From Marinobacter sp. LA51 (lineage in GTDB: Bacteria > Pseudomonadota > Gammaproteobacteria > Pseudomonadales > Oleiphilaceae): a stretch of DNA of 64,000 nucleotides. The notes under the pieces are model-generated. The model saw only the letters and a program-made list of their open reading frames with translations. It had not been told where the DNA came from and searched no databases. Numbering within the stretch: the first letter of the stretch is position 1; each line of letters opens with the position of its first letter. The translations under genes and the position numbers were made by a program. Shown one piece after another: positions 1 through 64,000 of this stretch. The DNA lies in the NCBI RefSeq assembly GCF_030297175.1, contig NZ_AP028070.1, positions 1,116,001 to 1,180,000 on the forward strand, given 5' to 3'.

Positions 1-2624
1 TCAAGCAGTTTGTCACCGGCCTTGGCGCCGTAGGTAGAGTTAATGACGCTGAACTCGTCGATATCGAGAACCACAAGTGCCCCGTTACCATCAGCGATCG
101 CACCTCGGGCTAGCACCGCGGACACCAGTTTTTCGAAGTCATGGCGACGCATGCATTTAGTCAGGGCGTCGTGCGTTGCCTCGAAATTGAGCCGGCGATA
201 AACGTCCTGAACCATGTTGAACAGGCTCTGGTCGACAAAGGGAATATCGCCTTCTTCAATCAGGGACGCGGTTCCCAGGCGCAGCTTTTGCACAAACTCC
301 TGAAAATCAAAGCTGATTTCACTCATGCCCGTGGGCGACAGGAAAACAAAGCGCAGCACATCTTCACCGCCCCACACCAGTCGTAGTTTGCGGGTTTCGC
401 CGGAGTCCAGTGTGATCTCGACCCAGTCGCCGACGGTCAGTTCACGAGCCCGTTTGGCCCAGCGGTCAGTCTTTGCTTCGGACGGCTCCGGCTCGGGTTT
501 CGGCTTTTCGCCATAAACCTCCAGGTATGCGGTGGTGATGCTTTTCTGTCGCTGAAGTTGTCCGGTTAGCTCAGTCATCAATGACTGGAAACGCGCAATG
601 TCGCCAACGGTACGAAGCTCTCGGTCAATGAACCTCAGAACATTGGCGCTCTCCAGCTCCCGCTCGAATGCCAGCTCATCATCTGGTGCATCCAGAGAGT
701 CCGGGGTGAGCCAGCTCTTCAGGAGCTTCACAACTTCCAGCAACTCACCGTAGTAATGACTGCCCGGGCCCTCCCGCAGGAGTGCGAGCACCATCAGCTG
801 TTCCCACCCGGCCGCAAGTAATGTCAGCAGTACCGTTGGAATCTCCTGGCCGCCGACAATGGTATTGAGTTCCTGCTGTACCAGATTGCGGGTCTTTTTG
901 AGCCGCTCTTTACCTTCCAGTGTCTTGGCGAGCCGTTCGGAATTCCTCACGAAGGACTGGTCCTGCCGCTCAACCAGGGTTTTGAGCTTGCCGTTAAGAA
1001 GCTGGAGCTGTTCGGAATCCAGGTTCTCGGCGTTGATGAGGTCTTCAATGATGCCGGAGACGGTGGTCTCCAGATTTTTGGTGGACGCGCGTTCAGCCAG
1101 ACACAGTCGCATGAGGTCGTTCAGGATTTCGCGCGCGGGATGGTCCTCGTCATTGAGGAACTCGGGGGTATCGAGCAATGCCTCAAAAACCGGGAGCTTC
1201 AACTGCTCCAACTTGTCCCGCAATCCGCCCGAAATTCGCTGCTGGGTTTGCAGTGGCGCGAACAGCTGATCCACAAGGCTGGCCTTTGCCAGCGTCGGCT
1301 CATCAACCGAGTTGCCAAAATCCGGATCCGCCTCTGCCAGCTCCCTTAGGGCCTGGCTGAGCTCTGGTTGTGAGGTCTGCAGTTTCTCAAGCAAGTCAGA
1401 CCGTCTCGGTTTTAGGTCGGCGCAGAACTGAGGGCTTGATTGCTGCCAGCCGACCAGATCGGCATCGCCTCCGTGTGCAAGTCCCATCAGCCGGAACAGC
1501 GACTGGTCCGGGGTGTGGGCTTGATGGTGATCGGGTTGCGAGGGGGCAAAATGTTCGTCGGTATCAAACTCGGTGTCGTCTTCGGCCGTGTCCGCCGCCC
1601 GTTCGGTCTCGACACTGCTGGCTCCCCGTGCCGACCAGTTTGGTGGCAGTTGTGCAAAGCCGATGGTATTTAATCCGTTGTGGGCGCAGTCATCTATGAG
1701 GGCTCTCATAGAGGGCGCCCACACCTCCCGCAGCGACGATTCGAATGCGGAATAGATGGTGTGGCGGTGTTCGTTGGCGATGCCCAGACGATCGATTGCG
1801 TACTGCAGGCACGTGCACAGGGCGCCAGGAGTAAGTGGATTGTTGGACTCGGTAATGTCCTTACGGAAGATCTGATTCAGTAGTTGGTGCAGAGCAAACA
1901 GGATGTCGGATTGCTCGCCCGCCAGTCGCGCGGCAACGGTCTGAAGGTCCAGCCAGTCCTCGAATGCTTGCTGTTGAAGGACGTGAAGTTCCGCCCCTTG
2001 TCCCTGCTCGCCACGGTTGTCGGATATTTTCGTGTTGTTGCCAGTGAATCTCGCCTCGAAATCCTGGCAGATCTGGGGCTGGCGGCTGGCAAAAATAAAC
2101 CGCATGTCCTTTAGACGGGTGATTTCCCGCATCTCCGCGGCATTTTCGAGTTCTTGCTCGATCATTTTCCCGGCGGTATCCAGGAAGTCGGGCAGCAATC
2201 GCTCAAGCAGGTGTATGGCGTGTTGCTGGTAAAGACGTTTCAGGCCATCCATTGAGGCCTTGTCCGCAAGCACATATCGCCGACCTATTACCTCATGCGG
2301 CGCGTTGAGGTTGGCAAGCACGCTGGCGGAGGGCTTGGCCGTCAGAACAAGCGTTTTACCCGCGCTGGCGCGCAGAATGCCCCTTAAATGCAGCCGGGAA
2401 TCCAGGCCGCCGCTTCCAAGGATGTGCAAATCAACCTTGCCAGGATCGCCCGAGGCAAAGCGGCTGATCACTGCAGGGGAGGTCAGTTGACTGATATAGA
2501 GCAGAGCCGTGTCGCCCTCCACCTCAATGCGAGAGACAACGCAACCACAGGGATTCAGTGCCGGGCAGACGAGAAGTGCATCCTGCAGGAGCTTCGTACT
2601 TTTTACCCTTCGGGCTGAGATCAT
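1..2624 (-). CDS. DUF1631 family protein with C-terminal GGDEF domain (3' end outside window)
   Basis: Partial gene, open to the left window edge; about 874 residues are visible. The start is the ATG at 2624, preceded by an AGGAAGG ribosome binding site. Residues 1-105 form a small beta-rich domain, followed by a long helical region. Around residue 720-760 lies the strand-rich stretch typical of the end of DUF1631 (LTVGDWVEITL, then KLRLVW). From about residue 815 a diguanylate cyclase-type domain begins (HDALTKC motif, then DIDEFSVINSTYG at 854). The GGDEF signature itself, and any EAL domain, lie beyond the edge, so cyclase or phosphodiesterase activity cannot be decided. In this family the protein is a cytoplasmic c-di-GMP signalling component. 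It is transcribed away from the monooxygenase-like gene at 2744. Confidence 0.85.
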   Translation of the reverse strand, partial: MISARRVKSTKLLQDALLVCPALNPCGCVVSRIEVEGDTALLYISQLTSPAVISRFASGDPGKVDLHILGSGGLDSRLHLRGILRASAGKTLVLTAKPSASVLANLNAPHEVIGRRYVLADKASMDGLKRLYQQHAIHLLERLLPDFLDTAGKMIEQELENAAEMREITRLKDMRFIFASRQPQICQDFEARFTGNNTKISDNRGEQGQGAELHVLQQQAFEDWLDLQTVAARLAGEQSDILFALHQLLNQIFRKDITESNNPLTPGALCTCLQYAIDRLGIANEHRHTIYSAFESSLREVWAPSMRALIDDCAHNGLNTIGFAQLPPNWSARGASSVETERAADTAEDDTEFDTDEHFAPSQPDHHQAHTPDQSLFRLMGLAHGGDADLVGWQQSSPQFCADLKPRRSDLLEKLQTSQPELSQALRELAEADPDFGNSVDEPTLAKASLVDQLFAPLQTQQRISGGLRDKLEQLKLPVFEALLDTPEFLNDEDHPAREILNDLMRLCLAERASTKNLETTVSGIIEDLINAENLDSEQLQLLNGKLKTLVERQDQSFVRNSERLAKTLEGKERLKKTRNLVQQELNTIVGGQEIPTVLLTLLAAGWEQLMVLALLREGPGSHYYGELLEVVKLLKSWLTPDSLDAPDDELAFERELESANVLRFIDRELRTVGDIARFQSLMTELTGQLQRQKSITTAYLEVYGEKPKPEPEPSEAKTDRWAKRARELTVGDWVEITLDSGETRKLRLVWGGEDVLRFVFLSPTGMSEISFDFQEFVQKLRLGTASLIEEGDIPFVDQSLFNMVQDVYRRLNFEATHDALTKCMRRHDFEKLVSAVLARGAIADGNGALVVLDIDEFSVINSTYGAKAGDKLL

Positions 2625-2743
2625 TACCGCCTTCCTGAGCAGCGATGCGTCGGAACATACGAGTGTGAACTTGTTTTCAGATTAATGGCATAGTCGCAGA
2701 ATGCAAAACATAAATGCCGCTCAAGTACATTCTGGAGGACGCC

Positions 2744-3064
2744 ATGAAGTTTATTTTCGAGGTCCGCATGAAAGATGGGCACGCGTCGGAGGAATACGCT
2801 GAGGCTTGGGTACGAGCCAGCGAAATCATCCAGCAGGCCCCTGGTGCCCGGGGCACTGAACTGCACCGCAAGATTGGCGATCCCGATACCATGATCGCAA
2901 TCGCTCGCTGGGACAGTAAAGAGGCCAGAGATGCCATGGAGTCGAAACATAATTCCAGCGTAGCTGAGATTATTCGAAGCGTCGCACCGTTCGTGGAAAT
3001 CACGCCGCTGGGTGAGTTTGAGGAGCCTGAGTGGGTGGTTCAGCCTCCGAGTGAAGGCCATTAA
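2744..3064 (+). CDS. Antibiotic biosynthesis monooxygenase (ABM) fold protein
   Basis: A 106-residue protein with the ferredoxin-like alpha/beta pattern of ABM-domain proteins: an N-terminal strand (KFIFEVRMKDG), a helix holding EEYAEAWVRASEIIQQ, a GTELHRKIGDPDTMIAIARWDS strand-turn-strand part and a C-terminal helix leading to FVEITPLGEF. Members are small dimeric cytoplasmic proteins acting as cofactor-free oxygenases or haem-degrading enzymes, but many have no known substrate, and nothing here fixes one. The ATG at 2744 was chosen because GGAGG sits just before it; an in-frame ATG at 2714 has no such site. It is a single gene, divergent from the DUF1631 gene and followed by an unrelated lipoprotein gene. 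Confidence 0.7.
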   Translation: MKFIFEVRMKDGHASEEYAEAWVRASEIIQQAPGARGTELHRKIGDPDTMIAIARWDSKEARDAMESKHNSSVAEIIRSVAPFVEITPLGEFEEPEWVVQPPSEGH

Positions 3065-3187
3065 CAATTACTGACGCTGAATTTGCCGTTCAGTTTGGCG
3101 ACATGTTTAGAGCTGGTGCTGCGTCACGAAATTCCCATTTACATATCGTTACACTGCCTCAAAACCAATTCAGGGCTGGGGGTTATC

Positions 3188-5173
3188 GTGTCTTTAAAGG
3201 GACTTATCGTCGGGTTGTTGTGCGCTGTTTCGATTGTTGGTTGTGGCGGGAGCAGTGATGGCGGTTCCGGCTCTTCGGCACAGACGAAGGGAAGTACATC
3301 CGATGTCGAGGTAAAAACCGGTTACTTCGTTGATGCACCCGTTTTTGGCCTGAGGTACCGAACCAATTCTCGTGCCGGAACTACCGATGAGCTTGGCCGG
3401 TTTGACTACCTACCCGGTGAAAGAGTCGTTTTCAGTATTGGCGGAACCGTATTGGGCTCGGCGGAAGCCGGCGACATCATGACACCAGGCAGCCTGGACG
3501 ATACCGGTCAGTGGGACGGCCCTCAGGCCATCAACATTGCACGGCTCCTGATCACATTGGATGCAGACCAGAATCCGCTCAATGGCATTCAAATAACTGA
3601 CGAAATGCATACCGTGTTCAGTGATCTGGAGTTCGATCTGTCCCAGGACTCCGAGAGGCTCGGTGCGTCCAGCGCCCTTCAGCGCGCCATGCAAGAGGCT
3701 GGCAGGGTCGGCCTGGTCAGCGTCTTCGCAGCCCGAAACCATCTCGCGTATGTTGCCCAGCGCCTGCCGGAGCAGCCCACCGAAGCCGACATCATCAACT
3801 TGATCGACACTGGCCCGAACTATACCGGTCGCCAGACCCCGATGACGGCGACACCCGACAACCTCCGTAAGGCGGCGCAGGTGTTCTGGGCGGACCCGAA
3901 GGATATCGCCCCGGATCTCCACTGGCTTTCTCGAACATTCGATCCGGTACTGCTGCGAGAAATGATCGATCGCGATCTGCGCGGCGAGGTGCAGCCCTAT
4001 GGTGTCCGGTTGTACGGGGATATAGCCGTTAATACGGAAGGAGAGTTCGAGTCAGCCAACCTGCTTGTCTCGCTTGATGGGTACTCGAATGACCAATGGG
4101 TGTACAGAGGTGCCATTTATGCACAGGTGTCCCATGACCCTGAGTTGAAACTAACGCATGTACCCACAGGCGAGATAGAGGACGATGAGATCGAACTGAA
4201 CGCTTACGAGTACGCTCTTTTCTTCGACAATCTCCAAGTGAGTGCCAAGTATAAAAAATGTAAAAATTCTGGCTCAGCGCAATGCATCGAGGCTGATTTA
4301 GAAGAAAGTAGCAAGGATGATACGGTTGTTCTCGGTATTCATGGAGGCATCAACATTATCCGGGCACTGGATAATCCTTTTCAGACATATTCGCTTATGG
4401 ATCTGACCCTGCGAAAACTTAATTCGGAGGAGTTCGTTCACCTTGTCGCTGAAGCTCCTCATTGGTATTCGGAGCACGGAGAGGCGCTGCCGGAGGATTT
4501 GGCTGCAGGCACCCAATTGTCGGGTACCCTGAATGTGATGCATTGGGAACTAGGTGCCTACAGCATTAATGGAACGGTAAGCGCGAAGACCCAAAACGGT
4601 CCGGTTTCTTATGCGCATTTCAATTTTTCCCGTGCAGACGGCTCCAAGTTTGGTGAACTCAGAACGATTCCACTTCCATCGATTGTTGCATTGGAGGAGC
4701 GTGTTCGTTCCGAGGTTTTCACTCCGTCGGGGATCCCATCTGGCGAGTTCGATGTATACCGGTTAGAAACGCCTTTAACTGGCGAGGAGAAATTAACTGA
4801 AGCATCGCCGGTTTGGGCGTTCGATACTATTCGCTACGAAATTGTTGGCGATACGACGGATCCGACAATTCCCGTTGAGGTAGTTCTGAAGAATCCCCCG
4901 TTTCCGATAGACCCAGATGGGGATCCGGTTATTGACTGGGAGTTTAGCTGGATTGTGAATGGAAAGAAGGCCTATGCCAGTTTCGACGAGTTTGGAACTT
5001 CACGGCTTCCATTGGTGCTTGGGCTTCAATCCACCGCGACCACCGTCTGCATTCGCAATCGCACCACCTACGAAGATACGGTGATGGATATCGCGCTCGG
5101 CATTGACCTGACCAGAGAGACGGGCGTTGAGCACACGGTCAATTTCGAGGATGCAGTCTGCGATAGCCTCTGA
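3188..5173 (+). CDS. Large secreted lipoprotein of unknown function
   Basis: A 661-residue protein. The GTG at 3188 was chosen because it places a lipoprotein signal directly at the N-terminus: a charged start, a hydrophobic stretch and a lipobox ending IVGC with the lipidated Cys at residue 19, then a Gly/Ser-rich linker. The reading frame stays open upstream to 3083, but that part has no signal character. After the linker comes a segment beginning KTGYFVDAPVFGLRY and containing DELGRFDYLPGE, which resembles the beta-sandwich module found at the start of many marine gammaproteobacterial surface lipoproteins. Near the C-terminus PIDPDGDPVIDW resembles an Asp-rich cation-binding loop. I recognise no catalytic motif. 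Codon use in the second half is more AT-rich than in neighbouring genes. Confidence 0.75.
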   Translation: MSLKGLIVGLLCAVSIVGCGGSSDGGSGSSAQTKGSTSDVEVKTGYFVDAPVFGLRYRTNSRAGTTDELGRFDYLPGERVVFSIGGTVLGSAEAGDIMTPGSLDDTGQWDGPQAINIARLLITLDADQNPLNGIQITDEMHTVFSDLEFDLSQDSERLGASSALQRAMQEAGRVGLVSVFAARNHLAYVAQRLPEQPTEADIINLIDTGPNYTGRQTPMTATPDNLRKAAQVFWADPKDIAPDLHWLSRTFDPVLLREMIDRDLRGEVQPYGVRLYGDIAVNTEGEFESANLLVSLDGYSNDQWVYRGAIYAQVSHDPELKLTHVPTGEIEDDEIELNAYEYALFFDNLQVSAKYKKCKNSGSAQCIEADLEESSKDDTVVLGIHGGINIIRALDNPFQTYSLMDLTLRKLNSEEFVHLVAEAPHWYSEHGEALPEDLAAGTQLSGTLNVMHWELGAYSINGTVSAKTQNGPVSYAHFNFSRADGSKFGELRTIPLPSIVALEERVRSEVFTPSGIPSGEFDVYRLETPLTGEEKLTEASPVWAFDTIRYEIVGDTTDPTIPVEVVLKNPPFPIDPDGDPVIDWEFSWIVNGKKAYASFDEFGTSRLPLVLGLQSTATTVCIRNRTTYEDTVMDIALGIDLTRETGVEHTVNFEDAVCDSL

Positions 5174-5198
5174 GAAAGCCATCCAAAAGAAAGCTAAG

Positions 5199-5256
5199 CC
5201 CTTATTAGGTTGGGGAATTGCCTGCTATCTTAGGAGACAACACTAACCAATAAGGG
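5199..5256 (+). promoter_or_regulatory. Inverted repeat that could hide the ribosome binding site of the channel gene
   Basis: The left arm CCCTTATTAGGTT (5199-5211) pairs with AACCAATAAGGG (5245-5256) over 12 bp with one bulged base and a loop of about 33 nt. The right arm contains AAGGG, six bases before the ATG at 5263, which is the best Shine-Dalgarno sequence for the MscS gene. Folding of the transcript would therefore occlude it. Whether it acts as an RNA switch or as a protein operator is inference. Confidence 0.4.
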
Positions 5257-5262
5257 CGACCA

Positions 5263-6345
5263 ATGTTGGAATCCGTAGAAGCAGGCTTGCGTGCCTGGCT
5301 GGTACCTGCGCTATCGGCCGCGGTGTCTGTGCTGCTTGCTTACATTGGATTCCGCCTGGCGCTCGGTTTGTTTCACCGACTCACCCGGCGCAAGGCGGTT
5401 CCCCGGCTCTTTCTCGATGCCTCGGCCCGGGCTCTGGGTTTTGTGGTCTGCCTGCTCGTGCTCAATGGCGTGCTGGAAGCGGCACCCTCCGACCTGCGCT
5501 TCCTGCCTGAGTTCCAGCACCTCGCAACTCTGCTGTTGATCCTGTCTGTCACCTGGGCCCTGGTGCGCTGTACCTCGGCCATCGGCGAGGTCATCGTCAC
5601 CCTCAATCCGGTCCTCGAAAATGAATGGAAACGGGCCAGGAAAGTAGAGACCCAAACCCGGTTCCTGGTTCGGGGCCTGAATATCCTGATTGTGATTCTC
5701 GGCCTGGGTGCCGCCCTTATGACCTTTGAGTCAGTGCAGCACGTGGGCGGCAGTCTGCTGGCGTCAGCCGGTGTCGGCGGTATCATTCTGGGGTTTGCTG
5801 CCCGCCCGGTGCTGGGCAACCTGTTGGCGGGGATGCAGATTGCGCTGACCCAACCCTTCCGGATTGACGATGTGCTGAACGTTCAGGGCGAGTGGTGCTG
5901 GGTTGAGGAAGTGACTGCAACTTATGTGGTGTTGAGAGTCTGGGATCTGCGACGGTTGATCGTGCCGTTGCAGTGGTTCATCGAAAACCCGTTCCAGAAC
6001 TGGTCAAGAAACGCCGCCGATCTGCTGGGCACCGTGTTCCTCCGGGTGGATTACACCATGCCGTTGTTTCCGTTGCGGGAAGAGTTTGCCCGCCTTTTAA
6101 GGCAAGCGCCCCAGTGGGATGGCAAGACTGAAACCGTTCAGGTGACTGATTCCGACGACACTACTATCCAGGTCCGGTTTCTGATGAGTGCGCCCGACTC
6201 CAGTCAGACCTGGGACTTGCGCTGCGCTGTGCGCGAGGGGCTGATTACCTTCATGCAGGAGAACTACCCCGAATACCTGCCCAGGATTCGGGCCCGCATG
6301 CTGGATCCTGAACAGCCCGGGGAGTTGTCACCGCCGCCACGGTGA
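5263..6345 (+). CDS. MscS family mechanosensitive ion channel
   Basis: A 360-residue inner-membrane protein. Four to five hydrophobic segments are visible (about residues 12-34, 48-68, 84-104, 132-152), then a Gly/Ala-rich pore helix (LASAGVGGIILGFAARPVLGNLLAG, about 164-188) and the MscS beta domain (QPFRIDDVLNVQG, then WIVP-like RRLIVPLQWFIENPFQNWS). Family members open under membrane tension to release solutes in hypo-osmotic shock. The pore helix and beta domain fit the family well; the extra N-terminal helices place it among the longer MscS relatives. The last 18 bp overlap the end of the convergent pirin gene. A hairpin-forming leader precedes it. Confidence 0.9.
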   Translation: MLESVEAGLRAWLVPALSAAVSVLLAYIGFRLALGLFHRLTRRKAVPRLFLDASARALGFVVCLLVLNGVLEAAPSDLRFLPEFQHLATLLLILSVTWALVRCTSAIGEVIVTLNPVLENEWKRARKVETQTRFLVRGLNILIVILGLGAALMTFESVQHVGGSLLASAGVGGIILGFAARPVLGNLLAGMQIALTQPFRIDDVLNVQGEWCWVEEVTATYVVLRVWDLRRLIVPLQWFIENPFQNWSRNAADLLGTVFLRVDYTMPLFPLREEFARLLRQAPQWDGKTETVQVTDSDDTTIQVRFLMSAPDSSQTWDLRCAVREGLITFMQENYPEYLPRIRARMLDPEQPGELSPPPR

Positions 6346-7200
6346 GCGTGGCCCTTCCAGGCGTTCGCCGTGCCACTGGGGAATCTCGCCAAAGCGTGAG
6401 CTGCGGGCTTCCCAGTCCTGCTCGGCCTGAACGATTTCCTGTTGGGAGTAACCCACATAATTCCACCACATGACGACGTCCTTCTCTAACGGCTCACCAC
6501 CGATCAACAGCAGGCGAGTGCCCGCCGTGCAGTCGATGGTCAGGGTGTTGAGGTTGGCTCCGAGGTAGGCCAGTTCATCGGCTTCAAAGCGCTCACCTTC
6601 AATGTCGCAGGTTCCGGTCAAAGGCAGGAGGCCGTATTCGAAACCGGGCTCCAGGGTAAGCCTGATGCTCTGGGGCAGTTCACAATCGATGTCCAGGGCC
6701 ATGATAGGTGAGTACTGAAGCGTGTCGGCGGTTCTGGATTCGTACTGCCCGGTTAGCAGGGTCCACGTCGCTCCCTGGTTCTGCCAGCGGGGCAGGGTGG
6801 GGTAATGATCAAAACGTGGCGTGGTGTCGCGTTCTGCTTCCGGGAGCGCAATCCACAATTGCGCCGCATGCAGCGAGCGCTCGCCAAACACGGATTCTTC
6901 GGTGTGGCTGATGCCGTTACCGGCGGTCATCAAATTAACTTCACCCGGGCGGATGGGCTGGCTGGTGCCCAGACTGTCCCGGTGCAGCAGCTCGCCTTCA
7001 ATCATCCAGGTAAAGGTCTGCAAGCCGATGTGGGGGTGGGGGCCTACCCGTAACCCCATCTCGGACTCATCAAACGTGACTGGACCGATGTGGTCCAGGA
7101 AACACCAGGCGCCTATTTGTCGGCGCCCGCGAGTGGGAAGATTCCGGGCAACTGGAATGCCGCCGACTTCCCCGATTCGGGCCTGAAAACGTTGTGTCAT
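6328..7200 (-). CDS. Pirin family protein (bicupin)
   Basis: A 290-residue protein of usual pirin length. The N-terminal cupin has the metal ligands His55 and His57 (GPHPHIG) and His99 and Glu101 (GNGISHTEES), matching the four-residue iron site of pirins. Bacterial pirins are cytoplasmic metalloproteins; some oxidise quercetin, others modulate pyruvate dehydrogenase or act as redox sensors, and the sequence does not say which applies. The ATG at 7200 was chosen over a GTG at 7218 because GAGG lies eight bases before the ATG. The gene ends inside the last codons of the convergent MscS gene, so the two transcripts can interfere. Confidence 0.88.
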   Translation of the reverse strand: MTQRFQARIGEVGGIPVARNLPTRGRRQIGAWCFLDHIGPVTFDESEMGLRVGPHPHIGLQTFTWMIEGELLHRDSLGTSQPIRPGEVNLMTAGNGISHTEESVFGERSLHAAQLWIALPEAERDTTPRFDHYPTLPRWQNQGATWTLLTGQYESRTADTLQYSPIMALDIDCELPQSIRLTLEPGFEYGLLPLTGTCDIEGERFEADELAYLGANLNTLTIDCTAGTRLLLIGGEPLEKDVVMWWNYVGYSQQEIVQAEQDWEARSSRFGEIPQWHGERLEGPRSPWRR

Positions 7201-7404
7201 AAGCTTTGCCTCGCTCACTGTAGCTTCAGCATGATCCTGCCGGGCTGAAACGACAAGTGTCTGGCCAGAGGCAATCCCACTGAACGTTTCAGAAATTTTG
7301 GGCGCCGGGTTGTCGGCTCATGGTTAGCTGGGTAATTATGATAAGCCGCGAGCCTGGTGGGTGTGTCCAGGCGAACAAAATAATAGCAATGAAGGAGTCC
7401 TCTT

Positions 7405-8259
7405 TTGTCTGATCTTGCCACTTATGAAAGTTTCAACGTTGAAGTAAAGAATCAAGTTGCCCACGTTCAGTTCAGTCGCCCGGAAGCGCTGAATTCCATG
7501 AACAAGGCATTCTGGCTGGAACTGCCGAAGTGCATGCAGGATATCGAAGCGAATTCCGACGCGCGGGTCATCGTGATTTCCAGCACTGGCAAACACTTCT
7601 CTGCCGGGATGGACCTGGGCGTGTTCAGCGACCCGAAGGCGGTGCCCATGAGCGGTGATCCCGGCCGCATGGCGGAGAATCTGCGCCGAGTCGTATTGCA
7701 GTTGCAGGACACCCTGACGTCGCTGGAGAAGATCAGACTGCCCGTGCTGGCGGCCATCCACGGTGGCTGTATTGGCGGTGCCCTGGACCTGGTCTGTGCC
7801 GCCGACAGTCGTTACTGCACTGAGGACGCGTATTTCACCATCAAGGAAACCGAGCTGGGAATGACGGCCGATGTCGGTACCTTGCAACGCCTGCCGAAGC
7901 TGATGCCCGAGGGCGTGGTGCGTGAGCTGGCCTACACCGGTCGTAAGTTTTCTGCCCAGGAAGCGCAGGGCCTCGGTTTTGTGAATGCCACCTACGAGAA
8001 CCAGGACGCCATGCTGGATGCCGTCATGGCGATCGCCGGCCAGATTGCCGCCAACTCGCCGCTGGCGGTTACCGGCTGTAAAGAGATGCTCAACTACAGC
8101 CGTGACCATTCCGTGGAGGACAGTCTTCGTTACATGGCAACCTGGCAGGCGGGAATGTTCCGCCCGGGCGATATGATGAAAACCTTCCAGGCCAAGGCCC
8201 AGAAGCATATGCCGGAATACGATGACCTGCTGCCGATGAAGGGCCTGTTCGAGTCCTGA
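7405..8259 (+). CDS. Crotonase family protein, probable delta(3,5)-delta(2,4)-dienoyl-CoA isomerase
   Basis: A 284-residue crotonase-fold enzyme starting at TTG 7405 with AAGGAG upstream. It has the oxyanion-hole motifs HFSAGMDLG (about residue 65) and HGGCIGGALDL (about 118). The segment FTIKETELGMTADVGTLQRLP (about 144-164) carries the paired acidic residues and the ADVGTLQRLP signature typical of ECH1-type dienoyl-CoA isomerases. These enzymes move double bonds during beta-oxidation of unsaturated fatty acids with odd-positioned bonds. A plain enoyl-CoA hydratase is less likely because of that signature. The stop is directly followed by the ATG of the CPBP protease gene, so the two are probably co-transcribed. 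Confidence 0.85.
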   Translation: MSDLATYESFNVEVKNQVAHVQFSRPEALNSMNKAFWLELPKCMQDIEANSDARVIVISSTGKHFSAGMDLGVFSDPKAVPMSGDPGRMAENLRRVVLQLQDTLTSLEKIRLPVLAAIHGGCIGGALDLVCAADSRYCTEDAYFTIKETELGMTADVGTLQRLPKLMPEGVVRELAYTGRKFSAQEAQGLGFVNATYENQDAMLDAVMAIAGQIAANSPLAVTGCKEMLNYSRDHSVEDSLRYMATWQAGMFRPGDMMKTFQAKAQKHMPEYDDLLPMKGLFES

Positions 8260-8856
8260 ATGGCTAAAGGTTCCGGGTCCAAAATGTCCGCTCGGACCGC
8301 TCTGTTGTTTCAGGGCGGAATTGGCGTGGTTGGCTTGATCGCCATTGCGCTGTTCGACATCCCGGTGCAGAACAGTGGCCTGTCCTGGGCGCAGAGCCTG
8401 GGCTGGGGCTGTCTTGGTGCGTTGGGCACCTATGGATTGCTGGTTCTGCTGACCCGCGTGCCCGGGCTTTTCCCGGATAACCTCGAGCGCCAAATGCGCA
8501 ACCTGCACGACTTTGCGGCCAGTTTTGGCTGGCCGACGCTGGTTGCGCTGTCTATTGTCGCTGGGGTTGGCGAGGAGCTGCTGTTTAGGGGGGCGGTGCA
8601 GGGCTGGCTGACACAGAGTATGGGAGCCGTCGCGGCTATTGCCGTTGCCTCGGTGCTGTTTGGCCTGGTGCACTACGTTTCGTTTACCTATTTCCTGGTC
8701 GCAACGGGGCTTGGGCTGCTGCTGGGTATTGCCTACGCGCTGTCAGACAGCCTGGCCCTGGTCATGATCTGGCACGCCATCTACGACGTGATTGCACTGT
8801 TCTGCCTGCTTCGTTTCCCACACTGGTTTGGCGTTAAACCCCGCCCTCATCAGTGA
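8260..8856 (+). CDS. CPBP family intramembrane glutamic endopeptidase
   Basis: A 198-residue membrane protein with about six hydrophobic segments. It shows the three ABI/CPBP motifs: EELLFRG (about residue 107), the FGLVHYVSF helix (about 132) and HAIYD (about 172), which supply the catalytic Glu and His residues of CAAX-type and glutamic intramembrane proteases. Bacterial members are poorly known; roles in peptide processing or immunity to small peptides are reported for some. It begins at the base after the stop of the crotonase gene and ends with a 7-bp overlap into the convergent DUF2721 gene. Confidence 0.85.
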   Translation: MAKGSGSKMSARTALLFQGGIGVVGLIAIALFDIPVQNSGLSWAQSLGWGCLGALGTYGLLVLLTRVPGLFPDNLERQMRNLHDFAASFGWPTLVALSIVAGVGEELLFRGAVQGWLTQSMGAVAAIAVASVLFGLVHYVSFTYFLVATGLGLLLGIAYALSDSLALVMIWHAIYDVIALFCLLRFPHWFGVKPRPHQ

Positions 8857-9266
8857 CCGCTTTCTTTCCCCGCAGTGCCTTTGCGCGCTTCAAAATTGGC
8901 CAGTTCAACGTTGATGGCGTTGGTGGATATCTGTATCTCGTAGAGCGAGTACAGCAGCGACATGGACAACAGCACCAGGCTGATGCCAAAGGCAATAACA
9001 CCCGGCAGCTCGGAGCCCAGAAACAACAGGAACATGGACACGGTGCACAGGAAAAAGCTGAGCACCCCAAAGGCCTGCATTCGCTTGGTCAGGGTAATGC
9101 GTTGACGCAGCATGCTGATCTGTCGGGCGATGAGGGAATGGTCCTCCTCGGTGTCCATCTGTTTCAGCTGCCGAATCAGCTGGGCGAGCACCAGAAAACG
9201 GTTGGTGTAGGCCAGCAGCAAGAGCGAAATGGCTGGAAACAGCAATGCAGGTGTTGTCAGGTCCAC
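8850..9266 (-). CDS. DUF2721 family membrane protein
   Basis: A 138-residue protein with a GTG start at 9266 and AGGA upstream. The pattern matches DUF2721: a hydrophobic N-terminus (LLFPAISLLLLAYTNRFLVLAQLIRQL), a charged middle with RQISMLRQRITLTKRMQ, and two closely spaced membrane helices (about residues 64-105). It ends with a cytoplasmic charged tail. No function is established for the family. It lies 31 bp downstream of the NnrU-like gene on the same strand, so the two may share a transcript. Confidence 0.8.
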   Translation of the reverse strand: MDLTTPALLFPAISLLLLAYTNRFLVLAQLIRQLKQMDTEEDHSLIARQISMLRQRITLTKRMQAFGVLSFFLCTVSMFLLFLGSELPGVIAFGISLVLLSMSLLYSLYEIQISTNAINVELANFEARKGTAGKESGH

Positions 9267-9297
9267 GTTTGGGGTCCTTGTGTTGCTTCAAGCGTTA

Positions 9298-9867
9298 TTA
9301 CACGGGTGAGACACCGATTAGCAACTGGTGCGCCCAAACCACAGTAACCACATAAACCGCCAATCCGGCAACGACCGCAATGATGTCGTTGGCTTTACCC
9401 GCGGGCAGGGTGGGCGCTGTGCGCTGGGGCCGACGCTTCAGGGAGATGCGGTCCACCACCGCCCAGGCCAGAAAAGTGCCGAACAGAAGCACATCGTGCA
9501 GCATGCCGTTGGCCAGCAGGTGCGCCAGGGCCCAGAGTTTTACCGCCACCAGCATCGGGTGCTTGAGTGTGGTTTTGATGCGCCCGGGCAAGTAGGCCGC
9601 AAACAGCAGTGGGAACACCGGGATCAGAAGCAGCATGGCCATATGCCGCAACCATCCGGGCGGCGTGTACAGTACGGTCGGTTCCAGTCGGGCCGAACCA
9701 TAGCCGACGACGATCAGCACCAGGCCGATCAGTGCGATAACCGAGTAAAGACCTTTGAACGGCGCTTCACCCAGGGAAGACTGCAAACGGTTTCGCAGCG
9801 GTTCGTTAACGATGGACAGCGAGTGAATGCCGAGAAAAAGAACCAGGCCGGCGATCAGTGTAGCCAT
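9298..9867 (-). CDS. NnrU family membrane protein
   Basis: A 189-residue integral membrane protein with about five or six hydrophobic helices. It begins MATLIAGLVLFLGIHS and has the RNRLQSSLGEAPFKGLYSVIALIG and HPMLVAVKLWALAHLLANG segments characteristic of NnrU/isoprenylcysteine methyltransferase-like proteins. NnrU was named for a link to nitric-oxide reduction, but most homologues have no proven role and no denitrification gene is nearby here. The ATG at 9867 was chosen because AAGGAG lies eight bases before it; an in-frame GTG six bases upstream is too close to that site. Confidence 0.82.
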   Translation of the reverse strand: MATLIAGLVLFLGIHSLSIVNEPLRNRLQSSLGEAPFKGLYSVIALIGLVLIVVGYGSARLEPTVLYTPPGWLRHMAMLLLIPVFPLLFAAYLPGRIKTTLKHPMLVAVKLWALAHLLANGMLHDVLLFGTFLAWAVVDRISLKRRPQRTAPTLPAGKANDIIAVVAGLAVYVVTVVWAHQLLIGVSPV

Positions 9868-9880
9868 TCCCACAACTCCT

Positions 9881-10756
9881 TTATTGGGTAAACGTGTTGG
9901 CGGATGTCAGCGATTGGGTCAGTCGATCCATGATACCGCCGCCATGGCGCCAAAAGTGCCAGTATAGCTGTACCTGCAGGGACTTACCGGGGGCAATACT
10001 AACCAATTTCCCCGCATTCAGCTCCTCCCGCGCCTGCATTTCCGGAATCATGCCGTAGCCCATGCCAGCCAGTGCCAGCTTTACGAACCCCTCTGAGGAC
10101 GGACAAAGGTGGTGGGGAACGCTGCCGTGAAAGCCACACTGGGCCAGGAAACGGTGCTGGAGTTGATCGTTGGGGCCAAAGACAATGGCCGGCGCGGTCT
10201 CCAGACTTTGCTCGTTGAAGCCTTCGCCAAAGTGTTGGCGAACGTATTCCGGTGTCGCCAGTGGCAGATAGGTCATGCTGCCCAGGGGTACGCTGCGAGC
10301 GCCGGCGATCGGTTGCGGGCTGCTGCACAGGCAGGCAGCTACATCGCCCTCGCGCATGCGGCGCAACCCAATGTCCTGATCCTCAATGACCATGTCCAGC
10401 AACAGGCTTTCCTCGCTGCAAAATCGGCCAATGGCACCGGCCCACCAGGTGGCCAGGGTATCGGCATTGAGAGCGATCCGAAGCCGGGCGGAAGGTTCGG
10501 AGATGGCGGGAATCGAGCGTGCAAGATCTCGTTCCAGCAACTGCACCTGTTGGACGTGGTTCAACAACCTTTGACCGGCCGGCGTAGCCTTCAGAGTGGG
10601 GCTGCGCACCAGCACGGGCTGGCCCAGTCGGATCTCCAGGGTTCGGATGCGCTGGGATACGGCAGACTGGCTCAAGCCCAGAGCGGTTCCGGCTTTTTCA
10701 AAGCCGCCACATTCTGTCACCGTGGCCAGCGCTTCCAGCAGTTTGTAATCGATCAT
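9881..10756 (-). CDS. argP: LysR family regulator, ArgP type
   Basis: A 291-residue LysR-type regulator. The N-terminal winged helix-turn-helix spans about residues 3-60 (LEALATVTECGGFEKAGTALGLSQSAVSQRIRTLE), followed by a linker helix and a substrate-binding domain. ArgP senses lysine and arginine and activates the arginine exporter gene argO. Divergent placement only 102 bp from a LysE/ArgO-type exporter gene is the classical arrangement and supports the call. The intergenic dyad at 10792-10819 is a likely binding site. The rest of the family could also fit, but the paired context makes ArgP by far the best reading. Confidence 0.85.
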   Translation of the reverse strand: MIDYKLLEALATVTECGGFEKAGTALGLSQSAVSQRIRTLEIRLGQPVLVRSPTLKATPAGQRLLNHVQQVQLLERDLARSIPAISEPSARLRIALNADTLATWWAGAIGRFCSEESLLLDMVIEDQDIGLRRMREGDVAACLCSSPQPIAGARSVPLGSMTYLPLATPEYVRQHFGEGFNEQSLETAPAIVFGPNDQLQHRFLAQCGFHGSVPHHLCPSSEGFVKLALAGMGYGMIPEMQAREELNAGKLVSIAPGKSLQVQLYWHFWRHGGGIMDRLTQSLTSANTFTQ

Positions 10757-10791
10757 TAGAAAAACTTATGCAGCATTATCAGTATGAATTT

Positions 10792-10819
10792 CAAGTATAG
10801 CCAGGAATGGCTATTCTTG
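10792..10819. promoter_or_regulatory. 28-bp dyad between argP and the exporter gene, probable ArgP operator
   Basis: The arms CAAGTATAGCCA (10792-10803) and TGGCTATTCTTG (10808-10819) are complementary at 11 of 12 positions around a 4-base GGAA centre. The dyad sits 40 bp before the exporter start and 36 bp from the argP start. LysR proteins bind such dyads, and its position fits activation of the exporter. The alternative is an RNA hairpin in the exporter leader. Confidence 0.5.
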
Positions 10820-10858
10820 CGCCACCAATAAACGAGTTTGTCCTTCTGGAGTTGTGCT

Positions 10859-11464
10859 GTGCTGGAAAGTTATCTGACAGGATTGGTGGTTTGTGGTGGC
10901 ATCATCGTGGCGATTGGCGCTCAGAATGCCTACATCCTCGGCCAGGCGATTCGCCGTGAGCACCATTGGTGGTCAGCCGGCTTGTGCATGCTTGCCGACA
11001 TCAGCCTGTTTACCCTCGGTATGTTTGGTGTCAGCGCCGCCCTGATGGCGATGCCGGAAGCTCTGCAGGTTCTGCGCTGGCTCGGCGTTGTTTTCCTTGG
11101 CTGGCTGGCGGTCCAGGCCTTTTACCGGGCAAGCCGGGGGCGGGTCGCCCTGGAGGTTGGTGAGATCAAACGACGCAGTCTGAAAGGGGTATTATTTACC
11201 ACCCTGGCGGTCACGCTGCTTAATCCTCAGGTTTACCTCGACACCCTTTTGCTGATTCCCGCCATTGGCGCCCAGCAGGAAAATGCCACCACCTTTGTCG
11301 CCGGCGCCAGCAGCGCTTCCGTCATGTGGTTTGGCCTGATTGCCTGGGGCGGCTCTGCGTTGGCGCCGGTGCTGTCGCGACCGCTGGTCTGGCGAGTCAT
11401 TGATGGCTTCATTGGTCTGATGATGGCTGGTATTGCACTGCAATTGGCGTTTAGCGGGCTTTAA
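10859..11464 (+). CDS. argO: LysE/ArgO family amino acid exporter
   Basis: A 201-residue inner-membrane protein with five to six hydrophobic helices. The N-terminus holds the family signature IVAIGAQNAYILGQAIRREH, and there is a second conserved region with LAVTLLNPQVYLDTLL at about residues 122-138. LysE/ArgO proteins export lysine or arginine and prevent toxic accumulation. The GTG at 10859 was chosen because GGAG lies seven bases before it. It is divergent from an ArgP-type regulator, which is expected to activate it. Choice between arginine and lysine as substrate cannot be made from sequence alone. Confidence 0.85.
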   Translation: MLESYLTGLVVCGGIIVAIGAQNAYILGQAIRREHHWWSAGLCMLADISLFTLGMFGVSAALMAMPEALQVLRWLGVVFLGWLAVQAFYRASRGRVALEVGEIKRRSLKGVLFTTLAVTLLNPQVYLDTLLLIPAIGAQQENATTFVAGASSASVMWFGLIAWGGSALAPVLSRPLVWRVIDGFIGLMMAGIALQLAFSGL

Positions 11465-11601
11465 GTCATCCAAGGTCAGACCATAAAAAAATCAAACGAC
11501 TGTATGAATTTTGGTTGCACTCGGCGTCGCCCTTGTAGAAGATAGGCTGCTACTTATAGCCGGTTTCGCTTTAAAGCCGGATTCTCTGCAGGGGTTAGCT
11601 T

Positions 11602-12072
11602 ATGAACAGAAAAATCCGCCAGTGGTTCGCCAGCGCAGGTGCTTTGCGCGGAATGCTCTCTACCTTTGCGCCCTACCTGGGTGCCGGCATCAAGGTCACC
11701 AACGTTGCAGAGGATTTCAGCGCCGCAACGGTGGAGCTACGTCAGCACTGGTACAACACCAACTACGTGGGCACGCACTTCGGCGGTTCGCTCTACAGCA
11801 TGGTCGATCCCCACTACATGCTGTTGCTCATGCGCCGGCTCGGTAAGGGCTATATCGTGTGGGACAAGTCAGCGAGTATCGATTTCATCCGGCCCGGCAA
11901 GGGCACCGTCCGCGCCCATTTTGAGCTCACCGACGAGCGGGTTGAAGAGATCCGACGCATGACCGCAGGTGGCGACAAGCACCTCCCGGAGTGGGACATC
12001 GACATCCTCGATGAAAGCGGAGAGCTGGTCGCGCGGGTGCACAAGGTGCTGTACGTGCGCAAGAAGCGGTAG
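11602..12072 (+). CDS. DUF4442 hotdog-fold thioesterase-like protein
   Basis: A 156-residue protein. The core resembles DUF4442/YiiD C-terminal proteins of the hotdog fold: AATVELRQHWYNTNYVGTHFGGS followed by a long helix (SMVDPHYMLLLMRRLG), then WDKSASIDFIRPGKGTVRAHFEL. Acyl-CoA or acyl-ACP thioesterase activity is typical of the fold, but the substrate is unknown. It is a single gene, 137 bp downstream of the exporter gene, and convergent with the NlpC/P60 gene. The ATG at 11602 is the first start; the ribosome binding site is weak (GGGGTTAG). Confidence 0.78.
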   Translation: MNRKIRQWFASAGALRGMLSTFAPYLGAGIKVTNVAEDFSAATVELRQHWYNTNYVGTHFGGSLYSMVDPHYMLLLMRRLGKGYIVWDKSASIDFIRPGKGTVRAHFELTDERVEEIRRMTAGGDKHLPEWDIDILDESGELVARVHKVLYVRKKR

Positions 12073-12112
12073 TGAGAAGAACGATAGTGCAGTAACCCAG
12101 TGCGTGTCGGCT

Positions 12113-12613
12113 TCAGTCGAACCGGCGGGCCTGGGTAAACCGGTCTTTCCAGTAATAGCCGTTGAGTTCAGACAGTGTCACGCCGATAGACGTTGAGGCG
12201 TGCATGAAGTGATTGCCACCCATATAGATGCCCGCGTGCTGCTCCTTACCACCAATCCGGAAGAACACCAGGTCGCCTGGTTTAATTTCGCTAGGGGCAA
12301 CCACTTTGCCATGCCGGAGCATCTGCGAAGTTGTTCGCGGCAGTTGCTGGTCCAGCCCTTCCCGAAATGCCGTGGTGATAAACCCGGAACAATCGAAGCC
12401 CTCGGCTGAGGTGCCGCCGTACTCATAGGGTACCCCCACATAGCGCTCATAGACCTGCCATAGCTTGTCAGTCTTGTCGGACGCCGCTCCGGCCTCAACC
12501 GGAATTGGCCGGGTATCGGTGGGCTCGGTTCGCAGATTCTGGTTGCTGGCGCAGCCGCCCAGCACGAATGCCATTACCAGCAGAATGAGGGATTGTCTGA
12601 GCTTGAGGGGCAT
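12113..12613 (-). CDS. NlpC/P60 family lipoprotein (peptidoglycan endopeptidase)
   Basis: A 166-residue protein with a lipoprotein signal ending LGGC (Cys21), so an outer-membrane or periplasmic anchor is expected. The NlpC/P60 domain covers about residues 48-166, with catalytic Cys in FDCSGF, a His in EQHAGIYMGG and a third polar residue in FMHAS. Such enzymes cut between D-glutamate and the third residue of the stem peptide during cell-wall remodelling; Spr (MepS) and NlpC are the nearest models. The length matches NlpC-type single-domain proteins. It stands alone between convergent and same-strand unrelated genes. Confidence 0.9.
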   Translation of the reverse strand: MPLKLRQSLILLVMAFVLGGCASNQNLRTEPTDTRPIPVEAGAASDKTDKLWQVYERYVGVPYEYGGTSAEGFDCSGFITTAFREGLDQQLPRTTSQMLRHGKVVAPSEIKPGDLVFFRIGGKEQHAGIYMGGNHFMHASTSIGVTLSELNGYYWKDRFTQARRFD

Positions 12614-12685
12614 TCACTGACTCCGGGCAATTGAATCTGGCCCAACCTTATTACTGAATGCGCCGGATGTCAGGTTACGGTTGAA

Positions 12686-13354
12686 TCAGACTTGCTTGAT
12701 CATGTCCGGAGAGTCGTGGCGCGCGTTGTTGACCGCGGTGGATACTCTGAATTCTTGCAGCTGTTCCGTGGGCAGGCGGCGAGTCGCCGCGCGGATGCTG
12801 TCACGGTCGGTGCGGCTGGGGTCCAGCCATTCCGGCAGGCAGCTGGGGTCGAGCACGACTGGCTGACGATCGTGAATGTGCTTGAGTGCCTCACTCGCCG
12901 GTTCGGTGATGATGGCGCAGGCGCTGGTGTTATCGCCTTCTTTCGGGGTCCAGATGCCGGCAAAGAAAATAGCCGGGTTCTGCTCCGGGTTGGCCGGAGT
13001 GATGTAGTGCGGTTCCTTGGCAGAGGGGGTCTGGCGCCACTCGTACCAGCCGTTGGCCGGGATCAGGCAGCGGTGATGGGCGAAGGCGTCACGGAAGTAG
13101 CCGGAAGTGGCCACGCTTTCGGCGCGGGCGTTGATCGGAGTGGGGGCCTTGTCGCCGGCCCACACCGGGCGGAAACCCCAGTCTGAGTGGGTCAGCAGCA
13201 ACGGGCCGTTCATGGTCGCGCGGATCATGGCGATGCCTATGCCCGGCGGAATGTTGAAGCCGGGTTCGAAGTGGCCGTCGATCTCCAGGCCGTCCGGGAA
13301 GAAGTCGTTGATCAGTGTTTCCGGAGGCGTGTAGTAGGTGAATCGTCCGCACAT
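12686..13354 (-). CDS. SOS response-associated peptidase family protein (YedK/HMCES)
   Basis: A 222-residue protein beginning MCGRFTYY, so Cys2 becomes the N-terminal catalytic residue after Met removal. Other active-site residues are present: the Asn/Arg motif NARAES (about 76), Glu in GWYEW (about 103) and His in LKHIHDRQPVVL (about 163). HMCES/YedK proteins form a thiazolidine crosslink with abasic sites in single-stranded DNA and shield them during replication. The length is normal for the family. It is divergent from the ArfB gene, with 72 bp between the start codons. No LexA-type site was recognised upstream. Confidence 0.92.
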   Translation of the reverse strand: MCGRFTYYTPPETLINDFFPDGLEIDGHFEPGFNIPPGIGIAMIRATMNGPLLLTHSDWGFRPVWAGDKAPTPINARAESVATSGYFRDAFAHHRCLIPANGWYEWRQTPSAKEPHYITPANPEQNPAIFFAGIWTPKEGDNTSACAIITEPASEALKHIHDRQPVVLDPSCLPEWLDPSRTDRDSIRAATRRLPTEQLQEFRVSTAVNNARHDSPDMIKQV

Positions 13355-13426
13355 ATCGGAATTACCCTTTTTCGAGGCCAGTTAAAGGGCGGCGCCTTCT
13401 GACCCCGGATTTGTTATCCTTGGCCC

Positions 13427-13840
13427 ATGCTGAAACTGTCTAATGCTGTTGAAATTGCTGACTGGGAGATTGATATCACCCAGATCCGTGCCCAGGGGGC
13501 CGGCGGCCAGAACGTGAATAAAGTGGCGTCTGCCGTTCACCTGAGGTTTGATATTCTGCACTCCAGCCTGCCTCCGTTCTACAAGGAACGGCTGATGTCG
13601 CTGAATGACCAGCGCATCAGCAAGGACGGCATCCTCATTATCAAAGCACAGTCTTTCCGAACTCTCGAGCTCAACAAGGAAGACGCGCTGAAGCGGTTGA
13701 AAGACCTCGTCCTCGAGGCGGTAAAACCGGTAAAGGCTCGTCGTGCTACCAAGCCGTCCCGCTCGGCACAGCGCAAACGGGTTGATCGCAAAACTCAGAA
13801 AGGCAAAACCAAGTCCCTGCGCGGCAAAGTTCAGGTCTAA
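13427..13840 (+). CDS. arfB: Alternative ribosome-rescue factor ArfB (peptidyl-tRNA hydrolase)
   Basis: A 137-residue protein with the release-factor GGQ loop (GAGGQNVNKVASAVHLRFDI, about residues 25-44) and a basic C-terminal tail (ARRATKPSRSAQRKRVDRKTQ) that inserts in the empty mRNA channel of stalled ribosomes. ArfB/YaeJ hydrolyses peptidyl-tRNA on non-stop ribosomes independently of tmRNA. Length and architecture match E. coli YaeJ, lacking the codon-recognition domain of RF1/RF2. Its last 4 bp overlap the end of the convergent hydrolase gene. Confidence 0.95.
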   Translation: MLKLSNAVEIADWEIDITQIRAQGAGGQNVNKVASAVHLRFDILHSSLPPFYKERLMSLNDQRISKDGILIIKAQSFRTLELNKEDALKRLKDLVLEAVKPVKARRATKPSRSAQRKRVDRKTQKGKTKSLRGKVQV

Positions 13841-14907
13841 GCGGTCTGGGCCGGTGTCCGGCCGGCTTCTACTTTTTGCAGGAACTCCTCGATGTCCTCA
13901 AAGGCGTCATCCGCTTCCGGTAGCAACGACACAAAAATGTGCCAGACATGCACCATTCCCGACCAGGTATGCAGCTCAACTGGTGAGCCTTGAGCCTGGG
14001 CCTTGGCGGTATAGCGTCGGGCATTGTCCAGCAGCATCTCGCTGTCGCTGGCGTGGATCAGTATGGGTGGCAGATTGCTCAGATCACCTCGTACAGGGGA
14101 CGCCACCGCGCTGGCCGGAGACACCCGGAATGCGGCCAGGGTAGCCCACCAGATTACCGGTAGGGGAATCCGTGACAGGCCACCAAAGGCCGGCCCCAGC
14201 AGTGGGTCAGTCCGAATGTTGTCCCGATTGCTGGGGGCGGTAAGGGTCAGGTCTGTGGACGGAGACAGCGCCACCCCCGCATCGGCCTGGGGGAGCCCGT
14301 TGTCGCGAATCCAGGTCAGTAAACCGAGAGTATGACTGCCGCCCGCGGAATCCCCGGCCACCACCATGAACGAGGCGTCTCCGGGGCCGTCCGGTCCATG
14401 TTTCAGCAGCCAGGTGTAGGCTTTCCGGCAATCGCGCACACCATCCATATAGCGGTTCTCTGGCATCAGGCGGTAATCCACCGCGAACACGGCTGCGTTG
14501 GCAATGTGAGATAGGCGATCGGTAATGCCCCGATGACTTTTTGGGCTACCCGCAGCCCAGGCGCCGCCATGAATGTACAGGATCCGGCGATGGGGATCGG
14601 CGCCCGGTGCGATCACCCATTCGCCCCTGGGTTCGTCATTGGCCCGGAACTCGGCGTTAAGGGCCAGGCCTTCGCTGAGTCCATCCATATGTTTGCGTAA
14701 GGCAGCCAGGCGGGCCTTGCCTCGAAGTCCCCGGGAACTTTGTCCGAGTTCGTGGATCCTGCCAAGGACCTCATGGTGGGCCTCGCTTGGGGAGCCTTCC
14801 CTAATCGGGTGATCGTGCTGGTCCAGATGGGACAGGTCTTCAACCCGGAACAACACCAGGGTAGTGACGATAACGAGAGCAATGATGGCCAGGAAAAACC
14901 AGAGCAT
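13837..14907 (-). CDS. Alpha/beta hydrolase of the hormone-sensitive-lipase-like family
   Basis: A 356-residue protein with an N-terminal membrane anchor (about residues 2-20). The HSL/family IV signs are present: the oxyanion-hole motif YIHGGAW (about 112), the nucleophile elbow GDSAGG (about 181), an Asp in HASDSEMLL (about 299) and a His in GMVHVWHIF (about 333). Family members hydrolyse short- and medium-chain esters. The membrane anchor suggests it works at the inner membrane, facing either side. Substrate unknown. It is convergent with arfB (4-bp overlap). Confidence 0.85.
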   Translation of the reverse strand: MLWFFLAIIALVIVTTLVLFRVEDLSHLDQHDHPIREGSPSEAHHEVLGRIHELGQSSRGLRGKARLAALRKHMDGLSEGLALNAEFRANDEPRGEWVIAPGADPHRRILYIHGGAWAAGSPKSHRGITDRLSHIANAAVFAVDYRLMPENRYMDGVRDCRKAYTWLLKHGPDGPGDASFMVVAGDSAGGSHTLGLLTWIRDNGLPQADAGVALSPSTDLTLTAPSNRDNIRTDPLLGPAFGGLSRIPLPVIWWATLAAFRVSPASAVASPVRGDLSNLPPILIHASDSEMLLDNARRYTAKAQAQGSPVELHTWSGMVHVWHIFVSLLPEADDAFEDIEEFLQKVEAGRTPAQTA

Positions 14908-15016
14908 GGGCGGTCCGTCTCAGATTGGCCCCTCAGGCAGGGGCGAACTATCCTTCAAATGATACCCGCTGTTCAGGGCGGGTGCTGCCCTCAAAGATCA
15001 CAGAAGGAGTAGGGCG

Positions 15017-15334
15017 ATGCAAATAGCTTACCGGGCCAGAGACATCACCGAAGCCCATATTGTTGCGGGATACCTCAATGCCAATGGTATTGAGGCTCAT
15101 GTTGGTGGGCATTACCTGCAGGGAGCCATGGGCGAAATCGGCGCCGCCGGCTTCAGCAATGTCCATGTCGACGACGATGACCTGTATCGCGCCCGGGAAC
15201 TGGTGCGGGAATACGAATCGGGCGGGCATGCCGCTGTGGCGTCCGATGACGGTGACGATAAACCGGATTTTTACGCACGCTGGTTTCTGCTGGCGCTTGC
15301 CGTGGTTGCGGTTGTTCTAATCAACGCCTACTGA
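15017..15334 (+). CDS. DUF2007 family protein with C-terminal membrane helix
   Basis: A 105-residue protein. The N-terminal domain (MQIAYRARDITEAHIVAGYLNANGIEAHV) has the short alpha/beta pattern of DUF2007, a putative signal-transducing domain related to the PII fold. The middle is acidic, and a single hydrophobic helix (ARWFLLALAVVAVVLINAY) ends the protein. A good AGAAGGAG site lies just before the ATG. No function is established for the family. It is a single gene, in tandem with the following SDR gene at 88 bp. Confidence 0.8.
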   Translation: MQIAYRARDITEAHIVAGYLNANGIEAHVGGHYLQGAMGEIGAAGFSNVHVDDDDLYRARELVREYESGGHAAVASDDGDDKPDFYARWFLLALAVVAVVLINAY

Positions 15335-15422
15335 TTCGCCCTGTCTTTAACGCAGTACTGATCGGTCGCGTCCCTGCGGCCGTAGTCTCTTCAACACGTT
15401 CATCACAAGGAGAAAAAGGTTT

Positions 15423-16115
15423 ATGGCCAATCAGCCAGTTATGCTTATTACCGGCGCTTCCTCGGGCATTGGTGCCGCTACGGCGCGAGCAGCGGCCAAA
15501 CAGGGTTATCGACTGGTGTTGGCAGCGCGATCCGAGGCCAAGCTCAGTTCACTGGCCGAGGAATTGGGCGGCGCTGATCGGGTGCTGACGGTCCAGTGCG
15601 ATGTTCAGGACAGCGGTGATCAGAAGGCCATGGTTGATGCAGCGCTGGCCAGGTTCGGCCAGATTGATGCGGTGTTCGCCAATGCCGGTCGCGGTGGAGA
15701 GCCCGGAGGCTTCAGCGAGGCCGATTCCGAGGTCTGGAAAGACATGATCCTGACCAACATCTATGGCGTGGGCCTTACCCTCCAGCATTGTCTTCCGGCA
15801 CTCAGGGAAAGCAAGGGCCATCTGCTGCTGACCGGTTCGGCCGCCGGCCGGGTGACTATACCCGGCTCCATGTACAGTGCCACCAAGTGGGCGGTATCAG
15901 CCATTGGCTATGGCGTACGCGAGGAACTTCGCGGCTCCGGCATCCGGGTTACGCTGATTGAACCCGGTATGGTCGATACGCCGTTCTTTGACGAGCAGCC
16001 GGAACATGCTCTGAAGCCGGAAGACGTGGCCAATGCGGTCATGTACGCGGTTTCGCAGCCCGCCCATGTGGATGTGAACGAAATTCTGGTGCGGCCGACT
16101 CCGGCTGAAAAATAA
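15423..16115 (+). CDS. Short-chain dehydrogenase/reductase
   Basis: A 230-residue classical SDR. It has the dinucleotide-binding GASSGIG (about residue 9), the NAG motif (FANAGRGG, about 85), Ser of the catalytic triad in LLTGSAAGR (about 138) and YSATK (Tyr/Lys, about 151-155). The pattern NRY-like [11 protein letters not shown] after the second strand suggests NADP(H). The substrate is unknown; such proteins act on alcohols, ketones or acyl chains in the cytoplasm. AAGGAG lies upstream. It precedes ohr by 47 bp in the same direction. Confidence 0.85.
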
Positions 16116-16162
16116 CCGCCCGTCAGATTCTGCACGAACCAAAAAAGAGCAAGGAGAGTGTT

Positions 16163-16591
16163 ATGTCTATCGAACAAGTAGTTTACCGCGCCTCGGCAGA
16201 AGCCACTGGCGGTCGCGATGGCCGCGCCATTTCCTCAGACGGCGTGCTGGACGTGGAGCTGACCACCCCGAAAGAGCTTGGTGGAGCTGGTGGTAAGGGC
16301 ACCAACCCGGAGCAACTGTTCGCCGCGGGTTATTCCGCCTGCTTTATCGGTGCCATGAAGTTTGTCGCCGGTCGCGACCAGCTGGCAATGCCGGAAGATG
16401 CCTCTATCGAAGGCATTGTAGGCATTGGCGAGATTCCCGGTGGCTTTGGTGTTGAAGTTGAGCTGCGCATCAGCCTGCCTGGCATGGATGACGCCCAGGC
16501 CAAGCAGCTGATTGATGAAGCTCACAAGGTATGTCCGTACTCCAACGCTACCCGTGGCAACATCGACGTTACCCTCAAGCGCGTCGACTAA
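16163..16591 (+). CDS. ohr: Organic hydroperoxide resistance protein Ohr
   Basis: A 142-residue OsmC-superfamily protein. Both reactive cysteines of Ohr are visible, in [14 protein letters not shown] (about residue 60) and [13 protein letters not shown] (about 124), as is the Arg of GGRDGR (about 19). Ohr is a cytoplasmic thiol peroxidase that reduces organic and fatty-acid hydroperoxides using lipoylated partners. Length matches the family. No OhrR regulator gene is adjacent, so control is not evident. A perfect hairpin follows the stop codon. Confidence 0.93.
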
Positions 16592-16607
16592 GCTGAATGA
16601 GTGCGTG

Positions 16608-16640
16608 CGGCTGCCGGGAACAACCCGGCAGCCGTTAATT
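16608..16640 (+). terminator. Probable Rho-independent terminator after ohr
   Basis: A perfect 11-bp stem (CGGCTGCCGGG, 16608-16618; CCCGGCAGCCG, 16624-16634) with an AACAA loop is followed by the moderately T-rich GTTAATT. It lies between ohr and the next SDR gene and probably ends the ohr transcript. Confidence 0.6.
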
Positions 16641-16652
16641 CAGGAGACCACC

Positions 16653-17411
16653 ATGAACGAAACTGACCAAGTCGCACTGGTGACCGGTGGCGCCAAGGGT
16701 ATCGGCCGCGGCATCGTCCAGTACCTGGCGCAGCAAGGCTGGCGCGTGGTGTTCTGCGACACCGACACCCAGGTTGGCGAGCAACTGGCCCAAGCCGGCT
16801 CCGGCCAACTGAAATTTATCCCGGCCAATGTTGCCCGGGAATCTGAGGTTGAGCGCCTGCTGCAGGCAACCCTGGAGTGGGGTGGTCGGCTGGACGCCGT
16901 CATCAACAACGCCGGGATTGCTAATCCGGAGACCGGGCCCATTGAAAACCTGAGTCTGGAAGACTGGCAACGCCGCCTCGACGTAAACCTGACTGGCCCC
17001 TTTCTGGTCACCAAACACGCCGTTCCTCACCTCAGAAAAAGCCGCGGTGCCATCGTCAACATGGCCTCGACCCGCGCCCTGCAATCCGAACCGGAAACCG
17101 AAGCCTACGCCGCCACTAAGGGAGGCGTTGTCGCGCTGACCCATGCGCTGGCCATCAGTCTTGGTCCGGAAATTCGGGTGAATTGCGTCAGCCCGGGCTG
17201 GATCGACACCCGCGCCCATCAGGGCGATTCCGAGGGCGTGCCACTGCTGACTCAGGATGACCATAGCCAGCACCCTGCCGGCCGTGTTGGTATGCCCAAC
17301 GACATTGCGGCACTCGTGGACTACCTGATCTCACCCAAAGCCGGCTTCATTACAGGGCAGAACTTTGTGGCCGACGGAGGCATGGTTCGCAAAATGATCT
17401 ACGAGGATTAG
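16653..17411 (+). CDS. Short-chain dehydrogenase/reductase
   Basis: A 252-residue classical SDR with the cofactor motif GGAKGIGRG (about residue 12), NNAG (about 85), catalytic Ser in NMASTRALQ (about 137) and YAATKGG (about 152). An Asp at the end of the second strand (FCDTD) suggests preference for NAD(H). The C-terminal ISPKAGFITGQNFVADGGM is typical of 3-oxoacyl-ACP reductase-like members. The ATG at 16653 has AGGAG before it; the frame is open further upstream inside ohr but without a start signal. The ThpR gene follows after 5 bp, so both are probably one transcript. Confidence 0.85.
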   Translation: MNETDQVALVTGGAKGIGRGIVQYLAQQGWRVVFCDTDTQVGEQLAQAGSGQLKFIPANVARESEVERLLQATLEWGGRLDAVINNAGIANPETGPIENLSLEDWQRRLDVNLTGPFLVTKHAVPHLRKSRGAIVNMASTRALQSEPETEAYAATKGGVVALTHALAISLGPEIRVNCVSPGWIDTRAHQGDSEGVPLLTQDDHSQHPAGRVGMPNDIAALVDYLISPKAGFITGQNFVADGGMVRKMIYED

Positions 17412-17416
17412 CACGC

Positions 17417-17959
17417 ATGCAGCGTCTGTTCTTTGCTCTGGAGATGCCGGAGCCGGTCCGCCAAGCGCTACTGCGCATTAGGGCGCCCGTCGCCGGGGCC
17501 CGTTGGCAAAGCGATGCGCAACTGCACCTGACACTGTTATTCCTTGGGAATGTGCCGTCAGAGACGGTGCCAGACATCAGTCTGGTCCTGCGGGATCTGT
17601 CACTGCGGCAGTTTGATCTACAGGTTTGCGGGCTGGGATGCTTTGGCCAGCCGGACACTCCCCGGAACCTCTGGGCGGGCGTCTCTCCCGAAGCGCCCTT
17701 GATAGCTCTGCAAGCAACACTTAAAGAGCGCCTGGACCATCTCGGGTTTTCGTTCGAAAAGCGCCCGTTCAGGCCCCACATCACCTTGGCACGCTTCAAA
17801 AAACAGCGAGGTTCAGTCCAGTCGCTGTTGATCGAACACGGCCAGGATGACTTTGGCGCAGTGCCGGTCCGGGACTTTGTCCTGTTACAAAGCACCCAGG
17901 GTTCCAGAGGCTCCGATTACACCGTGGTCGAGCGTTTTCCTCTCATCAAATCTCCTTGA
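17417..17959 (+). CDS. thpR: RNA 2',3'-cyclic phosphodiesterase (2H family)
   Basis: A 180-residue 2H phosphoesterase. The two catalytic His-x-Thr motifs are HLTLLFLG (about residue 37) and HITLARF (about 119). The opening QRLFFALEMPEPVRQAL is typical of ThpR/LigT. ThpR opens 2',3'-cyclic phosphates on RNA and can join tRNA half-molecules in vitro. Length agrees with the family. It starts 5 bp after the SDR gene and is probably translated from the same mRNA. Confidence 0.9.
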   Translation: MQRLFFALEMPEPVRQALLRIRAPVAGARWQSDAQLHLTLLFLGNVPSETVPDISLVLRDLSLRQFDLQVCGLGCFGQPDTPRNLWAGVSPEAPLIALQATLKERLDHLGFSFEKRPFRPHITLARFKKQRGSVQSLLIEHGQDDFGAVPVRDFVLLQSTQGSRGSDYTVVERFPLIKSP

Positions 17960-18017
17960 CGAAACCGGCGTGTCTCACCAAAGATGAAGGTTCTTCTGCG
18001 CCTTCTTTGAGGTGTTT

Positions 18018-19586
18018 ATGTGTCCTCCGTTTTCGGATCCCGATCAGCGCCTGTTCGTGCGCAATGCGTCCCTGTCTGACCTTTCCGGAATTATCGCCCT
18101 GAGCCGTCGTGTCTATGAAGGCACCGGCATGTACGGTTACTCCAAAGGCCCACTGACTGGCCAGATCAATACCTTCCCCGATGGCCAGTTCGTGGCCATG
18201 CTTGGCGACACGGTGGTGGGTTACTGCGCGACCTTCCGGATTTCCGGTGAGATTGCCCTCGCGCCCCACGACTGGACCTCCATAACTGGTAATGGCTACG
18301 CCTCCCGCCACGATCCCGAGGGCGACTGGCTCTACGGGATGGAAGTGTGCGTGGACCCCGAATGTCGCGGTTATCGGATCGGTGAGCGCCTGTACAACGA
18401 GCGTAAGCAACTGTGCCAAAGGCTGGGCTTGCAGGGTGTGGTGTTTGCCGGCCGCCTGCCAACTTTGCGCAAGCGGCTGAAAAAATACGATTCGGTAGAG
18501 GCCTACATTGAGGCCATCAAGTCCAAGGAACAGTCTGATCCGGTGCTGTCGTTCCAGCTTCATAACGGCTTCGACGTCCATGGGGTCATTCCCCACTATC
18601 TGGATTCCGATCACGATTCCCTGGGCTACGGCGTTCACCTGGTCTGGCATAACCCGAAAGTGCCCCAGGCGGGCCCCGAAGAAAAAGCCAAGCGCTATGG
18701 AAAACGCATGCCGGACACGGTGCGGGTGGGCACCGTTCAGTATCAGCAGCGCCCGGTGGCGTCATTCGATGAATTCAGCGACATCGTCCGTTATTTCGTG
18801 GATGTAGTGTCCACCTACAAGGGCGACTTTGTGGTGTTTCCGGAGTTGTTTACCCTCCAGTTGCTCTCCATCGAGCGGCGGGAGGGCAGCGCGGCCGACG
18901 CGTTTGCGGCGGTTACCCACTATGCCGGCCGGTTCCGGGACCTGATGCGGGACCTGGCGCTCAGGTACAACATCAACATCATTGCCGGCTCCACGCCGGT
19001 GCGGGAAGAAGACGGCACCGTGCACAACACGGCATTCGTGTGCCTGCGGGATGGCCAGGTGTTTACCCAGCCCAAAATCCACCCGACGCCAAACGAGGCG
19101 TACTGGTGGAACGTGCGGGGTGGCAATCGGGTCAGCGCGATCGAGACCGACTGCGGCCCCATTGGCGTGCTCATCTGTTACGACGCGGAGTTCCCCGAGC
19201 TAACCCGGCACCTGGTGGATCAGGGCGTGCAGATCGTGTTTGTGCCTTTCTGCACAGATGAGCGCCAGAGTTATCTGCGGGTGAGGTATTGCTGCCAGGC
19301 GAGGGCGGTTGAGAACCAGGTTTACGTGGTGTTGTCCGGCAATGTTGGCAACCTGCCCAATGTGCCGAATATGGAAATCCAGTATGGCCAGAGCTGCATT
19401 CTCACCCCCTGTGATTTCCCGTTTGCCCGGGACGGCATCGCAGCGGATACCGAGCCCAACGTGGAAACGGTGGCGTTCGCCGATCTGAGGCCGGAAGTGC
19501 TGATCACCGCGCGCAACAGCGGCACGGTGAAGAATCTGCAGGATCGACGGCACGACCTTTATAGCGTGAATTGGCGCGGGGAATAG
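18018..19586 (+). CDS. GNAT acetyltransferase fused to carbon-nitrogen hydrolase
   Basis: A 522-residue two-domain protein. Residues about 10-210 form a GNAT domain (RNASLSDLSGIIALSRRVY at the start, CVDPECRGYRIGERLY as acetyl-CoA loop). Residues about 235-515 form a nitrilase-superfamily domain with the complete Glu-Lys-Cys triad: FPELF (about 277), QPKIHPT (about 353) and LICYDAEFPE (about 388). This fusion is a known bacterial family, but its substrate is unknown. The ATG at 18018 was chosen because GAGG is five bases upstream; a GTG at 18012 lies in that site. It is convergent with rluF. Confidence 0.9.
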   Translation: MCPPFSDPDQRLFVRNASLSDLSGIIALSRRVYEGTGMYGYSKGPLTGQINTFPDGQFVAMLGDTVVGYCATFRISGEIALAPHDWTSITGNGYASRHDPEGDWLYGMEVCVDPECRGYRIGERLYNERKQLCQRLGLQGVVFAGRLPTLRKRLKKYDSVEAYIEAIKSKEQSDPVLSFQLHNGFDVHGVIPHYLDSDHDSLGYGVHLVWHNPKVPQAGPEEKAKRYGKRMPDTVRVGTVQYQQRPVASFDEFSDIVRYFVDVVSTYKGDFVVFPELFTLQLLSIERREGSAADAFAAVTHYAGRFRDLMRDLALRYNINIIAGSTPVREEDGTVHNTAFVCLRDGQVFTQPKIHPTPNEAYWWNVRGGNRVSAIETDCGPIGVLICYDAEFPELTRHLVDQGVQIVFVPFCTDERQSYLRVRYCCQARAVENQVYVVLSGNVGNLPNVPNMEIQYGQSCILTPCDFPFARDGIAADTEPNVETVAFADLRPEVLITARNSGTVKNLQDRRHDLYSVNWRGE

Positions 19587-19600
19587 TCAGGCCGGCGCGA

Positions 19601-20575
19601 TTACCGTTTGGTGCTGCGCTGGCGCTGTTTCTTTGGTTTGCCCGAAGGTTTCCCAGACTGCTTGCCCGCAGGTTTGCCAGCTGGCTTTCCTGATGGTTTG
19701 CCTGAAGGCTTGGGACCGGCGCCAGGTTTTCGGGGTTTGCCACCCGGGCGTTTGCCGGGCGCGGAACCGGCGGACTTGTTCTTGCCGGTTGGGTTGCCAC
19801 CTGAGTTGCCGGGCTGGCTGCGGGTCTGCTTCCGGGCACCGGCTGGTGCTTCGGACGAGGAATCCTTGATGGCGTCAAACAGCACCGCCAGTTCCTTGTC
19901 GGTGAGGTCGCGCCATTGGCCCACGGGCAAGCCGCCCAGGCTGACGTTCATAATGCGGACCCGCTCCAGCTTGGTCACCTCGTATCCGAAGTGTTCACAC
20001 ATCCTGCGGATCTGTCGGTTCAGCCCCTGAACCAGAGTAATGCGGAACACGAAGCGCGATTCCTGCTGCACCTTGCACTTTTTGGTGACTGTTCCGAGAA
20101 TCGGCACGCCATTGGCCATACCCTGGACAAAATCCCGGTTGAATGGGCGGTCAACGGTAACCAGGTATTCCTTTTCATGGTTGTTGCCGGCGCGCAGGAT
20201 CTTGTTCACCAGGTCGCCTTTGCTGGTCATGAAAATGAGGCCCTGGGAATCCTTGTCCAGCCGCCCGATCGGGAAAATGCGCGTGCTGTGGCCGACAAAA
20301 CGCTGGATGTTGTGCCGCTCGGCATCGTCAGTGGTGCTTACCACGCCCACGGGTTTGTTCACCGCGATAAACACCAGATCTTCTTCGGCCCGGGGTTCAA
20401 TCACCTGGCCGTTCACCTTCACGGTATCGGTTGGTAATACCTGATCGCCCACGGTGGCGCGCTTGCCATTGATGAACACATTACCCTGTTCAATGTAACG
20501 ATCGGCCTCCCGCCGCGAGCAGAGTCCGCTTTCGCTGATGTATTTGTTCAGACGGGTGGAGGGAGTGTTGGTCAT
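19601..20575 (-). CDS. rluF: 23S rRNA pseudouridine(2604) synthase RluF with low-complexity tail
   Basis: A 324-residue protein. An S4 RNA-binding domain ([24 protein letters not shown], residues 8-31) is followed by the RsuA/RluB/E/F-type catalytic domain with the Asp motif [11 protein letters not shown] (about 102-112) and [17 protein letters not shown] (about 184). These features match RluF, which modifies U2604 of 23S rRNA. Residues 244-324 form a long tail of Gly, Lys, Pro and Ser with imperfect repeats of [11 protein letters not shown], ending [10 protein letters not shown]; it is probably disordered and RNA-binding. The tail is longer than in E. coli RluF. Confidence 0.92.
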
Positions 20576-20724
20576 CGGGGGTCCGTTGGGTGACTGAGTG
20601 CGCCCATGATAACAGGGGTATAGCGGGCTTACAGCCTCCGTGCTGGCGCTTTTTCCCGCGCTCTGCCATGATTCGGAGATTGATTAATGCAAACCGGCGG
20701 GTGAGCGTAGTGCATGATTTATAA

Positions 20725-20904
20725 ACATATTTTTCACCTTTCCCCTGCCGGCCTCTGGTGTCTGACTCGCCGGTAAGCGGTGGTCCCGTTTATCTGGCGT
20801 TCCGGCCCGAAATTCAGGAGGAGTTTGTCGTCGAATTTTCCAATGCCCTGAAACTCTACAAAGCGACCAACCTCATTACCGATCGACCTTCAATCAGGCT
20901 ATGA
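20725..20904 (+). pseudogene. C-terminal remnant of a periplasmic solute-binding protein
   Basis: In an otherwise empty 339-bp gap the frame from 20725 to the TGA at 20902-20904 reads SDSPVSGGPVYLAFRP, then EEFVVEFSNALKLYKAT. This looks like the end of an ABC-type substrate-binding protein (family 3 style), with the rest missing and a TAA just upstream at 20722. There is no good start codon or ribosome binding site. It ends 10 bp before the ABC ATPase gene, as expected for the last part of a deleted operon partner. The family assignment is by eye only. Confidence 0.4.
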
Positions 20905-20914
20905 CGAGATAGCA

Positions 20915-21520
20915 GTGACCACACTCACGCTCGATAAACTGTCAGTCGGCACGCTGGAAGGGGTGAACCTGTCCCTCCAGGGTGGCGACATTGTCTGTGT
21001 CTCTGGGCCATCCGGCTCTGGCAAGAGTCGTTTGCTGCGGGCCGTGGCAGATCTCGACCCTCACCAGGGCACTGTGGCGTTGGATGCGATGCAGCAGGGA
21101 TCGGTGCCGGGCCATCGCTGGCGTCGGCAGGTAATGATGGTGCCCGCCGACAGCCAGTGGTGGTATGAAGACGTAGGCGCCCACTTCGAGCCAGAACAGC
21201 GCACGTTGCCTAGCGCCTTGGGCTTGCTTCCGGAAACCATGAACTGGACTGTCAGCCGGCTATCGTCTGGCGAGCGTCAGCGGCTCGCCATCGTGCGCGC
21301 CCTGGCGCGTCAGCCCCAGGTTCTGCTGCTGGATGAGCCGACGGCGAATCTCGATCAGGACATGACCCGTCAGGTGGAGAGCTGGCTACTGGAAGAAATC
21401 CGCGCCCGTAATCTGATCGTGATCTGGATCGCCCACGACATCGGCCAGATCGAGCGGGTCGGCAGCCGGCATTATCGCATCCAGGGCAACGCACTGGAGC
21501 TCGTTCATGGAAGTCATTGA
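20915..21520 (+). CDS. ABC transporter ATP-binding protein, FetA (YbbL)-like
   Basis: A 201-residue ATPase with Walker A GPSGSGKSRLL (about residue 30), signature LSSGERQRLA (about 110), Walker B VLLLDEPTANLD (about 130) and the switch His in IWIAHDIGQIE (about 170). Pairing with an UPF0014/FetB-type permease indicates the FetAB system, which in E. coli exports iron and protects against peroxide. The start is GTG 20915 with only a weak ribosome binding site, so coupling to the degraded upstream reading frame is possible. It overlaps the permease gene by 14 bp. Confidence 0.82.
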   Translation: MTTLTLDKLSVGTLEGVNLSLQGGDIVCVSGPSGSGKSRLLRAVADLDPHQGTVALDAMQQGSVPGHRWRRQVMMVPADSQWWYEDVGAHFEPEQRTLPSALGLLPETMNWTVSRLSSGERQRLAIVRALARQPQVLLLDEPTANLDQDMTRQVESWLLEEIRARNLIVIWIAHDIGQIERVGSRHYRIQGNALELVHGSH

Positions 21521-22313
21521 TCTCGCCTGGTGGAAACTGGCGCTGACGGCGTTGCTGATTCTGGCATTGGCCGGGGTAAGCCTGGCCACCCGGCTGGGTA
21601 TTGGCCGTAGCCTGCTGATTGCTGCCAGCCGTACTGTCATACAGTTGGCGCTTATCGGCCTGGTGTTGGAAGCCCTGTTTGCGTCTTCGGAATTCTATTG
21701 GATTGCCTTGTTGGCGCTGGTCATGTTGCTGGTTGCGGGCCGCGAGGTGATGGCGCGACAGCAGCGACGCTTGCACGGCGTCTGGGCGTTCGGTATTGGT
21801 ACCGGCGCCATGTTCGTGTCTTCGTTCACGGTAACGGTACTGACCCTGGTGGTGGTGATCGGGCCGCAGCCCTGGTACGCGCCACAGTACGCCATCCCGC
21901 TGCTCGGCATGATGCTGGGAAATACCATGACCGGCGTAGCCTTGAGCCTGGATCGGCTGAACGAGTCGGTCTGGAGCCAGCGCTCGATCATCGAAAACCG
22001 GCTGATGCTCGGGGAGCCCTGGAACCAGGCCCTGGAAGATATTCGCCGACACGCTATGCGCAGCGGTATGATGCCCTCCATCAACGCCATGGCCGCCGCC
22101 GGCATTGTCAGCCTGCCCGGTATGATGACGGGTCAGATTCTGGCTGGCAGCCCACCTGCCGTTGCGGTGAAATACCAGATCCTGGTGATGCTCACGATTA
22201 CTGTGGGCACCGGATTCGGTACCCTGATGGCGGTATCCTGGGGCAGCCGCCGGCTATTCGATGATCGCGAACGGCTGCGGCTGGACCGGCTGGTGCACCA
22301 AAAGAACCAATGA
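21507..22313 (+). CDS. UPF0014 family ABC permease, FetB (YbbM)-like
   Basis: A 268-residue membrane protein with about seven hydrophobic segments. The UPF0014 features are visible: TVIQLALIGLVLEALF (about residue 43), GMMLGNTMTGVALSLDRL (about 133) and the cytoplasmic loop ending MPSINAMAAAGIVSLPGMMTGQILAG (about 189-214). In E. coli FetB forms an iron exporter with FetA. The start overlaps the end of the ATPase gene by 14 bp, showing translational coupling. Metal specificity here is inferred from family only. Confidence 0.85.
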   Translation: MEVIDLAWWKLALTALLILALAGVSLATRLGIGRSLLIAASRTVIQLALIGLVLEALFASSEFYWIALLALVMLLVAGREVMARQQRRLHGVWAFGIGTGAMFVSSFTVTVLTLVVVIGPQPWYAPQYAIPLLGMMLGNTMTGVALSLDRLNESVWSQRSIIENRLMLGEPWNQALEDIRRHAMRSGMMPSINAMAAAGIVSLPGMMTGQILAGSPPAVAVKYQILVMLTITVGTGFGTLMAVSWGSRRLFDDRERLRLDRLVHQKNQ

Positions 22314-22328
22314 GGTTAGACCCCTTCC

Positions 22329-23330
22329 ATGAAACAACCCATTCCTACCAACTTGATCCTCGGTTTCCTCGGCGTTGGCAAGACTACCGCCATATTGGAT
22401 CTGCTGAAAACCAAGCCTGAGGGCGAAGTCTGGGCCGTGCTCGTGAACGAGTTTGGTGAAGTCGGCATAGACGGTGCCATGCTGCAGACCGAGGGCGCCT
22501 TCATCCGTGAAGTGCCCGGTGGCTGCATGTGCTGTGTTGCCGGTCTGCCCATGCAAATTGGTCTGAATATGCTGATCCACAAGGCCAAGCCGGACCGCCT
22601 GATCATCGAGCCTACCGGCCTTGGTCACCCGGCAAAGATCCTGGAAACCCTGACTGCCGAGCACTACGCCGATGTGCTGGCATTGGGCCCCGTAATAACC
22701 CTGGTGGATCCGCGCAAGCTAGAAGACACTCGGGTGCTGGAGAATGTTCAGTTCCGGGATCAGGTCGCCGCCGCGGATATTCTGGTCGCCAACAAGACGG
22801 ATGTAGCCTCGCCGGAGCAAATTGAGGGCTTTGATCGTTGGGCCGCTGAGCTGGCACCGGCCAAGAAGGCAATTTTCAAAACCGATCATGGCCGGCTTCG
22901 TCCGGAGTGGCTGGATGGCGAAACCAGCTTGCCTGCTGTCAGCTCGCCCCATGCCCACGATCACCATCATGCCAAGACGGTCGCGCCTGCACCGGATATC
23001 ACGGAGCAACCGTGGCAGCTGGTCAGAAATGAGGGGCAGGGCTATGTCAGCCTGGGCTGGCGCGTTCACCCGGAGATCCGATTCGACGAGCAGTCGCTCA
23101 TGGCACTGGCCATGGACAGCCGTTTTGAGCGGTTCAAGGCCGTGGTTCACTGCATCGATGGCTGGCGAACCCTTAACATGGTCGACGGTTCGCTGTCGGT
23201 GTCAGAAAGCGACGGCCGTGAGTTATCCCGACTGGAAGCCATCAGCCCAGAGGCGCTGTCGGACGCCGAGCTGGATCAGGCCATGAAAGAAGCGGCTGGC
23301 GTGGCTGATGAGTGTGTTGCTACTCCATGA
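22329..23330 (+). CDS. CobW/COG0523 family GTP-binding metallochaperone
   Basis: A 333-residue G3E GTPase with Walker A GFLGVGKTT (about residue 12), the metal-binding CxCC motif in GGCMCCVAG (about 64), the switch region EPTGLGHP (about 97) and NKTDVAS (about 157). A His cluster (HAHDHHHAK, about 215) links to the CobW C-terminal domain. COG0523 proteins hand metals, commonly zinc, to target enzymes using GTP hydrolysis. The gene follows the FetAB-like pair by 15 bp, suggesting a metal-handling operon. Its stop overlaps the next start (ATGA). The exact subfamily (YeiR-like) is an inference. Confidence 0.88.
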   Translation: MKQPIPTNLILGFLGVGKTTAILDLLKTKPEGEVWAVLVNEFGEVGIDGAMLQTEGAFIREVPGGCMCCVAGLPMQIGLNMLIHKAKPDRLIIEPTGLGHPAKILETLTAEHYADVLALGPVITLVDPRKLEDTRVLENVQFRDQVAAADILVANKTDVASPEQIEGFDRWAAELAPAKKAIFKTDHGRLRPEWLDGETSLPAVSSPHAHDHHHAKTVAPAPDITEQPWQLVRNEGQGYVSLGWRVHPEIRFDEQSLMALAMDSRFERFKAVVHCIDGWRTLNMVDGSLSVSESDGRELSRLEAISPEALSDAELDQAMKEAAGVADECVATP

Positions 23331-23965
23331 CGGAATGTCCGGTATGCGAGCAGGGCCAGCTGGAGGATTTCCAGTTGGTCAAGGCCCAGCAATACCTGCG
23401 TTGTCAGGTCTGCGAGGCTACTTTGCTGGCGCAAGACTGTCGGTTGTCAGCCTCTGAGGAACGGGCGATCTACGATTTCCACGAAAATGAGGCCGAGGAT
23501 CCAGGCTATCGGAAATTCCTGAGCAAACTGACCGAACCGCTGCTGGAACGTCTGGAACCGGGAATGGCCGGTCTGGATTTCGGCTGCGGGCCGGGGCCCG
23601 CGCTGGCCGGAATGCTTACCGAGGCGGGCATGGCAATGAGTCTGTACGATCCCTTCTTCCACGACTCGGCCCAGGTTCTGGGGCGCCAGTACGATTTCCT
23701 GACCTGCACGGAGGTGGTAGAGCATCTGCATCAGCCGGCGCAGGTTTTTCGTCAGATGGATGGCCTGCTAAAACCCGGTGGCTGGCTGGGTGTTATGACC
23801 TGCTTTCAGACCGACGACGCCCGCTTTGCCAACTGGCATTACCGGCGCGACCCCACCCATGTGGTGTTCTACCGGGAGCGCACGCTGGCAGTCATTGCCC
23901 ATCAGCTGGGGTGGGAGTTGGTGGTGCCAAGAAAGGACGTTGCGCTGTTTCGGAAGGCCCGCTAA
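23327..23965 (+). CDS. Class I SAM-dependent methyltransferase with N-terminal zinc ribbon
   Basis: A 212-residue protein. Residues 1-40 hold a CPVC...CQVC zinc-ribbon pattern; then a Rossmann methyltransferase with motif I GLDFGCGPGP (about residue 80), an acidic residue at the end of strand 2 (SLYDPFF) and the motif IV-like TCTEVVEHL (about 127). The target is unknown. The ATG at 23327 was chosen because it overlaps the TGA of the COG0523 gene, a sign of translational coupling. That link suggests a shared operon with metal handling, though the biochemical relation is unclear. Confidence 0.82.
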   Translation: MTECPVCEQGQLEDFQLVKAQQYLRCQVCEATLLAQDCRLSASEERAIYDFHENEAEDPGYRKFLSKLTEPLLERLEPGMAGLDFGCGPGPALAGMLTEAGMAMSLYDPFFHDSAQVLGRQYDFLTCTEVVEHLHQPAQVFRQMDGLLKPGGWLGVMTCFQTDDARFANWHYRRDPTHVVFYRERTLAVIAHQLGWELVVPRKDVALFRKAR

Positions 23966-23969
23966 TTCC

Positions 23970-24968
23970 TCAATCCTGGGTCTGAGGCGGTGCAGGGCAG
24001 GCCGGCACGGAACAGTGCATCGCTTGCCCGGTGTCGGAACCAAGCTCCACTTGAGAATTAAACCGTTTGGGTGCCAGCGCGGCGGCACACTGCTGCGCTT
24101 TTGCAGCTTCCTTATTGCAGCCCAGTTCACCCAGCGTATGGGCGAGATTGTTCCAGCCTACCGCTTCGTTTGGGAATTTTGTGACCAGGCGGTCAAAGTG
24201 TTTGCGGGCCTGCTGAACATGCTGGCGAGTGTAAGCGATATTACCTTGGCCCAGAATGGCGGCGGGCTGATCCTGCCAGCGGTGTTCGGCTGTGCGATAG
24301 GCGGTAATGGCAGCATTGGTGCGCCCGGTGGTTTCCAGATCGTTGGCGGCACTCAGGTACTTCAGTGCCGTCGCCGTCGCCGGAATCTGGTCCGGTGGCA
24401 GGATCACCGCCGCCCAGTTATCGGATCTGGCCCAGGTGTTGGCAAACACTTTCACGCTGACTTCGTGACGCTCGCGGGTGCCCGTGTGCAGGATGATGGT
24501 CTGCTTTTCCGGATCAAAACCCATCACGACCGCAAAGTGCCATTGCGGCCACCAGTTGTAGAACAGATTCTGCATGACCAGCACCGGGTTGCCGGCCTCG
24601 ACCTCACGCAGCAGGCTCTCAAGCTCGCCATCCAGGGTATAGACCAACATGTTGTGGGACCGTGCCCCGGCCACCATTTCCACCTGCAGAGAGCCTTCCC
24701 GGCCGGGTATATACACCAGATCTCGCAGTATGTCCGGATTGGTATTCAGGCCCTGACTGTTGAGCATCATTGCCAGGGCAGCCGGGCCGCACTGGTAAAG
24801 CTCCTGGGGGTAGAAGGGAACGTCGTTCAGCACCGTGCGCGTCTGCAGTGCCGTACTACTGTCGTTAGTGGCAGGCCACTTGGGAGTCGTACTGCAGCCG
24901 GCCAGCAGCAGGATCAGTAACAGACTGATCAGGCGACTGGCCGGCTTGGGTGGGAAGAGAAAGAGCAC
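23970..24968 (-). CDS. PA2778-type cysteine peptidase lipoprotein with TPR repeats
   Basis: A 332-residue protein. A lipoprotein signal ends LLAGC (Cys25). A C39-like peptidase domain follows, with catalytic Cys in LYQCGPAALAMML (about residue 60) and His in WPQWHFAVVMGFD (about 142). Residues about 205-305 form TPR-like helical repeats (YRTAEHRWQDQPAAILGQG and similar). The start GTG 24968 lies immediately after the stop of the PA2779-type gene, so the two form an operon, as in Pseudomonas. C39-type proteases cut double-glycine leaders; the real substrate of this family is not established. Confidence 0.85.
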   Translation of the reverse strand: MLFLFPPKPASRLISLLLILLLAGCSTTPKWPATNDSSTALQTRTVLNDVPFYPQELYQCGPAALAMMLNSQGLNTNPDILRDLVYIPGREGSLQVEMVAGARSHNMLVYTLDGELESLLREVEAGNPVLVMQNLFYNWWPQWHFAVVMGFDPEKQTIILHTGTRERHEVSVKVFANTWARSDNWAAVILPPDQIPATATALKYLSAANDLETTGRTNAAITAYRTAEHRWQDQPAAILGQGNIAYTRQHVQQARKHFDRLVTKFPNEAVGWNNLAHTLGELGCNKEAAKAQQCAAALAPKRFNSQVELGSDTGQAMHCSVPACPAPPQTQD

Positions 24969-25370
24969 CTACCTGATGCAGTTCACGAACGGGAAGATAT
25001 TGGTTGCGCAGAGCATGTCCGTAACAATGAACACCAGCAGGAACAGCACAATGACGCCAACGACCCCCTGACCTGCAGGCGCTTCAGCCAGTTGCTGCTC
25101 AAACTCAGCAAGTTCCTGCGGCGTGAGGTTCTGGATACGGTCTCGAACCTGATCTTCGCTAACGCCCATATCGGCCAGCTTTTCCTTCACTTCCTGTTTT
25201 TCCAGCATATTCATCAGCTGCTGACGATCGAGCTGGACTTCCTGTCCGGTAATCATTTCTCCCGTACCGACCATGGCGGCAGTGGCTGTGGTGGACCAAA
25301 CTGAACCGAGGGTCAGCATCAAGGCCATGAAAAACGAAACGTACCTCAGGTGCTTTCTAATACCGGACAT
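24969..25370 (-). CDS. PA2779 family protein (membrane-anchored, secreted)
   Basis: A 133-residue protein. The ATG at 25370 follows AGGAG; the frame is open upstream to 25517 but without start signals. An N-terminal signal or anchor helix (YVSFFMALMLTLGSVWSTTATA) is followed by an acidic amphipathic region (VQLDRQQLMNMLEKQEVKEKLADMGVSEDQV) and a C-terminal membrane helix (VVGVIVLFLLVFIVTDML). The family always occurs with a PA2778-type cysteine peptidase, which follows directly here. A substrate or partner role for the peptidase is possible, but unproven. Confidence 0.82.
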   Translation of the reverse strand: MSGIRKHLRYVSFFMALMLTLGSVWSTTATAAMVGTGEMITGQEVQLDRQQLMNMLEKQEVKEKLADMGVSEDQVRDRIQNLTPQELAEFEQQLAEAPAGQGVVGVIVLFLLVFIVTDMLCATNIFPFVNCIR

Positions 25371-25614
25371 CTTTGGCTCCTGTTTCTGATTGGTGTGATC
25401 TGACCATAGACCAGACATAGTTGGTTGTTCAACATACGATTTGGTCATCATCCGGGGCAGTGGTCCGGAAAAAAGTAAATGTCCTGAACAATTTGTGATT
25501 CTTGAGTCGCCGCGCAAGTGAACAAACCCTTACAAAAAACACTTCTTTGGCGCTATCACCTGGCCCTGACTATTTCTAAACTAGCCAGATCAACCATTTA
25601 CAGAAAAGTGACTC

Positions 25615-27264
25615 GTGAACGCTCTATTCTTCCTGTGCTCGCACCTGTTTAGCCTGAGGTTGTTGCTCGTTATGGCAGCGGTGGTGCTTGCCCTGGCGGG
25701 CGGGCAGCTCGAATTTCTCAGCTGGGCAGACCGGGTTTTCCTGGGCTTGATGGGTGCTCCCGACACCGGAAATGGGCTGGTGCCCATCCCGCCCAATGCG
25801 GTGTCAGACATCTTGGCGGCACGCGCGCTCTCGGAGCCGCCGTGGTCCGAGCTGGCCATTGGTATCGCCTTGGTGGTGTCGTCGTTTTACCTCGTATTCG
25901 CCATTCCAAGAATGGGCGTGGCGGTCGGCTTGCCGGTCACGCTGCTTCTTAGTGGTTCCTTGGTGGTACTTCAGGCCGCATTGACCTTCTACCGGAGCGA
26001 GTGGCTGCCCTTGGGCGAGGTGATCACCCTGCTGGCGGCGGGTTTCTTGGTGATGCTTTTCTGGTTGCAGCCGAATCGTGAAATCTGGTCGCTGAAGGCG
26101 AACGTGCAGGAAGCTCGGTTACGGTTGTCCCGGCTGTTGCTGCAACAGGGGCACACGGACGAAGCGGTCAACGCGCTGCAGGATTGTCCGGTCTGCGATG
26201 GCGAGCTGGAGCTTAGATACGACATTGCGATCCAGCAGGAGCGCAAACGTCAGTACGAAAAAGCCATCGCCAGTTACGGTCATATTCTGGAGCACCGGAA
26301 GAACTTCCGGGATGCTGGCGAGCGCCTGTCGGCATTGGAAAAACTGTCGACCGACTCCACTTCGATTCAGCCCAGCGGCTTTGACAATACCCGCACACTG
26401 CTGATGCCGGAACAGTCGCTGAGTCGCCCAACCCTGGGCCGTTACGAAATTGAGCGGGAGCTGGGGCGGGGCGCCATGGGCGTTGTTTTTCTGGGCAAGG
26501 ACCCGAAGATCGCCCGCACCGTAGCCATCAAGACCCTGAGCTATCAGGCCTTCGACGACGGCCATCTGCCGGAACTGAAACAGCGTTTCTTCCGGGAGGC
26601 CGAGGCTGCCGGCCGGCTTGATCATCCTGCCATCGTGACTGTGTACGACGTCGGCGAAGAGGCCGACCTTGCCTACATTGCCATGGATTATGCCCAGGGC
26701 CGCCCGCTCAGCGAATTTGGCAAGCCGGGCCGGCTGTTGCCGTTGCCTACGGTGCTGGAGATCATTGCCCGGGTGGCCGATGCGCTGGCTTACGCCCACA
26801 GCCAGAAAGTGGTCCATCGGGATATCAAGCCGGGCAATATCATCTACAACCCGAACGACGGGGCCATCAAGATCACCGATTTCGGGATTGCCAAGATCTC
26901 TGACGATTCCCGCACCAAGACCGGCAGTGTTATGGGTAGCCCGCTGTACATGTCCCCGGAGCAGCTCAAAGGGCAGAAAGTCACCGGTGCCTCGGATATC
27001 TACAGCCTTGGGGTCACGCTCTACAAATTGGTGAGCGGGGCAACGCCCTACCAGGGCGATACCCTGGCCAACCTGACTTATCAGATTCTGAACAAGCGTC
27101 CGCGCAGTGTGCGCGAATTCAATGCCGACATTCCCAATGGCGTGGTGCGGCTGATCAACAAGGCGATTCAGCGCGAACCGGATAAGCGTTTTGCGTCCGC
27201 CGCCACCATGGCCGAGGCGGTACGACGTCTGGCAGTCAGAGAAGCCAGGGAGGTGTCTTCATGA
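25615..27264 (+). CDS. Membrane-bound Ser/Thr protein kinase
   Basis: A 549-residue protein starting GTG 25615. The N-terminal part has three to four hydrophobic helices (about residues 9-35, 78-98, 103-145). A TPR-like stretch follows (about 165-245), then a Hanks-type kinase domain (about 275-545) with glycine loop LGRGAMGVVF, VAIK lysine (about 305), HRDIKPGN (about 400), DFGIAK (about 422) and GSPLYMSPEQL. All catalytic residues are present. It starts an operon with a PP2C phosphatase and an FHA protein, the same trio that regulates type VI secretion in Pseudomonas, although no T6SS core genes lie nearby. Confidence 0.9.
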   Translation: MNALFFLCSHLFSLRLLLVMAAVVLALAGGQLEFLSWADRVFLGLMGAPDTGNGLVPIPPNAVSDILAARALSEPPWSELAIGIALVVSSFYLVFAIPRMGVAVGLPVTLLLSGSLVVLQAALTFYRSEWLPLGEVITLLAAGFLVMLFWLQPNREIWSLKANVQEARLRLSRLLLQQGHTDEAVNALQDCPVCDGELELRYDIAIQQERKRQYEKAIASYGHILEHRKNFRDAGERLSALEKLSTDSTSIQPSGFDNTRTLLMPEQSLSRPTLGRYEIERELGRGAMGVVFLGKDPKIARTVAIKTLSYQAFDDGHLPELKQRFFREAEAAGRLDHPAIVTVYDVGEEADLAYIAMDYAQGRPLSEFGKPGRLLPLPTVLEIIARVADALAYAHSQKVVHRDIKPGNIIYNPNDGAIKITDFGIAKISDDSRTKTGSVMGSPLYMSPEQLKGQKVTGASDIYSLGVTLYKLVSGATPYQGDTLANLTYQILNKRPRSVREFNADIPNGVVRLINKAIQREPDKRFASAATMAEAVRRLAVREAREVSS

Positions 27265-28013
27265 ACATAACGGTTGCTGGGCGAAGTCACACTGGATCCG
27301 TTCGGGAACACAATCAGGACGTGGCGGTGTGGCAGGTTCGCGAGGACGCCTGTGCGGCCCTGATGTTGGTGGCCGACGGCATGGGTGGCTATCAAGGTGG
27401 CGAAATAGCCAGCCGGCTTGCGGCCGAAGCGGTGATGGAGTCGCTCACACCGCGACTGTTTTCAGGGGATCTGCATGAGCAGGAAATGACTGCCCACGAC
27501 AACCTTATGGCGGCGTTCGCGCTCGCCAACCAGCGTATTCAGGATCGCCGGGCCGAAGACAGCCAGCTCGATAAAATGGGTACTACCCTGGTGGCAGCCT
27601 GGCTGGATGGCGGCACGGCCCACATCGCCCATGTCGGCGATTCCCGCTGCTATTTGATTCGAAAAGGGAAGGGCACCTGCCTGACCCGGGATGACACCGT
27701 GGTTCAGAACATGCTTGAGGATGGCAGCATTACCGAGGCCGATGTTCCGAATGTGCCATTCAAAAATGTGCTGACCCGGGCCGTGGGTGCCATGGAACCA
27801 TTGGAAATCACTTACTCTCGTCAGACCCTTGAGCCCGGCGACAGTCTGATGCTGTGCTCCGACGGGTTAACCAATTCGGTGTCACAGCCGGAGTGGGAAG
27901 ACATCTTGCAGCAGGCTGACAGTGGCGAGTCTGCGGTTGAGGCATTGATTGAGACAGCCCTGGACAATCTGGCATCGGACAATGTGTCCGTTGTGTTGTT
28001 GACCCTGAATTAA
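27261..28013 (+). CDS. PP2C family Ser/Thr protein phosphatase
   Basis: A 250-residue PP2C phosphatase of Stp1/PppA length. Metal-binding motifs are VREHNQDVAV (about residue 14), VADGMGGYQGG (about 36), HVGDSRCYLIRKG (about 117), CSDGLTNSV (about 198) and the final ASDNVSVVLL. It removes phosphate from Ser/Thr targets, most likely reversing the kinase encoded just upstream; the two genes overlap by ATGA. The FHA gene follows at 15 bp. Confidence 0.93.
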   Translation: MNITVAGRSHTGSVREHNQDVAVWQVREDACAALMLVADGMGGYQGGEIASRLAAEAVMESLTPRLFSGDLHEQEMTAHDNLMAAFALANQRIQDRRAEDSQLDKMGTTLVAAWLDGGTAHIAHVGDSRCYLIRKGKGTCLTRDDTVVQNMLEDGSITEADVPNVPFKNVLTRAVGAMEPLEITYSRQTLEPGDSLMLCSDGLTNSVSQPEWEDILQQADSGESAVEALIETALDNLASDNVSVVLLTLN

Positions 28014-28028
28014 GCAGAGGAACCTGAG

Positions 28029-28379
28029 ATGGCAACCTTTTCACAGCTGGTGGATAACGTGGTGGTAAACACGTTTGAGCTGGATCAACCCGAAACCCGT
28101 GTCGGACGGCGTGCGGAGAATGATATCCAGATTGATGAGATCTCGGTGAGTGGTCAGCATGCGATCATTGAGGCCGTGCCGAACGCCTACCTGGATAACA
28201 CCATCGATTACTACATCACCGACAGTGACAGCACCAATGGCACTTTCGTGAACGATATCCGCCTGGAGAGCCGTCAGCGCCTGAACAGCAACGACATGGT
28301 TCGGGTGGGCTGGAACGAATTCCGGTTTGTTGACGAAGAAGAAAATTCCCTGGAAAAAACCGCCTACATCCTGGACTGA
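28029..28379 (+). CDS. FHA domain protein
   Basis: A 116-residue protein consisting of one forkhead-associated domain. Conserved positions are visible: VGRRAENDIQID (about residue 23), SVSGQHAIIE (about 41) and DSDSTNGTFVNDIRL (about 66-80). FHA domains bind phosphothreonine peptides, so this is the likely reader for the kinase/phosphatase pair upstream. AGAGGAACCTGAG precedes the ATG, with the ribosome binding site inside the gap after the phosphatase gene. Confidence 0.92.
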   Translation: MATFSQLVDNVVVNTFELDQPETRVGRRAENDIQIDEISVSGQHAIIEAVPNAYLDNTIDYYITDSDSTNGTFVNDIRLESRQRLNSNDMVRVGWNEFRFVDEEENSLEKTAYILD

Positions 28380-28401
28380 GGCTCGCGCTTAGAACGAGGG
28401 C

Positions 28402-29148
28402 TCAGCGCTGGCGGTTCATGACCAGGTTCGAGAAACGCTGCAGCAGGCTTGAGGCCACTGGCGCAGGCTCGGCGGCCGCCAACAGGGCGTGTGGGTCCAG
28501 GTTTTCGGCAATCAGCTCCGGCGCCTGGACATTCAGATAGCCTTTCATGACCGTGTCAGTGAATTCCGGGTGGAATTGCACGCCCCAGGCACACTCGCCA
28601 ATCCGAAATGCCTGATTCGGCTCGAAGTCGCTTTGGCCCAGCAGAACAGCACCTGCGGGCAGCCCGAGTACCGACTGTTTATGGGTCAGCTGGGCCTTGA
28701 ATGAGCCCGGAAGGGTCGCGAACAGCGGATCAGTGGCGGCCTCGGCGGTCAGCTCAATGGTGCGGGTGCCGGTTTCCCGGCCTTCGGGATGGTAGCCAAC
28801 CTTGCCACCCAGGGCATGGGCCAGGAGCTGATGTCCGTAACACACCCCGAAGACCGGAATCTGCTGTTCAACTGCATCGGCTAACCAGCGGGCCGTGTTC
28901 TCGCTCCAGTCAGCGCGATCACTGACCATGGCCGGCGAGCCGGTAACCACAATGCCATCCCACTGCTCGGGGGCACCAGGCAGCTCGCCCTGCTCCACAT
29001 TGATGACCGTAAGCGCCAGTTCCGGCGACAGGCCACGAACAAACCAGTCCTCAAAATCACCATGAACCTCCCGAATGCTCGGGTAGGTGGTTCCGGTCTT
29101 GAGGATGACAACCCGGGCCGGCTGGCTCTGTGGGCGTGGTTCGCTCAT
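28402..29148 (-). CDS. Class I glutamine amidotransferase (GMP synthase GATase-like)
   Basis: A 248-residue single-domain class I amidotransferase. The catalytic Cys is in FGVCYGHQLLAHALGG (about residue 100), and His-Glu in GVQFHPEFT (about 191-194). These proteins either supply ammonia for a partner synthetase or hydrolyse gamma-glutamyl compounds. No synthetase is adjacent, so gamma-glutamyl hydrolase-like activity or an unknown amide substrate is possible. It is convergent with the FHA operon and lies 27 bp downstream of the YebC gene on the same strand. Confidence 0.87.
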   Translation of the reverse strand: MSEPRPQSQPARVVILKTGTTYPSIREVHGDFEDWFVRGLSPELALTVINVEQGELPGAPEQWDGIVVTGSPAMVSDRADWSENTARWLADAVEQQIPVFGVCYGHQLLAHALGGKVGYHPEGRETGTRTIELTAEAATDPLFATLPGSFKAQLTHKQSVLGLPAGAVLLGQSDFEPNQAFRIGECAWGVQFHPEFTDTVMKGYLNVQAPELIAENLDPHALLAAAEPAPVASSLLQRFSNLVMNRQR

Positions 29149-29175
29149 GTTGGGCTTCCTGTTTCGGCCGGAGGC

Positions 29176-29907
29176 TTATTCGGCCTGTTCCGGCAGTTCG
29201 GCGTTGTGGAAAATATTCTGCACGTCGTCCAGCTCATTCAGCATGTCATAGAATTTCTCGAACAGCGGAATGTCGTCGCCTTCGACCGGTGTCGTGGTCT
29301 TTGGCAGGAACTGGATTTCGTCGGCGTCAAAGTCGATGCCTTCGAACGCATCGGTGAGCGCCTGACGGGCCTTGGCGTATTCGGTGTTCGGGGTGAATAC
29401 CGTGATCAGGCCATCTTCGTTTTCAATGTCTGTTACGTCGACATCGGCCTCCATCAGGGCTTCCAGTACCGTCTCTTCATCTTCGCCCTTGAAGGCGAAA
29501 ATGGCGCAGTGATCGAACATGTGCGACACAGTACCGGGGGTGCCGATTTTGCACTTGGTCTTGGTAAAGGCCAGGCGAACATCACCGAAGGTGCGGTTCG
29601 GGTTGTCGGTCAGGCAGTCCACGATCACCATGCAATTGCCGGGGCCATAGCCCTCATACCGAGCTGCGGAATAATCTTCGCCGGCACCGCCCTTGGCTTT
29701 ATCGATGGCCTTCTCGATGACGTGAGACGGAACCTGATCCTTCTTGGCGCGATCAATCAGTCCACGCAGGGACAGGTTGCCGTCAGGGTCTGTGCCACCG
29801 GATTTGGCGGCCATGTAGATCTCACGACCGTACTTGCTGTAGACCTTGGTTTTTGCCGCGGCCGTCTTGGCCATGGATTCTTTGCGGTTCTGGTAGGCTC
29901 TGCCCAT
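29176..29907 (-). CDS. YebC/PmpR family transcriptional regulator / translational activator
   Basis: A 243-residue protein. The start is ATG 29907 (AGAGG upstream); the upstream extension to 29955 is not needed. The YebC/PmpR signature covers [27 protein letters not shown] at the N-terminus, and IERAIDKAKG-like [29 protein letters not shown] follows. Family members bind DNA (PmpR in quorum sensing) or act in relief of polyproline ribosome stalling (TACO1/YebC2). This copy begins MGRAYQNRK rather than MAGHSKW, placing it in the YebC_II-like subgroup. It may be co-transcribed with the amidotransferase gene. Confidence 0.9.
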
Positions 29908-30169
29908 CTGCGCTGCCTCTTGTTTCTTATGAAAGGGCGGGATTTTACTGAACAAATCCTGAAGGGAACAGGCTTATTTGGCAGGGAGTTCGAAACCGTG
30001 GTTTAAGCGTTGGATGAAATTGTTGTAAGAAAACGCAGGTTTAATCTCCATGCTGCAACAAAGGCGCGTTCAGAGTGTCTCTGTAGTGGGGTCGTGCGAA
30101 GTTAATGGTGGCCCCTCAGAGTAGTTCCCGTGGCCGGGGATGGTCGGCCTTAAAAGGGAGGGTAACTCG

Positions 30170-30502
30170 ATGAAAAAACTGCTTATTGGATCCTTGATCC
30201 TGGCAGTGGTGCTGCCTTACACCTCGGCAACCGCCGACCAGTGGGAGCGGCAGAAGGAACGCCAGCAAATGATGATGGACGACCAGCCTGGAATGCACTC
30301 GGATGACACCATGATGCGACGCCAGAGCCGCACCGGAATGGGGCGTGAAATGAGGCTGGAACCGGGCAGTCGGCCAACCATTGAGGATCTGGAAAACATG
30401 CCCCCGACGGCCGCAGGCGAGGAAGAGGGCGAAATGGACAAAAAACGGCAGTACAGGAAGCGTTCAGGGCACCGAGGAGAGGGCGGTGGTGGCAGTTACT
30501 AA
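30170..30502 (+). CDS. Small secreted protein, Met/Arg/Gly-rich, unknown function
   Basis: A 110-residue protein. The ATG at 30170 has GGGAGG seven bases upstream and starts a clear Sec signal peptide (KKLLIGSLILAVVLPYTSATA, cleavage after about residue 22). The mature part is hydrophilic, with many Met, Gln, Asp and Arg residues (RQQMMMDDQPGMHSDDTMMRRQ), and ends in a Gly-rich tail (HRGEGGGGSY). It is probably periplasmic. Met-rich periplasmic peptides sometimes bind copper, but no clear metal motif is visible, so no function is proposed. Confidence 0.65.
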   Translation: MKKLLIGSLILAVVLPYTSATADQWERQKERQQMMMDDQPGMHSDDTMMRRQSRTGMGREMRLEPGSRPTIEDLENMPPTAAGEEEGEMDKKRQYRKRSGHRGEGGGGSY

Positions 30503-30555
30503 CAGCTCCTTCGGAAGCACCGTCAAAGGGCTTTAACCATTACCGTGGTAACCAG

Positions 30556-30579
30556 GGAACAGCCGTCCGGGGCCGTTCC
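30556..30579. terminator. Possible shared terminator hairpin between convergent genes
   Basis: GGAACAGCC (30556-30564) and GGCCGTTCC (30571-30579) pair at eight of nine positions with a 6-base loop, between the ends of the convergent genes at 30502 and 30603. There is no T tract, so termination is only a guess. Confidence 0.3.
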
Positions 30580-30602
30580 TTCCACGTTATCCCCCAATCG
30601 AT

Positions 30603-31031
30603 TCAAGCCAGTTCGGGCACCCGTTTAATGCCCCGGCGAATGCCCTGTTCAAGGGTGTTGCTCACCACCCTGCCGGTAAACGGCACAATGTCGTCGAAAC
30701 GGATGGTGTAACTGACCAGGGTGAGGCCTTCCGGGGTGTCGTCGAAGCGGATCCGGCCAAAGTGGTTCCTGATCGGGCTCAGGCTGCTGATGGTGTACTC
30801 AATCAGCGAATCCGGCTCGAAAGTCAGAATGGTTTCTTCCAGGCCAATGGGGCCGATACCGATCTTTCGGACCGAGCCGATGCCGTTGGGATCTGCCTGA
30901 TCGCTGTCCTTGATGCGCTTGACCGGCGCGCCCAGCAATTGGCCAAAGCGTTTGTGGTCGGCAAACAGGGCGAACACCCGTCTGCGGGGCACATCAATGG
31001 TTTCGTTGATTTCGATGGTATACGAGGCCAT
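30603..31031 (-). CDS. SRPBCC family protein (polyketide cyclase/START-like)
   Basis: A 142-residue protein with the START/Bet v1-like pattern: N-terminal strand with YTIEINETIDVPRRRVFALFADHKRFGQLLG (helix after the first strand), then alternating strands and the long C-terminal helix FTGRVVSNTLEQGIRRGIKRV. Members bind hydrophobic ligands or act as cyclases. Nothing indicates a ligand. Single gene; 136 bp separate it from the mmsR gene on the same strand. Confidence 0.82.
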   Translation of the reverse strand: MASYTIEINETIDVPRRRVFALFADHKRFGQLLGAPVKRIKDSDQADPNGIGSVRKIGIGPIGLEETILTFEPDSLIEYTISSLSPIRNHFGRIRFDDTPEGLTLVSYTIRFDDIVPFTGRVVSNTLEQGIRRGIKRVPELA

Positions 31032-31167
31032 GGGTTCACTCTTGTTGTGCGTGATGTTTTGTTAGATGTTCTTTGGCTCAAGGGTATCCGTTTAATTTTT
31101 CGAACAAAAGTCGCCGAAATGGCCAGATGCGACGTTGGCCCGAATCGCAGTGCTCAGCGCCAGGCGC

Positions 31168-32052
31168 TCAGTGCCTCGCCGTGTGCCGGTAATCCCTGGG
31201 CGATTGCCCCATCACCTTCTTGAACAGCCGGGAAAAATAGTAGGCATCGTCGTAGCCCAGGCGTCGGCTGATGTCGGCGAAGCTGAGGTCACTGGTATCC
31301 AGCATCTGGCACGCCCGTTCCACTTTCAGGTGCAGGAAATGCTGGATCGGCGAGCTGCCGGTCTGTTCCCTATAGCGGGTGGCAAAGTGCGCCGGTGACA
31401 GCCCTGCCAGATCGGCCAGCTGATCCAGCGAGATCCGTTCGTCCAGGTGCTCGCGCATGTAGTTGTGGATGGTATCCAGCTCTGCCTGTTGTTCATGGCT
31501 GGTTTCATCGGCACTCAGGGGTACCGCTGCCATCAGCTGCCGCAGGCGGTTGGCGGCGTGGATCAGGCCCCGGGCCCGGAAACCGGTCTGGCGCACCGAC
31601 AGCAGCCCGTTGAAATCCACCAGCAGCCGGGGCTGCCTGCCTAGGTGACGGATGCGGGTGTTGCCAAAGCCCATGTAATGACGGAATTCCTCAGCAAGAG
31701 GCCCGGTGTAGTGCACCCAATGGATTGTCCATGGGTTGTCGGGGTCCGACGTGTAGCGGTGGTGGGCGCCGGCTGGGAGTAGCAACAGATCTCCCGGGCC
31801 CACAGTGTAGGGCTCACCCAGCACGTTCAGGAACGCCTTGCCTTCGGTGCAGTAGATCAAAAGATAGTCGCTGTGGTGTTCCCGGTGCATGTGGTGCCCA
31901 ACCGCGCGGCGGTAGTGGCCAAACGCCAGCGGGTACAGGTCCTGGGTAAGCGGGTGACTGGCTAGCAGTTTAATGATTGGGTCCGGTACCACGTAACGCA
32001 CGCTGTCCTGGGGTACCGGCCATTGTGAAGTCTGGGGCATCGTAGTCGCCAT
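31168..32052 (-). CDS. mmsR: AraC family regulator, probable MmsR
   Basis: A 294-residue AraC/XylS-type regulator. An N-terminal cupin sensor (about residues 40-120, with [20 protein letters not shown] and [18 protein letters not shown]) precedes two helix-turn-helix motifs (about 195-290: [24 protein letters not shown] and [22 protein letters not shown]). It is divergent from mmsA (150 bp apart), the arrangement of mmsR-mmsAB in Pseudomonas aeruginosa, where MmsR activates valine catabolism. Effector is probably a valine-pathway intermediate (inference). Confidence 0.82.
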
Positions 32053-32202
32053 AAGTCGAATGCGGAATCGAAAGATAGTCCATCAAGAGCGAAATTTAGT
32101 CAATCACCCTTCCGTGAGCCCCGTGCTAGTCTTCATTACATCGTGGTCGAAACCCCCGGGTTTTGGCTTGCTTCCCTCATAACAACAAACAGGGCCTTCA
32201 AC

Positions 32203-33693
32203 ATGAAAAATGTACCTCTGTACCTCGCTGGTGAATTTGTACAAAGCCAGACACAGGATTGGATCGACGTTACCGATCCCGCCACCAACGAAGTGATCGC
32301 CAAGGCTCCGTGCACCACGCACGCCGAAATGGAGCAGGCCATCAAACACGCAGGCGAAGTCTTCAAGACCTGGAAAGAAGTGCCGGTGTCCGAACGGGCT
32401 CGGGTGATGCTTCGCTACCAGGCACTGCTGAAAGAGCATCACGATGAAATTGCCGAAATTCTGTCTAAGGAAACCGGCAAGACCTTTGAAGACGCCAAGG
32501 GCGATGTCTGGCGCGGTATTGAGGTGGTTGAACACGCGGGCAACGTGGCGTCCATGATGATGGGCGAAACCGTTGAAAACGTGGCCCGCGCAGTCGATAC
32601 CCACTCATGGATCCAGCCGCTGGGCGTCTGCACCGGTATTACGCCGTTCAACTTCCCGGCGATGATCCCTCTGTGGATGTTCCCGATGGCGATTGCCTGC
32701 GGTAACACCTTCATCCTGAAGCCATCCGAGCAGGATCCCCTGACCCCGATGCGGCTGGCTGAGTTGTTTGAACAGGCCGGTGCACCGAAAGGCGTTCTTC
32801 AGGTTGTCCACGGTGGCAAGGAGCAGGTAGACACCCTGTTGAATGACCCGGCCATCAAGGCGATTTCGTTCGTGGGCTCTGTTCCGGTTGGTCGCTATAT
32901 TTACGAAACCGGTACCCGCAACATGAAGCGAGTCCAGAGCTTCGCCGGTGCCAAGAACCACATGGTGGTTATGCCGGATGCCGACAAACAGCAGGTGCTC
33001 AATGCCCTGGTTGGTGCCTCCGTGGGTGCGGCTGGCCAGCGCTGCATGGCGATTTCCGTCGCGGTCTTCGTGGGTGAAGCCCAGCAGTGGATTCCGGAAC
33101 TGAAAGAAGCCATGGCCAAGGTGCGCCCTGGTGCCTGGGACGATTCCGGTGCCAGCTACGGGCCGATCATCAGCGCCAAGGCCAAAGATCGGGTTGAATC
33201 CCTGATTGCCACGGGCGAAGCCCAGGGCGCGAACCTGCTGCTGGACGGTCGCGGTTGCACCGTGGACGGTCTGCCCGACGGTAACTGGGTAGGTCCGACC
33301 CTGTTCTCTGGTGTTACCACCGAGATGGACGTGTACAACGAGGAAATTTTCGGCCCGGTACTGTGCTGCATGGAAACCGATACCCTGGGTGATGCCATCG
33401 AGCTGATCAACAACAGCCCCTACGGCAACGGTACCTCCATCTTCACTGCCTCCGGTGGCTGCGCTCGTCGCTTCCAACATGAGATTGATGTGGGTCAGGT
33501 GGGGGTTAACGTTCCCATCCCTGTGCCTTTGCCGTTCTTCTCCTTCACCGGTTGGAAGGGCTCCTTCTACGGTGACCAGCACGCCTACGGTAAGCAGGCC
33601 GTGCGTTTCTACACCGAAACCAAAACCGTGACTTCACGCTGGTTCTCCAGCGAGGCCAGCACCGAAGCGAACTTCTCTATCCAGTTGCGTTGA
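32203..33693 (+). CDS. mmsA: CoA-acylating methylmalonate-semialdehyde dehydrogenase
   Basis: A 496-residue aldehyde dehydrogenase. The catalytic Cys is about residue 281 in [14 protein letters not shown], and [30 protein letters not shown] (about 143-172) is typical of the methylmalonate-semialdehyde group. It converts methylmalonate semialdehyde, the product of MmsB, to propionyl-CoA with NAD and CoA, ending valine (and thymine) degradation. The ATG at 32203 fits the family N-terminus ([12 protein letters not shown]); the ribosome binding site is weak. It is divergent from mmsR and is followed by a strong terminator, so it is expressed separately from the genes downstream. Confidence 0.94.
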
Positions 33694-33716
33694 GTGTGTT
33701 GAAGGTGGGGTAACTT

Positions 33717-33747
33717 GGGCCGGAACCTGTTTCCGGCCCCCTTTTTT
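33717..33747 (+). terminator. Rho-independent terminator after mmsA
   Basis: A 9-bp perfect stem (GGGCCGGAA 33717-33725, TTCCGGCCC 33731-33739) with a CCTGT loop is followed by CC and six T residues. It separates mmsA from the acyl-CoA dehydrogenase gene. Confidence 0.85.
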
Positions 33748-33785
33748 CCCATCATTACCAGCCTACTTAGATCTGGAGTGATTCG

Positions 33786-34952
33786 ATGGACTTTAACCTG
33801 ACCGAAGACCAACTGGCGTTCCGGGAAGCGGCACGTGCGTTCGCGGAGAAATCCATGGCGCCGCACGCGGCCAAGTGGGACGACGAGCATATTTTCCCCG
33901 TGGATGTGATGAAGGAAGCCGGTGAAATGGGCTTTATGGGCCTGTACACACCGGAGGCCCTGGGCGGCATGGGCCTGTCCCGGCTTGATACCTCGGTGAT
34001 TGTCGAGGAACTGGCTGCAGCCTGCCCCTCCACCGCGGCCTTCATCACGATTCACAACATGGCGACCTGGATGGTGGCCAGTTTTGCTTCTGACGACCTG
34101 AAACAGGAAGTGGTGCCCAAACTCGCCAGTGGCGAGTGGCTGGCGTCCTACTGCCTGACCGAACCCGGAGCCGGGTCCGATGCAGCCAGTCTGCGCACCA
34201 AGGCGGTTCGCGACGGTGACGACTACCTGATCACCGGCAGCAAGGTGTTTATTTCCGGCGCCGGCAGTACCGAAATCCTGGTGCTGATGGCCCGTACCGG
34301 AGCGCCGGACAGCGGCTCCAAAGGCATTTCCACCTTTGTGATCCCGGCCGACGCCGACGGCATCACCTACGGCAAGAACGAAGAAAAGATGGGCTGGCGC
34401 AGTCAGCCAACTCGCATGATTAGCCTGGAGAATGTACGCGTTCCGGCCTCTTATCGTGTGGGTGAGGAAGGCGACGGCTTTGCTATTGCCATGAAAGGCC
34501 TCGACGGTGGCCGTCTGAACATCGCCACGTGCTCCCTCGGCGGCGCCCAGGCGGCACTGCTGCGGGCCCGCAACTACATGCACGAGCGTGAACAGTTCGG
34601 TAAACCGCTGGCGGCCTTCCAGGCCCTGCAGTTCAAGCTCGCCGACATGGCGACCAACCTGGTAGCGGCCCGGCAGATGGTGCGGTTGGGTGCGTTCAAG
34701 CTTGATAGCGGCGACACCGAAGCCACGTTGCACTGTGCCATGGCCAAGCGATTCGCCACCGATGCCTGTTTCGAAATAGTCAATGAAGCCCTGCAGCTGC
34801 ACGGCGGCTATGGCTACATCCGCGAGTATCCTATTGAACGTTACTTGAGGGATTTGCGGGTGCACCAGATTCTCGAGGGCACCAACGAAATCATGCGTCT
34901 GATTGTCGCCCGTCGCCTGCTCGAAGACGGCGTGGCCGAAGCGATTCAATGA
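33786..34952 (+). CDS. Acyl-CoA dehydrogenase, probable isobutyryl-CoA dehydrogenase
   Basis: A 388-residue FAD-dependent acyl-CoA dehydrogenase of normal length. Signatures are CLTEPGAGSDAASLRTKA (about residue 125), REQFGKPLAAFQALQFKLADMA (about 263) and LHGGYGYIREYPIERYLRDLRVHQILEGTNEI (about 340), with the catalytic Glu in LEGTNEI. In this neighbourhood it should oxidise isobutyryl-CoA to methacrylyl-CoA in valine degradation, passing electrons to ETF. Substrate choice is inferred from context and resemblance to ACAD8. It leads the run of four genes ending with mmsB. Confidence 0.88.
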   Translation: MDFNLTEDQLAFREAARAFAEKSMAPHAAKWDDEHIFPVDVMKEAGEMGFMGLYTPEALGGMGLSRLDTSVIVEELAAACPSTAAFITIHNMATWMVASFASDDLKQEVVPKLASGEWLASYCLTEPGAGSDAASLRTKAVRDGDDYLITGSKVFISGAGSTEILVLMARTGAPDSGSKGISTFVIPADADGITYGKNEEKMGWRSQPTRMISLENVRVPASYRVGEEGDGFAIAMKGLDGGRLNIATCSLGGAQAALLRARNYMHEREQFGKPLAAFQALQFKLADMATNLVAARQMVRLGAFKLDSGDTEATLHCAMAKRFATDACFEIVNEALQLHGGYGYIREYPIERYLRDLRVHQILEGTNEIMRLIVARRLLEDGVAEAIQ

Positions 34953-35001
34953 GGCGGCGCAAAGAGAACCAAGAACACCGCAAGGAAAGGGGAGACAGAC
35001 A

Positions 35002-35781
35002 ATGAGCGATCTGATTCAGCTCGAAAAACGCGGACACATTGCGGTACTGACGATCAATAATCCGCCGGCCAATACCTGGACGGCAGAGTCCCTGCCGGCA
35101 CTCAAGGAAACCATCCGTGAGCTGAATGCCGACCGGAACATCTTCGCACTCGTGGTCACCGGCCAGGGCGAAAAGTTCTTCTCGGCCGGTGCCGACCTGA
35201 AAACCTTCGCCGACGGAGACAAGGCCCGCGCTAACCAGATGGCCCAGCTTTTCGGTGAGGCCTTTGCCGAGCTCAGCAAGTTCCGTGGCGTTTCTATCGC
35301 GGCGGTAAACGGCTACGCCATGGGCGGTGGCCTGGAATGTGCCATGGCTTGTGATATTCGCATTGCCGAAGAACACGCCCAGATGGCCCTGCCGGAAGCC
35401 GGTGTTGGCCTGTTGCCGTGTGCCGGTGGCACCCAGAACCTGCCCTGGCTGGTGGGTGAAGGCTGGGCCAAGCGCATGATTCTGTGCGGCGAGCGGGTCA
35501 AGGCCGACAAGGCGTTGCAGATTGGCTTGGTGGAAGAAGTGGTTACCTCCGGTACCAGCCTGGATAAGGCTCTGGCGCTGGCGGAAATGGCGTGCAAGCA
35601 AAGCCCGTCCTCAACAGCCCGTTGCAAGACCCTGGTGATGAGCGCCCGCGATGGCCGCAGCCACGACGACGGCTGGCGTATGGAGCGTGAATTGTTCGTG
35701 GAGCTGTTCTCCACGGAAGACCAGAAAGAAGGCGTGAATGCCTTTCTGGAAAAGCGCACACCGGACTGGAAAAACCGCTAA
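35002..35781 (+). CDS. Enoyl-CoA hydratase (crotonase), valine pathway
   Basis: A 259-residue crotonase. Oxyanion-hole loops are FFSAGADLKTFA (about residue 62) and NGYAMGGGLECAMACDIR (about 105), and the catalytic Glu is in ALPEAGVGLLPCAGGTQNLP (about 133). In this cluster it likely hydrates methacrylyl-CoA to 3-hydroxyisobutyryl-CoA. The ATG at 35002 was chosen because GGGGAG lies upstream and the crotonase N-terminus starts there. It follows the dehydrogenase by 49 bp. Confidence 0.88.
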   Translation: MSDLIQLEKRGHIAVLTINNPPANTWTAESLPALKETIRELNADRNIFALVVTGQGEKFFSAGADLKTFADGDKARANQMAQLFGEAFAELSKFRGVSIAAVNGYAMGGGLECAMACDIRIAEEHAQMALPEAGVGLLPCAGGTQNLPWLVGEGWAKRMILCGERVKADKALQIGLVEEVVTSGTSLDKALALAEMACKQSPSSTARCKTLVMSARDGRSHDDGWRMERELFVELFSTEDQKEGVNAFLEKRTPDWKNR

Positions 35782-35794
35782 CAAATTGCTGGAG

Positions 35795-35815
35795 AGCCGC
35801 TGCCGGGCAGCGGCT
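35795..35815 (+). other. Intra-operon hairpin before the hydrolase gene
   Basis: AGCCGCTG (35795-35802) and CAGCGGCT (35808-35815) form a perfect 8-bp stem over the CCGGG loop. No T run follows, and AAGGA for the next gene comes immediately after. It may stabilise or process the transcript rather than terminate it. Confidence 0.5.
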
Positions 35816-35827
35816 GAAGGAAACACT

Positions 35828-36901
35828 ATGAGTGACCAACCCATTATTTTTGAAGAGTGGACCACCGGTGACGACGCACTGATCGCCGTGGCCCGCCTGA
35901 ATACCCCGAAAGCGCTCAACTCGCTCTCGCTGGAAATGATTCGCCTGCTCACGCCACAACTCAAGCGCTGGGCGGAAGATCCGCGCATTGGCGCGGTCTG
36001 GCTGGAATCGGAAGGCGACAAGGCATTCTGTGCCGGTGGCGACATCGTGGCCCTGTATCGCAGCATGACCGAGCCCCAGGGCGCCAGCGAAGGCGAAGCC
36101 TTCTTCACCGAAGAGTACGAGCTGAATTACCTGCTTCACACCTTTCCCAAACCGATCGTGTGCTGGGGCCATGGCATCGTCATGGGTGGCGGCATGGGCA
36201 TCATGGAAGGCGCCTCGCACCGTGTGGTGACTGAAAAGTCCAAGCTCGCCATGCCGGAGATCACCATTGGCCTGTACCCGGATGTTGCCGCTGGCTGGTT
36301 CCTGAACCGCACGCCTGGCCGTACCGGGATGTTCCTGGGCCTGACCGGCGCGCGTTTGAACGGCGCCGACGCGGTCTTTACCGGCCTGGCGGATCGCTTC
36401 ATCAAGCACGAGCTGAAAGCCGATGTTGTTGCTGAGCTCTGCAAAAAGACCTGGCAGGGCGAAGATCCCCACGCCGTGGTTGGCGGTGTTCTGCGCCAGT
36501 TTGAGCAGCAAAGCACCGATGCCATGCCGGAATCGCCCATTCGCAGCCATTTCGACGAGATCAACCGCGTCACCGATGCCGATTCCCTGGAAGCGGTGGT
36601 TAGCCAACTCAGCGAGCTGTCCGGCGGTGACAGCTGGTTGGCAAAGGCGACCAAGTCGCTGGCGTCGGCGTCGCCCACCTCCCTGGCTCTGGTTTGGGGC
36701 CACCTGAACGGCTGCAAGCACGACAGCCTGAAGGAAGTTCTCGATAAAGAATTGGTGCTGTCAAAGAAGTGCCTGACCAAAGGCGAATTTGCCGAAGGTA
36801 TCCGGGCACTGCTGATTGATAAGGATCATCAGCCACGGTGGCGCTACGCGTCGCTGGCGAAGATGGACAGCGCCTGGATGGACGACTTTTTCAACGCATA
36901 G
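35828..36901 (+). CDS. 3-hydroxyisobutyryl-CoA hydrolase
   Basis: A 357-residue crotonase-superfamily protein of HIBCH length. It has the oxyanion-hole loops AFCAGGDIVALY (about residue 62) and WGHGIVMGGGMGIMEGASHRVVTE (about 113-136), and the HIBCH-type MPEITIGLYPDVAAGWFLNR (about 141). It should release 3-hydroxyisobutyrate from its CoA ester in valine degradation. The ATG at 35828 follows AAGGAA; the frame is open back to 35738 inside the previous gene but carries no family sequence there. Confidence 0.9.
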   Translation: MSDQPIIFEEWTTGDDALIAVARLNTPKALNSLSLEMIRLLTPQLKRWAEDPRIGAVWLESEGDKAFCAGGDIVALYRSMTEPQGASEGEAFFTEEYELNYLLHTFPKPIVCWGHGIVMGGGMGIMEGASHRVVTEKSKLAMPEITIGLYPDVAAGWFLNRTPGRTGMFLGLTGARLNGADAVFTGLADRFIKHELKADVVAELCKKTWQGEDPHAVVGGVLRQFEQQSTDAMPESPIRSHFDEINRVTDADSLEAVVSQLSELSGGDSWLAKATKSLASASPTSLALVWGHLNGCKHDSLKEVLDKELVLSKKCLTKGEFAEGIRALLIDKDHQPRWRYASLAKMDSAWMDDFFNA

Positions 36902-36907
36902 CCAAAC

Positions 36908-36927
36908 GGCCACCGACCGCGGTGGCC
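36908..36927 (+). other. Intra-operon hairpin before mmsB
   Basis: GGCCACCG (36908-36915) and CGGTGGCC (36920-36927) form a perfect 8-bp stem with an ACCG loop, between the hydrolase gene and mmsB. No T run follows. Its role is unknown; its placement matches the hairpin at 35795. Confidence 0.5.
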
Positions 36928-36961
36928 TTCATAACCGACTAGAACAATAAGGAGAAGGGAT

Positions 36962-37849
36962 ATGGCAACGATTACCTTTATCGGCCTCGGTAACATGGGT
37001 GGCCCCATGGCCAGCAACCTGGTGAAAGCCGGGCACGACGTCACTGTGTTTGATTTGTCCGAAGAGGCGGTGCAGACACTGGTCTCCGAAGGCGCAAAAA
37101 CCGCGGACACCGCGCACCAGGCGGCCGAAGGTGCGGAATGTGTGATCACCATGCTGCCCGCGGGCCAGCACGTGGAAGCAGTGTACCTGGGTGATGACGG
37201 CCTGTTGGCGAAACTGCCCGAAGGCACTCTGGTGATTGATTCTTCCACCATTGCCCCGGAAACGGCGCGCGGTGTGGCTGAAGAAGCCAAGGCCCGCAAT
37301 ATTCCGTTCCTGGATGCGCCGGTGTCCGGCGGTGTTGGTGGTGCCAAAGCCGGCACATTGACCTTCATATGCGGCGGCGCCGACGAGACCTTCGCCAAGG
37401 CCAAACCGATTCTCGATGCCATGGGCAAGAACATCTTCCATGCCGGCCCGCACGGTTCCGGCCAGGTCGCCAAGATCTGTAACAACATGCTGCTGGCGAT
37501 TCTGATGGCCGGCACCAGCGAAGCGCTGGCCCTGGGTGTGAAGAACGGTCTGGATCCGGCGGTGCTGTCGGAAATCATGAAGCAGAGCTCCGGTGGTAAC
37601 TGGGCGCTGAACGTTTACAACCCGTGGCCGGGGGTGATGGAAAACGCACCTGCCTCGCGTAACTACGAGGGCGGCTTCCTGGTCAACCTGATGACTAAGG
37701 ACCTGGGTTTGGCGTTCGACAACGCGGTGAAGAACCAGGCGTCCATCCCCATGGGTTCACTGGCTCGCAACCTGTTCTCGCTCCACGCAGGGCAGGGCAA
37801 TGGCACGCTGGATTTCTCCAGCATCCAGCGCCTGTACAAGCCAGAATAA
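36962..37849 (+). CDS. mmsB: 3-hydroxyisobutyrate dehydrogenase
   Basis: A 295-residue beta-hydroxyacid dehydrogenase. The N-terminal dinucleotide motif FIGLGNMGGPMASNL is complete, DAPVSGGVGGAKAGTL (about residue 118) is the substrate-binding signature, and the catalytic Lys lies in GSGQVAKICNNML (about 170). It oxidises 3-hydroxyisobutyrate to methylmalonate semialdehyde, the substrate of MmsA. AAGGAG precedes the ATG. It ends the valine gene run and is followed by a perfect hairpin. Confidence 0.95.
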   Translation: MATITFIGLGNMGGPMASNLVKAGHDVTVFDLSEEAVQTLVSEGAKTADTAHQAAEGAECVITMLPAGQHVEAVYLGDDGLLAKLPEGTLVIDSSTIAPETARGVAEEAKARNIPFLDAPVSGGVGGAKAGTLTFICGGADETFAKAKPILDAMGKNIFHAGPHGSGQVAKICNNMLLAILMAGTSEALALGVKNGLDPAVLSEIMKQSSGGNWALNVYNPWPGVMENAPASRNYEGGFLVNLMTKDLGLAFDNAVKNQASIPMGSLARNLFSLHAGQGNGTLDFSSIQRLYKPE

Positions 37850-37868
37850 ACCCGCACGTAATGCGATT

Positions 37869-37896
37869 CCCTGGGCACTGAAAACTGTGCCCAGGG
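37869..37896 (+). terminator. Probable terminator after mmsB
   Basis: A perfect 10-bp stem (CCCTGGGCAC 37869-37878, GTGCCCAGGG 37887-37896) with loop TGAAAACT lies 19 bp after the mmsB stop. It is followed by only a weak T/C run (TCTCTGCTCCT). It also faces the end of the minus-strand cupin gene. Confidence 0.6.
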
Positions 37897-37952
37897 TCTC
37901 TGCTCCTACCCCAATGGCCCCTAGTTTGTGCGGCCTATATCAAGCTCGAAAC

Positions 37953-38336
37953 TTATTCGTTACTGCACTGGGACAACCGGCTGCCAGACGCCTTTGATTC
38001 CACGATAACCGCGTGGGTTGGAGTGCTGCCCGTATTTTCGCCGGTGTGGGTTTGTGCCGGTGACCAGATGACGTCGCCTGCGGCAAAGCTTCGGTTGATG
38101 ACCTTGCCTCCGGGCAGATGAATCACCCGCTCAAACGGTGCCAGCGCATAGAGCACGAAGGCCGGGTGCTGGTGCTCCTGAGTGATCTGGCCCGGCTCGT
38201 CGCGGTACTCAAGTACGCGGACACAGTCGTTTTCCAGAAGGACTTTGTACTTATCGCCGTCTGTAACAACCGGATCTGCGGCGAAAACAGGCAGGGCAAA
38301 CACAAGGACTGCGAGGGTTAAACCGTGGGTGCGCAT
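37953..38336 (-). CDS. Secreted cupin-domain protein
   Basis: A 127-residue protein. The ATG at 38336 has a perfect AGGAGG upstream and starts a signal peptide (TLAVLVFALPVFA, cleavage before about residue 20). The mature part is a small beta-barrel cupin: EHQHPAFVLYALAPFERVIHLPGGKV (about 59) and WSPAQTHTGENTG (about 94), giving His residues suited to bind a metal. Periplasmic location is likely. No substrate can be named. Confidence 0.75.
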   Translation of the reverse strand: MRTHGLTLAVLVFALPVFAADPVVTDGDKYKVLLENDCVRVLEYRDEPGQITQEHQHPAFVLYALAPFERVIHLPGGKVINRSFAAGDVIWSPAQTHTGENTGSTPTHAVIVESKASGSRLSQCSNE

Positions 38337-38447
38337 AGAGACCTCCTGAACAGGCCAAGAGCCTGCTCGTCGCCTCTTCAAAGTTTAGGTGGTTTAGCCG
38401 GTCACAGCGACGATTGTGAGGGTTATATTTTTTGCTGGGAGGTTGTT

Positions 38448-38855
38448 TCAGCGCGCTGTGGAGGGGGGCGGTGGCACCGCGTCTTCCGACGAAAAAGCGG
38501 CTTCAGGCAGATCGTAAAAAACCTTTTCAGCGGTCCATAATGGAACGCCAACGGCATTGCTAAAGATCTGAGAGCCTCCAACTACGCCGAAGAACATGCC
38601 AGCTGCGGCACCGCCGCTGGGGTCGCCCTCAATCAGGGTTGTTAGAGTGCCGCCAACCACGGCCAGTGGAATTCCAATGATGACACCCGGTGTTAGGCCG
38701 ACAAACCCCGCTATTATCGTTGGTATGGCGACAAACTCGCTCTGATCTTCCTCCGGTAATAATACCGGTTGAAAGAGGTGGGATAGGTTGTAAGCACGAG
38801 CTGGGTTGGCTGCAATGAGTAGCCATGCGAAAACTGCGATTGACCCTAAACGCAA
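38448..38855 (-). CDS. Putative exported small membrane protein, unknown function
   Basis: A 135-residue protein. The chosen TTG start at 38855 has AGGGAG upstream and begins a signal peptide (RLGSIAVFAWLLIAANPARA). Two glycine-rich hydrophobic segments follow (IAGFVGLTPGVIIGIPLAVVGG and SGGAAAGMFFGVVGGSQIF), then AEKVFYDLPEAAFSSEDAVPPPPSTAR at the end. The pattern resembles small envelope proteins of unknown role. The frame is open upstream to 39029, but that part has no start signals. Confidence 0.55.
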   Translation of the reverse strand: MRLGSIAVFAWLLIAANPARAYNLSHLFQPVLLPEEDQSEFVAIPTIIAGFVGLTPGVIIGIPLAVVGGTLTTLIEGDPSGGAAAGMFFGVVGGSQIFSNAVGVPLWTAEKVFYDLPEAAFSSEDAVPPPPSTAR

Positions 38856-38882
38856 AGTTTTGAACTCCCTTTCTTTGTGTTT

Positions 38883-38905
38883 GGAGCAGCAATCACTGCT
38901 GCTCC
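38883..38905. repeat. Perfect 9-bp inverted repeat
   Basis: GGAGCAGCA (38883-38891) and TGCTGCTCC (38897-38905) flank ATCAC, 28 bp upstream of the small exported protein gene. There is no T run. It could be an operator or a leader hairpin. Confidence 0.4.
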
Positions 38906-39061
38906 GTATGCCGCATATCCTTTGCAGCTGAATTGCTTGTTTCCAGTCTCCCGCAACCTTGATTCGATTAAGGGGTACTACAGGCAGAGTGTAGTTACTC
39001 GACCGTTGTCTGACGTTGATCAAAAGCACAGTGCGGGCATAGACATTCAGGAAAAAAGGGT

Positions 39062-39409
39062 CTATTCATCCAAAATCATCTGGAAGCCACCGTATATCAA
39101 TCGGCTGCCATCAAATGGCATCGGGTTATCGCGCATGCGCGGATCGTTCATGATCCCGGTCATGCCGGAGTCCCGGGCTTCTCGCGATGGCCACAGCGCC
39201 CATGAAAACACCACCGTCTCATCCTCGCCACACTGCACCGCTTGCGGGAAAGAGGTTATCTTGCCGGTGGGCACATCGTCGCCCCAGCACTCAACCAAAC
39301 GGGTGGCTCCGTGCTCTTTGAAAATCTGGGCAGCTTCACTGGCGTGGCGGATGTAATCGTCTTTGTTCCTGGTAGGTACGGCGGCGACAAATCCTTCTAC
39401 GTAGTCCAT
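39062..39409 (-). CDS. DUF1428 family protein
   Basis: A 115-residue protein starting at ATG 39409 (GGAGAG upstream). The whole protein matches DUF1428: YVEGFVAAVPTRNKDDYIRHASEAAQIFKEHGATRLVECWGDDVPTGK at the N-terminus, and FSWALWPSREARDSG plus MPFDGSRLIYGGFQ near the end. The fold is a ferredoxin-like dimer of the ABM type; function unknown. It is a single gene in a stretch of unrelated minus-strand genes. Confidence 0.85.
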   Translation of the reverse strand: MDYVEGFVAAVPTRNKDDYIRHASEAAQIFKEHGATRLVECWGDDVPTGKITSFPQAVQCGEDETVVFSWALWPSREARDSGMTGIMNDPRMRDNPMPFDGSRLIYGGFQMILDE

Positions 39410-39507
39410 GGTTGGCTCTCCTTGGCGTGAACACGCTGAAGGCAACGGCACCGCAGGGACTTCTGCCTAGCGTGCGGTAAGTGTGATGTCCGGCCTGATA
39501 GATGGTC

Positions 39508-40521
39508 TTACCAAAGCGCCGGATCGTTGAATGCGTCAACGCATTGGGCGACCCCGGGCAGGGGCTTAATCTCCGCGCCTGTCAGGGACAGAACCAACCA
39601 TCCCTCCGGTTGCGTTAATTCAAACGGCGGCTTCACAACCTGCTGAGAAACTGGCTTGAAACCCACCTTTGAATAATAGTTCGGATCGCCATAGGTGAAG
39701 ACAAGTTCCACGCCGGATTTTCCCATTTGCTCCATGCCGAATCTGATAAGCCGTTGGCCGACGCCTTGGCCTTGATGCTCTGTGCGAACGGCAACGGGCG
39801 ACAACAGAGCTGCTTTGATCGAGGAATCGAACTTTAGCGGTGTGAAGAAAATACACCCGACTATTTCCTGGTGCTCAGAGGCAACAAAACCGGAGGCATT
39901 TTCAGCATCGGTCTCGTCCATAAGTCGCTGCGCTAACTGCCCAACTAGCTCGCCTTCCGCCGGGCGGTCCGATTCTGCGAAGGTCCGAGTGAATAGCTGC
40001 TGAACTTCCTGCTTGTCAGACGTGTTGTAGGCCGACAGTGTGATACTCGGCTGGCTCAGAGTCAGCTCTCTTTTGTTTCCAGCAAACGAATCGAACAGCG
40101 CCCGGTGTTGCTGCAGTCCGTACTCATCTTGGCGGGTCTCATAATCACGAACCCACGCTATCAGGTTTTCCAGATTGGCATCCTGTTCTTGCTTGCTCGA
40201 ATACTTCTCGGACTCCCAGGATCGGGTACGGCAGTGAGCAACGCAGGTATCGATTCCCGGATTGAGAAAGATTAGCTCCTCGCATTCATCCAGGATGGCT
40301 TCGATGATGTCAGAGTAGCAGCCCTCAATGATCCAGCTTTCGTTTTCTTGGATGAAGTGCTTAACAGCCTGAATGCTTTCCTGAAGAGGGCGTCGCTCTG
40401 GCGTTCCGCGTTTGAAGGCGACTTCATCCAGCGAAAGCCGTTCAGCTGAATTCTTCGCGCTTAGCTCTTTGGCCAGGGTGCTTTTTCCAGAACCGGCATT
40501 TCCCATCAGAATGACTTTCAC
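39508..40521 (-). CDS. Fusion of shikimate/adenylate-kinase-like P-loop domain and GNAT acetyltransferase
   Basis: A 337-residue protein. Residues 1-160 are a small P-loop kinase-like domain: Walker A GNAGSGKSTLAKEL (residue 7), a substrate-binding LSLDEVAFKRG, and an acidic ENESWIIEGCYSD (about 60). Residues about 168-300 are a GNAT domain (ITLSAYNTSDKQEVQQLFTRTF at its start, LSPVAVRTEHQGQGVGQRLIRFG as acetyl-CoA loop, DPNYYSKVGF). The P-loop part resembles AAA/shikimate-kinase-type proteins of unknown substrate. The fusion suggests a two-step modification, perhaps of an amino-sugar or antibiotic-like compound, but that is speculation. Confidence 0.8.
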   Translation of the reverse strand: MKVILMGNAGSGKSTLAKELSAKNSAERLSLDEVAFKRGTPERRPLQESIQAVKHFIQENESWIIEGCYSDIIEAILDECEELIFLNPGIDTCVAHCRTRSWESEKYSSKQEQDANLENLIAWVRDYETRQDEYGLQQHRALFDSFAGNKRELTLSQPSITLSAYNTSDKQEVQQLFTRTFAESDRPAEGELVGQLAQRLMDETDAENASGFVASEHQEIVGCIFFTPLKFDSSIKAALLSPVAVRTEHQGQGVGQRLIRFGMEQMGKSGVELVFTYGDPNYYSKVGFKPVSQQVVKPPFELTQPEGWLVLSLTGAEIKPLPGVAQCVDAFNDPALW

Positions 40522-40766
40522 AGTTGTGGAAGCTCCTTGCTATGACGAGTAGCGCTTACAAGGCAGGGCGCTTTGCCAACAGCGCCCAAAAGTCCGCTGT
40601 CGTGAGAAGCGCTCCACCGGTGACGTTGAACCGCAGCAACGAGTGGAATATTGGCTTGGCGCCTATGGGTGATGGAATAACTGATTGTCGCCAGGATCGT
40701 GGGGCCTAGGATAACCGGCAATACTGCCGATGTAACAGCGAACGCAAGCCAGGACTCGAGTAACAT
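40518..40766 (-). pseudogene. Decayed LysE family exporter gene
   Basis: The N-terminal 46 residues from ATG 40766 (LLESWLAFAVTSAVLPVILGPTILATISYS, then HRRQANIPLVAAV) match the start of LysE/RhtB-type exporters. After that the sequence stops matching in this frame. In another frame GGALLTTADFWALLAKRPAL then a TAA resembles a later LysE part (LGALLATSAFW). So a deletion and frameshift appear to have removed most of the gene. The remaining 83-codon frame overlaps the P-loop/GNAT gene start by 4 bp. Confidence 0.6.
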
Positions 40767-40863
40767 TGAACCATCTCGAGACTTTGAACTTTGATGGTTT
40801 GCGCCGGCCCATGTCCACATGCTGCAACGAAACCCGCATTTGAATTAGTGAATTCTGTAGGCA

Positions 40864-41247
40864 TCAGCCACCACTCCCGTACGGCCGGGTGATCATTTCC
40901 ATAAAATGCCCATCAGGGTCATCGAAATACACACCGCGCCCGCCATCGTGCCGGTTTATCTCGCCTGGGGACTTCTTGCTGGGATCTGCCCAATAGGGAA
41001 TGCCGCGGCTACAGATTCTGTCGAAGCTCTCGTCAAAGTCTTCTTCACCAATCAGAAAGGCGTAGTGCTGCGGAGAAATCTCGCCATTGGTTTCGTAGAA
41101 ATCCAGGGACACGCCATTGCTAAGCTCTACCACAAGGAACGGCCCGTAACGGGTCGGGGCGGGAAGACCCAGGACCTCAGTGAGGAAGGTTGCCGACTTT
41201 TGCTTGTCGCGGCACCAGACGATGGTGTGGTTCAGTTGCACGCTCAT
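40864..41247 (-). CDS. VOC (glyoxalase/dioxygenase fold) family protein
   Basis: A 127-residue single-unit vicinal-oxygen-chelate protein. It has the first metal-ligand His in LNHTIVWCRDKQKSATFLTEVLG and a final metal-ligand Glu in YFDDPDGHFMEMITRPYG. HYAFLIGEEDFDESFDRICSRGI is the central helix. Members act as glyoxalases, dioxygenases or antibiotic-binding proteins, and the substrate here is unknown. AGGAGG precedes the ATG. It lies in a run of unrelated small minus-strand genes. Confidence 0.85.
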   Translation of the reverse strand: MSVQLNHTIVWCRDKQKSATFLTEVLGLPAPTRYGPFLVVELSNGVSLDFYETNGEISPQHYAFLIGEEDFDESFDRICSRGIPYWADPSKKSPGEINRHDGGRGVYFDDPDGHFMEMITRPYGSGG

Positions 41248-41334
41248 GTTGAACCTCCTTTTTGCTCCATGCCGGTCATTTACAGTAGTAGCAGATACGG
41301 CAGGGAAGCAGTAAATCTATCGGCTTAAGTCCGA

Positions 41335-41829
41335 TTAAAGGCGGTGTCGGCCCATCAATATCTCATAAATTTCGTACACGGCTGCCACTTCCTTTTCAGA
41401 GCCACTGAAGTCCTCAGCATTGCTCTGTTCCAGCCGTTCCCTAAACTCCTGGTCCACATTTCTTTCTAGCCAACCTGCTAGCAAGCGTAGGAGCTTTCTT
41501 TCATCCGGCCCACCGGTCGAGGGCCAGTAAACGTAGGGCACCAGCTCAGGGTTTCTGATGTAAAAGGCCGGGAAGGATTCACGATCACTCTCTACATTAC
41601 TTTCCCCATTACCCTCTCCATCGCTCTCTCCATAACCCCGAACACCAAAATGAAATTCGTGGCCGTCGTTATCCACGAAGGCGGCAGAGATGGACTCGCC
41701 ATCTGCCCCAACGGACGCAGAGCTGAGGGTGATCGGCTGTTCCAGATCGGGCAGGGCGGTGATGTAGTACTGGAAGACGATGCCTCCGAGCAGGATGATG
41801 ATCAGGGTGGCGAGTGCTACGGATTTGAT
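41335..41829 (-). CDS. Small membrane-anchored protein with no canonical start codon
   Basis: The reading frame between the TGA at 41872-41874 and its stop at 41335 encodes a membrane helix (VALATLIIILLGGIVFQYYI) and a soluble part starting LPDLEQPITLSSASVGADGE and ending YEIYEILMGRHRL. The soluble part has a repetitive acidic ESDGEGNGESNVESDRES loop. No ATG, GTG or TTG lies before the membrane helix. The best signal is TAAGGA seven bases before an ATC codon at 41829. A GTG at 41676 would remove the helix. The start is therefore uncertain, and the gene may be damaged or use a rare start. Confidence 0.5.
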   Translation of the reverse strand: MKSVALATLIIILLGGIVFQYYITALPDLEQPITLSSASVGADGESISAAFVDNDGHEFHFGVRGYGESDGEGNGESNVESDRESFPAFYIRNPELVPYVYWPSTGGPDERKLLRLLAGWLERNVDQEFRERLEQSNAEDFSGSEKEVAAVYEIYEILMGRHRL

Positions 41830-41889
41830 GGCTGAGTCCTTACCGGTGGTGTTGAAAATAGGTGGTGCTAATCAGGTGCTCAGCTTAAA

Positions 41890-42336
41890 TCATTTGCCCG
41901 AAGGTTTGAGTGCTTTCGCATAAACATGCGTCGTTTTTGTGAGCTCAAAACCGATGGCAGGGTAAAACTCATGGGACTCCAGGCGAGTCACATTTGAGCG
42001 AACAACAAGCCGCGACAGACCTAAGGTCTTGGACCACGCTTCGACAGCATTCACCAGCAGCTTGCCTATGCCCAAGCGCCGGTAGGTTGATCCCACGACC
42101 AGCGCAGTAATCTCGGAAACCCAACCATAGCCCAGCGTGATGCGCTTCTCGGCGACAGCCCAACCAGCAACAGAACCGTCGGCAATGGCTACAACAATTC
42201 GATGATTCGGGGAGTTCAACTGCGCCTCAAGCCATTCCTGGGTGTGTGATTCGTTAGCGGAATAGCCCCAGTCGAGAACCAGTTCGTGGATTCCCTTCAG
42301 GTGTTCTCTGTTGGCATGTTGGATCGCAATGTTCAT
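41890..42336 (-). CDS. GNAT family acetyltransferase
   Basis: A 148-residue single-domain GNAT protein. The acetyl-CoA binding loop is YRRLGIGKLLVNAVEAW (about residue 85), preceded by strand 4 GWVSEITALVVGS and followed by RLVVRSNVTRLESHEFYPAIGFE, the typical end of the fold. The substrate is not predictable. It is separated from the LysR gene by only 4 bp, so the two may be co-transcribed. The start ATG 42336 matches the GNAT N-terminus (NIAIQHANREHLKGIHEL). Confidence 0.85.
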   Translation of the reverse strand: MNIAIQHANREHLKGIHELVLDWGYSANESHTQEWLEAQLNSPNHRIVVAIADGSVAGWAVAEKRITLGYGWVSEITALVVGSTYRRLGIGKLLVNAVEAWSKTLGLSRLVVRSNVTRLESHEFYPAIGFELTKTTHVYAKALKPSGK

Positions 42337-42340
42337 CCCA

Positions 42341-43300
42341 CTAAGATAGCCGCAATCCAGCCAACCGCTTTTCCTCCCCTCGAATCGCCTCCGTTAAAAA
42401 GTCCATCAAGGCATGAATCCTAACCACGCCTCTTAAGTCGGGGTGCATCAGGAACCAGAGGCCATATTCCAGTTCCGGGATGGGGTCGGTCAGCTGAACG
42501 ATGTCGGGCTCGTTGTCGGCGAGATAACAGGGCAGCACAGCCAGCCCCATACCGGCGCGAATGGCGCTGAGTATGCCCACAAGAGTATCCACGCGGTAAA
42601 CGCAGGCGGACTTCAGCTCGTTGGCGTCCATCCATTGGTCCACTTCCGAATCCTGCAGCCGAGGCCCGCTGCCTATCCATGGTTGGTTGGCGAGAAATTC
42701 GATGGACGCACCTGGTGTCAGGCCAAAACTCCGATGGCCGTATACCGCTTGGCCAATTTTGGTCAGTGGTCGGCCAATCAGGTTTTCGGGTGGCCGATTG
42801 GAGGGGCGCACGGCAACGTCTGCTTCCCGGCGCGTCAGGTTGAACAGATGGTTGGAAATAGCGACATCCAGCACGATGGCCGGATACTTGTGCTGGAACT
42901 GCGTAAGCAGCGGCGCCAGCAACCCCATCATCAGTGAATCCGTTGTGGTGGCCCAGATCTCGCCACTGGGCGCCAGGTCGCGCCCGGCGACCTTCCGTTC
43001 GGCTGCCAGGGCGGCCTCATCCATGACCTTCGCCGTTTCCGCGAGCTCTTCCCCTGCCAGTGTCGGCCGGTAACCGGTACGGCTCCGTTCAAACAAAGTA
43101 ACGCCCAAGCGCCGCTCGATATCGCCCAACCTGCGAAACACGGTGGCATGGCTCACGCCCAGGGCGCGAGAGGCTCCAGACAAAGACCCTTCCGACACTA
43201 TAGCGAGCACGGTTTCAAAGTCATTCCAGGCAAGATGCCCCCGCAATGTCGGGGTCGCATCGGAGGATTTTTTAGCTGACGATGTTGTTCGTTTTTGCAA
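42341..43300 (-). CDS. LysR family transcriptional regulator
   Basis: A 319-residue LysR-type regulator with an N-terminal extension of about 24 residues before the winged helix-turn-helix (WNDFETVLAIVSEGSLSGASRALGVSHATVFRRLGDIERRLG, about 25-66). The substrate-binding domain follows (ISNHLFNLTRREADVAVRPSN, about 148). The target is unknown: no divergent gene is recognisable in the 43.3-43.7 kb gap. It lies 4 bp before the GNAT gene on the same strand. Confidence 0.88.
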   Translation of the reverse strand: MQKRTTSSAKKSSDATPTLRGHLAWNDFETVLAIVSEGSLSGASRALGVSHATVFRRLGDIERRLGVTLFERSRTGYRPTLAGEELAETAKVMDEAALAAERKVAGRDLAPSGEIWATTTDSLMMGLLAPLLTQFQHKYPAIVLDVAISNHLFNLTRREADVAVRPSNRPPENLIGRPLTKIGQAVYGHRSFGLTPGASIEFLANQPWIGSGPRLQDSEVDQWMDANELKSACVYRVDTLVGILSAIRAGMGLAVLPCYLADNEPDIVQLTDPIPELEYGLWFLMHPDLRGVVRIHALMDFLTEAIRGEEKRLAGLRLS

Positions 43301-43705
43301 AGTTCTTATTCATCCATATGGAATAGTTTGCAGCATAGAACAACATTAGCATGTATCTGAACCCATGAGATAACCACGTCTTCAGTGACTGGAGCGGCGG
43401 ATTGGAGGGCAGAGGCATGATGTATTTCGAAGAGGCGCAACAGTACTGTGGCGGAACCGCACTGAACCGTCGCGTTGGCAGGCAGGAAGAGGGGAGGAGT
43501 GTCCACGAACCCATTGGTGAGTCCATCCCGTGCAAATACCAGGATGGGCGAGGAGGCATTGATCTGCAGCGGGTAAGGCGGGACCAACTTCGGGCCCGCA
43601 GGGATGCAGTTCGGGCAATGCTGCGAAGGTTAACAGTGTTTTGGCGCAGTTGAACTGAATTCTGGGGGGCAGGTCAGTCTTACCGTTAAGCCGCTGTATT
43701 CATGA
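43301..43705. other. 405-bp stretch without a recognisable gene
   Basis: The region between the LysR gene and the choice-of-anchor I terminator holds several overlapping open frames of 60-95 codons on both strands, none with a domain I recognise. Base composition is close to neighbouring genes, so it could be a decayed gene. A divergent partner for the LysR regulator would be expected here. Confidence 0.4.
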
Positions 43706-43741
43706 ACAAAAAACGCGCCGGGGCTGTTGCCGACCGGCGCG
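43706..43741 (-). terminator. Rho-independent terminator of the choice-of-anchor I gene
   Basis: Read on the minus strand, CGCGCCGG (43741-43734) pairs with CCGGCGCG (43721-43714) over a 12-base loop and is followed by a run of six T residues. It lies 37 bp after the minus-strand gene at 43778. Confidence 0.85.
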
Positions 43742-43777
43742 TCACGGAGTAGTGCTTTTTGGTGTTGGAGTTATTGC

Positions 43778-45511
43778 TTAGTTGGCTGTCAGCTCAATCA
43801 CATCAATCCCATACAGAGTAGTTGTCCCACTCACTTCATTCCCCACCGCCAGCATCGGCTTGCTGTTCGGGCTGCTGCTTGCAGGGATGAAGGCTAGGCC
43901 TTCGGGGCCCAGATCGCCAGCCAAACCGGCTTCCAGGTCAGTCTGGCTCGCGCTGAAGTCTCGGTTGTTGATGTATTGCACAAACTCGGGGCTCTGGGGG
44001 TTAGTAACGTTGTACACCATAATACCGCCCACCCGTTCCAGGCCGATGAAGGCGAAGGTCTGGCCGTTGATTTCACCCACGGTGATGGCTTCTGGCTCCG
44101 GGCCTTTGTCGTCAGATCGATCGTCTGAGGCATTTTCGTCGTTGGAGGCATTAAAGCCTTCCGGAATCAGGCTGGCGGTGATGCGTTCAAACTCGCTGCC
44201 GCTGTCGAAGACACGTTTGCCATCGGCAGACCAGATGCTGAAGGAGCGAGCGCCGTAACCGTAAAGGGTGTCGTACTCGCAATTATTCTCCACATGGAAT
44301 ACCACATCATCGATATCAATCTGGGTGTCACCATTCCGGTCGCCCAAGTCAGCGGGAAGCTGGGAGGCGTTGCAGCCGTTGCTGGAGCCCAGGGTAGAGG
44401 TAATGCGTAGGCGGCCCAGGTTTTCATCATCCTGCAGCCCGGCGATGCCCGTCAGAGCACCGGTCAGGGTCAGGTCGCCCACCCGGAATTCCTCAGTCCA
44501 GGTGTCGTAGTCCCGGGCGTCGCCCTCATTGGCGGTGAGGTAATAGGTTTTGCCGTTGTAACCATAGCTGGCCATGGAATCCGGGTTGTACATGCCCTTA
44601 ACCGGCCAGTTGCGAATGTTGATGCCACTGTCGCGGTTGCTGGCGTCTAGCTCGTTGCCGATCAGGTTGTAGTCTTTGAAGCCCAGCGGAAGGATGGCGG
44701 TGATTTCACCAGCGGCGATGTCCAGCTCGGCCACGGCGTTGTTTTCCTGCAGGGCGACCCAGGCGGTTTGATCATCAATGGATACCGCGATGTACTCCGG
44801 CTCCATATCCTGGGCCAGTGTGGCGTTTGGGCCAAACACGCGCAGGCCGGCGGTTTCCAGTGTTGCCTGTTGGGCGTTGAACGATGTGAAACCGGCGGTG
44901 GTTACGGTGGCGGAGGCAACGCCGTTAGAGAGGTCGATGATGCTGACGGAGCCTTCCGGATCGTTACTGTAGTCGGAGTTGGGCTCGCCCTCGTTGGCCA
45001 CCAGTACTTTCTGACCGTCGCGGGTGAACGTCACCATGTCTGGAAGTGCACCTACGGTGGCTTCGCCGACTTTATTCAGGTCGGTGGTGTTGTAAAAAAC
45101 CACCTTGCCGTTGTCCTGCTTTACGTTGGCCTCAATGGCGACGGCCACCAGATCGCCGTATACCGCCACGCTGTTGGCAGAGGCGCCCTCAGCCGTGGCG
45201 TCGATGGTGCCAAGCAGGGTGGGCACCTCCGGGTCATTGATGTCCAGTACGTCCACGGTAGAGTTATTGGCGTTCACCACAAACAGGCGTTGGTTGGCGG
45301 CGTCGTGGGCGACAATTTCCGCGGCGCTTTCATCAAACGAACCGCTGGCGTATGTGCCCAGTACGTTCATTTCGATCAGGGTCTGGCTAGTTCCATTTGC
45401 GCCATTGCTGCCGTCGTCGCCGTCGTCGGTACAGCCGGCAAGGACGACCAGTGAGCTGGCCACGGCCATTGAAAGCAGGGTTTGGCGGAAAGTGGCGGTG
45501 CGAAGTTCCAT
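43778..45511 (-). CDS. Choice-of-anchor I family beta-propeller lipoprotein
   Basis: A 577-residue exported protein. A lipoprotein signal ends VLAGC (Cys26), followed by an Asp/Gly linker (TDDGDDGSNGANG). The rest is a propeller-type repeat region typical of choice-of-anchor I proteins (LFVVNANNSTVDVLDINDP, then VANEGEPNSDY and MVTFTRDGQKVLVANEG). An EF-hand-like DRNGDTQIDIDD loop sits at about 395. PEAITVGEINGQTFAFIGLERVGGIMVY lies near the end. Some relatives are annotated as phosphatase-like surface proteins; the biochemical role is unknown. It is monocistronic, ending in a clear terminator. Confidence 0.85.
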   Translation of the reverse strand: MELRTATFRQTLLSMAVASSLVVLAGCTDDGDDGSNGANGTSQTLIEMNVLGTYASGSFDESAAEIVAHDAANQRLFVVNANNSTVDVLDINDPEVPTLLGTIDATAEGASANSVAVYGDLVAVAIEANVKQDNGKVVFYNTTDLNKVGEATVGALPDMVTFTRDGQKVLVANEGEPNSDYSNDPEGSVSIIDLSNGVASATVTTAGFTSFNAQQATLETAGLRVFGPNATLAQDMEPEYIAVSIDDQTAWVALQENNAVAELDIAAGEITAILPLGFKDYNLIGNELDASNRDSGINIRNWPVKGMYNPDSMASYGYNGKTYYLTANEGDARDYDTWTEEFRVGDLTLTGALTGIAGLQDDENLGRLRITSTLGSSNGCNASQLPADLGDRNGDTQIDIDDVVFHVENNCEYDTLYGYGARSFSIWSADGKRVFDSGSEFERITASLIPEGFNASNDENASDDRSDDKGPEPEAITVGEINGQTFAFIGLERVGGIMVYNVTNPQSPEFVQYINNRDFSASQTDLEAGLAGDLGPEGLAFIPASSSPNSKPMLAVGNEVSGTTTLYGIDVIELTAN

Positions 45512-45743
45512 AGTTGCCTCGGGTGTGAGTGAATCAATCGATGGATATGTTGTGATTCAACACCCTAGAGCTGACTAATGACGGTTCTGCGTCAGCTTTG
45601 CGACAGTTTGGAGACAGAGAGGTGACAGCGCTGGCTGGGAATACCGATTGCCCGTTATGACGTTCCTGCCGGGAAAAGACATCCTTTGGCTCAGCAATGA
45701 AGGCGAGGCAGCAGTAGAAGCACTATTGCACTGCTTGCAGTTG

Positions 45744-46331
45744 TTAGGCGCGCACCTCCCTGCGACGGTAGCCAATGAAAATGAGCAAGATTAAACAGGC
45801 GATACTAACGGACAGCGGAAAGAGCACCGTTGTCAGCGAATAGGTCTCCAAAGCCAATAGAGCAAATACATTTCTTGCCATAAACAATGTAAAGAAAAGA
45901 ACGTTTTCCTGGTGAGGGGCGTCATAGGCTTTACGAATTGTGGGCCCAAAACCAAGCAGGTCGACGGTTGTAAGGACGACCACAGCCCACAACGGGTTTG
46001 ACGTAAGGTACCAAAAGGGTAGTGAAGCCAATGCCGATAGAAAAAACACCCAGTCCGTTTTCGTTATTGAGATATCCGAACGTTTTACGAACGCAAGAAA
46101 CGCAATGAAAACGGCAATGGCTCCTGAAACACCAATCGGCCAGGCGCCAATACCACCTTTGGCTTCAACTTGAGCAAAGAATACGATCGATGTGGTCGTT
46201 CCCCAAATAACCCAGGAGAATACATGCGGTTTTGTGGCTCCCGACAGTATCGAGAAGATATAGGGCACGAAGGCGACAAACGTGAGCGCTATCGCCAAGC
46301 CACTGAATGCCAGCTTGAAAATTGAATCCAT
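45744..46331 (-). CDS. Multi-pass membrane protein of unknown function (possible cassette gene)
   Basis: A 195-residue integral membrane protein with about six hydrophobic segments (for example FSGLAIALTFVAFVPYIFSIL, PHVFSWVIWGTTTSIVFFAQ and TVLFPLSVSIACLILLIFIGY). This type is found as a small permease-like membrane protein in other bacteria, with no known role. Its stop codon overlaps GCCTAAC followed by AAC, and its start is next to GTTACGC; both look like integron core sites. This suggests a cassette origin, but no complete recombination site lies downstream. The region is more AT-rich than the core genes. Confidence 0.7.
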   Translation of the reverse strand: MDSIFKLAFSGLAIALTFVAFVPYIFSILSGATKPHVFSWVIWGTTTSIVFFAQVEAKGGIGAWPIGVSGAIAVFIAFLAFVKRSDISITKTDWVFFLSALASLPFWYLTSNPLWAVVVLTTVDLLGFGPTIRKAYDAPHQENVLFFTLFMARNVFALLALETYSLTTVLFPLSVSIACLILLIFIGYRRREVRA

Positions 46332-46333
46332 AT

Positions 46334-46403
46334 GTTACGCGTAACGTCTGAGTGAGCCATCCTGGCAAGAGCGTCTGCCGGCCATTGGCCGCTATCTGCC
46401 CTA
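46334..46403 (-). other. Degenerate attC-like site
   Basis: Between the genes at 45744 and 46401 the minus strand reads from the TAG stop through GCGGCCAATGGCCGG (a hairpin-forming core) to ACGTTACGC, a core-site match (part of the palindrome GTTACGCGTAAC at 46334-46345). The expected TAACAA end is missing. It could be a decayed cassette recombination site. Confidence 0.3.
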
Positions 46404-47141
46404 ATTGTCCCACTGAATCGAGGTTTGCCTGTCCGGCGGCGGAAGTTTGGGCAACATGGCCTCCACGTCAACCGTGTAGGTAGCGAAAAAAGTTTCCGCC
46501 GCTTCAATCAGAGCCGTCTCGGTTTTGAGGATACCAAGATAGACCGGCCATTCGGCGTCGATCAGATCCGTGCTGTAACGTTCCGAATCGACTTCCACCT
46601 GCAGCGCCAAAAACCGGAACTCCATTTCGTTCATGACGATGTAATCGCACCGGTTACGCAGAAACATTCCCAGCATCTGCTGTGCATTGTAACCGTCATG
46701 GCGGACCAAGTCGGTCCCGATCCGCCGCTCGAGTCGATCACTGTAAACAAACCATTTGCGCAGACAGATGTTGCCCTGAAGGTCATCGAAGGAGTCCGGT
46801 TGTCGGCCAGTCTGAGCGAACACTCGGTCACGCCAGATTAACACCGGTCCGACAGCGTGCATCCGGTCCGGCACCGGCATCCAACGCGGGCTGGCGAAAA
46901 CCGCGTTAGCTAGTCCTTTTCCCAGGGCCCAGGCGTGGCGTTTGCGCGCCATAGGGCGGAAATCAGCTGCGATACCCGTCTCCACCGTGAACTCATTAAT
47001 CACCTCGACCAGGATGCCCTTGTTAAGGTTGTCACCATAATAAAACGGCAGGAAGCCCTGATCCGACCCCATGATCTGGAGCGTTTGCGACGAAACTGGA
47101 AGGAACCAGAATGCTGAGATGATCAGCAGGACTATTCTCAT
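46401..47141 (-). CDS. Periplasmic solute-binding protein-like (family 3)
   Basis: A 246-residue exported protein. The ATG at 47141 has GGGAGG eight bases upstream and starts a signal peptide (RIVLLIISAFWFLPVSS). The mature part has the two-lobed binding-protein pattern: LQIMGSDQGFLPFYYGDNLNKGILVEVINEF (ligand-binding opening), MARKRHAWALGKGLANAVFASPRW, and a second lobe with RFLALQVEVDSE. There are no transporter genes beside it. Free-standing family 3 proteins of this length often act as sensory or amino-acid-binding proteins. It may be a cassette gene, since it lies just beyond the last good attC-like site. Confidence 0.75.
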   Translation of the reverse strand: MRIVLLIISAFWFLPVSSQTLQIMGSDQGFLPFYYGDNLNKGILVEVINEFTVETGIAADFRPMARKRHAWALGKGLANAVFASPRWMPVPDRMHAVGPVLIWRDRVFAQTGRQPDSFDDLQGNICLRKWFVYSDRLERRIGTDLVRHDGYNAQQMLGMFLRNRCDYIVMNEMEFRFLALQVEVDSERYSTDLIDAEWPVYLGILKTETALIEAAETFFATYTVDVEAMLPKLPPPDRQTSIQWDN

Positions 47142-47253
47142 TAGATTGCCCTCCCAGTGATTGATCGGGGGTAGTCAGAAGGGTGCATGCTTAAATGGTA
47201 GAGATAATCGCTCCTATCACAAGTGTGAGGTCAGAATTCACAGTTCTTCCTAG

Positions 47254-47292
47254 ATTTAACGCCTGGCACACCGGTGCCCTGACTTGTTAGCG
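47254..47292 (-). other. attC-like site (short)
   Basis: On the minus strand it reads CGCTAACAAG at the R'' side (with the TAA stop of the HEPN gene) and GGCGTTAAAT at the R' side. Between them is GGGCACCGGTGTGCC, which pairs with itself. At 39 nt it is shorter than most attC sites, so it may be reduced. Confidence 0.55.
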
Positions 47293-47856
47293 GGACTTTC
47301 GTAGTGTGGCGATATCGTCTAGCAACCTCTTCACTTCCTCCGCGGGATTGAGTTCGAAGGAATGCTCAAGCTCCAACACCTCACCGCTGACTATGTTCAT
47401 GGCATCTTGCATGTGCTTGATTAGGTTTTTGATTTGATCTGGCGTGATACCAGCACGCTTGTAGGACTCCTCAATACTGAGCTTTCTGCTCCTATGCCCA
47501 AACACGTTCGACCGAAGTATGCAGATCTTCGTCCAGTTTTCCCGAATCTCCTCGGCAGCAGACTCCAGTTTATTTTCCACCTCGGGAGCAACGAGTTTTT
47601 TCTCTCGAACTTGTTGGAAAAGATTTGGCAGGTTTATCGTGTCCCGCCTGTTCTCAAACAATCGGTAGAGGGTAATTACTGCAGTCAAAAAGTGAGCATG
47701 AATGGTCGATTGAAAGAAAATTGTGTATTGGTTTAAGTCATCTAAGTGCTCTGTTCGAGCTTCCCTATTAGAAAGCTCCCACCAGATATCGTACGAAAGG
47801 CCCGCTTCCAAGAGCGCTTTCTTTAATTCCTGAATTTGCTCGCCGATTTCATCCAT
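47287..47856 (-). CDS. HEPN domain protein, AbiU2-like (integron cassette)
   Basis: A 189-residue all-helical protein. The start is ATG 47856, just after the attC core GTTAGTG (47866). The central part has the AbiU2/HEPN pattern IHAHFLTAVITLYRLFENRRDTINLPNLF (about residues 60-88). RSNVFGHRS (about 126) gives the HEPN Rx4-6H motif of ribonucleases. AbiU2-like HEPN proteins occur in abortive-infection and toxin modules, often with a partner antitoxin, but here none is adjacent. RNase activity is inferred only. It is the fifth cassette from the array's right end. Confidence 0.6.
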   Translation of the reverse strand: MDEIGEQIQELKKALLEAGLSYDIWWELSNREARTEHLDDLNQYTIFFQSTIHAHFLTAVITLYRLFENRRDTINLPNLFQQVREKKLVAPEVENKLESAAEEIRENWTKICILRSNVFGHRSRKLSIEESYKRAGITPDQIKNLIKHMQDAMNIVSGEVLELEHSFELNPAEEVKRLLDDIATLRKSR

Positions 47857-47865
47857 ATCTTTTTT

Positions 47866-47943
47866 CACTAACGCTCGGCACATGCGCCGATTTGGAGCCA
47901 CGAAGCGGCGTAAAATCGGTCGACGTGATGTCACTTGTTATGT
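47866..47943 (-). other. attC-like site
   Basis: On the minus strand R'' is ACATAACAAG (TAA is the stop of the EVE-like gene) and R' is GCGTTAGTG. The inner arms CCGATTT and AAATCGG pair across a 19-nt loop. Total length 78 nt, within the usual range. Confidence 0.7.
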
Positions 47944-48396
47944 TTTTTCGCTCATTTGTTCGATCAATCTGTACGATTTTGAACCAGGGTCGCGCAAGAT
48001 TGAGATGGTATCGGTCATGATGTACTGCTCCCACGACTTCGCATTAGTTTGGAAATCTGAGAAGTAAATAGCATTTTCGATCCTGCGAAAATGCCTAAAC
48101 CAAACACCCAGTTCAGGTTCTGTTCTTCTGATGTAGTTGTAATCACCCGCAACCGTGACAACAGCAAACGGGAAATGGTGAACGATGATTAAAACCTTAT
48201 CGCCGACCTCCATATTTTTTGCAAAATCAACGTAATCTTTCTGAGTAGAGAGAATTTGTTGCTGTGCATCCGAGAGGAGATCTCCCACTTTAGTAGCAAA
48301 ATCGAGACCGATGAATCCGGCGGCGATGCTTTGATTTGCGTAAAAGCCCGCGTTCGCTGAATCATCGGGGTGCAGTTGCATACGCCAATAGTTCAT
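47938..48396 (-). CDS. EVE/PUA-like domain protein (integron cassette)
   Basis: A 152-residue protein. The ATG at 48396 has AAGGAA upstream. The sequence pattern resembles EVE/PUA-like modified-base binding domains: YWRMQLHP at the N-terminus, AAGFIGLDFATKVGDLL, then MEVGDKVLIIVHHFPFAVVTVAGDYNYI, ending GVWFRHFRRIENAIYFSDF. EVE-like domains recognise modified bases in DNA or RNA and are common at the N-terminus of restriction enzymes. The fold is my reading by eye; a structure-based search would be needed. The stop codon TAA overlaps attC. Confidence 0.5.
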   Translation of the reverse strand: MNYWRMQLHPDDSANAGFYANQSIAAGFIGLDFATKVGDLLSDAQQQILSTQKDYVDFAKNMEVGDKVLIIVHHFPFAVVTVAGDYNYIRRTEPELGVWFRHFRRIENAIYFSDFQTNAKSWEQYIMTDTISILRDPGSKSYRLIEQMSEKT

Positions 48397-48413
48397 CGTG
48401 GTTTCCTTATTAC

Positions 48414-48484
48414 ACAAAACGCCAAGGTAAGCCACCGGTACGGAGCAGCGCGTAGTACCGGTCGGCTTCACCTACTGGTTAAAA
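48414..48484 (-). other. attC-like site
   Basis: On the minus strand it begins TTTTAACCAG (R'') six bases after the TGA stop of the 137-residue cassette protein, and ends GGCGTTTTGT (R'). Inner arms ACCGGTAC and GTACCGGT are perfectly paired, extended by AAGCC and GGCTT. Length 71 nt. Confidence 0.7.
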
Positions 48485-48489
48485 CTCGA

Positions 48490-48903
48490 TCACTTGCGAC
48501 GCAATTGCTCCGCAGCAATCCACTTAGAATCGGAAGGTCGGAGGATTTCCACAACTTTCCACGCATTGTTTTGAGTTCCACCCCGCATCTTGTTCACTGC
48601 TCTCGACACAGATGGAAAGCTCTCCCCGCCATAAACGACACAATCGCCTAAGATTTCAGCGTATCTGTATTCACTGTAGTACTTTGTTCGAATACGAGTT
48701 TTCTCACATAAGAACAGATTATTCCAAGTCAGTCCCTCTGTTACTCGCGGCCTGATTGGGTCATCTTGAGTGCGCTTTAAAAAGGCTTCTACTTGCTCTT
48801 CTATAACAGCGTTAGCGGCTGTGCCGTGACGACGCATGAGCTCTTGATAAAGCTCAAGTTGAATCGGTACTGCTACGAAATCGAGTTGAGAGACACTAGA
48901 CAT
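48490..48903 (-). CDS. Protein with RAMA-like C-terminus (integron cassette)
   Basis: A 137-residue protein. The ATG at 48903 follows GGAGG. The first 45 residues (VPIQLELYQELMRRHGTAANAVIEEQVEAFLKRT) look like a ribbon-helix-helix or dimerisation helix. The C-terminal part, YRYAEILGDCVVYGGESFPSVSRAVNKMRG then NAWKVVEILRPSDSKWIAAEQLR, resembles RAMA/SAWADEE-like modules of restriction-modification associated proteins. This is an eye-based call with moderate support. It is the third cassette from the right. Confidence 0.5.
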   Translation of the reverse strand: MSSVSQLDFVAVPIQLELYQELMRRHGTAANAVIEEQVEAFLKRTQDDPIRPRVTEGLTWNNLFLCEKTRIRTKYYSEYRYAEILGDCVVYGGESFPSVSRAVNKMRGGTQNNAWKVVEILRPSDSKWIAAEQLRRK

Positions 48904-48963
48904 GACGTGGTTCCTCCACGGTTTATATGGAGAACTTTAGAGCGCTCTATAGTGCTTTGCAAG

Positions 48964-49035
48964 TTTTAACGCTTTGCTCACCGGTAAATTAGGAGCGCAG
49001 CGAGTAATTTATCCGTGTGCAGCAACTTGTTACGC
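48964..49035 (-). other. attC-like site, near copy of the one at 50290
   Basis: On the minus strand R'' is GCGTAACAAG (stop TAA of the 413-residue gene inside) and R' is GCGTTAAAA. The inner arms are ATAAATTA and TAATTTA around CTCGCTGCGCTCC. Length 72 nt. It shares most positions with the next site, showing common origin. Confidence 0.75.
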
Positions 49036-50271
49036 ACCTCTTGGCCACTCCTCATGAAGTCCAAAAATCTCTCTTAACGACAAACCTTCATGCCATTTCA
49101 TTCTGTTTTCTTCAGGAGTAGCAAAAGGGAAGCATTTGAGTGATTCAGGAGCTGGCATAGTTGCCCATGGGTTGAAGTACACGGTGCCGTTCCTTGTAGC
49201 GAGTGATGATGCTTGTAAATCATTAAATAACCATGCTGCGCTGACGCGCGAGTATTGTGGCCCATTGTTTCCTTGCCACGCACCATTTGGCGCCCTCCGC
49301 AATTTTGGCTCGGCATCGACATTAGGAGAAAATACAAATTGCTCTTGCCCAAAAAGAGCCTGCATCTCATCAATAGGATCAAGGTGAAAGCTATCTAGAT
49401 TTACAGCCACCACCAAGGGAGTATTGAGATCGCCATATTTTCCTCCCTTAAATTTGATCGCGTCGCGAATAGGACTCCAGGCATCGACCCAACCGCCGCC
49501 AACCCCTCCGATCCCGATAAGGTTCGAACTTTTCCCTCGGCGTTCCGGCTTAATTGGAATAGGGCGAATTTGCAGATTCCAACCATCGTGGCTCCACAAA
49601 ATGGGTTCTAACGAATCAAATCCTGAATCCTCTATTTTTTGGTTTACCTCATCAGGATCAAGAGAATCTAACCACCTGTGTACCGTATTTTTTAACTTTT
49701 TCCCGCTAGGGGGACTTTTAGGACTACCTTCATCATCGAGCGAAATCATAAAGTTATGATGGGGCGACTTTGTCAATGTATCTAATACAGCCCCTTTTCT
49801 TGCTTCTCCGCCTTTGTCTAACCCGTTATTTTCGGTTGCGAGAACCGCCTCGAGATAAAAGCTCTCACCGTTCGGATCTAAAACATAGAAGTCAGGTTTA
49901 TAGCGTTTTCCATTTGGAAGTTCGGGGTGCGGAGTAAGGAGGAAACCCCTTCTTCTCAGGGCGTCGTGCAAAAATAGTTCAAAAGTAGCTGATCTAAAAT
50001 GAACGTCATCACCTGACCTGAGACGGGAAATAAGCTCTTCTACTTCCGATTCTGGATAGTTTGCAACACACTCTTCAATGAGATCCCTGACAGACCCCAT
50101 TTCTGGCCTGGCAGAACGGTTATAAAAAATAAAATCAGACTCCAAGTTTTTCTTGGGAGAACTGTCTGTTCGTAGCACCCTATCAAAAACTTTCCGGCCA
50201 AACCTATTTGGCCAAACTCCCAAAATCTGTTTGAGGGCCCTCGTTCTTCTTTTTTGGCTAACTCTACCCAT
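49030..50271 (-). CDS. 413-residue protein with PD-(D/E)XK-like motif (integron cassette)
   Basis: The start is ATG 50271 just after the attC core; an upstream GTG lies inside the attC. The N-terminal 60 residues are basic (GRVSQKRRTRALKQ). About residue 93-150 the pattern matches a nuclease-like fold: SATFELFLHDALRRRGF, an Asp in GKRYKPDFYVLDPNG, and YLEAVLAT where a Lys of the classical motif would be replaced by Ala. The C-terminal part has PNGAWQGNNGPQYSRVSAAWLFND and no recognised domain. Activity cannot be claimed because one catalytic position is unusual. It is the largest cassette gene and ends in the attC. Confidence 0.6.
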   Translation of the reverse strand: MGRVSQKRRTRALKQILGVWPNRFGRKVFDRVLRTDSSPKKNLESDFIFYNRSARPEMGSVRDLIEECVANYPESEVEELISRLRSGDDVHFRSATFELFLHDALRRRGFLLTPHPELPNGKRYKPDFYVLDPNGESFYLEAVLATENNGLDKGGEARKGAVLDTLTKSPHHNFMISLDDEGSPKSPPSGKKLKNTVHRWLDSLDPDEVNQKIEDSGFDSLEPILWSHDGWNLQIRPIPIKPERRGKSSNLIGIGGVGGGWVDAWSPIRDAIKFKGGKYGDLNTPLVVAVNLDSFHLDPIDEMQALFGQEQFVFSPNVDAEPKLRRAPNGAWQGNNGPQYSRVSAAWLFNDLQASSLATRNGTVYFNPWATMPAPESLKCFPFATPEENRMKWHEGLSLREIFGLHEEWPRGA

Positions 50272-50289
50272 GAGGTCACTCAGTAGTGT

Positions 50290-50361
50290 GCGTAACGCCT
50301 TGCTCACCGGAAAATTAGGAGCGTAGCGAGTAATTTTTCCGAGTGCAGAAAATTGTTAGAT
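50290..50361 (-). other. attC-like site
   Basis: On the minus strand it reads ATCTAACAAT (R'', perfect RYYYAAC with the TAA stop of the DUF5677-type gene) and GGCGTTACGC (R'). Inner arms AAAAATTA and TAATTTTCC pair around CTCGCTACGCTCC. Length 72 nt. Closest copy is at 48964. Confidence 0.78.
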
Positions 50362-50979
50362 TTCACCTGCATCTCTAAGCTGCTCCAAGGTAACCATATA
50401 TTGGTTGGCAATGAGTTCAATTGCATAGCCAATATCCAATACCGGGAAATTCACTTGTTTACCGAATGCCTCTTGGAAGATGGTGTCTAAACTCTTTCCA
50501 TGCGTGTCAAAACTGGTGATACGGTAAATAAAATATAGGTAACTTAGCCTATCACCATAATCGTTTTTAACCTGGGCAAGCATGCTATTTACATCCATTG
50601 TTCGATTCAGACTTGACCAAGAAGGATCTGAAGGCTCTAGCTTATCTTTATGAGGCAACAGCGGCTCATTTAAGAGCTTGTGGTAATCCAGCTTGAAAGC
50701 ATCAATCAGACCAGCGTATCGATTGGCTGTTTGAGCAGGATCGTCAAATAAGTAGATAATCCAGAAATAGTTTTCCAGGATGGATCTGGAAAGAATATGA
50801 GTTATATAGCGCTCATCTAGGCCAGCACCTTTGTCACAGCTAAAACTCTCAAGAAGAGTTCCTGCTATAGAATAAAAACGCAATGCTTCTTGACCAAAGA
50901 AACCATTTGCACCGCTTCTCGACCCAAGCTGCTTGATGGCATCAAGTTCATTCTTCAACTGTTCAAAATAATCTTGCAT
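50356..50979 (-). CDS. DUF5677-like helical protein (first cassette)
   Basis: A 207-residue largely helical protein. The ATG at 50979 has AAGGAA upstream, and a core-site match GTTAGAT lies 16 bp before it. The N-terminal part (QDYFEQLKNELDAIKQLG), middle (YITHILSRSILENYFWIIYLFDDPAQTANRYAGLIDAFKLDYHKLL) and C-terminal ELIANQYMVTLEQLRDAG fit the helical pattern of DUF5677-type proteins. I do not see an Rx4-6H RNase motif. The family is often near defence genes but has no proven role. It is the first cassette at the right end of the array. Confidence 0.6.
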   Translation of the reverse strand: MQDYFEQLKNELDAIKQLGSRSGANGFFGQEALRFYSIAGTLLESFSCDKGAGLDERYITHILSRSILENYFWIIYLFDDPAQTANRYAGLIDAFKLDYHKLLNEPLLPHKDKLEPSDPSWSSLNRTMDVNSMLAQVKNDYGDRLSYLYFIYRITSFDTHGKSLDTIFQEAFGKQVNFPVLDIGYAIELIANQYMVTLEQLRDAGEI

Positions 50980-50994
50980 ACGATTCCTTGAAAA

Positions 50995-51045
50995 ATCTAA
51001 CACCGTATTCAACGAACACGTTCGTATAACACACGTTCGCATAAA
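50995..51045 (-). repeat. Array right boundary: core site GTTAGAT and two 15-bp direct repeats
   Basis: On the minus strand GTTAGAT ends at 50995. Just upstream (51016-51045) are two tandem 15-bp copies of TTATnCGAACGTGTn, differing at two positions. An attI site with its direct repeats would have such a layout, but no integrase gene follows, so a decayed attI or an unrelated repeat are both possible. A weak 60-codon minus frame (51009-51191) covers the repeats and is not claimed as a gene. Confidence 0.4.
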
Positions 51046-51432
51046 TCCATCTTCGGATGCTCTGTGCCCAGCAATATCGGCCTTTCAATCAATGCCATAG
51101 ACAACTCAAAGCAACCACCGTCCGAATTTATACGCCCACCTGCGATCAGCCTGCGATAGCCAAAGGGGCGTATAACTCCAATCCCTAGCAATTTAGTTTC
51201 AACCCTATCAGATGGTTAGCGAGCTTTCCCGTCTTTCCCTCGGGCTTTTGCGAGCTTGTTCTTATAACTCCAGCCTGCAGTGCTACCGAGTGCGCAGATT
51301 CAGTGTTCGCGCGTTGCTTCAGAGGTGCCGTGCTGGTAATTTCAACCCAGTTTCACCGGGTAGGGTAGCCAAGGATTTGGTGTTGCGCGTAACCCGGTGT
51401 GCACATCGTTACTGCTTCAAAGGATTGAAGGC
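51046..51432. other. 387-bp gap between the cassette array and vgrG
   Basis: I recognise no gene here. It contains the direct repeat GCGAGCTT at 51219 and 51250 and a small inverted repeat (GTAAC 51391, GTTAC 51410) near the vgrG start. An integrase gene would be expected on this side of the array and is not there. The vgrG promoter probably lies in this stretch. Confidence 0.5.
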
Positions 51433-53364
51433 ATGCCCCAGGCAAATGGATTGCAGTTCACCGTCCGTGTCGGTGAGTTTCCCTCAGACGTTTTTTCTGT
51501 AGTCGGCTTTGCGCTGACCGAAGCCCTTTCCGAGTTATTTCATGGCCGCTTACAGCTGGCGAGTACCGATCCCGCTATTGGCGCCGTGGATGTGCTCGAG
51601 CAGCCTGTCGAACTGTTGATCTGGCAGGATGGAGAACCGCTGCGTCGCTTCACCGGTGTGGTCAGCGAGTTTGTTCGCGGCGACTCCGGCCATCGCCGAA
51701 CCCGCTATGAACTGGTCATCCAGCCGCCGTTGTGGCGGTTGGGGTTGATGCACAACAGCCGGATTTTCCAGAAGCAACGTCCCGACGCCATTGCACGCAC
51801 ACTGCTGGAAGAGCGGGGCATCGTAGACTCGGTGTTTGAGGTTAAGCGCGAGCCTGCGGAGCGCGAATACTGCGTTCAGCACCGGGAGAGTGACTTGGCG
51901 TTTCTGGAACGGCTGGCGGCTGAGGAAGGCTGGCATTACCGCTATCAGCATGGCGCGGTGGACGGCAGTGCATCGGCTGGCCTGATCCTCGCCGACCATC
52001 ACGGCGATGCGCCGGTTCTGGTTCCAGTCGGATATAACGCCTCTACGGGTGGCAGTCACCGGCAATTGTCGGTGTTCCGGTTTCGCTACCAGGAGCGGGT
52101 CCGAGCCGCTTCGGTGGCGCTCAAAGACTATACCTTCAAGAATCCCGCCTACGCCTTGATTCATGAGCAGGGCGCCAGCACCCCCAACCATCGCGACGAC
52201 TACCAGCATTTCGACTACCCGGGCCGATTCAAGGCCGATGCCAGTGGCCAGCCTTTTACCCAGGCAAAACTGGACGCGCTTCGAAACGACGCCAGCACCG
52301 CCCAGGGCGAGAGCAATCGCCCGGACTTCGCACCGGGCGCCAAGGTTGAACTCACCGATCATGACCAACCGAATCTGAACCGGGACTGGCTGCTCACTGC
52401 CGTTACTCATCAGGGCCAACAGCCTCAGGCTTTAGAGGAAGAGGGCGGGTCGGAACCAACTACCTACCACAACAGCTTCAGCGCCATCCCCGCGAACCTC
52501 ACCTGGCGGCCGCAGTGTGTTCATCGCCCCATCATGGACGGGCCGCAGATCGCCATCGTCACCGGGCCCGAAGGAGAAGAAATCCACTGCGACGAACACG
52601 GCCGGGTGAAGGTGCGCTTCCCGTGGGATTGCTACAGCCAAAATGATGAACACAGCGGCGCCTGGCTGCGGGTTAGCCAGGGTTGGGCCGGCGGGCAATA
52701 TGGTTTCGTAGCGCTGCCCCGCATCGGCCATGAAGTGATAGTGTCCTTTCTGGATGGCGACCCGGACCAGCCGATCATCACCGGGCGCACATACCACGCC
52801 ACCAACAAACCACCGTACGCATTACCTGAGCACAAAACCCGCACCACCCTGAAAACCCAGACTCACAAGGGCGAGGGCAGCAACGAATTACGATTCGAGG
52901 ACGAAGCGGATAAGGAACAGATCTACGTCCACGCCCAGAAAGATCTGGACCTGCTCACCGAACACAATCGAACCGAAGTGATCAAGAACGACAGCCACCT
53001 GACCGTCGTCAACAACCGGTTCGGGCGCGTGGGTGGCAACAGTCACAGCACGGTAGAAGGTGAGAGCAGAGAACACATCGCTGGCGATTTTAGCCACACC
53101 GTGGGTGGCAGCCACCACGTCCACCAGGGCCGAGCCCAGTTCATCGAGGCGGGCCGGGAGATTCATCACAAGGCTGGTATGAAGATTGTGATTGAAGCCG
53201 GGGCGGAAGTGACTCTGCAGGCCGGGGGCAGTTTTGTGAAGGTGGACCCGAGTGGCGTCACTGTCTCCGGGCCGCTGGTGCGGATGAATTCCGGCGGCGC
53301 GCCGGGTAGCGGTACGGCTGCTTCTGCTCAGCCACCGGAAGCCCCTCAAACAGTAGCGACGTGA
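51433..53364 (+). CDS. vgrG: Type VI secretion system tip protein VgrG
   Basis: A 643-residue VgrG of canonical length. The start is ATG 51433 with AAGG upstream; the frame is open further upstream without family sequence. Residues about 5-330 form the phage gp27-like part (LQFTVRVGEFP at the start, REYCVQHRESDLAFLERLAAEEGWHYRY about 150). Residues about 365-460 form the gp5-like OB domain (IVTGPEGEEIHCDEHGRVKVRFPWD, ALPRIGHEVIVSFLDGDPDQPIITG). The C-terminal needle has repeats rich in Gly/His (FSHTVGGSHHVHQGRAQFIEAG). No toxin extension is present and no T6SS core genes or effector are adjacent, so it is an orphan VgrG. Confidence 0.93.
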   Translation: MPQANGLQFTVRVGEFPSDVFSVVGFALTEALSELFHGRLQLASTDPAIGAVDVLEQPVELLIWQDGEPLRRFTGVVSEFVRGDSGHRRTRYELVIQPPLWRLGLMHNSRIFQKQRPDAIARTLLEERGIVDSVFEVKREPAEREYCVQHRESDLAFLERLAAEEGWHYRYQHGAVDGSASAGLILADHHGDAPVLVPVGYNASTGGSHRQLSVFRFRYQERVRAASVALKDYTFKNPAYALIHEQGASTPNHRDDYQHFDYPGRFKADASGQPFTQAKLDALRNDASTAQGESNRPDFAPGAKVELTDHDQPNLNRDWLLTAVTHQGQQPQALEEEGGSEPTTYHNSFSAIPANLTWRPQCVHRPIMDGPQIAIVTGPEGEEIHCDEHGRVKVRFPWDCYSQNDEHSGAWLRVSQGWAGGQYGFVALPRIGHEVIVSFLDGDPDQPIITGRTYHATNKPPYALPEHKTRTTLKTQTHKGEGSNELRFEDEADKEQIYVHAQKDLDLLTEHNRTEVIKNDSHLTVVNNRFGRVGGNSHSTVEGESREHIAGDFSHTVGGSHHVHQGRAQFIEAGREIHHKAGMKIVIEAGAEVTLQAGGSFVKVDPSGVTVSGPLVRMNSGGAPGSGTAASAQPPEAPQTVAT

Positions 53365-53457
53365 CCCGACAGCAACGTCTCAGTGGTGCGAACGGTTGTC
53401 AGGAAGCGTAAAGTAGGATCCTTTCAACCTTTTTAACACAGGGACGACTCGCTCACC

Positions 53458-54615
53458 GTGGACGAAAATAACGCCGATAGCTCTCAAAATAACTCTCAAA
53501 ACAACTCTTCTGATAACTCAGACCACAACGCTGATAATGCTGCAGTTGCTGGGCCTCGCCCGCTAATCTCATCTGAGCTATCCACGCCCATTTACGGCAT
53601 TTTTGCGCTGGGTGTTCTGTACACCCTGTATGTGGCGCACCAGATTGTTCTGCCCATTATTTTGGCGATTCTGACCAGCCTGTTGCTGTCGCCGGTGGTT
53701 AAGAAGCTGTACGTGGCCTTTCGGGTGCCGCGCATGGTGAGCGCGTTGTTGCTGGTGCTGATGGTGCTGGGTGGCATTGCGGGGGTGACATACGCGGTGG
53801 CATCGCCGGTGCTGACCTGGGCGGAAGAGGCGCCCCAGGGCATTTCCCGGTTGTTGGTGGGGCAGAGCGAGATCAAGCGTCAGATCAGCAAGGTCACGGA
53901 ATCGGCCGAGAAGGTTGAGAAGTCCATGGAGGAGTTGTCTGACAGCAACAAGACAAAGCCGACCACGGTGGTACTGAAAACCGACTCCTGGCGTAGCCAG
54001 TTGATGAGTAAAGCCCGGGATGGCGTTGCCGGCCTGCTGTTAGCGCTGGCATTGACCTATTTCCTGTTGGTGGGCGGTGACCGGATTATCAAGAATTTTG
54101 TGCGCCAGCTGCCGAGGGTGCAGCGTAAAACAGTGCTGCGCATCACCCACGATTCCCAGCACCAGATTGCCCAGTACCTGGGTGTGCTGGCCCTGAGTAA
54201 CACGGCCGTGGGCGTGGCAACGGGCCTGATGTGTTGGGCCATTGGCCTGCCCGATCCGGCGGTTTGGGGGCTGATCGCCGGCCTCGCACGGTTTATCCCT
54301 TACCTTGGTGTGATTCTGACCATCTCGCTGTTGGCGGTGGTGTCGGCGATCAGTCTGGATGTGGTCTGGCTGATGGCGTTTGCCCCGCTGGGCTACCTGG
54401 CACTGACGACGCTGGTGGGCTTTTTCATCGAGCCCTGGGTGCACGGTTTCCGGATGGCTATTAACCCGGTGGTGATCTTTGTCTCGATCTTCTTTTGGGG
54501 CTGGTTGTGGGGGCCGGTAGGCGTACTGCTGGCGGTGCCACTGATGACGGTGATTCAGGTGGTGCTGAAGCAGATCCCGAAACTGCGGCCGGTGTACAAG
54601 GTCATTGCGCGCTAG
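53458..54615 (+). CDS. AI-2E family transporter
   Basis: A 385-residue membrane protein with about eight hydrophobic helices. A hydrophilic Asn/Asp/Ser-rich N-terminus (about 35 residues) precedes PIYGIFALGVLYTLYVAHQIVLPIILAILTSLLLSPVVKKL. The C-terminal half has GLIAGLARFIPYLGVILTISLLAVV and INPVVIFVSIFFWGWLWGPVGVLLAVPLM, both hallmarks of the AI-2E/UPF0118 family. Members include putative AI-2 exporters and Na+/H+ antiporters, so the transported substrate is open. The GTG 53458 start follows AGGGACG, giving an unusually long polar N-terminus. Confidence 0.88.
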   Translation: MDENNADSSQNNSQNNSSDNSDHNADNAAVAGPRPLISSELSTPIYGIFALGVLYTLYVAHQIVLPIILAILTSLLLSPVVKKLYVAFRVPRMVSALLLVLMVLGGIAGVTYAVASPVLTWAEEAPQGISRLLVGQSEIKRQISKVTESAEKVEKSMEELSDSNKTKPTTVVLKTDSWRSQLMSKARDGVAGLLLALALTYFLLVGGDRIIKNFVRQLPRVQRKTVLRITHDSQHQIAQYLGVLALSNTAVGVATGLMCWAIGLPDPAVWGLIAGLARFIPYLGVILTISLLAVVSAISLDVVWLMAFAPLGYLALTTLVGFFIEPWVHGFRMAINPVVIFVSIFFWGWLWGPVGVLLAVPLMTVIQVVLKQIPKLRPVYKVIAR

Positions 54616-54713
54616 GTGCATTACGGATACCCGCAACACTCACTGACACCTCGGGGGATCTAACCTATGCTGATCTGAAGCCTACATTCAGTTAGCAGGG
54701 AGGATTCCCGCCC

Positions 54714-55856
54714 ATGATTCCCACTTCCATGAAGGCCATGGTGCTTACCGGGCACGGCGGTGTTGATAAGCTTGAATATCAGGATGTGGCGACGCCCCAA
54801 CCTGCACCCGGCGAGGTGCTGGTTCAGGTGACGGCCACGGCCAAGAACAACACTGACCGCAAGGCACGGGAAGGGTTGTACCCCACCAAGAAAGGGGAAA
54901 TGACGTCCTTCCAGATGGGGGGCAAGCCCACCTTGCTGTTCCCCCGCATTCAGGGGGCAGACATTTCCGGCCGGATAGTGGCCGTAGGCGAGGGCGTGGA
55001 TGAAAGCCGCATCGGCGAGCGCGGCCTGCTGGATTTCAACATCTACGCCGATACCCGCCGAGACATCAATCTCACCCCGGACTATTTCGGCCACGGTGCC
55101 GATGGCGGTTACGCTGAGTATGTGGCGCTGCCTTCCGACCAATTTCATCACATTCCCAACCCCGATCTTTCTGATGCCGAGCTGGCGTCCATGGGCATGT
55201 GTTCCTACCAGACTGCCTATCACATGGTCACCTCCGCCAATATCAAGTCGGGCGAACGGGTGCTGGTCACCGGCGCCAGCGGCGGGGTTGGCACCGCGCT
55301 GATTCAGTTGTGCCGAATCGTGGGCGCCATTCCCTATGCTCTGAGTAAGCAGGATAAGGCCGAGCTGTTGATGGCAATGGGCGCCGAGGCGGTGTTGGAT
55401 CGCTCCGATATGGACAACTTCGTTGAGCGGGTAAAGGCGGCCACCGGCGGCAAGCCCATTGATGCGGTTATGGATCTGGTGGGCGGAGAGATGACCGATG
55501 TGTTCATCGATACCATGATCTTTGATATGAACGCGCGTTCCACTTACCCGCGCCTGAGCATTGCCGGGGCCAGCGGGGGCAATATCAGCGAAATCCTGTG
55601 GACCCGGATTTACCTGTACCAGGTGCAGATATTCGGGGTGTCTCACGGCACCCGTGAAGAGGCGGACCAGTTGATGGCCTGGATTCGGGGCGGCCAGCTC
55701 AGGCCGGTACTGCACGGTGCCTTCCGGCTCTCGAATTTGCGTCACGCAGAAAACTACTTTGTGAACCGGGGCAGCAACTACCTCGGCAAGATCGTGATTG
55801 TGCCCGATGCCCAGTGGGACGAACACGGCCAACCCTGGTCACTGGAGACACTGTGA
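54714..55856 (+). CDS. Zinc-type alcohol dehydrogenase/quinone oxidoreductase family protein (MDR)
   Basis: A 380-residue medium-chain dehydrogenase/reductase. The N-terminal GroES-like domain has KAMVLTGHGGVDKLEYQDVATPQPAPGEVLVQV; the nucleotide-binding motif is GASGGVGTALIQL (about residue 187). It lacks the usual GHE catalytic-zinc motif in the first half, so it may be a zinc-independent quinone oxidoreductase-like member. The substrate is unknown. GGGAGG precedes the ATG at 54714. The stop overlaps the start of the proline racemase family gene (TGATG), so both are translated together. Confidence 0.82.
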   Translation: MIPTSMKAMVLTGHGGVDKLEYQDVATPQPAPGEVLVQVTATAKNNTDRKAREGLYPTKKGEMTSFQMGGKPTLLFPRIQGADISGRIVAVGEGVDESRIGERGLLDFNIYADTRRDINLTPDYFGHGADGGYAEYVALPSDQFHHIPNPDLSDAELASMGMCSYQTAYHMVTSANIKSGERVLVTGASGGVGTALIQLCRIVGAIPYALSKQDKAELLMAMGAEAVLDRSDMDNFVERVKAATGGKPIDAVMDLVGGEMTDVFIDTMIFDMNARSTYPRLSIAGASGGNISEILWTRIYLYQVQIFGVSHGTREEADQLMAWIRGGQLRPVLHGAFRLSNLRHAENYFVNRGSNYLGKIVIVPDAQWDEHGQPWSLETL

Positions 55857-56917
55857 TGAAACCGGAACTGACCATTCAATTGATGGATACCCACGCCGGT
55901 GGCGACGTGAGCCGGATTGTGACTGGCGGTATTGATCCTTTGCCGGGCGATACCGTTCGGGCGCAGATGGAGTACCTGCGGGATGATGCCGATGGCCTGC
56001 GCCGGCTGCTGCTGGAAGAGCCCCACGGTATTCCCGAGATGTCGGTGGACCTGCTGGTGCCACCGACTGATTCCCGGGCCGCTGCCGGCTACATCATCAT
56101 GGAGGTGATGGGTTACCCGATCTACTCCGGCTCCAACACCATCTGCACCGCCACGGCGGTGCTGGAAGCCGGCATAGTGCCAAAACAGGAAGGGCGTCAG
56201 CAGTTCATGCTGGAATCGCCGGCTGGCTTGGTGCAGATCGACGCCACTGTGCGCGACGGCGTGGTGGAAGCCATCACCTGTGAGGGCCTGCCCAGTTACA
56301 TCGATACCTACCGGGCGACCATTGAGGTTCCTTCTCTGGGTAGGGTGACCTACAGTGTGGCGTACAGCGGCGGTTTCTATGCGCTGGTGGACGCCCAGCA
56401 ACTGGGGTTCCATCTCACCCTGGACGAGGAGCGGGCGCTGGCGGCAACTGCCCACGCCATCGTGGAAGCGATCAAGGCCGAGCGGGGCTTCTCCCATTAC
56501 ACTCTTGGTGATGTCGGGCCCTTGCCGTTCCTGCACTTTATGGGGCCGGTGGAGCATGTGGCTGAAGGTTATTACCGATCCCGGTCGGCCACCTATGTGC
56601 ACCCGGGCGTGATTTGTCGCAGCACCACCGGCACTGGTACGTCGGCCCGGCTGGCTTTGATGAACTACGAGGGCAGCATCCAGCCCGGCGATCGGCTGGA
56701 AACCGTATCCCTGCGAGAAACTGGCTTTATTGGCCAGTTCAGCGGCGTGGAGCGAGAGGGCGATCTGGAGGTGGTGAAGAACAACATCACCGGCAAAGGC
56801 TATGTCATCGCTCACTCGGATATCGTTATTAACTGTGACGATCCAATGGTGGACTGTTCCAGCCTTCATCACATTCTGTCTGGCCGTCATTCCCATCCGA
56901 TTGATCCGGAGCCCTGA
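55856..56917 (+). CDS. Proline racemase family protein with Ser/Thr at the usual catalytic Cys positions
   Basis: A 353-residue protein of the proline racemase superfamily. The first catalytic motif is GYPIYSGSNTICTATA (about residues 83-98), where the Cys of MCGH is replaced by Ser. The second motif is RSTTGTGTSARLA (about 257-269), with Thr replacing the Cys of SPCGTGTSA. A Thr at the second position is known in trans-3-hydroxy-L-proline dehydratases, while racemases and epimerases carry Cys there. Hence dehydratase-like activity is a better guess than racemase. It overlaps the MDR gene by 1 bp. Confidence 0.8.
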   Translation: MKPELTIQLMDTHAGGDVSRIVTGGIDPLPGDTVRAQMEYLRDDADGLRRLLLEEPHGIPEMSVDLLVPPTDSRAAAGYIIMEVMGYPIYSGSNTICTATAVLEAGIVPKQEGRQQFMLESPAGLVQIDATVRDGVVEAITCEGLPSYIDTYRATIEVPSLGRVTYSVAYSGGFYALVDAQQLGFHLTLDEERALAATAHAIVEAIKAERGFSHYTLGDVGPLPFLHFMGPVEHVAEGYYRSRSATYVHPGVICRSTTGTGTSARLALMNYEGSIQPGDRLETVSLRETGFIGQFSGVEREGDLEVVKNNITGKGYVIAHSDIVINCDDPMVDCSSLHHILSGRHSHPIDPEP

Positions 56918-56988
56918 GCTCCGGTGCTGAATTTGTCCTCCAATACTCGCTCATAAAATGGCTGGATTTTGGGTCGTTTTGGTCTAAA

Positions 56989-57011
56989 GTTTACCTTTAC
57001 GTAAAGTGAAC
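56989..57011. promoter_or_regulatory. 23-bp palindrome before the acyl-CoA synthetase gene (LiuR-like operator)
   Basis: The palindrome is centred on TTTACGTAAA. Its outer halves GTTTACC (56989-56995) and GTGAAC (57006-57011) are mirror-like with two mismatched pairs. It lies 56 bp before the ATG at 57067. It resembles the ACGTAAA-type sites of the MerR family regulator LiuR of branched-chain amino acid and acyl-CoA catabolism; that assignment is from memory and not tested. Confidence 0.45.
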
Positions 57012-57066
57012 CCTGTGATAAACCTGAAACTCGTGGACTTAACGACAACAACAACAGGAGTTGAAA

Positions 57067-58716
57067 ATGAGCCTCCCGGAATACACTGCCGTCTACAACA
57101 GTTTTGATCCTGCCGCACTGGAAGCGGAGGTTCTGGACGGCCGCCTGAACAGCGGCCTGAACGTTTGCCACGAAATTGTCGACAAGTGGGCGACCGATCC
57201 CCAGAAAGTGGCGCTCTACTACGAAAAAGAGGACGGTGGCGACGGCGCACTGACCTTTGCGGAATTGAAAGAAGCCTCTGCCCGTTTTGCCAACTATTTG
57301 AAGGCCCAGGGCATCGGCAAGGGTGACCGGGTAGCCGCACTGCTGCCACGCACCCCTGAACTACTGATTGTGATTGCCGGCGCTCTGCGCGCAGGTGCGG
57401 TGTACCAGCCCCTCTTTACTGCCTTTGGTTCCGGCGCCATTGAGTACCGCTTTGAGCGGGCCAGCACCAAGCTGGTGGTGACCAACCCCGAGAATTTCCC
57501 AAAGCTGCTGGACGTGAAGGGTTGTCCGCCAGTGGTGGGTGTGAATGCCAAAGACATTGATGCCGACATTCCTGATTTCGAGGAAACCCTGGCGGCTCAG
57601 TCCAGCGATTTCGAACCGGTGATGGTGACCGGCGATGATCCGTTCTTGCAGATGTTTACCTCCGGTACCGTAGGTAAGTCCAAGGGTGTGGCGGTGCCCG
57701 CCAAGGCTCTGCTGGCGTTCTACGTGTACATGAAGTACGCCATTGAACTGCGCGACGACGACGTGTTCTGGAACGTAGCTGACCCGGGCTGGGCCTACGG
57801 CCTTTATTATGCTGTGGTGGGCCCGCTGCTGATGGGCCACGCGACTCATTTCAATCCGGGCGGTTTCACTCCGGAATCCACCTACGACATGATCCGCAAG
57901 TACAAGATCACCAACCTGGCGGCGGCGCCCACGGCGTACCGTTTGCTCAAGGCCAATGACCACGTGCTGCCGGAAGGCGAGAATCTGGGTCTGCGGGTTG
58001 CCAGCAGTGCCGGCGAGCCGCTGAACCCTGAAGTGGTGAACTGGATCAAGAACCGTCATTTCTGCCCAGTGAAAGATCACTACGGCCAGACCGAAACCGG
58101 CATGACCTGCTGCAACTTCCACGGCCTGGAGCACCCGGTTAAGGAAGGCTCTATGGGCTTTGCATCGCCCGGGCACCGGGTGGTGGCACTGAACGAAAAG
58201 AACGAGGAAGTAGGCGAGGGCGAAGTCGGTCAGCTGGCGGTAGATGTTGCGGCCTCACCCCTGTTCCACTTCGACGGCTACACTTGGGGCGAGAAAGATC
58301 CGTTCGTGAAAGGCTACTACCTGACCGGTGACATGGTGATTAACAACGGCGGCGGCTGCTACTCCTTCAGTGGCCGGGACGACGACATCATTACCACTGC
58401 GGGTTATCGCGTTGGCCCCGCCGACGTGGAAAGCACATTGCTGGAACACGCGGCCGTGGCCGAGTCCGGTGTGGTGGGCAAGCCCGACGAGAAGCGTGGC
58501 TCCATCATCAAGGCTTACGTGGTTGTGAAAAGCGATCAGGCGCCGGCGGACGATCAGGCTCTGAAAGACGAACTTCAGGAGCTGGTGCGCCGCCGGTTGT
58601 CCACCCACGCCTTCCCGCGTGAAATCGAATTTGTGGACGAGCTGCCGAAGACTCCCAGCGGTAAGATCCAGCGCTTCGTGCTGCGCAATCGCGCCAAGGA
58701 CGAGCCCGGCGCATGA
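57067..58716 (+). CDS. AMP-dependent acyl-CoA synthetase
   Basis: A 549-residue ANL-superfamily ligase. The ATP-binding P-loop region is TSGTVGKSKGVAVP (about residue 197), followed by DHYGQTETGM (about 336), YLTGDM (about 420), the hinge SGRDDDIITTAGYRV (about 437) and a C-terminal PKTPSGKIQRF with the catalytic Lys (about 534). It activates a carboxylic acid to its acyl-CoA; the group resembles medium-chain/acetyl-type ligases. The start ATG 57067 was chosen because GGAG is six bases upstream. It leads an operon with the thioesterase and hydrolase genes. Confidence 0.9.
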   Translation: MSLPEYTAVYNSFDPAALEAEVLDGRLNSGLNVCHEIVDKWATDPQKVALYYEKEDGGDGALTFAELKEASARFANYLKAQGIGKGDRVAALLPRTPELLIVIAGALRAGAVYQPLFTAFGSGAIEYRFERASTKLVVTNPENFPKLLDVKGCPPVVGVNAKDIDADIPDFEETLAAQSSDFEPVMVTGDDPFLQMFTSGTVGKSKGVAVPAKALLAFYVYMKYAIELRDDDVFWNVADPGWAYGLYYAVVGPLLMGHATHFNPGGFTPESTYDMIRKYKITNLAAAPTAYRLLKANDHVLPEGENLGLRVASSAGEPLNPEVVNWIKNRHFCPVKDHYGQTETGMTCCNFHGLEHPVKEGSMGFASPGHRVVALNEKNEEVGEGEVGQLAVDVAASPLFHFDGYTWGEKDPFVKGYYLTGDMVINNGGGCYSFSGRDDDIITTAGYRVGPADVESTLLEHAAVAESGVVGKPDEKRGSIIKAYVVVKSDQAPADDQALKDELQELVRRRLSTHAFPREIEFVDELPKTPSGKIQRFVLRNRAKDEPGA

Positions 58717-59129
58717 TCATTACCTTTGAGGAACTGCAGGCGTTTCTCGACGAACAGTTTCCGCAGGGTGCCGCCTTTGGCACTCTGCAGGAGCTCGGTG
58801 ATGGCTGGGCGGAAATGAAGCTGTGCGTGGATGAGGAGCACCTGAGGCCCGGAGGCACCGTCTCTGGTCCTGCGATGATGGGATTGGCAGATGTCACCCT
58901 GTACGCCGCTCTGTTGAGCAAAATTGGGCTGGTGCCGCTGGCGGTTACTACCAATCTCAACATTAATTTTCTGCGCAAACCCGTTGCCCATAAACCAATA
59001 TGGGCTCGGGCCACCATGCTGAAAGTTGGCCGGACCATGGGCGTGGGCGAGGTACTCGTCTATTCCGAAGGTGCGGAAGAGCCGGTCGCTCATTCCACCA
59101 TGACGTATTCCATCCCGCCTGAACGGTAA
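58713..59129 (+). CDS. PaaI family thioesterase (hotdog fold)
   Basis: A 138-residue hotdog-fold protein. The PaaI-type motif is LRPGGTVSGPAMMGLADVTLYAALLSKIG (about residues 45-73), then VTTNLNINFLRKPV. It probably hydrolyses an acyl-CoA made by the upstream synthetase or clears trapped CoA esters. Its start overlaps the synthetase stop (ATGA), showing translational coupling. The hydrolase gene follows by 4 bp. Confidence 0.88.
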   Translation: MIITFEELQAFLDEQFPQGAAFGTLQELGDGWAEMKLCVDEEHLRPGGTVSGPAMMGLADVTLYAALLSKIGLVPLAVTTNLNINFLRKPVAHKPIWARATMLKVGRTMGVGEVLVYSEGAEEPVAHSTMTYSIPPER

Positions 59130-59133
59130 AGCC

Positions 59134-59961
59134 ATGCAGATCCGAGACTCCATAGTACCTCTGGGTGACGGCATCCATGTGGAAGTGCGTCGCATCACCC
59201 ATGCTGACCCCGGCTCGCCGCTCCAATCCCCGCGGCCCACGCTGGTATTCCTGCACGAGTCCCTGGGCAGCATCGCCTTGTGGCGCAAGTTTCCTGAACG
59301 CCTGGCCAAGGCCACAGGTTATGATGCCCTGATCTATAACCGCCTGGGTTACGGCAATTCTTCCGATGAGGAGCTGCCACGGCCCTACGGATATCAGGAG
59401 CGGGAAGGTGCAGTCATTCTACCGCGCCTGCTGGATGAGCTGGGCCTGGACAAGGTGGTGCTGATCGGCCACAGCGACGGTGGCTCAATCGCCCTCATCG
59501 CGGCCGGTGCGCTGGGCGAGCGAGCTCATGCGCTGATTACCATGGCGGCCCACACCTACGCGGACAGGCTGACGGTTGATGGCATCACCGAGATGATGGA
59601 TCGCTATCAGACCACCGATCTGCGCGAGAAACTCCAGCGCTACCACGGTGCGAGGACCGACGATTTGTTCCGGGCCTGGCATACGGTGTGGCTGGATGAG
59701 GCGTTTGATGAGTCACTGGATTTCAGTGATTGGCTGGCGGGCATCCAATGTCCGTCTATGATCATTCAAGGGGAGATCGATGAATACGGGGTGCCTGAAC
59801 AGGTCACCGAAATCGTCGCGGGCATTGGGGTGTCTGCCCAGCCACTCTTTATGCCAGACACGGGTCACTCGCCGCACCTTGAAAAACCGGACGAGCTTTT
59901 AGAGTGCGTCTGCGACTTTTTGCTAAGTCCAGAACCGGTGAAAAGCGAAAATAGACATTGA
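59134..59961 (+). CDS. Alpha/beta hydrolase
   Basis: A 275-residue single-domain hydrolase. Nucleophile elbow GHSDGGSIALIAA (about residue 111), the oxyanion-region motif HESLGSIALW (about 36) and catalytic His in DTGHSPHLEKPDE (about 250) are all visible. The Asp is likely in IQGEIDEYGVP (about 213). Family members act on esters, C-C bonds or lactones; the cluster suggests an acyl-related ester substrate. It ends the operon starting at 57067. Confidence 0.87.
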   Translation: MQIRDSIVPLGDGIHVEVRRITHADPGSPLQSPRPTLVFLHESLGSIALWRKFPERLAKATGYDALIYNRLGYGNSSDEELPRPYGYQEREGAVILPRLLDELGLDKVVLIGHSDGGSIALIAAGALGERAHALITMAAHTYADRLTVDGITEMMDRYQTTDLREKLQRYHGARTDDLFRAWHTVWLDEAFDESLDFSDWLAGIQCPSMIIQGEIDEYGVPEQVTEIVAGIGVSAQPLFMPDTGHSPHLEKPDELLECVCDFLLSPEPVKSENRH

Positions 59962-59980
59962 CGTTTACGTAGACGTCAAT
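59957..59980. promoter_or_regulatory. 24-bp palindrome before the ABC transporter genes (LiuR-like operator)
   Basis: ATTGACGT (59957-59964) and ACGTCAAT (59973-59980) are perfect inverted repeats around TTACGTAG. Only one inner pair of the 24 bp breaks symmetry. It shares the TTTACGTA core with the palindrome at 56989. It lies 53 bp before the livG start and overlaps the last codons of the hydrolase gene. Confidence 0.5.
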
Positions 59981-60032
59981 TTACTCTGTAAACTAGTTCA
60001 AATGTACAACAATAACAAAGGTAGACTGGCTC

Positions 60033-60836
60033 ATGAGTGAACAGTACGTTCTGGAGACCCGCAACCTTGTCAAAGAGTTCAAGGGCTTTGTTGCAGTCGA
60101 CGACGTGAATCTGAAGATTCAGAAAGGCCACATCCATGCCCTTATCGGTCCTAATGGCGCCGGCAAGACCACCGTTTTCAATCTTCTCACCAAGTTTCTA
60201 ATCCCCACCCGCGGCCAGATCCTGTTTAACGGCAACGACATCACCGCCCTGAAATCAGCGGCCATTGCTCGCAAAGGCGTGGTGCGTTCCTTCCAGATCT
60301 CTGCGGTTTTCCCGCACATGACCGCCCTGGAGAATATCCGGGTGGCGCTGCAGAGCTTTGAAGGCACCTCCTATAGCTTCTGGAAATCGGGAGCCAGCCT
60401 GAACCGGCTGAATGAGCGTTGCATGGATCTGCTGGATCAGGTTGGTCTGGCGGAATACGCCAACACAACCACCGTTGAGCTGGCCTACGGCCGCAAGCGG
60501 GCACTGGAGCTCGCCACCACACTGGCGATGGAGCCGGAGCTGCTGTTGCTGGACGAGCCAACCCAGGGTATGGGCGCCGAAGACGTTGACCGGGTCGTGG
60601 AACTGGTACGCAAGGCGGCCCAGGGCCGTACCGTGCTGATGGTGGAACACAACTTGAGCGTGGTCAGCAAACTGTGTGACCGGATTACTGTGCTGGCCCA
60701 GGGCGCGGTGCTCACCGAGGGTGATTACGACACGGTATCCGCCGACCCACGGGTTCGGGAAGTCTATATGGGGACAGATTCCAGTGGTGAGCGTGGCTCA
60801 TCGTCTGAAGCCAGCGAAGCGGAGGCGGCAGAATGA
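60033..60836 (+). CDS. Branched-chain amino acid-type ABC transporter ATP-binding protein (LivG-like)
   Basis: A 267-residue ATPase with Walker A GPNGAGKTTVFNLLTKF (about residue 38), LAYGRKRALELATTLAM signature (about 150), Walker B LLLLDEPTQGMG (about 170) and His switch MVEHNLSVV (about 207). LivG-type proteins power uptake of branched-chain amino acids, and also of organic acids or amides. An acidic Ala/Glu-rich tail ends it. It heads the Liv gene run and overlaps livF by 4 bp. An operator-like palindrome precedes it. Confidence 0.9.
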   Translation: MSEQYVLETRNLVKEFKGFVAVDDVNLKIQKGHIHALIGPNGAGKTTVFNLLTKFLIPTRGQILFNGNDITALKSAAIARKGVVRSFQISAVFPHMTALENIRVALQSFEGTSYSFWKSGASLNRLNERCMDLLDQVGLAEYANTTTVELAYGRKRALELATTLAMEPELLLLDEPTQGMGAEDVDRVVELVRKAAQGRTVLMVEHNLSVVSKLCDRITVLAQGAVLTEGDYDTVSADPRVREVYMGTDSSGERGSSSEASEAEAAE

Positions 60837-61555
60837 GCCAGGCCCAGCAGAAAGAATACGAACAGTTGCGGGTTTCCGGGCTGCACTCTTTTTACGGCGA
60901 ATCCCACATCCTCCACGGCATTGATCTGGTGGTGAACCGGGGTGAGCTGGTTACGTTGCTTGGCCGTAATGGTGCAGGCCGCAGTACTACCCTCAAATCG
61001 ATCATGAACATGGTGGGTCGTCGCACCGGTTCCATCATGATCAATGGGGAGGAGACGATGTCTTGCGCCCCGCACCATATTGCCAGATTAGGTGTCGGCT
61101 ACTGCCCCGAACATCGGGGCATTTTTTCGGCCCTCAGTGTCCAGGAAAACCTCACTCTGCCGCCGGTTGTGCGCAGTGGCGGTATGAGCCTGGAAGAAAT
61201 CTACACCATGTTCCCCAACTTGTACGAGCGTCGCTTCAGCCAAGGCACCAAGCTGTCTGGCGGTGAGCAGCAGATGCTGGCCCTGGCCCGCATCCTGCGC
61301 ACCGGCGCCAACATGCTGTTGCTGGATGAGATCACCGAGGGCCTGGCTCCGGTAATCGTCGAGAAACTTGGTCATGTTCTTACCAAGCTCAAGGAAAAGG
61401 GCTTGACGATCGTACTCGTGGAGCAGAATTTTCATTTCGCAGCGCCCCTGGCTGACCGGCATTATGTCGTTGAGCACGGGCAGATTGTGGAAGAAATCAG
61501 TGCCAATGAACTGAGTGCCAAGCAGTCGGTGCTGGATAGCTATCTGGGGGTATGA
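60833..61555 (+). CDS. Branched-chain amino acid-type ABC transporter ATP-binding protein (LivF-like), Walker A Lys replaced by Arg
   Basis: A 240-residue ATPase. Signature LSGGEQQMLALARIL (about residue 141), Walker B MLLLDEITEGLAP (about 161), His-switch equivalent LVEQNFHFA (about 198; Gln-Asn as in LivF). The Walker A motif reads GRNGAGRSTTLKS (about 44-56), with Arg where Lys is normal. The CGC codon is clear, so this is not a reading error in frame. If the change matters, this subunit may bind ATP more weakly. The start overlaps livG by 4 bp. Confidence 0.88.
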   Translation: MSQAQQKEYEQLRVSGLHSFYGESHILHGIDLVVNRGELVTLLGRNGAGRSTTLKSIMNMVGRRTGSIMINGEETMSCAPHHIARLGVGYCPEHRGIFSALSVQENLTLPPVVRSGGMSLEEIYTMFPNLYERRFSQGTKLSGGEQQMLALARILRTGANMLLLDEITEGLAPVIVEKLGHVLTKLKEKGLTIVLVEQNFHFAAPLADRHYVVEHGQIVEEISANELSAKQSVLDSYLGV

Positions 61556-61633
61556 CCCAGAAATAGGAAAGAACGAGCGTTAAAAAGCAAAAATAAACCT
61601 GAAACAACGCAACACAGTAGCGGAGATACAACA

Positions 61634-62845
61634 ATGACAATGATGAAAAAGCTTCTGACCTCAGCCGTTGCCTCAGCCATGATGGCTACTGGTGCCCAGG
61701 CTGCAATTTCCAACGATACCGTAAAGATCGGCTACCTGGCGGACATGTCTGGTACCTATCGTGATCTGGCCGGCCCGAACGGCCTGAAAGCCATGGAAAT
61801 GGCCATCGCCGATTTCGGCGGTGAAGTGAATGGCGCCAAGATTGAAGTGGTCAGCGCCGACGACCGTAACAGCGCCGACGTTGCCTCCAGCACCGTGCGT
61901 CGCTGGGTTGAGAACGAAGACGTGGATCTGGTTGCCGGCCTTGTCGCTTCATCCGTTTCCATCGCGGTGAGTGACATTCTGGAAGAGAACGGCCGCCTTG
62001 GTATCGTTTCCGGTTCTGCGGCCTCCAGCATCACCAACGAGCACTGCACCCCGAACCACATTCACTATGTGTACGACACCTACCCGCTGGCTAACGGTAC
62101 CGCCAGTGCCGTGGTGAAAGAGGGCGGTAAAACCTGGTACGTCCTGACCGCCGATTACGCTTTCGGCCATGCTCTGGAAGGCGACGTTACTCGCGTGGTT
62201 GAAGCCAACGGTGGTGAAATCATCGGAACCCTGCGTCACCCGTTCCCGACACCTGACTTCTCATCGTTCATCCTGCAGGCCCAGGCTTCAGGTGCAGACG
62301 TTGTTGCTCTGGCGAACGCCGGTGCCGACACCACCAACGCCATCAACACCGCCAGTGAGTTCGGCCTGACCCAGTCTGGCCAGACCCTTGCCGCGCTGCT
62401 GCTGTTCCTGAACGACGTGAAAGCACTGGGTGTTGAAGCCGCCCAGGGTATCCAGCTGACCACTGGCTGGTACTGGGACATGAACGACGAGACCCGTGCC
62501 TGGTCTGATCGCTTCATGGAAGAAACCGGCGCACGTCCGACCATGATTCACGCCGGTGTCTACTCCAGCACCATGCAGTACCTGAAGGCCATCGAAGCCA
62601 CTGGTTCTGACGATGCCCAAACGGTTCGTAAGCAGATGATGAACACGCCAATCAACGACATGTTCACCAAGAACGGTGTGATTCGTGAAGACGGCCGCAT
62701 GGTGCACGACATGTACCTGGCGGAAGTTAAAACTCCGGCCGAGTCCAAGAACGAGTGGGACCTGTACAAGATCCTGCGCACCATCCCGGCTGAAGAAGCT
62801 TACCGTCCGCTCTCTGAGAGCAAGTGCCCTCTGGTTAATAAGTAA
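61634..62845 (+). CDS. ABC transporter substrate-binding protein (LivJ/LivK type)
   Basis: A 403-residue periplasmic binding protein. Signal peptide KKLLTSAVASAMMATGAQA (cleavage after about residue 23). The mature part starts ISNDTVKIGYLADMSGTYRDLAGPNGLKAMEMAI and has the type I binding fold with LVAGLVASSVSIAVSDIL and FVSGSAASSI-like VSGSAASSITNEHC. It should bind the ligand of the Liv-type transporter encoded around it. A Cys pair (SSITNEHCTPNH, and a final Cys in SESKCPLV) could form a disulfide. The ligand is not predictable. Confidence 0.9.
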   Translation: MTMMKKLLTSAVASAMMATGAQAAISNDTVKIGYLADMSGTYRDLAGPNGLKAMEMAIADFGGEVNGAKIEVVSADDRNSADVASSTVRRWVENEDVDLVAGLVASSVSIAVSDILEENGRLGIVSGSAASSITNEHCTPNHIHYVYDTYPLANGTASAVVKEGGKTWYVLTADYAFGHALEGDVTRVVEANGGEIIGTLRHPFPTPDFSSFILQAQASGADVVALANAGADTTNAINTASEFGLTQSGQTLAALLLFLNDVKALGVEAAQGIQLTTGWYWDMNDETRAWSDRFMEETGARPTMIHAGVYSSTMQYLKAIEATGSDDAQTVRKQMMNTPINDMFTKNGVIREDGRMVHDMYLAEVKTPAESKNEWDLYKILRTIPAEEAYRPLSESKCPLVNK

Positions 62846-62857
62846 GAGCGTAACCCA

Positions 62858-62892
62858 GGGGACCCTTCGGCGAATTGAGCCGGAGGGTCCCC
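62858..62892 (+). other. Strong hairpin between the substrate-binding protein gene and livH
   Basis: GGGGACCCTTCGGC (62858-62871) and GCCGGAGGGTCCCC (62879-62892) pair over 14 bp with one G-T pair, loop GAATTGA. No T run follows. Such stems after binding-protein genes typically protect the upstream mRNA and cause unequal expression, fitting higher need for binding protein than permease. Confidence 0.7.
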
Positions 62893-62949
62893 GGAATCCG
62901 CAGCGGTGGTCTTTGCGCCCCCGTCTGCGCAGCTTCTGGAGTTAGCAAC

Positions 62950-63837
62950 ATGTCCATGATTTTCGGTGTCCCCCTTGCTGTGCTGTCTGGTCAGCTTCTG
63001 ATCGGGGTCATTAACGGTGCGTTCTACGCACTGTTGAGTCTCGGGCTTGCCGTCATATTCGGTCTGCTCAAGATCATCAACTTTGCCCACGGGGCAATGT
63101 ACATGCTCGGTGCAATGGTCACCGTCATTATGTTCGATGTAATGGGTGTCAACTACTGGGTTGCCCTGTTTATGGCACCGTTGCTGGTAGGCGCGGTCGG
63201 GGTATTGATCGAGTACTTCCTGCTTCGCCGCATCGCCGGCCAGGACCACATCTACAGCCTGTTGCTGACCTTTGGTATTGCTCTGTTGATGCAGGGTGTA
63301 CTGACTAATATCTATGGTGTATCCGGCCTGCGTTACTCTATGCCGGATCTCTTCAAGGGCGGGATCAACCTCGGGTTTATGTTCCTCCCGTACTATCGGG
63401 CCTGGGTTATCGGCATCGCGCTGGTGGTGTGCTTCGGTACCTGGTTCATGATCGAGAAAACCAAGCTCGGTGCTTATCTGCGCGCCGGTACCGAAGATGC
63501 CCAGCTGATGCAGGGCTTCGGTATCAACGTGCCGCTGCTGGTCAGTCTGACTTATGGCTTTGGTGTGGCTCTGGCGGCGTTCGCCGGTGTCCTGGCAGCG
63601 CCCATCTACTCGGTGACACCGGTAATGGGCTCGCACATTCTCATTACCGTGTTCGCTGTGGTGGTGATTGGCGGTATGGGGTCCATTAGTGGTGCGATTA
63701 TCACCGGCATCCTGATGGGTGTTGTGGAGGGCCTCACTAAAACCTTCTACCCGCCTGCTTCGTCCGCAGTGATCTTCCTGGTCATGGTGGTAGTTCTGAT
63801 GTTCCGGCCTGCGGGTCTGTTTGGTAAGGAGGCGTAA
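62950..63837 (+). CDS. Branched-chain amino acid-type ABC permease (LivH-like)
   Basis: A 295-residue membrane protein with eight or so hydrophobic helices. LivH-type sequence: GVINGAFYALLSLGLAVIFGLLKIINFAHGAMYMLGA at the N-terminus, and the permease loop IEKTKLGAYLRAGTEDAQLMQGFGINV (about 172-198), followed by VVVIGGMGSISGAIITGILMGVVEG. The ATG at 62950 was chosen because GGAG is eight bases upstream; the frame opens at 62875 in the hairpin region. It is followed by livM at 2 bp. Confidence 0.92.
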   Translation: MSMIFGVPLAVLSGQLLIGVINGAFYALLSLGLAVIFGLLKIINFAHGAMYMLGAMVTVIMFDVMGVNYWVALFMAPLLVGAVGVLIEYFLLRRIAGQDHIYSLLLTFGIALLMQGVLTNIYGVSGLRYSMPDLFKGGINLGFMFLPYYRAWVIGIALVVCFGTWFMIEKTKLGAYLRAGTEDAQLMQGFGINVPLLVSLTYGFGVALAAFAGVLAAPIYSVTPVMGSHILITVFAVVVIGGMGSISGAIITGILMGVVEGLTKTFYPPASSAVIFLVMVVVLMFRPAGLFGKEA

Positions 63838-63839
63838 TC

Positions 63840-64000
63840 ATGAGCCAGTCATTCGATTCGACGGCGATTCATCAAGCCATCCTGGAACAGCAGAAAGCCG
63901 ATGGCCGCAAGAAGATGTTACTCAACGCGGTGCTGGTCCTGCTTTTGGTCGCCGCCCCGTTTGTGCTGTACCCGGTCTTCCTGATGAAGATCCTGTGTTT
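63840..64000 (+). CDS. Branched-chain amino acid-type ABC permease (LivM-like), 5' part only
   Basis: The first 53 residues are visible before the window ends. They comprise a hydrophilic start (SQSFDSTAIHQAILEQQKADGRKKM) and the beginning of a membrane helix (LLNAVLVLLLVAAPFVLYPVF). Position directly after livH and the family order livG-livF-SBP-livH-livM support LivM. The rest lies beyond 64000. Confidence 0.75.
   Translation, partial: MSQSFDSTAIHQAILEQQKADGRKKMLLNAVLVLLLVAAPFVLYPVFLMKILC

Follow-up and report, generated by a model that had tools for sequence, protein, structure and literature searches.

Cassette arrays without an integrase are usually read as dead leftovers. An array found in a 64,000-nt stretch of the Marinobacter sp. 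LA51 genome (hereafter the window; GCF_030297175.1, NZ_AP028070.1, positions 1,116,001 to 1,180,000, forward strand) raises the question of how cassettes come to stand in a row where no integrase adjoins them. These five cassettes lie behind a stand-alone 270-bp attI module, and we consider it probable that they were put there by an integron integrase acting in trans from another locus.

The cassette array and its attC sites

As the initial annotation had proposed, five consecutive minus-strand open reading frames are each closed by an attC-like palindrome. The features of the locus, in window coordinates, are:

46401..47141, minus strand: distal flank gene, periplasmic substrate-binding-like by eye only
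47260..47871, minus strand: cassette 5, gene 47287-47856 (HEPN/AbiU2) and short attC 47255-47292
47872..48419, minus strand: cassette 4, gene 47938-48396 (EVE-like fold) and attC 47867-47943
48420..48969, minus strand: cassette 3, gene 48490-48903 (RAMA-like, weak) and attC 48415-48484
48970..50295, minus strand: cassette 2, gene 49030-50271 (PD-(D/E)XK-like, PD-T7-5 relative) and attC 48965-49035
50296..51000, minus strand: cassette 1, gene 50356-50979 (DUF5677-like, weak) and attC 50291-50361
50999..51028, minus strand: attI core, one mismatch to the genus attI pattern; crossover G^TTAGAT, its G at 51001
50999..51271, minus strand: attI module of ~270 bp without an integrase gene, from a DNA search of the genus
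51128..51177, no strand assigned: inner hairpin of the leader, TTATACGCCC...GGGGCGTATAAC, from fold prediction; the leader is conserved
51240..51272, minus strand: P1, outer palindrome of the module, degenerate in LA51, from aligned module ends and the window sequence
51397..53364, plus strand: proximal flank gene, VgrG-like by eye only

An Rfam scan at gathering scores and a tRNA scan returned zero matches. The TAA stop codon lies inside the R'' box in four of the five cassette genes, which agrees with the initial annotation; gene 48490-48903 stops with TGA. The attC covariance search that had been proposed was run with our own model, R2, and not with that of IntegronFinder. Forty-six sites from 18 loci, collected by a motif-and-pairing scan with near-duplicates taken out, were reduced to 45 on dropping one likely chance site, all from other Marinobacter genomes and none from LA51. 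(A scan requiring complementary R boxes misses true sites, and relaxed pairing is needed.) R2 recovered all five window sites (E 2e-8, 2.1e-8, 6.6e-7, 0.001 and 0.013), with a sole extra match, at E 0.51, when the 64 kb were searched at E up to 10. Across the 3.77-Mb genome, the best 150 of 2208 candidates scored included 16 matches at E<=1, all within three attI loci. The attC of cassette 5 is only 38 bp long and looks degenerate, and single-strand fold energy was unusual for one of the five sites (z -2.76, compared to -0.08 to -0.88 for the remaining four).

The description of the array as integrase-less proved right both at the locus, with no intI in the 3 kb around the module, and genome-wide, with no integron integrase above the TIGR02249 cut-off. 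Eight matches fell below that cut-off: four in two full-length frames (301 and 348 aa), which are taken for Xer recombinases judging by size and score, a weak one in a 444-aa frame, and three in decayed or isolated pieces. The sole integron-type integrase beside an attI in LA51 is a broken remnant at a different array. Since only this remnant is left, the three arrays are likely frozen, and the window array is probably so in LA51. With at least two attC sites and no integrase nearby the array is a CALIN by definition, and it shares with described CALINs a run of several attC-ended cassettes away from an integrase (PMC9024848, available part). Of the components of a complete integron it has attC-ended cassettes and, by homology, an attI; an adjoining intI is absent. 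It differs from CALINs as presented in the available part of that paper in being headed by a conserved attI module, and such modules keep taking cassettes by comparative evidence.

The attI module and its orphan copies in Marinobacter

The initial annotation recognised the array but overlooked its start, at the attI module (50999-51271). A DNA search of the genus (best five candidates at most per genome) matched this module in 51 of the 120 genomes. In most of them the similarity stops within a few bases past the crossover, a few alignments extending up to ~28 bases. Homology to integrase-linked attI sites identifies the window module as an attI, of putative activity. It would act as a working attI into which IntI from elsewhere would recombine cassette circles at G^TTA, and it may drive expression of the nearest genes; no sigma-70-like promoter directed into the array was found.

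A 30-base attI pattern was searched in the 120 Marinobacter genomes, with the backwards pattern as control. After two of the 131 raw matches were dropped because they overlapped others on the opposite strand, 129 sites remained in 69 genomes, against zero matches of the control in every genome. For 31 of these sites an integron-integrase match lies no more than 3 kb away; the other 98, with no such match in that range, we call orphans, and 74 of them sit in genomes that have an integrase match elsewhere. Both kinds are present in 24 genomes (in at least four of which, G016, G105, G109 and G112, the linked integrase match is only partial), orphans only in 38 and linked sites only in seven. Nine single-contig genomes hold 20 sites, 16 of them orphan, and in one genome (G099) just one of five sites is linked to intI. 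Contig ends of draft genomes that might mimic orphans were ruled out for most, as 96/98 have 3 kb upstream on the contig. Excision of intI between two flanking palindromes was likewise ruled out, with no palindrome 3' of intI in 20/20 copies examined.

The sites are strongly directional, with 243 attC in the 485 kb downstream of attI versus 3 in the 288 kb upstream, and the reverse complement of the downstream sequence, as a control for the 243, gave 2. At least one attC lies downstream in 74/98 orphans; a strict attC is absent in 24/98 (21/95 when orphans with less than 400 bp of sequence are set aside). The distance from the start of P1 to the crossover has a median of 270 bp in the orphans where P1 was found (72/98) and of 271 bp in 18/18 integrase-linked copies; the M. 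similis copy has lost ~83 bp. Mean core mismatches were 1.06 in orphans (n=98) versus 0.67 in linked sites (n=18), and among orphans 0.88 with attC versus 1.63 without. A LexA-type box (CTGT-N8-ACAG) outside P1 is present in 7/10 linked copies versus 0/97 orphans. The arrangement resembles a sedentary chromosomal integron (intI - attI - cassettes) in its attI, its attC and the order and orientation of its cassettes, and the same module heads linked arrays in the genus, but orphan modules have neither an adjoining intI nor the LexA-type box and occur several per genome.

The array could instead be a plain attC cluster formed at a random site by off-target insertion, with its likeness to attI due to chance. 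Insertion at attG sites has been described (PMC12901181), and Xanthomonas CALINs occupy conserved places away from the integrase (PMC12444791), according to the available parts of these papers. We give this explanation almost no credence, given a module of ~270 bp conserved at near-constant length and a core that recurs in 69/120 genomes when its backwards counterpart is in none. Single cassettes may be of off-target origin.

Shared flanks and differing cassettes

By their flanks, which orphans at one locus share across species, the orphans form 17 groups plus 8 singletons, and within the 17 groups the module recurs with differing cassettes. For 115 of 152 same-locus orphan pairs the 1 kb leading up to the crossover is free of indels >30 bp (the other 37 have one), yet the first cassette is common to 0/148 pairs, including 12 with flanks at least 95% identical. 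Fourteen pairs without flank similarity have the first cassette in common. Flanks that are shared, mostly with the same junction, and a first cassette that never is argue that orphan attI sites probably take up cassettes through an integrase supplied in trans. Linked attI sites share the first cassette in 3/128 pairs, which are not strictly of one locus as their flanks include intI; they turn over similarly, and turnover by itself is therefore not peculiar to orphans.

These comparisons also bear on ordinary decay, by which each orphan was once a complete integron, filled by its own intI, which was then lost separately in each lineage, with nothing acting in trans. CALINs are described as degraded integrons in the available part of PMC9024848. 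Remnants of intI persist at 7/98 orphans, LA51 having one such locus, and at one locus (cluster-0) intI stands between the flank gene and attI in G119, G117, G008 and G033, with the module alone in others. However, no trace of intI is left at 89 of the 96 orphans whose upstream sequence is complete, and same-locus junctions without an indel >30 bp imply that any loss of intI predates the split of the pair, even though no first cassette is held in common. Separate decay therefore seems to us unlikely.

A further idea, doubtful though conceivable, is a distributed integron in which the docking platform is itself mobile, the 270-bp integrase-free module between two GTTATACGAAC-N2-GTTCG palindromes being copied to new chromosomal addresses by the integron integrase, with one integrase gene serving all of them in trans, so that several arrays could be filled in parallel in one cell.

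At the window locus, homologues (~91-95%) of the proximal VgrG-like gene adjoin the module in G065, G043 and M. similis (G054, in pieces), and the proximal flank is also common to G076 and G105. The distal flank gene is found beyond the array in M. similis too, and in G043 it sits ~10 kb from the intI of that genome. An insertion signature is seen between G043, which reads attI-B, and G065, which reads attI-A-attC-B, with both joins at G^TT and cassette B just 76% identical between the two. The reverse direction, with A lost from G043, is the alternative for this difference. G065 and G043 carry a diverged integrase that shares 66-69% identity with the reference IntI and has no pattern attI beside it; its match to the orphan attI is therefore putative.

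Cassettes also recur between loci: the GFA-like cassette that closes the vgrG array of M. similis stands first at the LA51 intI-remnant locus (91% over 525 bp), and the gene of cassette 2 has a 97%-identical copy in G022, behind a different attC and starting within 4 bases of the same crossover. A check of 63 named loci for the presence of vgrG, the flank genes and attI showed no empty vgrG site; the distal and cluster-0 flanks, used as queries (best four candidates at most per genome), gave flank reshuffling and the usual integron locus, with no empty site.

Cassette proteins and comparable systems

Two of the assignments made for the cassette proteins have sequence support. Gene 47287-47856, called HEPN/AbiU2-like, matches PF18734 (AbiU2) at 74.4 bits, well above the cut-off of 26.8, with no PADLOC match at E<=1. 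The PD-(D/E)XK-like protein of gene 49030-50271 (413 aa) belongs to a family with conserved FE, PDF and EA residues, the K position being mostly V, with K in some members; the PADLOC-DB family PD-T7-5 is matched by 28/28 aligned members, that is, by the window protein (E 1.9e-5) and all 27 of its 27 aligned relatives (best E 8e-11), and PD-T7-1 also by 16/28. The window protein is a distant relative, residues 92-153 alone matching PD-T7-5. This family reportedly comes from an E. coli defence screen. Three alignments, that of gene 49030-50271 among them, were searched against PDB sequences, with no usable match.

The call of an EVE-like protein for gene 47938-48396 has the fold on its side: the best PDB matches in Foldseek to a structure model with pLDDT 90.5 were MJECL36 and PH1033, which we take to be EVE proteins (E about 9e-5, TM about 0.5), followed by YTH domains and VcaM4I. 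No Pfam match was convincing among 28 members (best E 0.012), and some relatives carry precomputed PF28530.1. The RAMA-like call for gene 48490-48903 is weak: CcrM was its best Foldseek match, at E 0.25, and RAMA (PF18755) appeared in 1/10 members (E 0.078), but DUF2924 scores better (3/10 members, best E 0.0017). For gene 50356-50979, the proposed DUF5677 (PF18928) stayed below the Pfam cut-off (25.5 versus 27.1 bits), and a search for this gene on plasmids gave no match.

From sequence and modelled structure, we predict among the cassette products two defence proteins directed at nucleic acids (AbiU2-like and PD-T7-5-like) and an EVE-fold reader. To call all five a set of defence genes, as was done at first, overreaches, because only two can be linked by sequence to defence families already described, and one of these links is distant. 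The same matches and the EVE fold would suit a defence island with incidental attC, its five genes kept together for phage protection. Such an island is very improbable, however, when five relatives have another first cassette at this locus, when, among the other 123 genus genomes, gene 47938-48396 has no relative at E<=1e-15 and gene 49030-50271 a single one (in G022), and when other Marinobacter arrays hold a mixture of cassette types. From 224 cassettes of other orphan arrays we obtained 172 ORFs and scanned 103 (two at most per array). PADLOC matches fell in 215 families, the 25 listed having 2-3 members each, some strong (PtuA- and AriA-type ATPases), and Pfam matches in 55, the 25 listed having 1-3 members each (ParE toxins, GNAT, GFA).

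Similar separations of integrase and cassettes are on record. Xanthomonas genomes have one intI locus and further arrays at conserved places, and the authors state that CALINs can be mobilised in trans; the available part of their paper reports no attI at these CALINs (PMC12444791). Marinobacter sp. LQ44 has one CALIN and one In0, with integrase and cassette cluster separate in one genome and no mention of attI at the CALIN in the portion of the report available (PMC10295459). Delta-attI cassettes of mobile integrons also place attI sequence away from its usual position but, as far as the accessible text describes them, are mostly short attI fragments replacing attC within arrays (PMC12901181), unlike the full module at the array head in Marinobacter. 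Sites of attI outside class 1 are poorly described and missed by IntegronFinder, by the available account (PMC9024848).

An attI module turns what was presumed to be a leftover array into a docking platform, and the module sequence can serve as a probe for attI sites other than those of class 1 integrons. The array itself offers five single-gene defence candidates, one related to a PADLOC family. If filling in trans is true, a single integrase could furnish several chromosomal sites with arrays, and many of the known CALINs may be live platforms in which nobody has looked for attI; closed genomes with one intI and several modules make the question testable.

The cassette array and its genes

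In the window, which spans bases 1116001–1180000 of the 3,774,518-base single-contig LA51 genome, attC-like palindromes terminate five open reading frames, all on the minus strand, as the initial annotation had described. It overlooked an attI at the array head:

47287–47856 (−): cassette gene, AbiU2 family
47938–48396 (−): cassette gene, EVE-like fold
48490–48903 (−): cassette gene, RAMA-like at best
49030–50271 (−): cassette gene, PD-(D/E)XK-like
50356–50979 (−): first cassette gene, DUF5677 match below cut-off
50999–51271 (−): attI module
51397–53364: VgrG-like gene with a type VI secretion association, head to head with the attI module (hence vgrG locus)

To avoid circularity, our attC covariance model (R2) was built from 45 sites in other Marinobacter genomes only, picked by a motif-and-pairing scan. 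In a covariance-model check of the kind proposed for the array, R2 recovered all five sites (E 2e-8 to 0.013; next match in the window, E 0.51), and the TAA stop codon does lie inside the R'' box in four of the five genes. The final attC is short (38 bp), and single-strand folding energies were unremarkable for four of the five sites, so the case for attC rests on sequence and arrangement. Genome-wide, R2 gave 16 matches at E ≤ 1 among the best 150 of 2208 candidates: the five of the array, six at 1.520–1.523 Mb and five at 3.722–3.727 Mb.

The array is indeed integrase-less, in that the integron integrase profile TIGR02249 had no match over cut-off in the LA51 genome; such a match is present in 83 of 120 genus genomes. 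The highest-scoring LA51 sequence, located at 1.5183 Mb and adjoining the second attC cluster, is a decayed fragment. Elsewhere (C1:3539354-3539596), an isolated 103-residue ORF resembles only the N-terminal part of the integrase model. The gene flanking the 3.727-Mb array (L184:6310-7010) is found in 116 of 124 genus genomes. In at least 10 it lies ~40–170 bp from an integrase that seems to be of another type (model positions 3–312), which points to the gene as a marker of an old integron locus in the genus.

Among the cassette proteins, the AbiU2-like and PD-(D/E)XK-like assignments held, the latter with a PD-T7-5 match in 28/28 aligned members; the EVE-like call was upheld as to fold, the RAMA-like one could be kept only loosely, and the DUF5677-like one stayed below the cut-off. 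The EVE-like protein has 767 relatives at E ≤ 0.001 and none at E ≤ 1e-15 in the other 123 genus genomes; some relatives (e.g. P0012) carry a precomputed PF28530.1 assignment absent from a Pfam scan of the same proteins. The RAMA-like one has 9 relatives besides itself. Relatives of 49030–50271 (<60% identical) occur on 20 plasmid records, mostly from Acinetobacter and Pseudomonas. Two of the five genes are linked by sequence to described defence families, and any defence role of the five is a prediction. Defence genes in integrons were reportedly the subject of papers in Science in 2025.

The attI module and its distribution

The DNA right of the first cassette (50970–51396) has two further LA51 copies, heading the other two attC clusters, and is matched in at least 51 of 120 genus genomes (at most five candidates scored per genome), with similarity mostly ending a few bases past the crossover G^TTA. 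A 30-base attI pattern (≤3 mismatches) was present in 69/120 genus genomes, its backwards control in none; at family level it occurred in 76/163 genomes and 3/16 genera. One family genome outside Marinobacter (G152) has four such sites on a single contig, C1. Discounting two of the 131 matches (in G097 and G116) that overlap another on the opposite strand leaves 129 sites.

We classed 31 sites as linked (≤3 kb from an integrase match at E ≤ 1e-40, whole or partial) and 98 as orphan. Linked distances were 352–378 bp in 30 of 31 and 566 bp in one. Genomes with both kinds numbered 24, with orphans only 38 and with linked sites only seven; 45 had more than one site, 74/98 orphans were in genomes with an integrase match elsewhere, and 16 of the 20 sites in nine single-contig genomes were orphan. 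Strict attC sites numbered 243 in 485 kb downstream of orphans versus three in 288 kb upstream, and two in the reverse-complemented downstream control; 74/98 orphans had at least one downstream.

Compared with ten linked copies, 60 of 94 aligned orphans lost similarity 260–299 bp before the crossover. At this outer end lies a palindrome resembling the attI core (P1, GTTATACGAAC-N2-GTTCG...), a median 270 bp from the crossover (5–95%: 267–273) in the 72/98 orphans where it was found and 271 bp in 18/18 linked copies. P1 is degenerate in the window, and the M. similis (G054) module lacks ~83 bp. Just outside P1, a CTGT-N8-ACAG motif, which we take to be a LexA-type box, occurs in 7/10 linked copies versus 0/97 orphans.

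Cassette turnover and the source of integrase

Single linkage of upstream flanks placed 90/98 orphans in 17 groups of 2–15 genomes, some of which may merge neighbouring loci, and left eight singletons; no genome appears twice within one group. In 115 of 152 same-locus pairs, the kilobase leading up to the crossover was free of indels >30 bp, and hence the junction is shared; the other 37 had such an indel. None of the 148 same-locus orphan pairs whose flanks aligned over ≥1 kb and which had ≥400 bp of sequence downstream shared the first cassette, not even the 12 with flanks ≥95% identical. In three pairs a common cassette was displaced by others. In one of the three, at the vgrG locus, M. sediminum R65 (G043) has attI-B and M. 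alexandrii LZ-8 (G065) attI-A-attC-B, with both joins of A at G^TT and B 76% identical; A may have been gained in G065 or lost from G043.

Cassettes also recur between loci. Fourteen pairs without flank similarity share the first cassette, one of them within a single linkage group and another being a 2.4-kb element of G013 and G018. This element (80% identical), found at separate orphan loci in the two genomes (L201, L228), begins in both at the attI crossover and encodes a protein ~28% identical to IntI, possibly making it another recombinase-bearing element targeting attI. The LA51 1.519-Mb array opens with the cassette that closes the M. similis vgrG array (91% over 525 bp), and the cassette of gene 49030–50271 has a 97%-identical copy in G022 behind another attC, starting within four bases of the same crossover; there the gene is truncated by sequence of unrelated origin (L348 after 2620), which may be an insertion element. 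The gene flanking the array distally (46401–47141) has a G043 counterpart (C4:1338339-1339107) ~10 kb from an integrase, hinting that arrays at different loci exchanged distal flanks.

The main alternative to use of these modules in trans is that separate losses of local integrases made the orphans. At the cluster 0 locus, intI lies between the flank gene and attI in other species, so intI loss clearly made some. Separate losses must account for shared junctions with unshared cassettes and for the rarity of integrase remnants, which tblastn detected at 7 of the 96 orphans with 3 kb of upstream sequence and not at the other 89.

In the portions available of published accounts, Xanthomonas CALINs (attC clusters without an integrase nearby) occupy seven loci and CALINs are mobilisable in trans (PMC12444791), an integron has one attI and an array without intI is static (PMC3607928), delta-attI cassettes are treated and attG mentioned (PMC12901181), and a CALIN and In0 are tabulated for Marinobacter sp. 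LQ44 with no attI described there (PMC10295459). As far as the text of the integron literature searched extends, attI platforms of the orphan kind are nowhere described, and 'orphan', 'solitary', 'secondary' or 'multiple' attI are phrases absent from the integron papers among the matches listed.

On the reading favoured here, orphan modules would be used as attI by integrase supplied from elsewhere. Against this, G065 and G043 have an integrase of diverged type that does not adjoin an attI of this pattern, orphan attI cores have slightly more mismatches than linked ones, 24/98 orphans had no attC in the strict downstream scan, and linked sites turn over similarly (first cassette common to 3/128 pairs). 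Judged on these genome comparisons, the simplest account is nonetheless that the orphan modules of Marinobacter probably serve as attI sites with an integrase encoded elsewhere.
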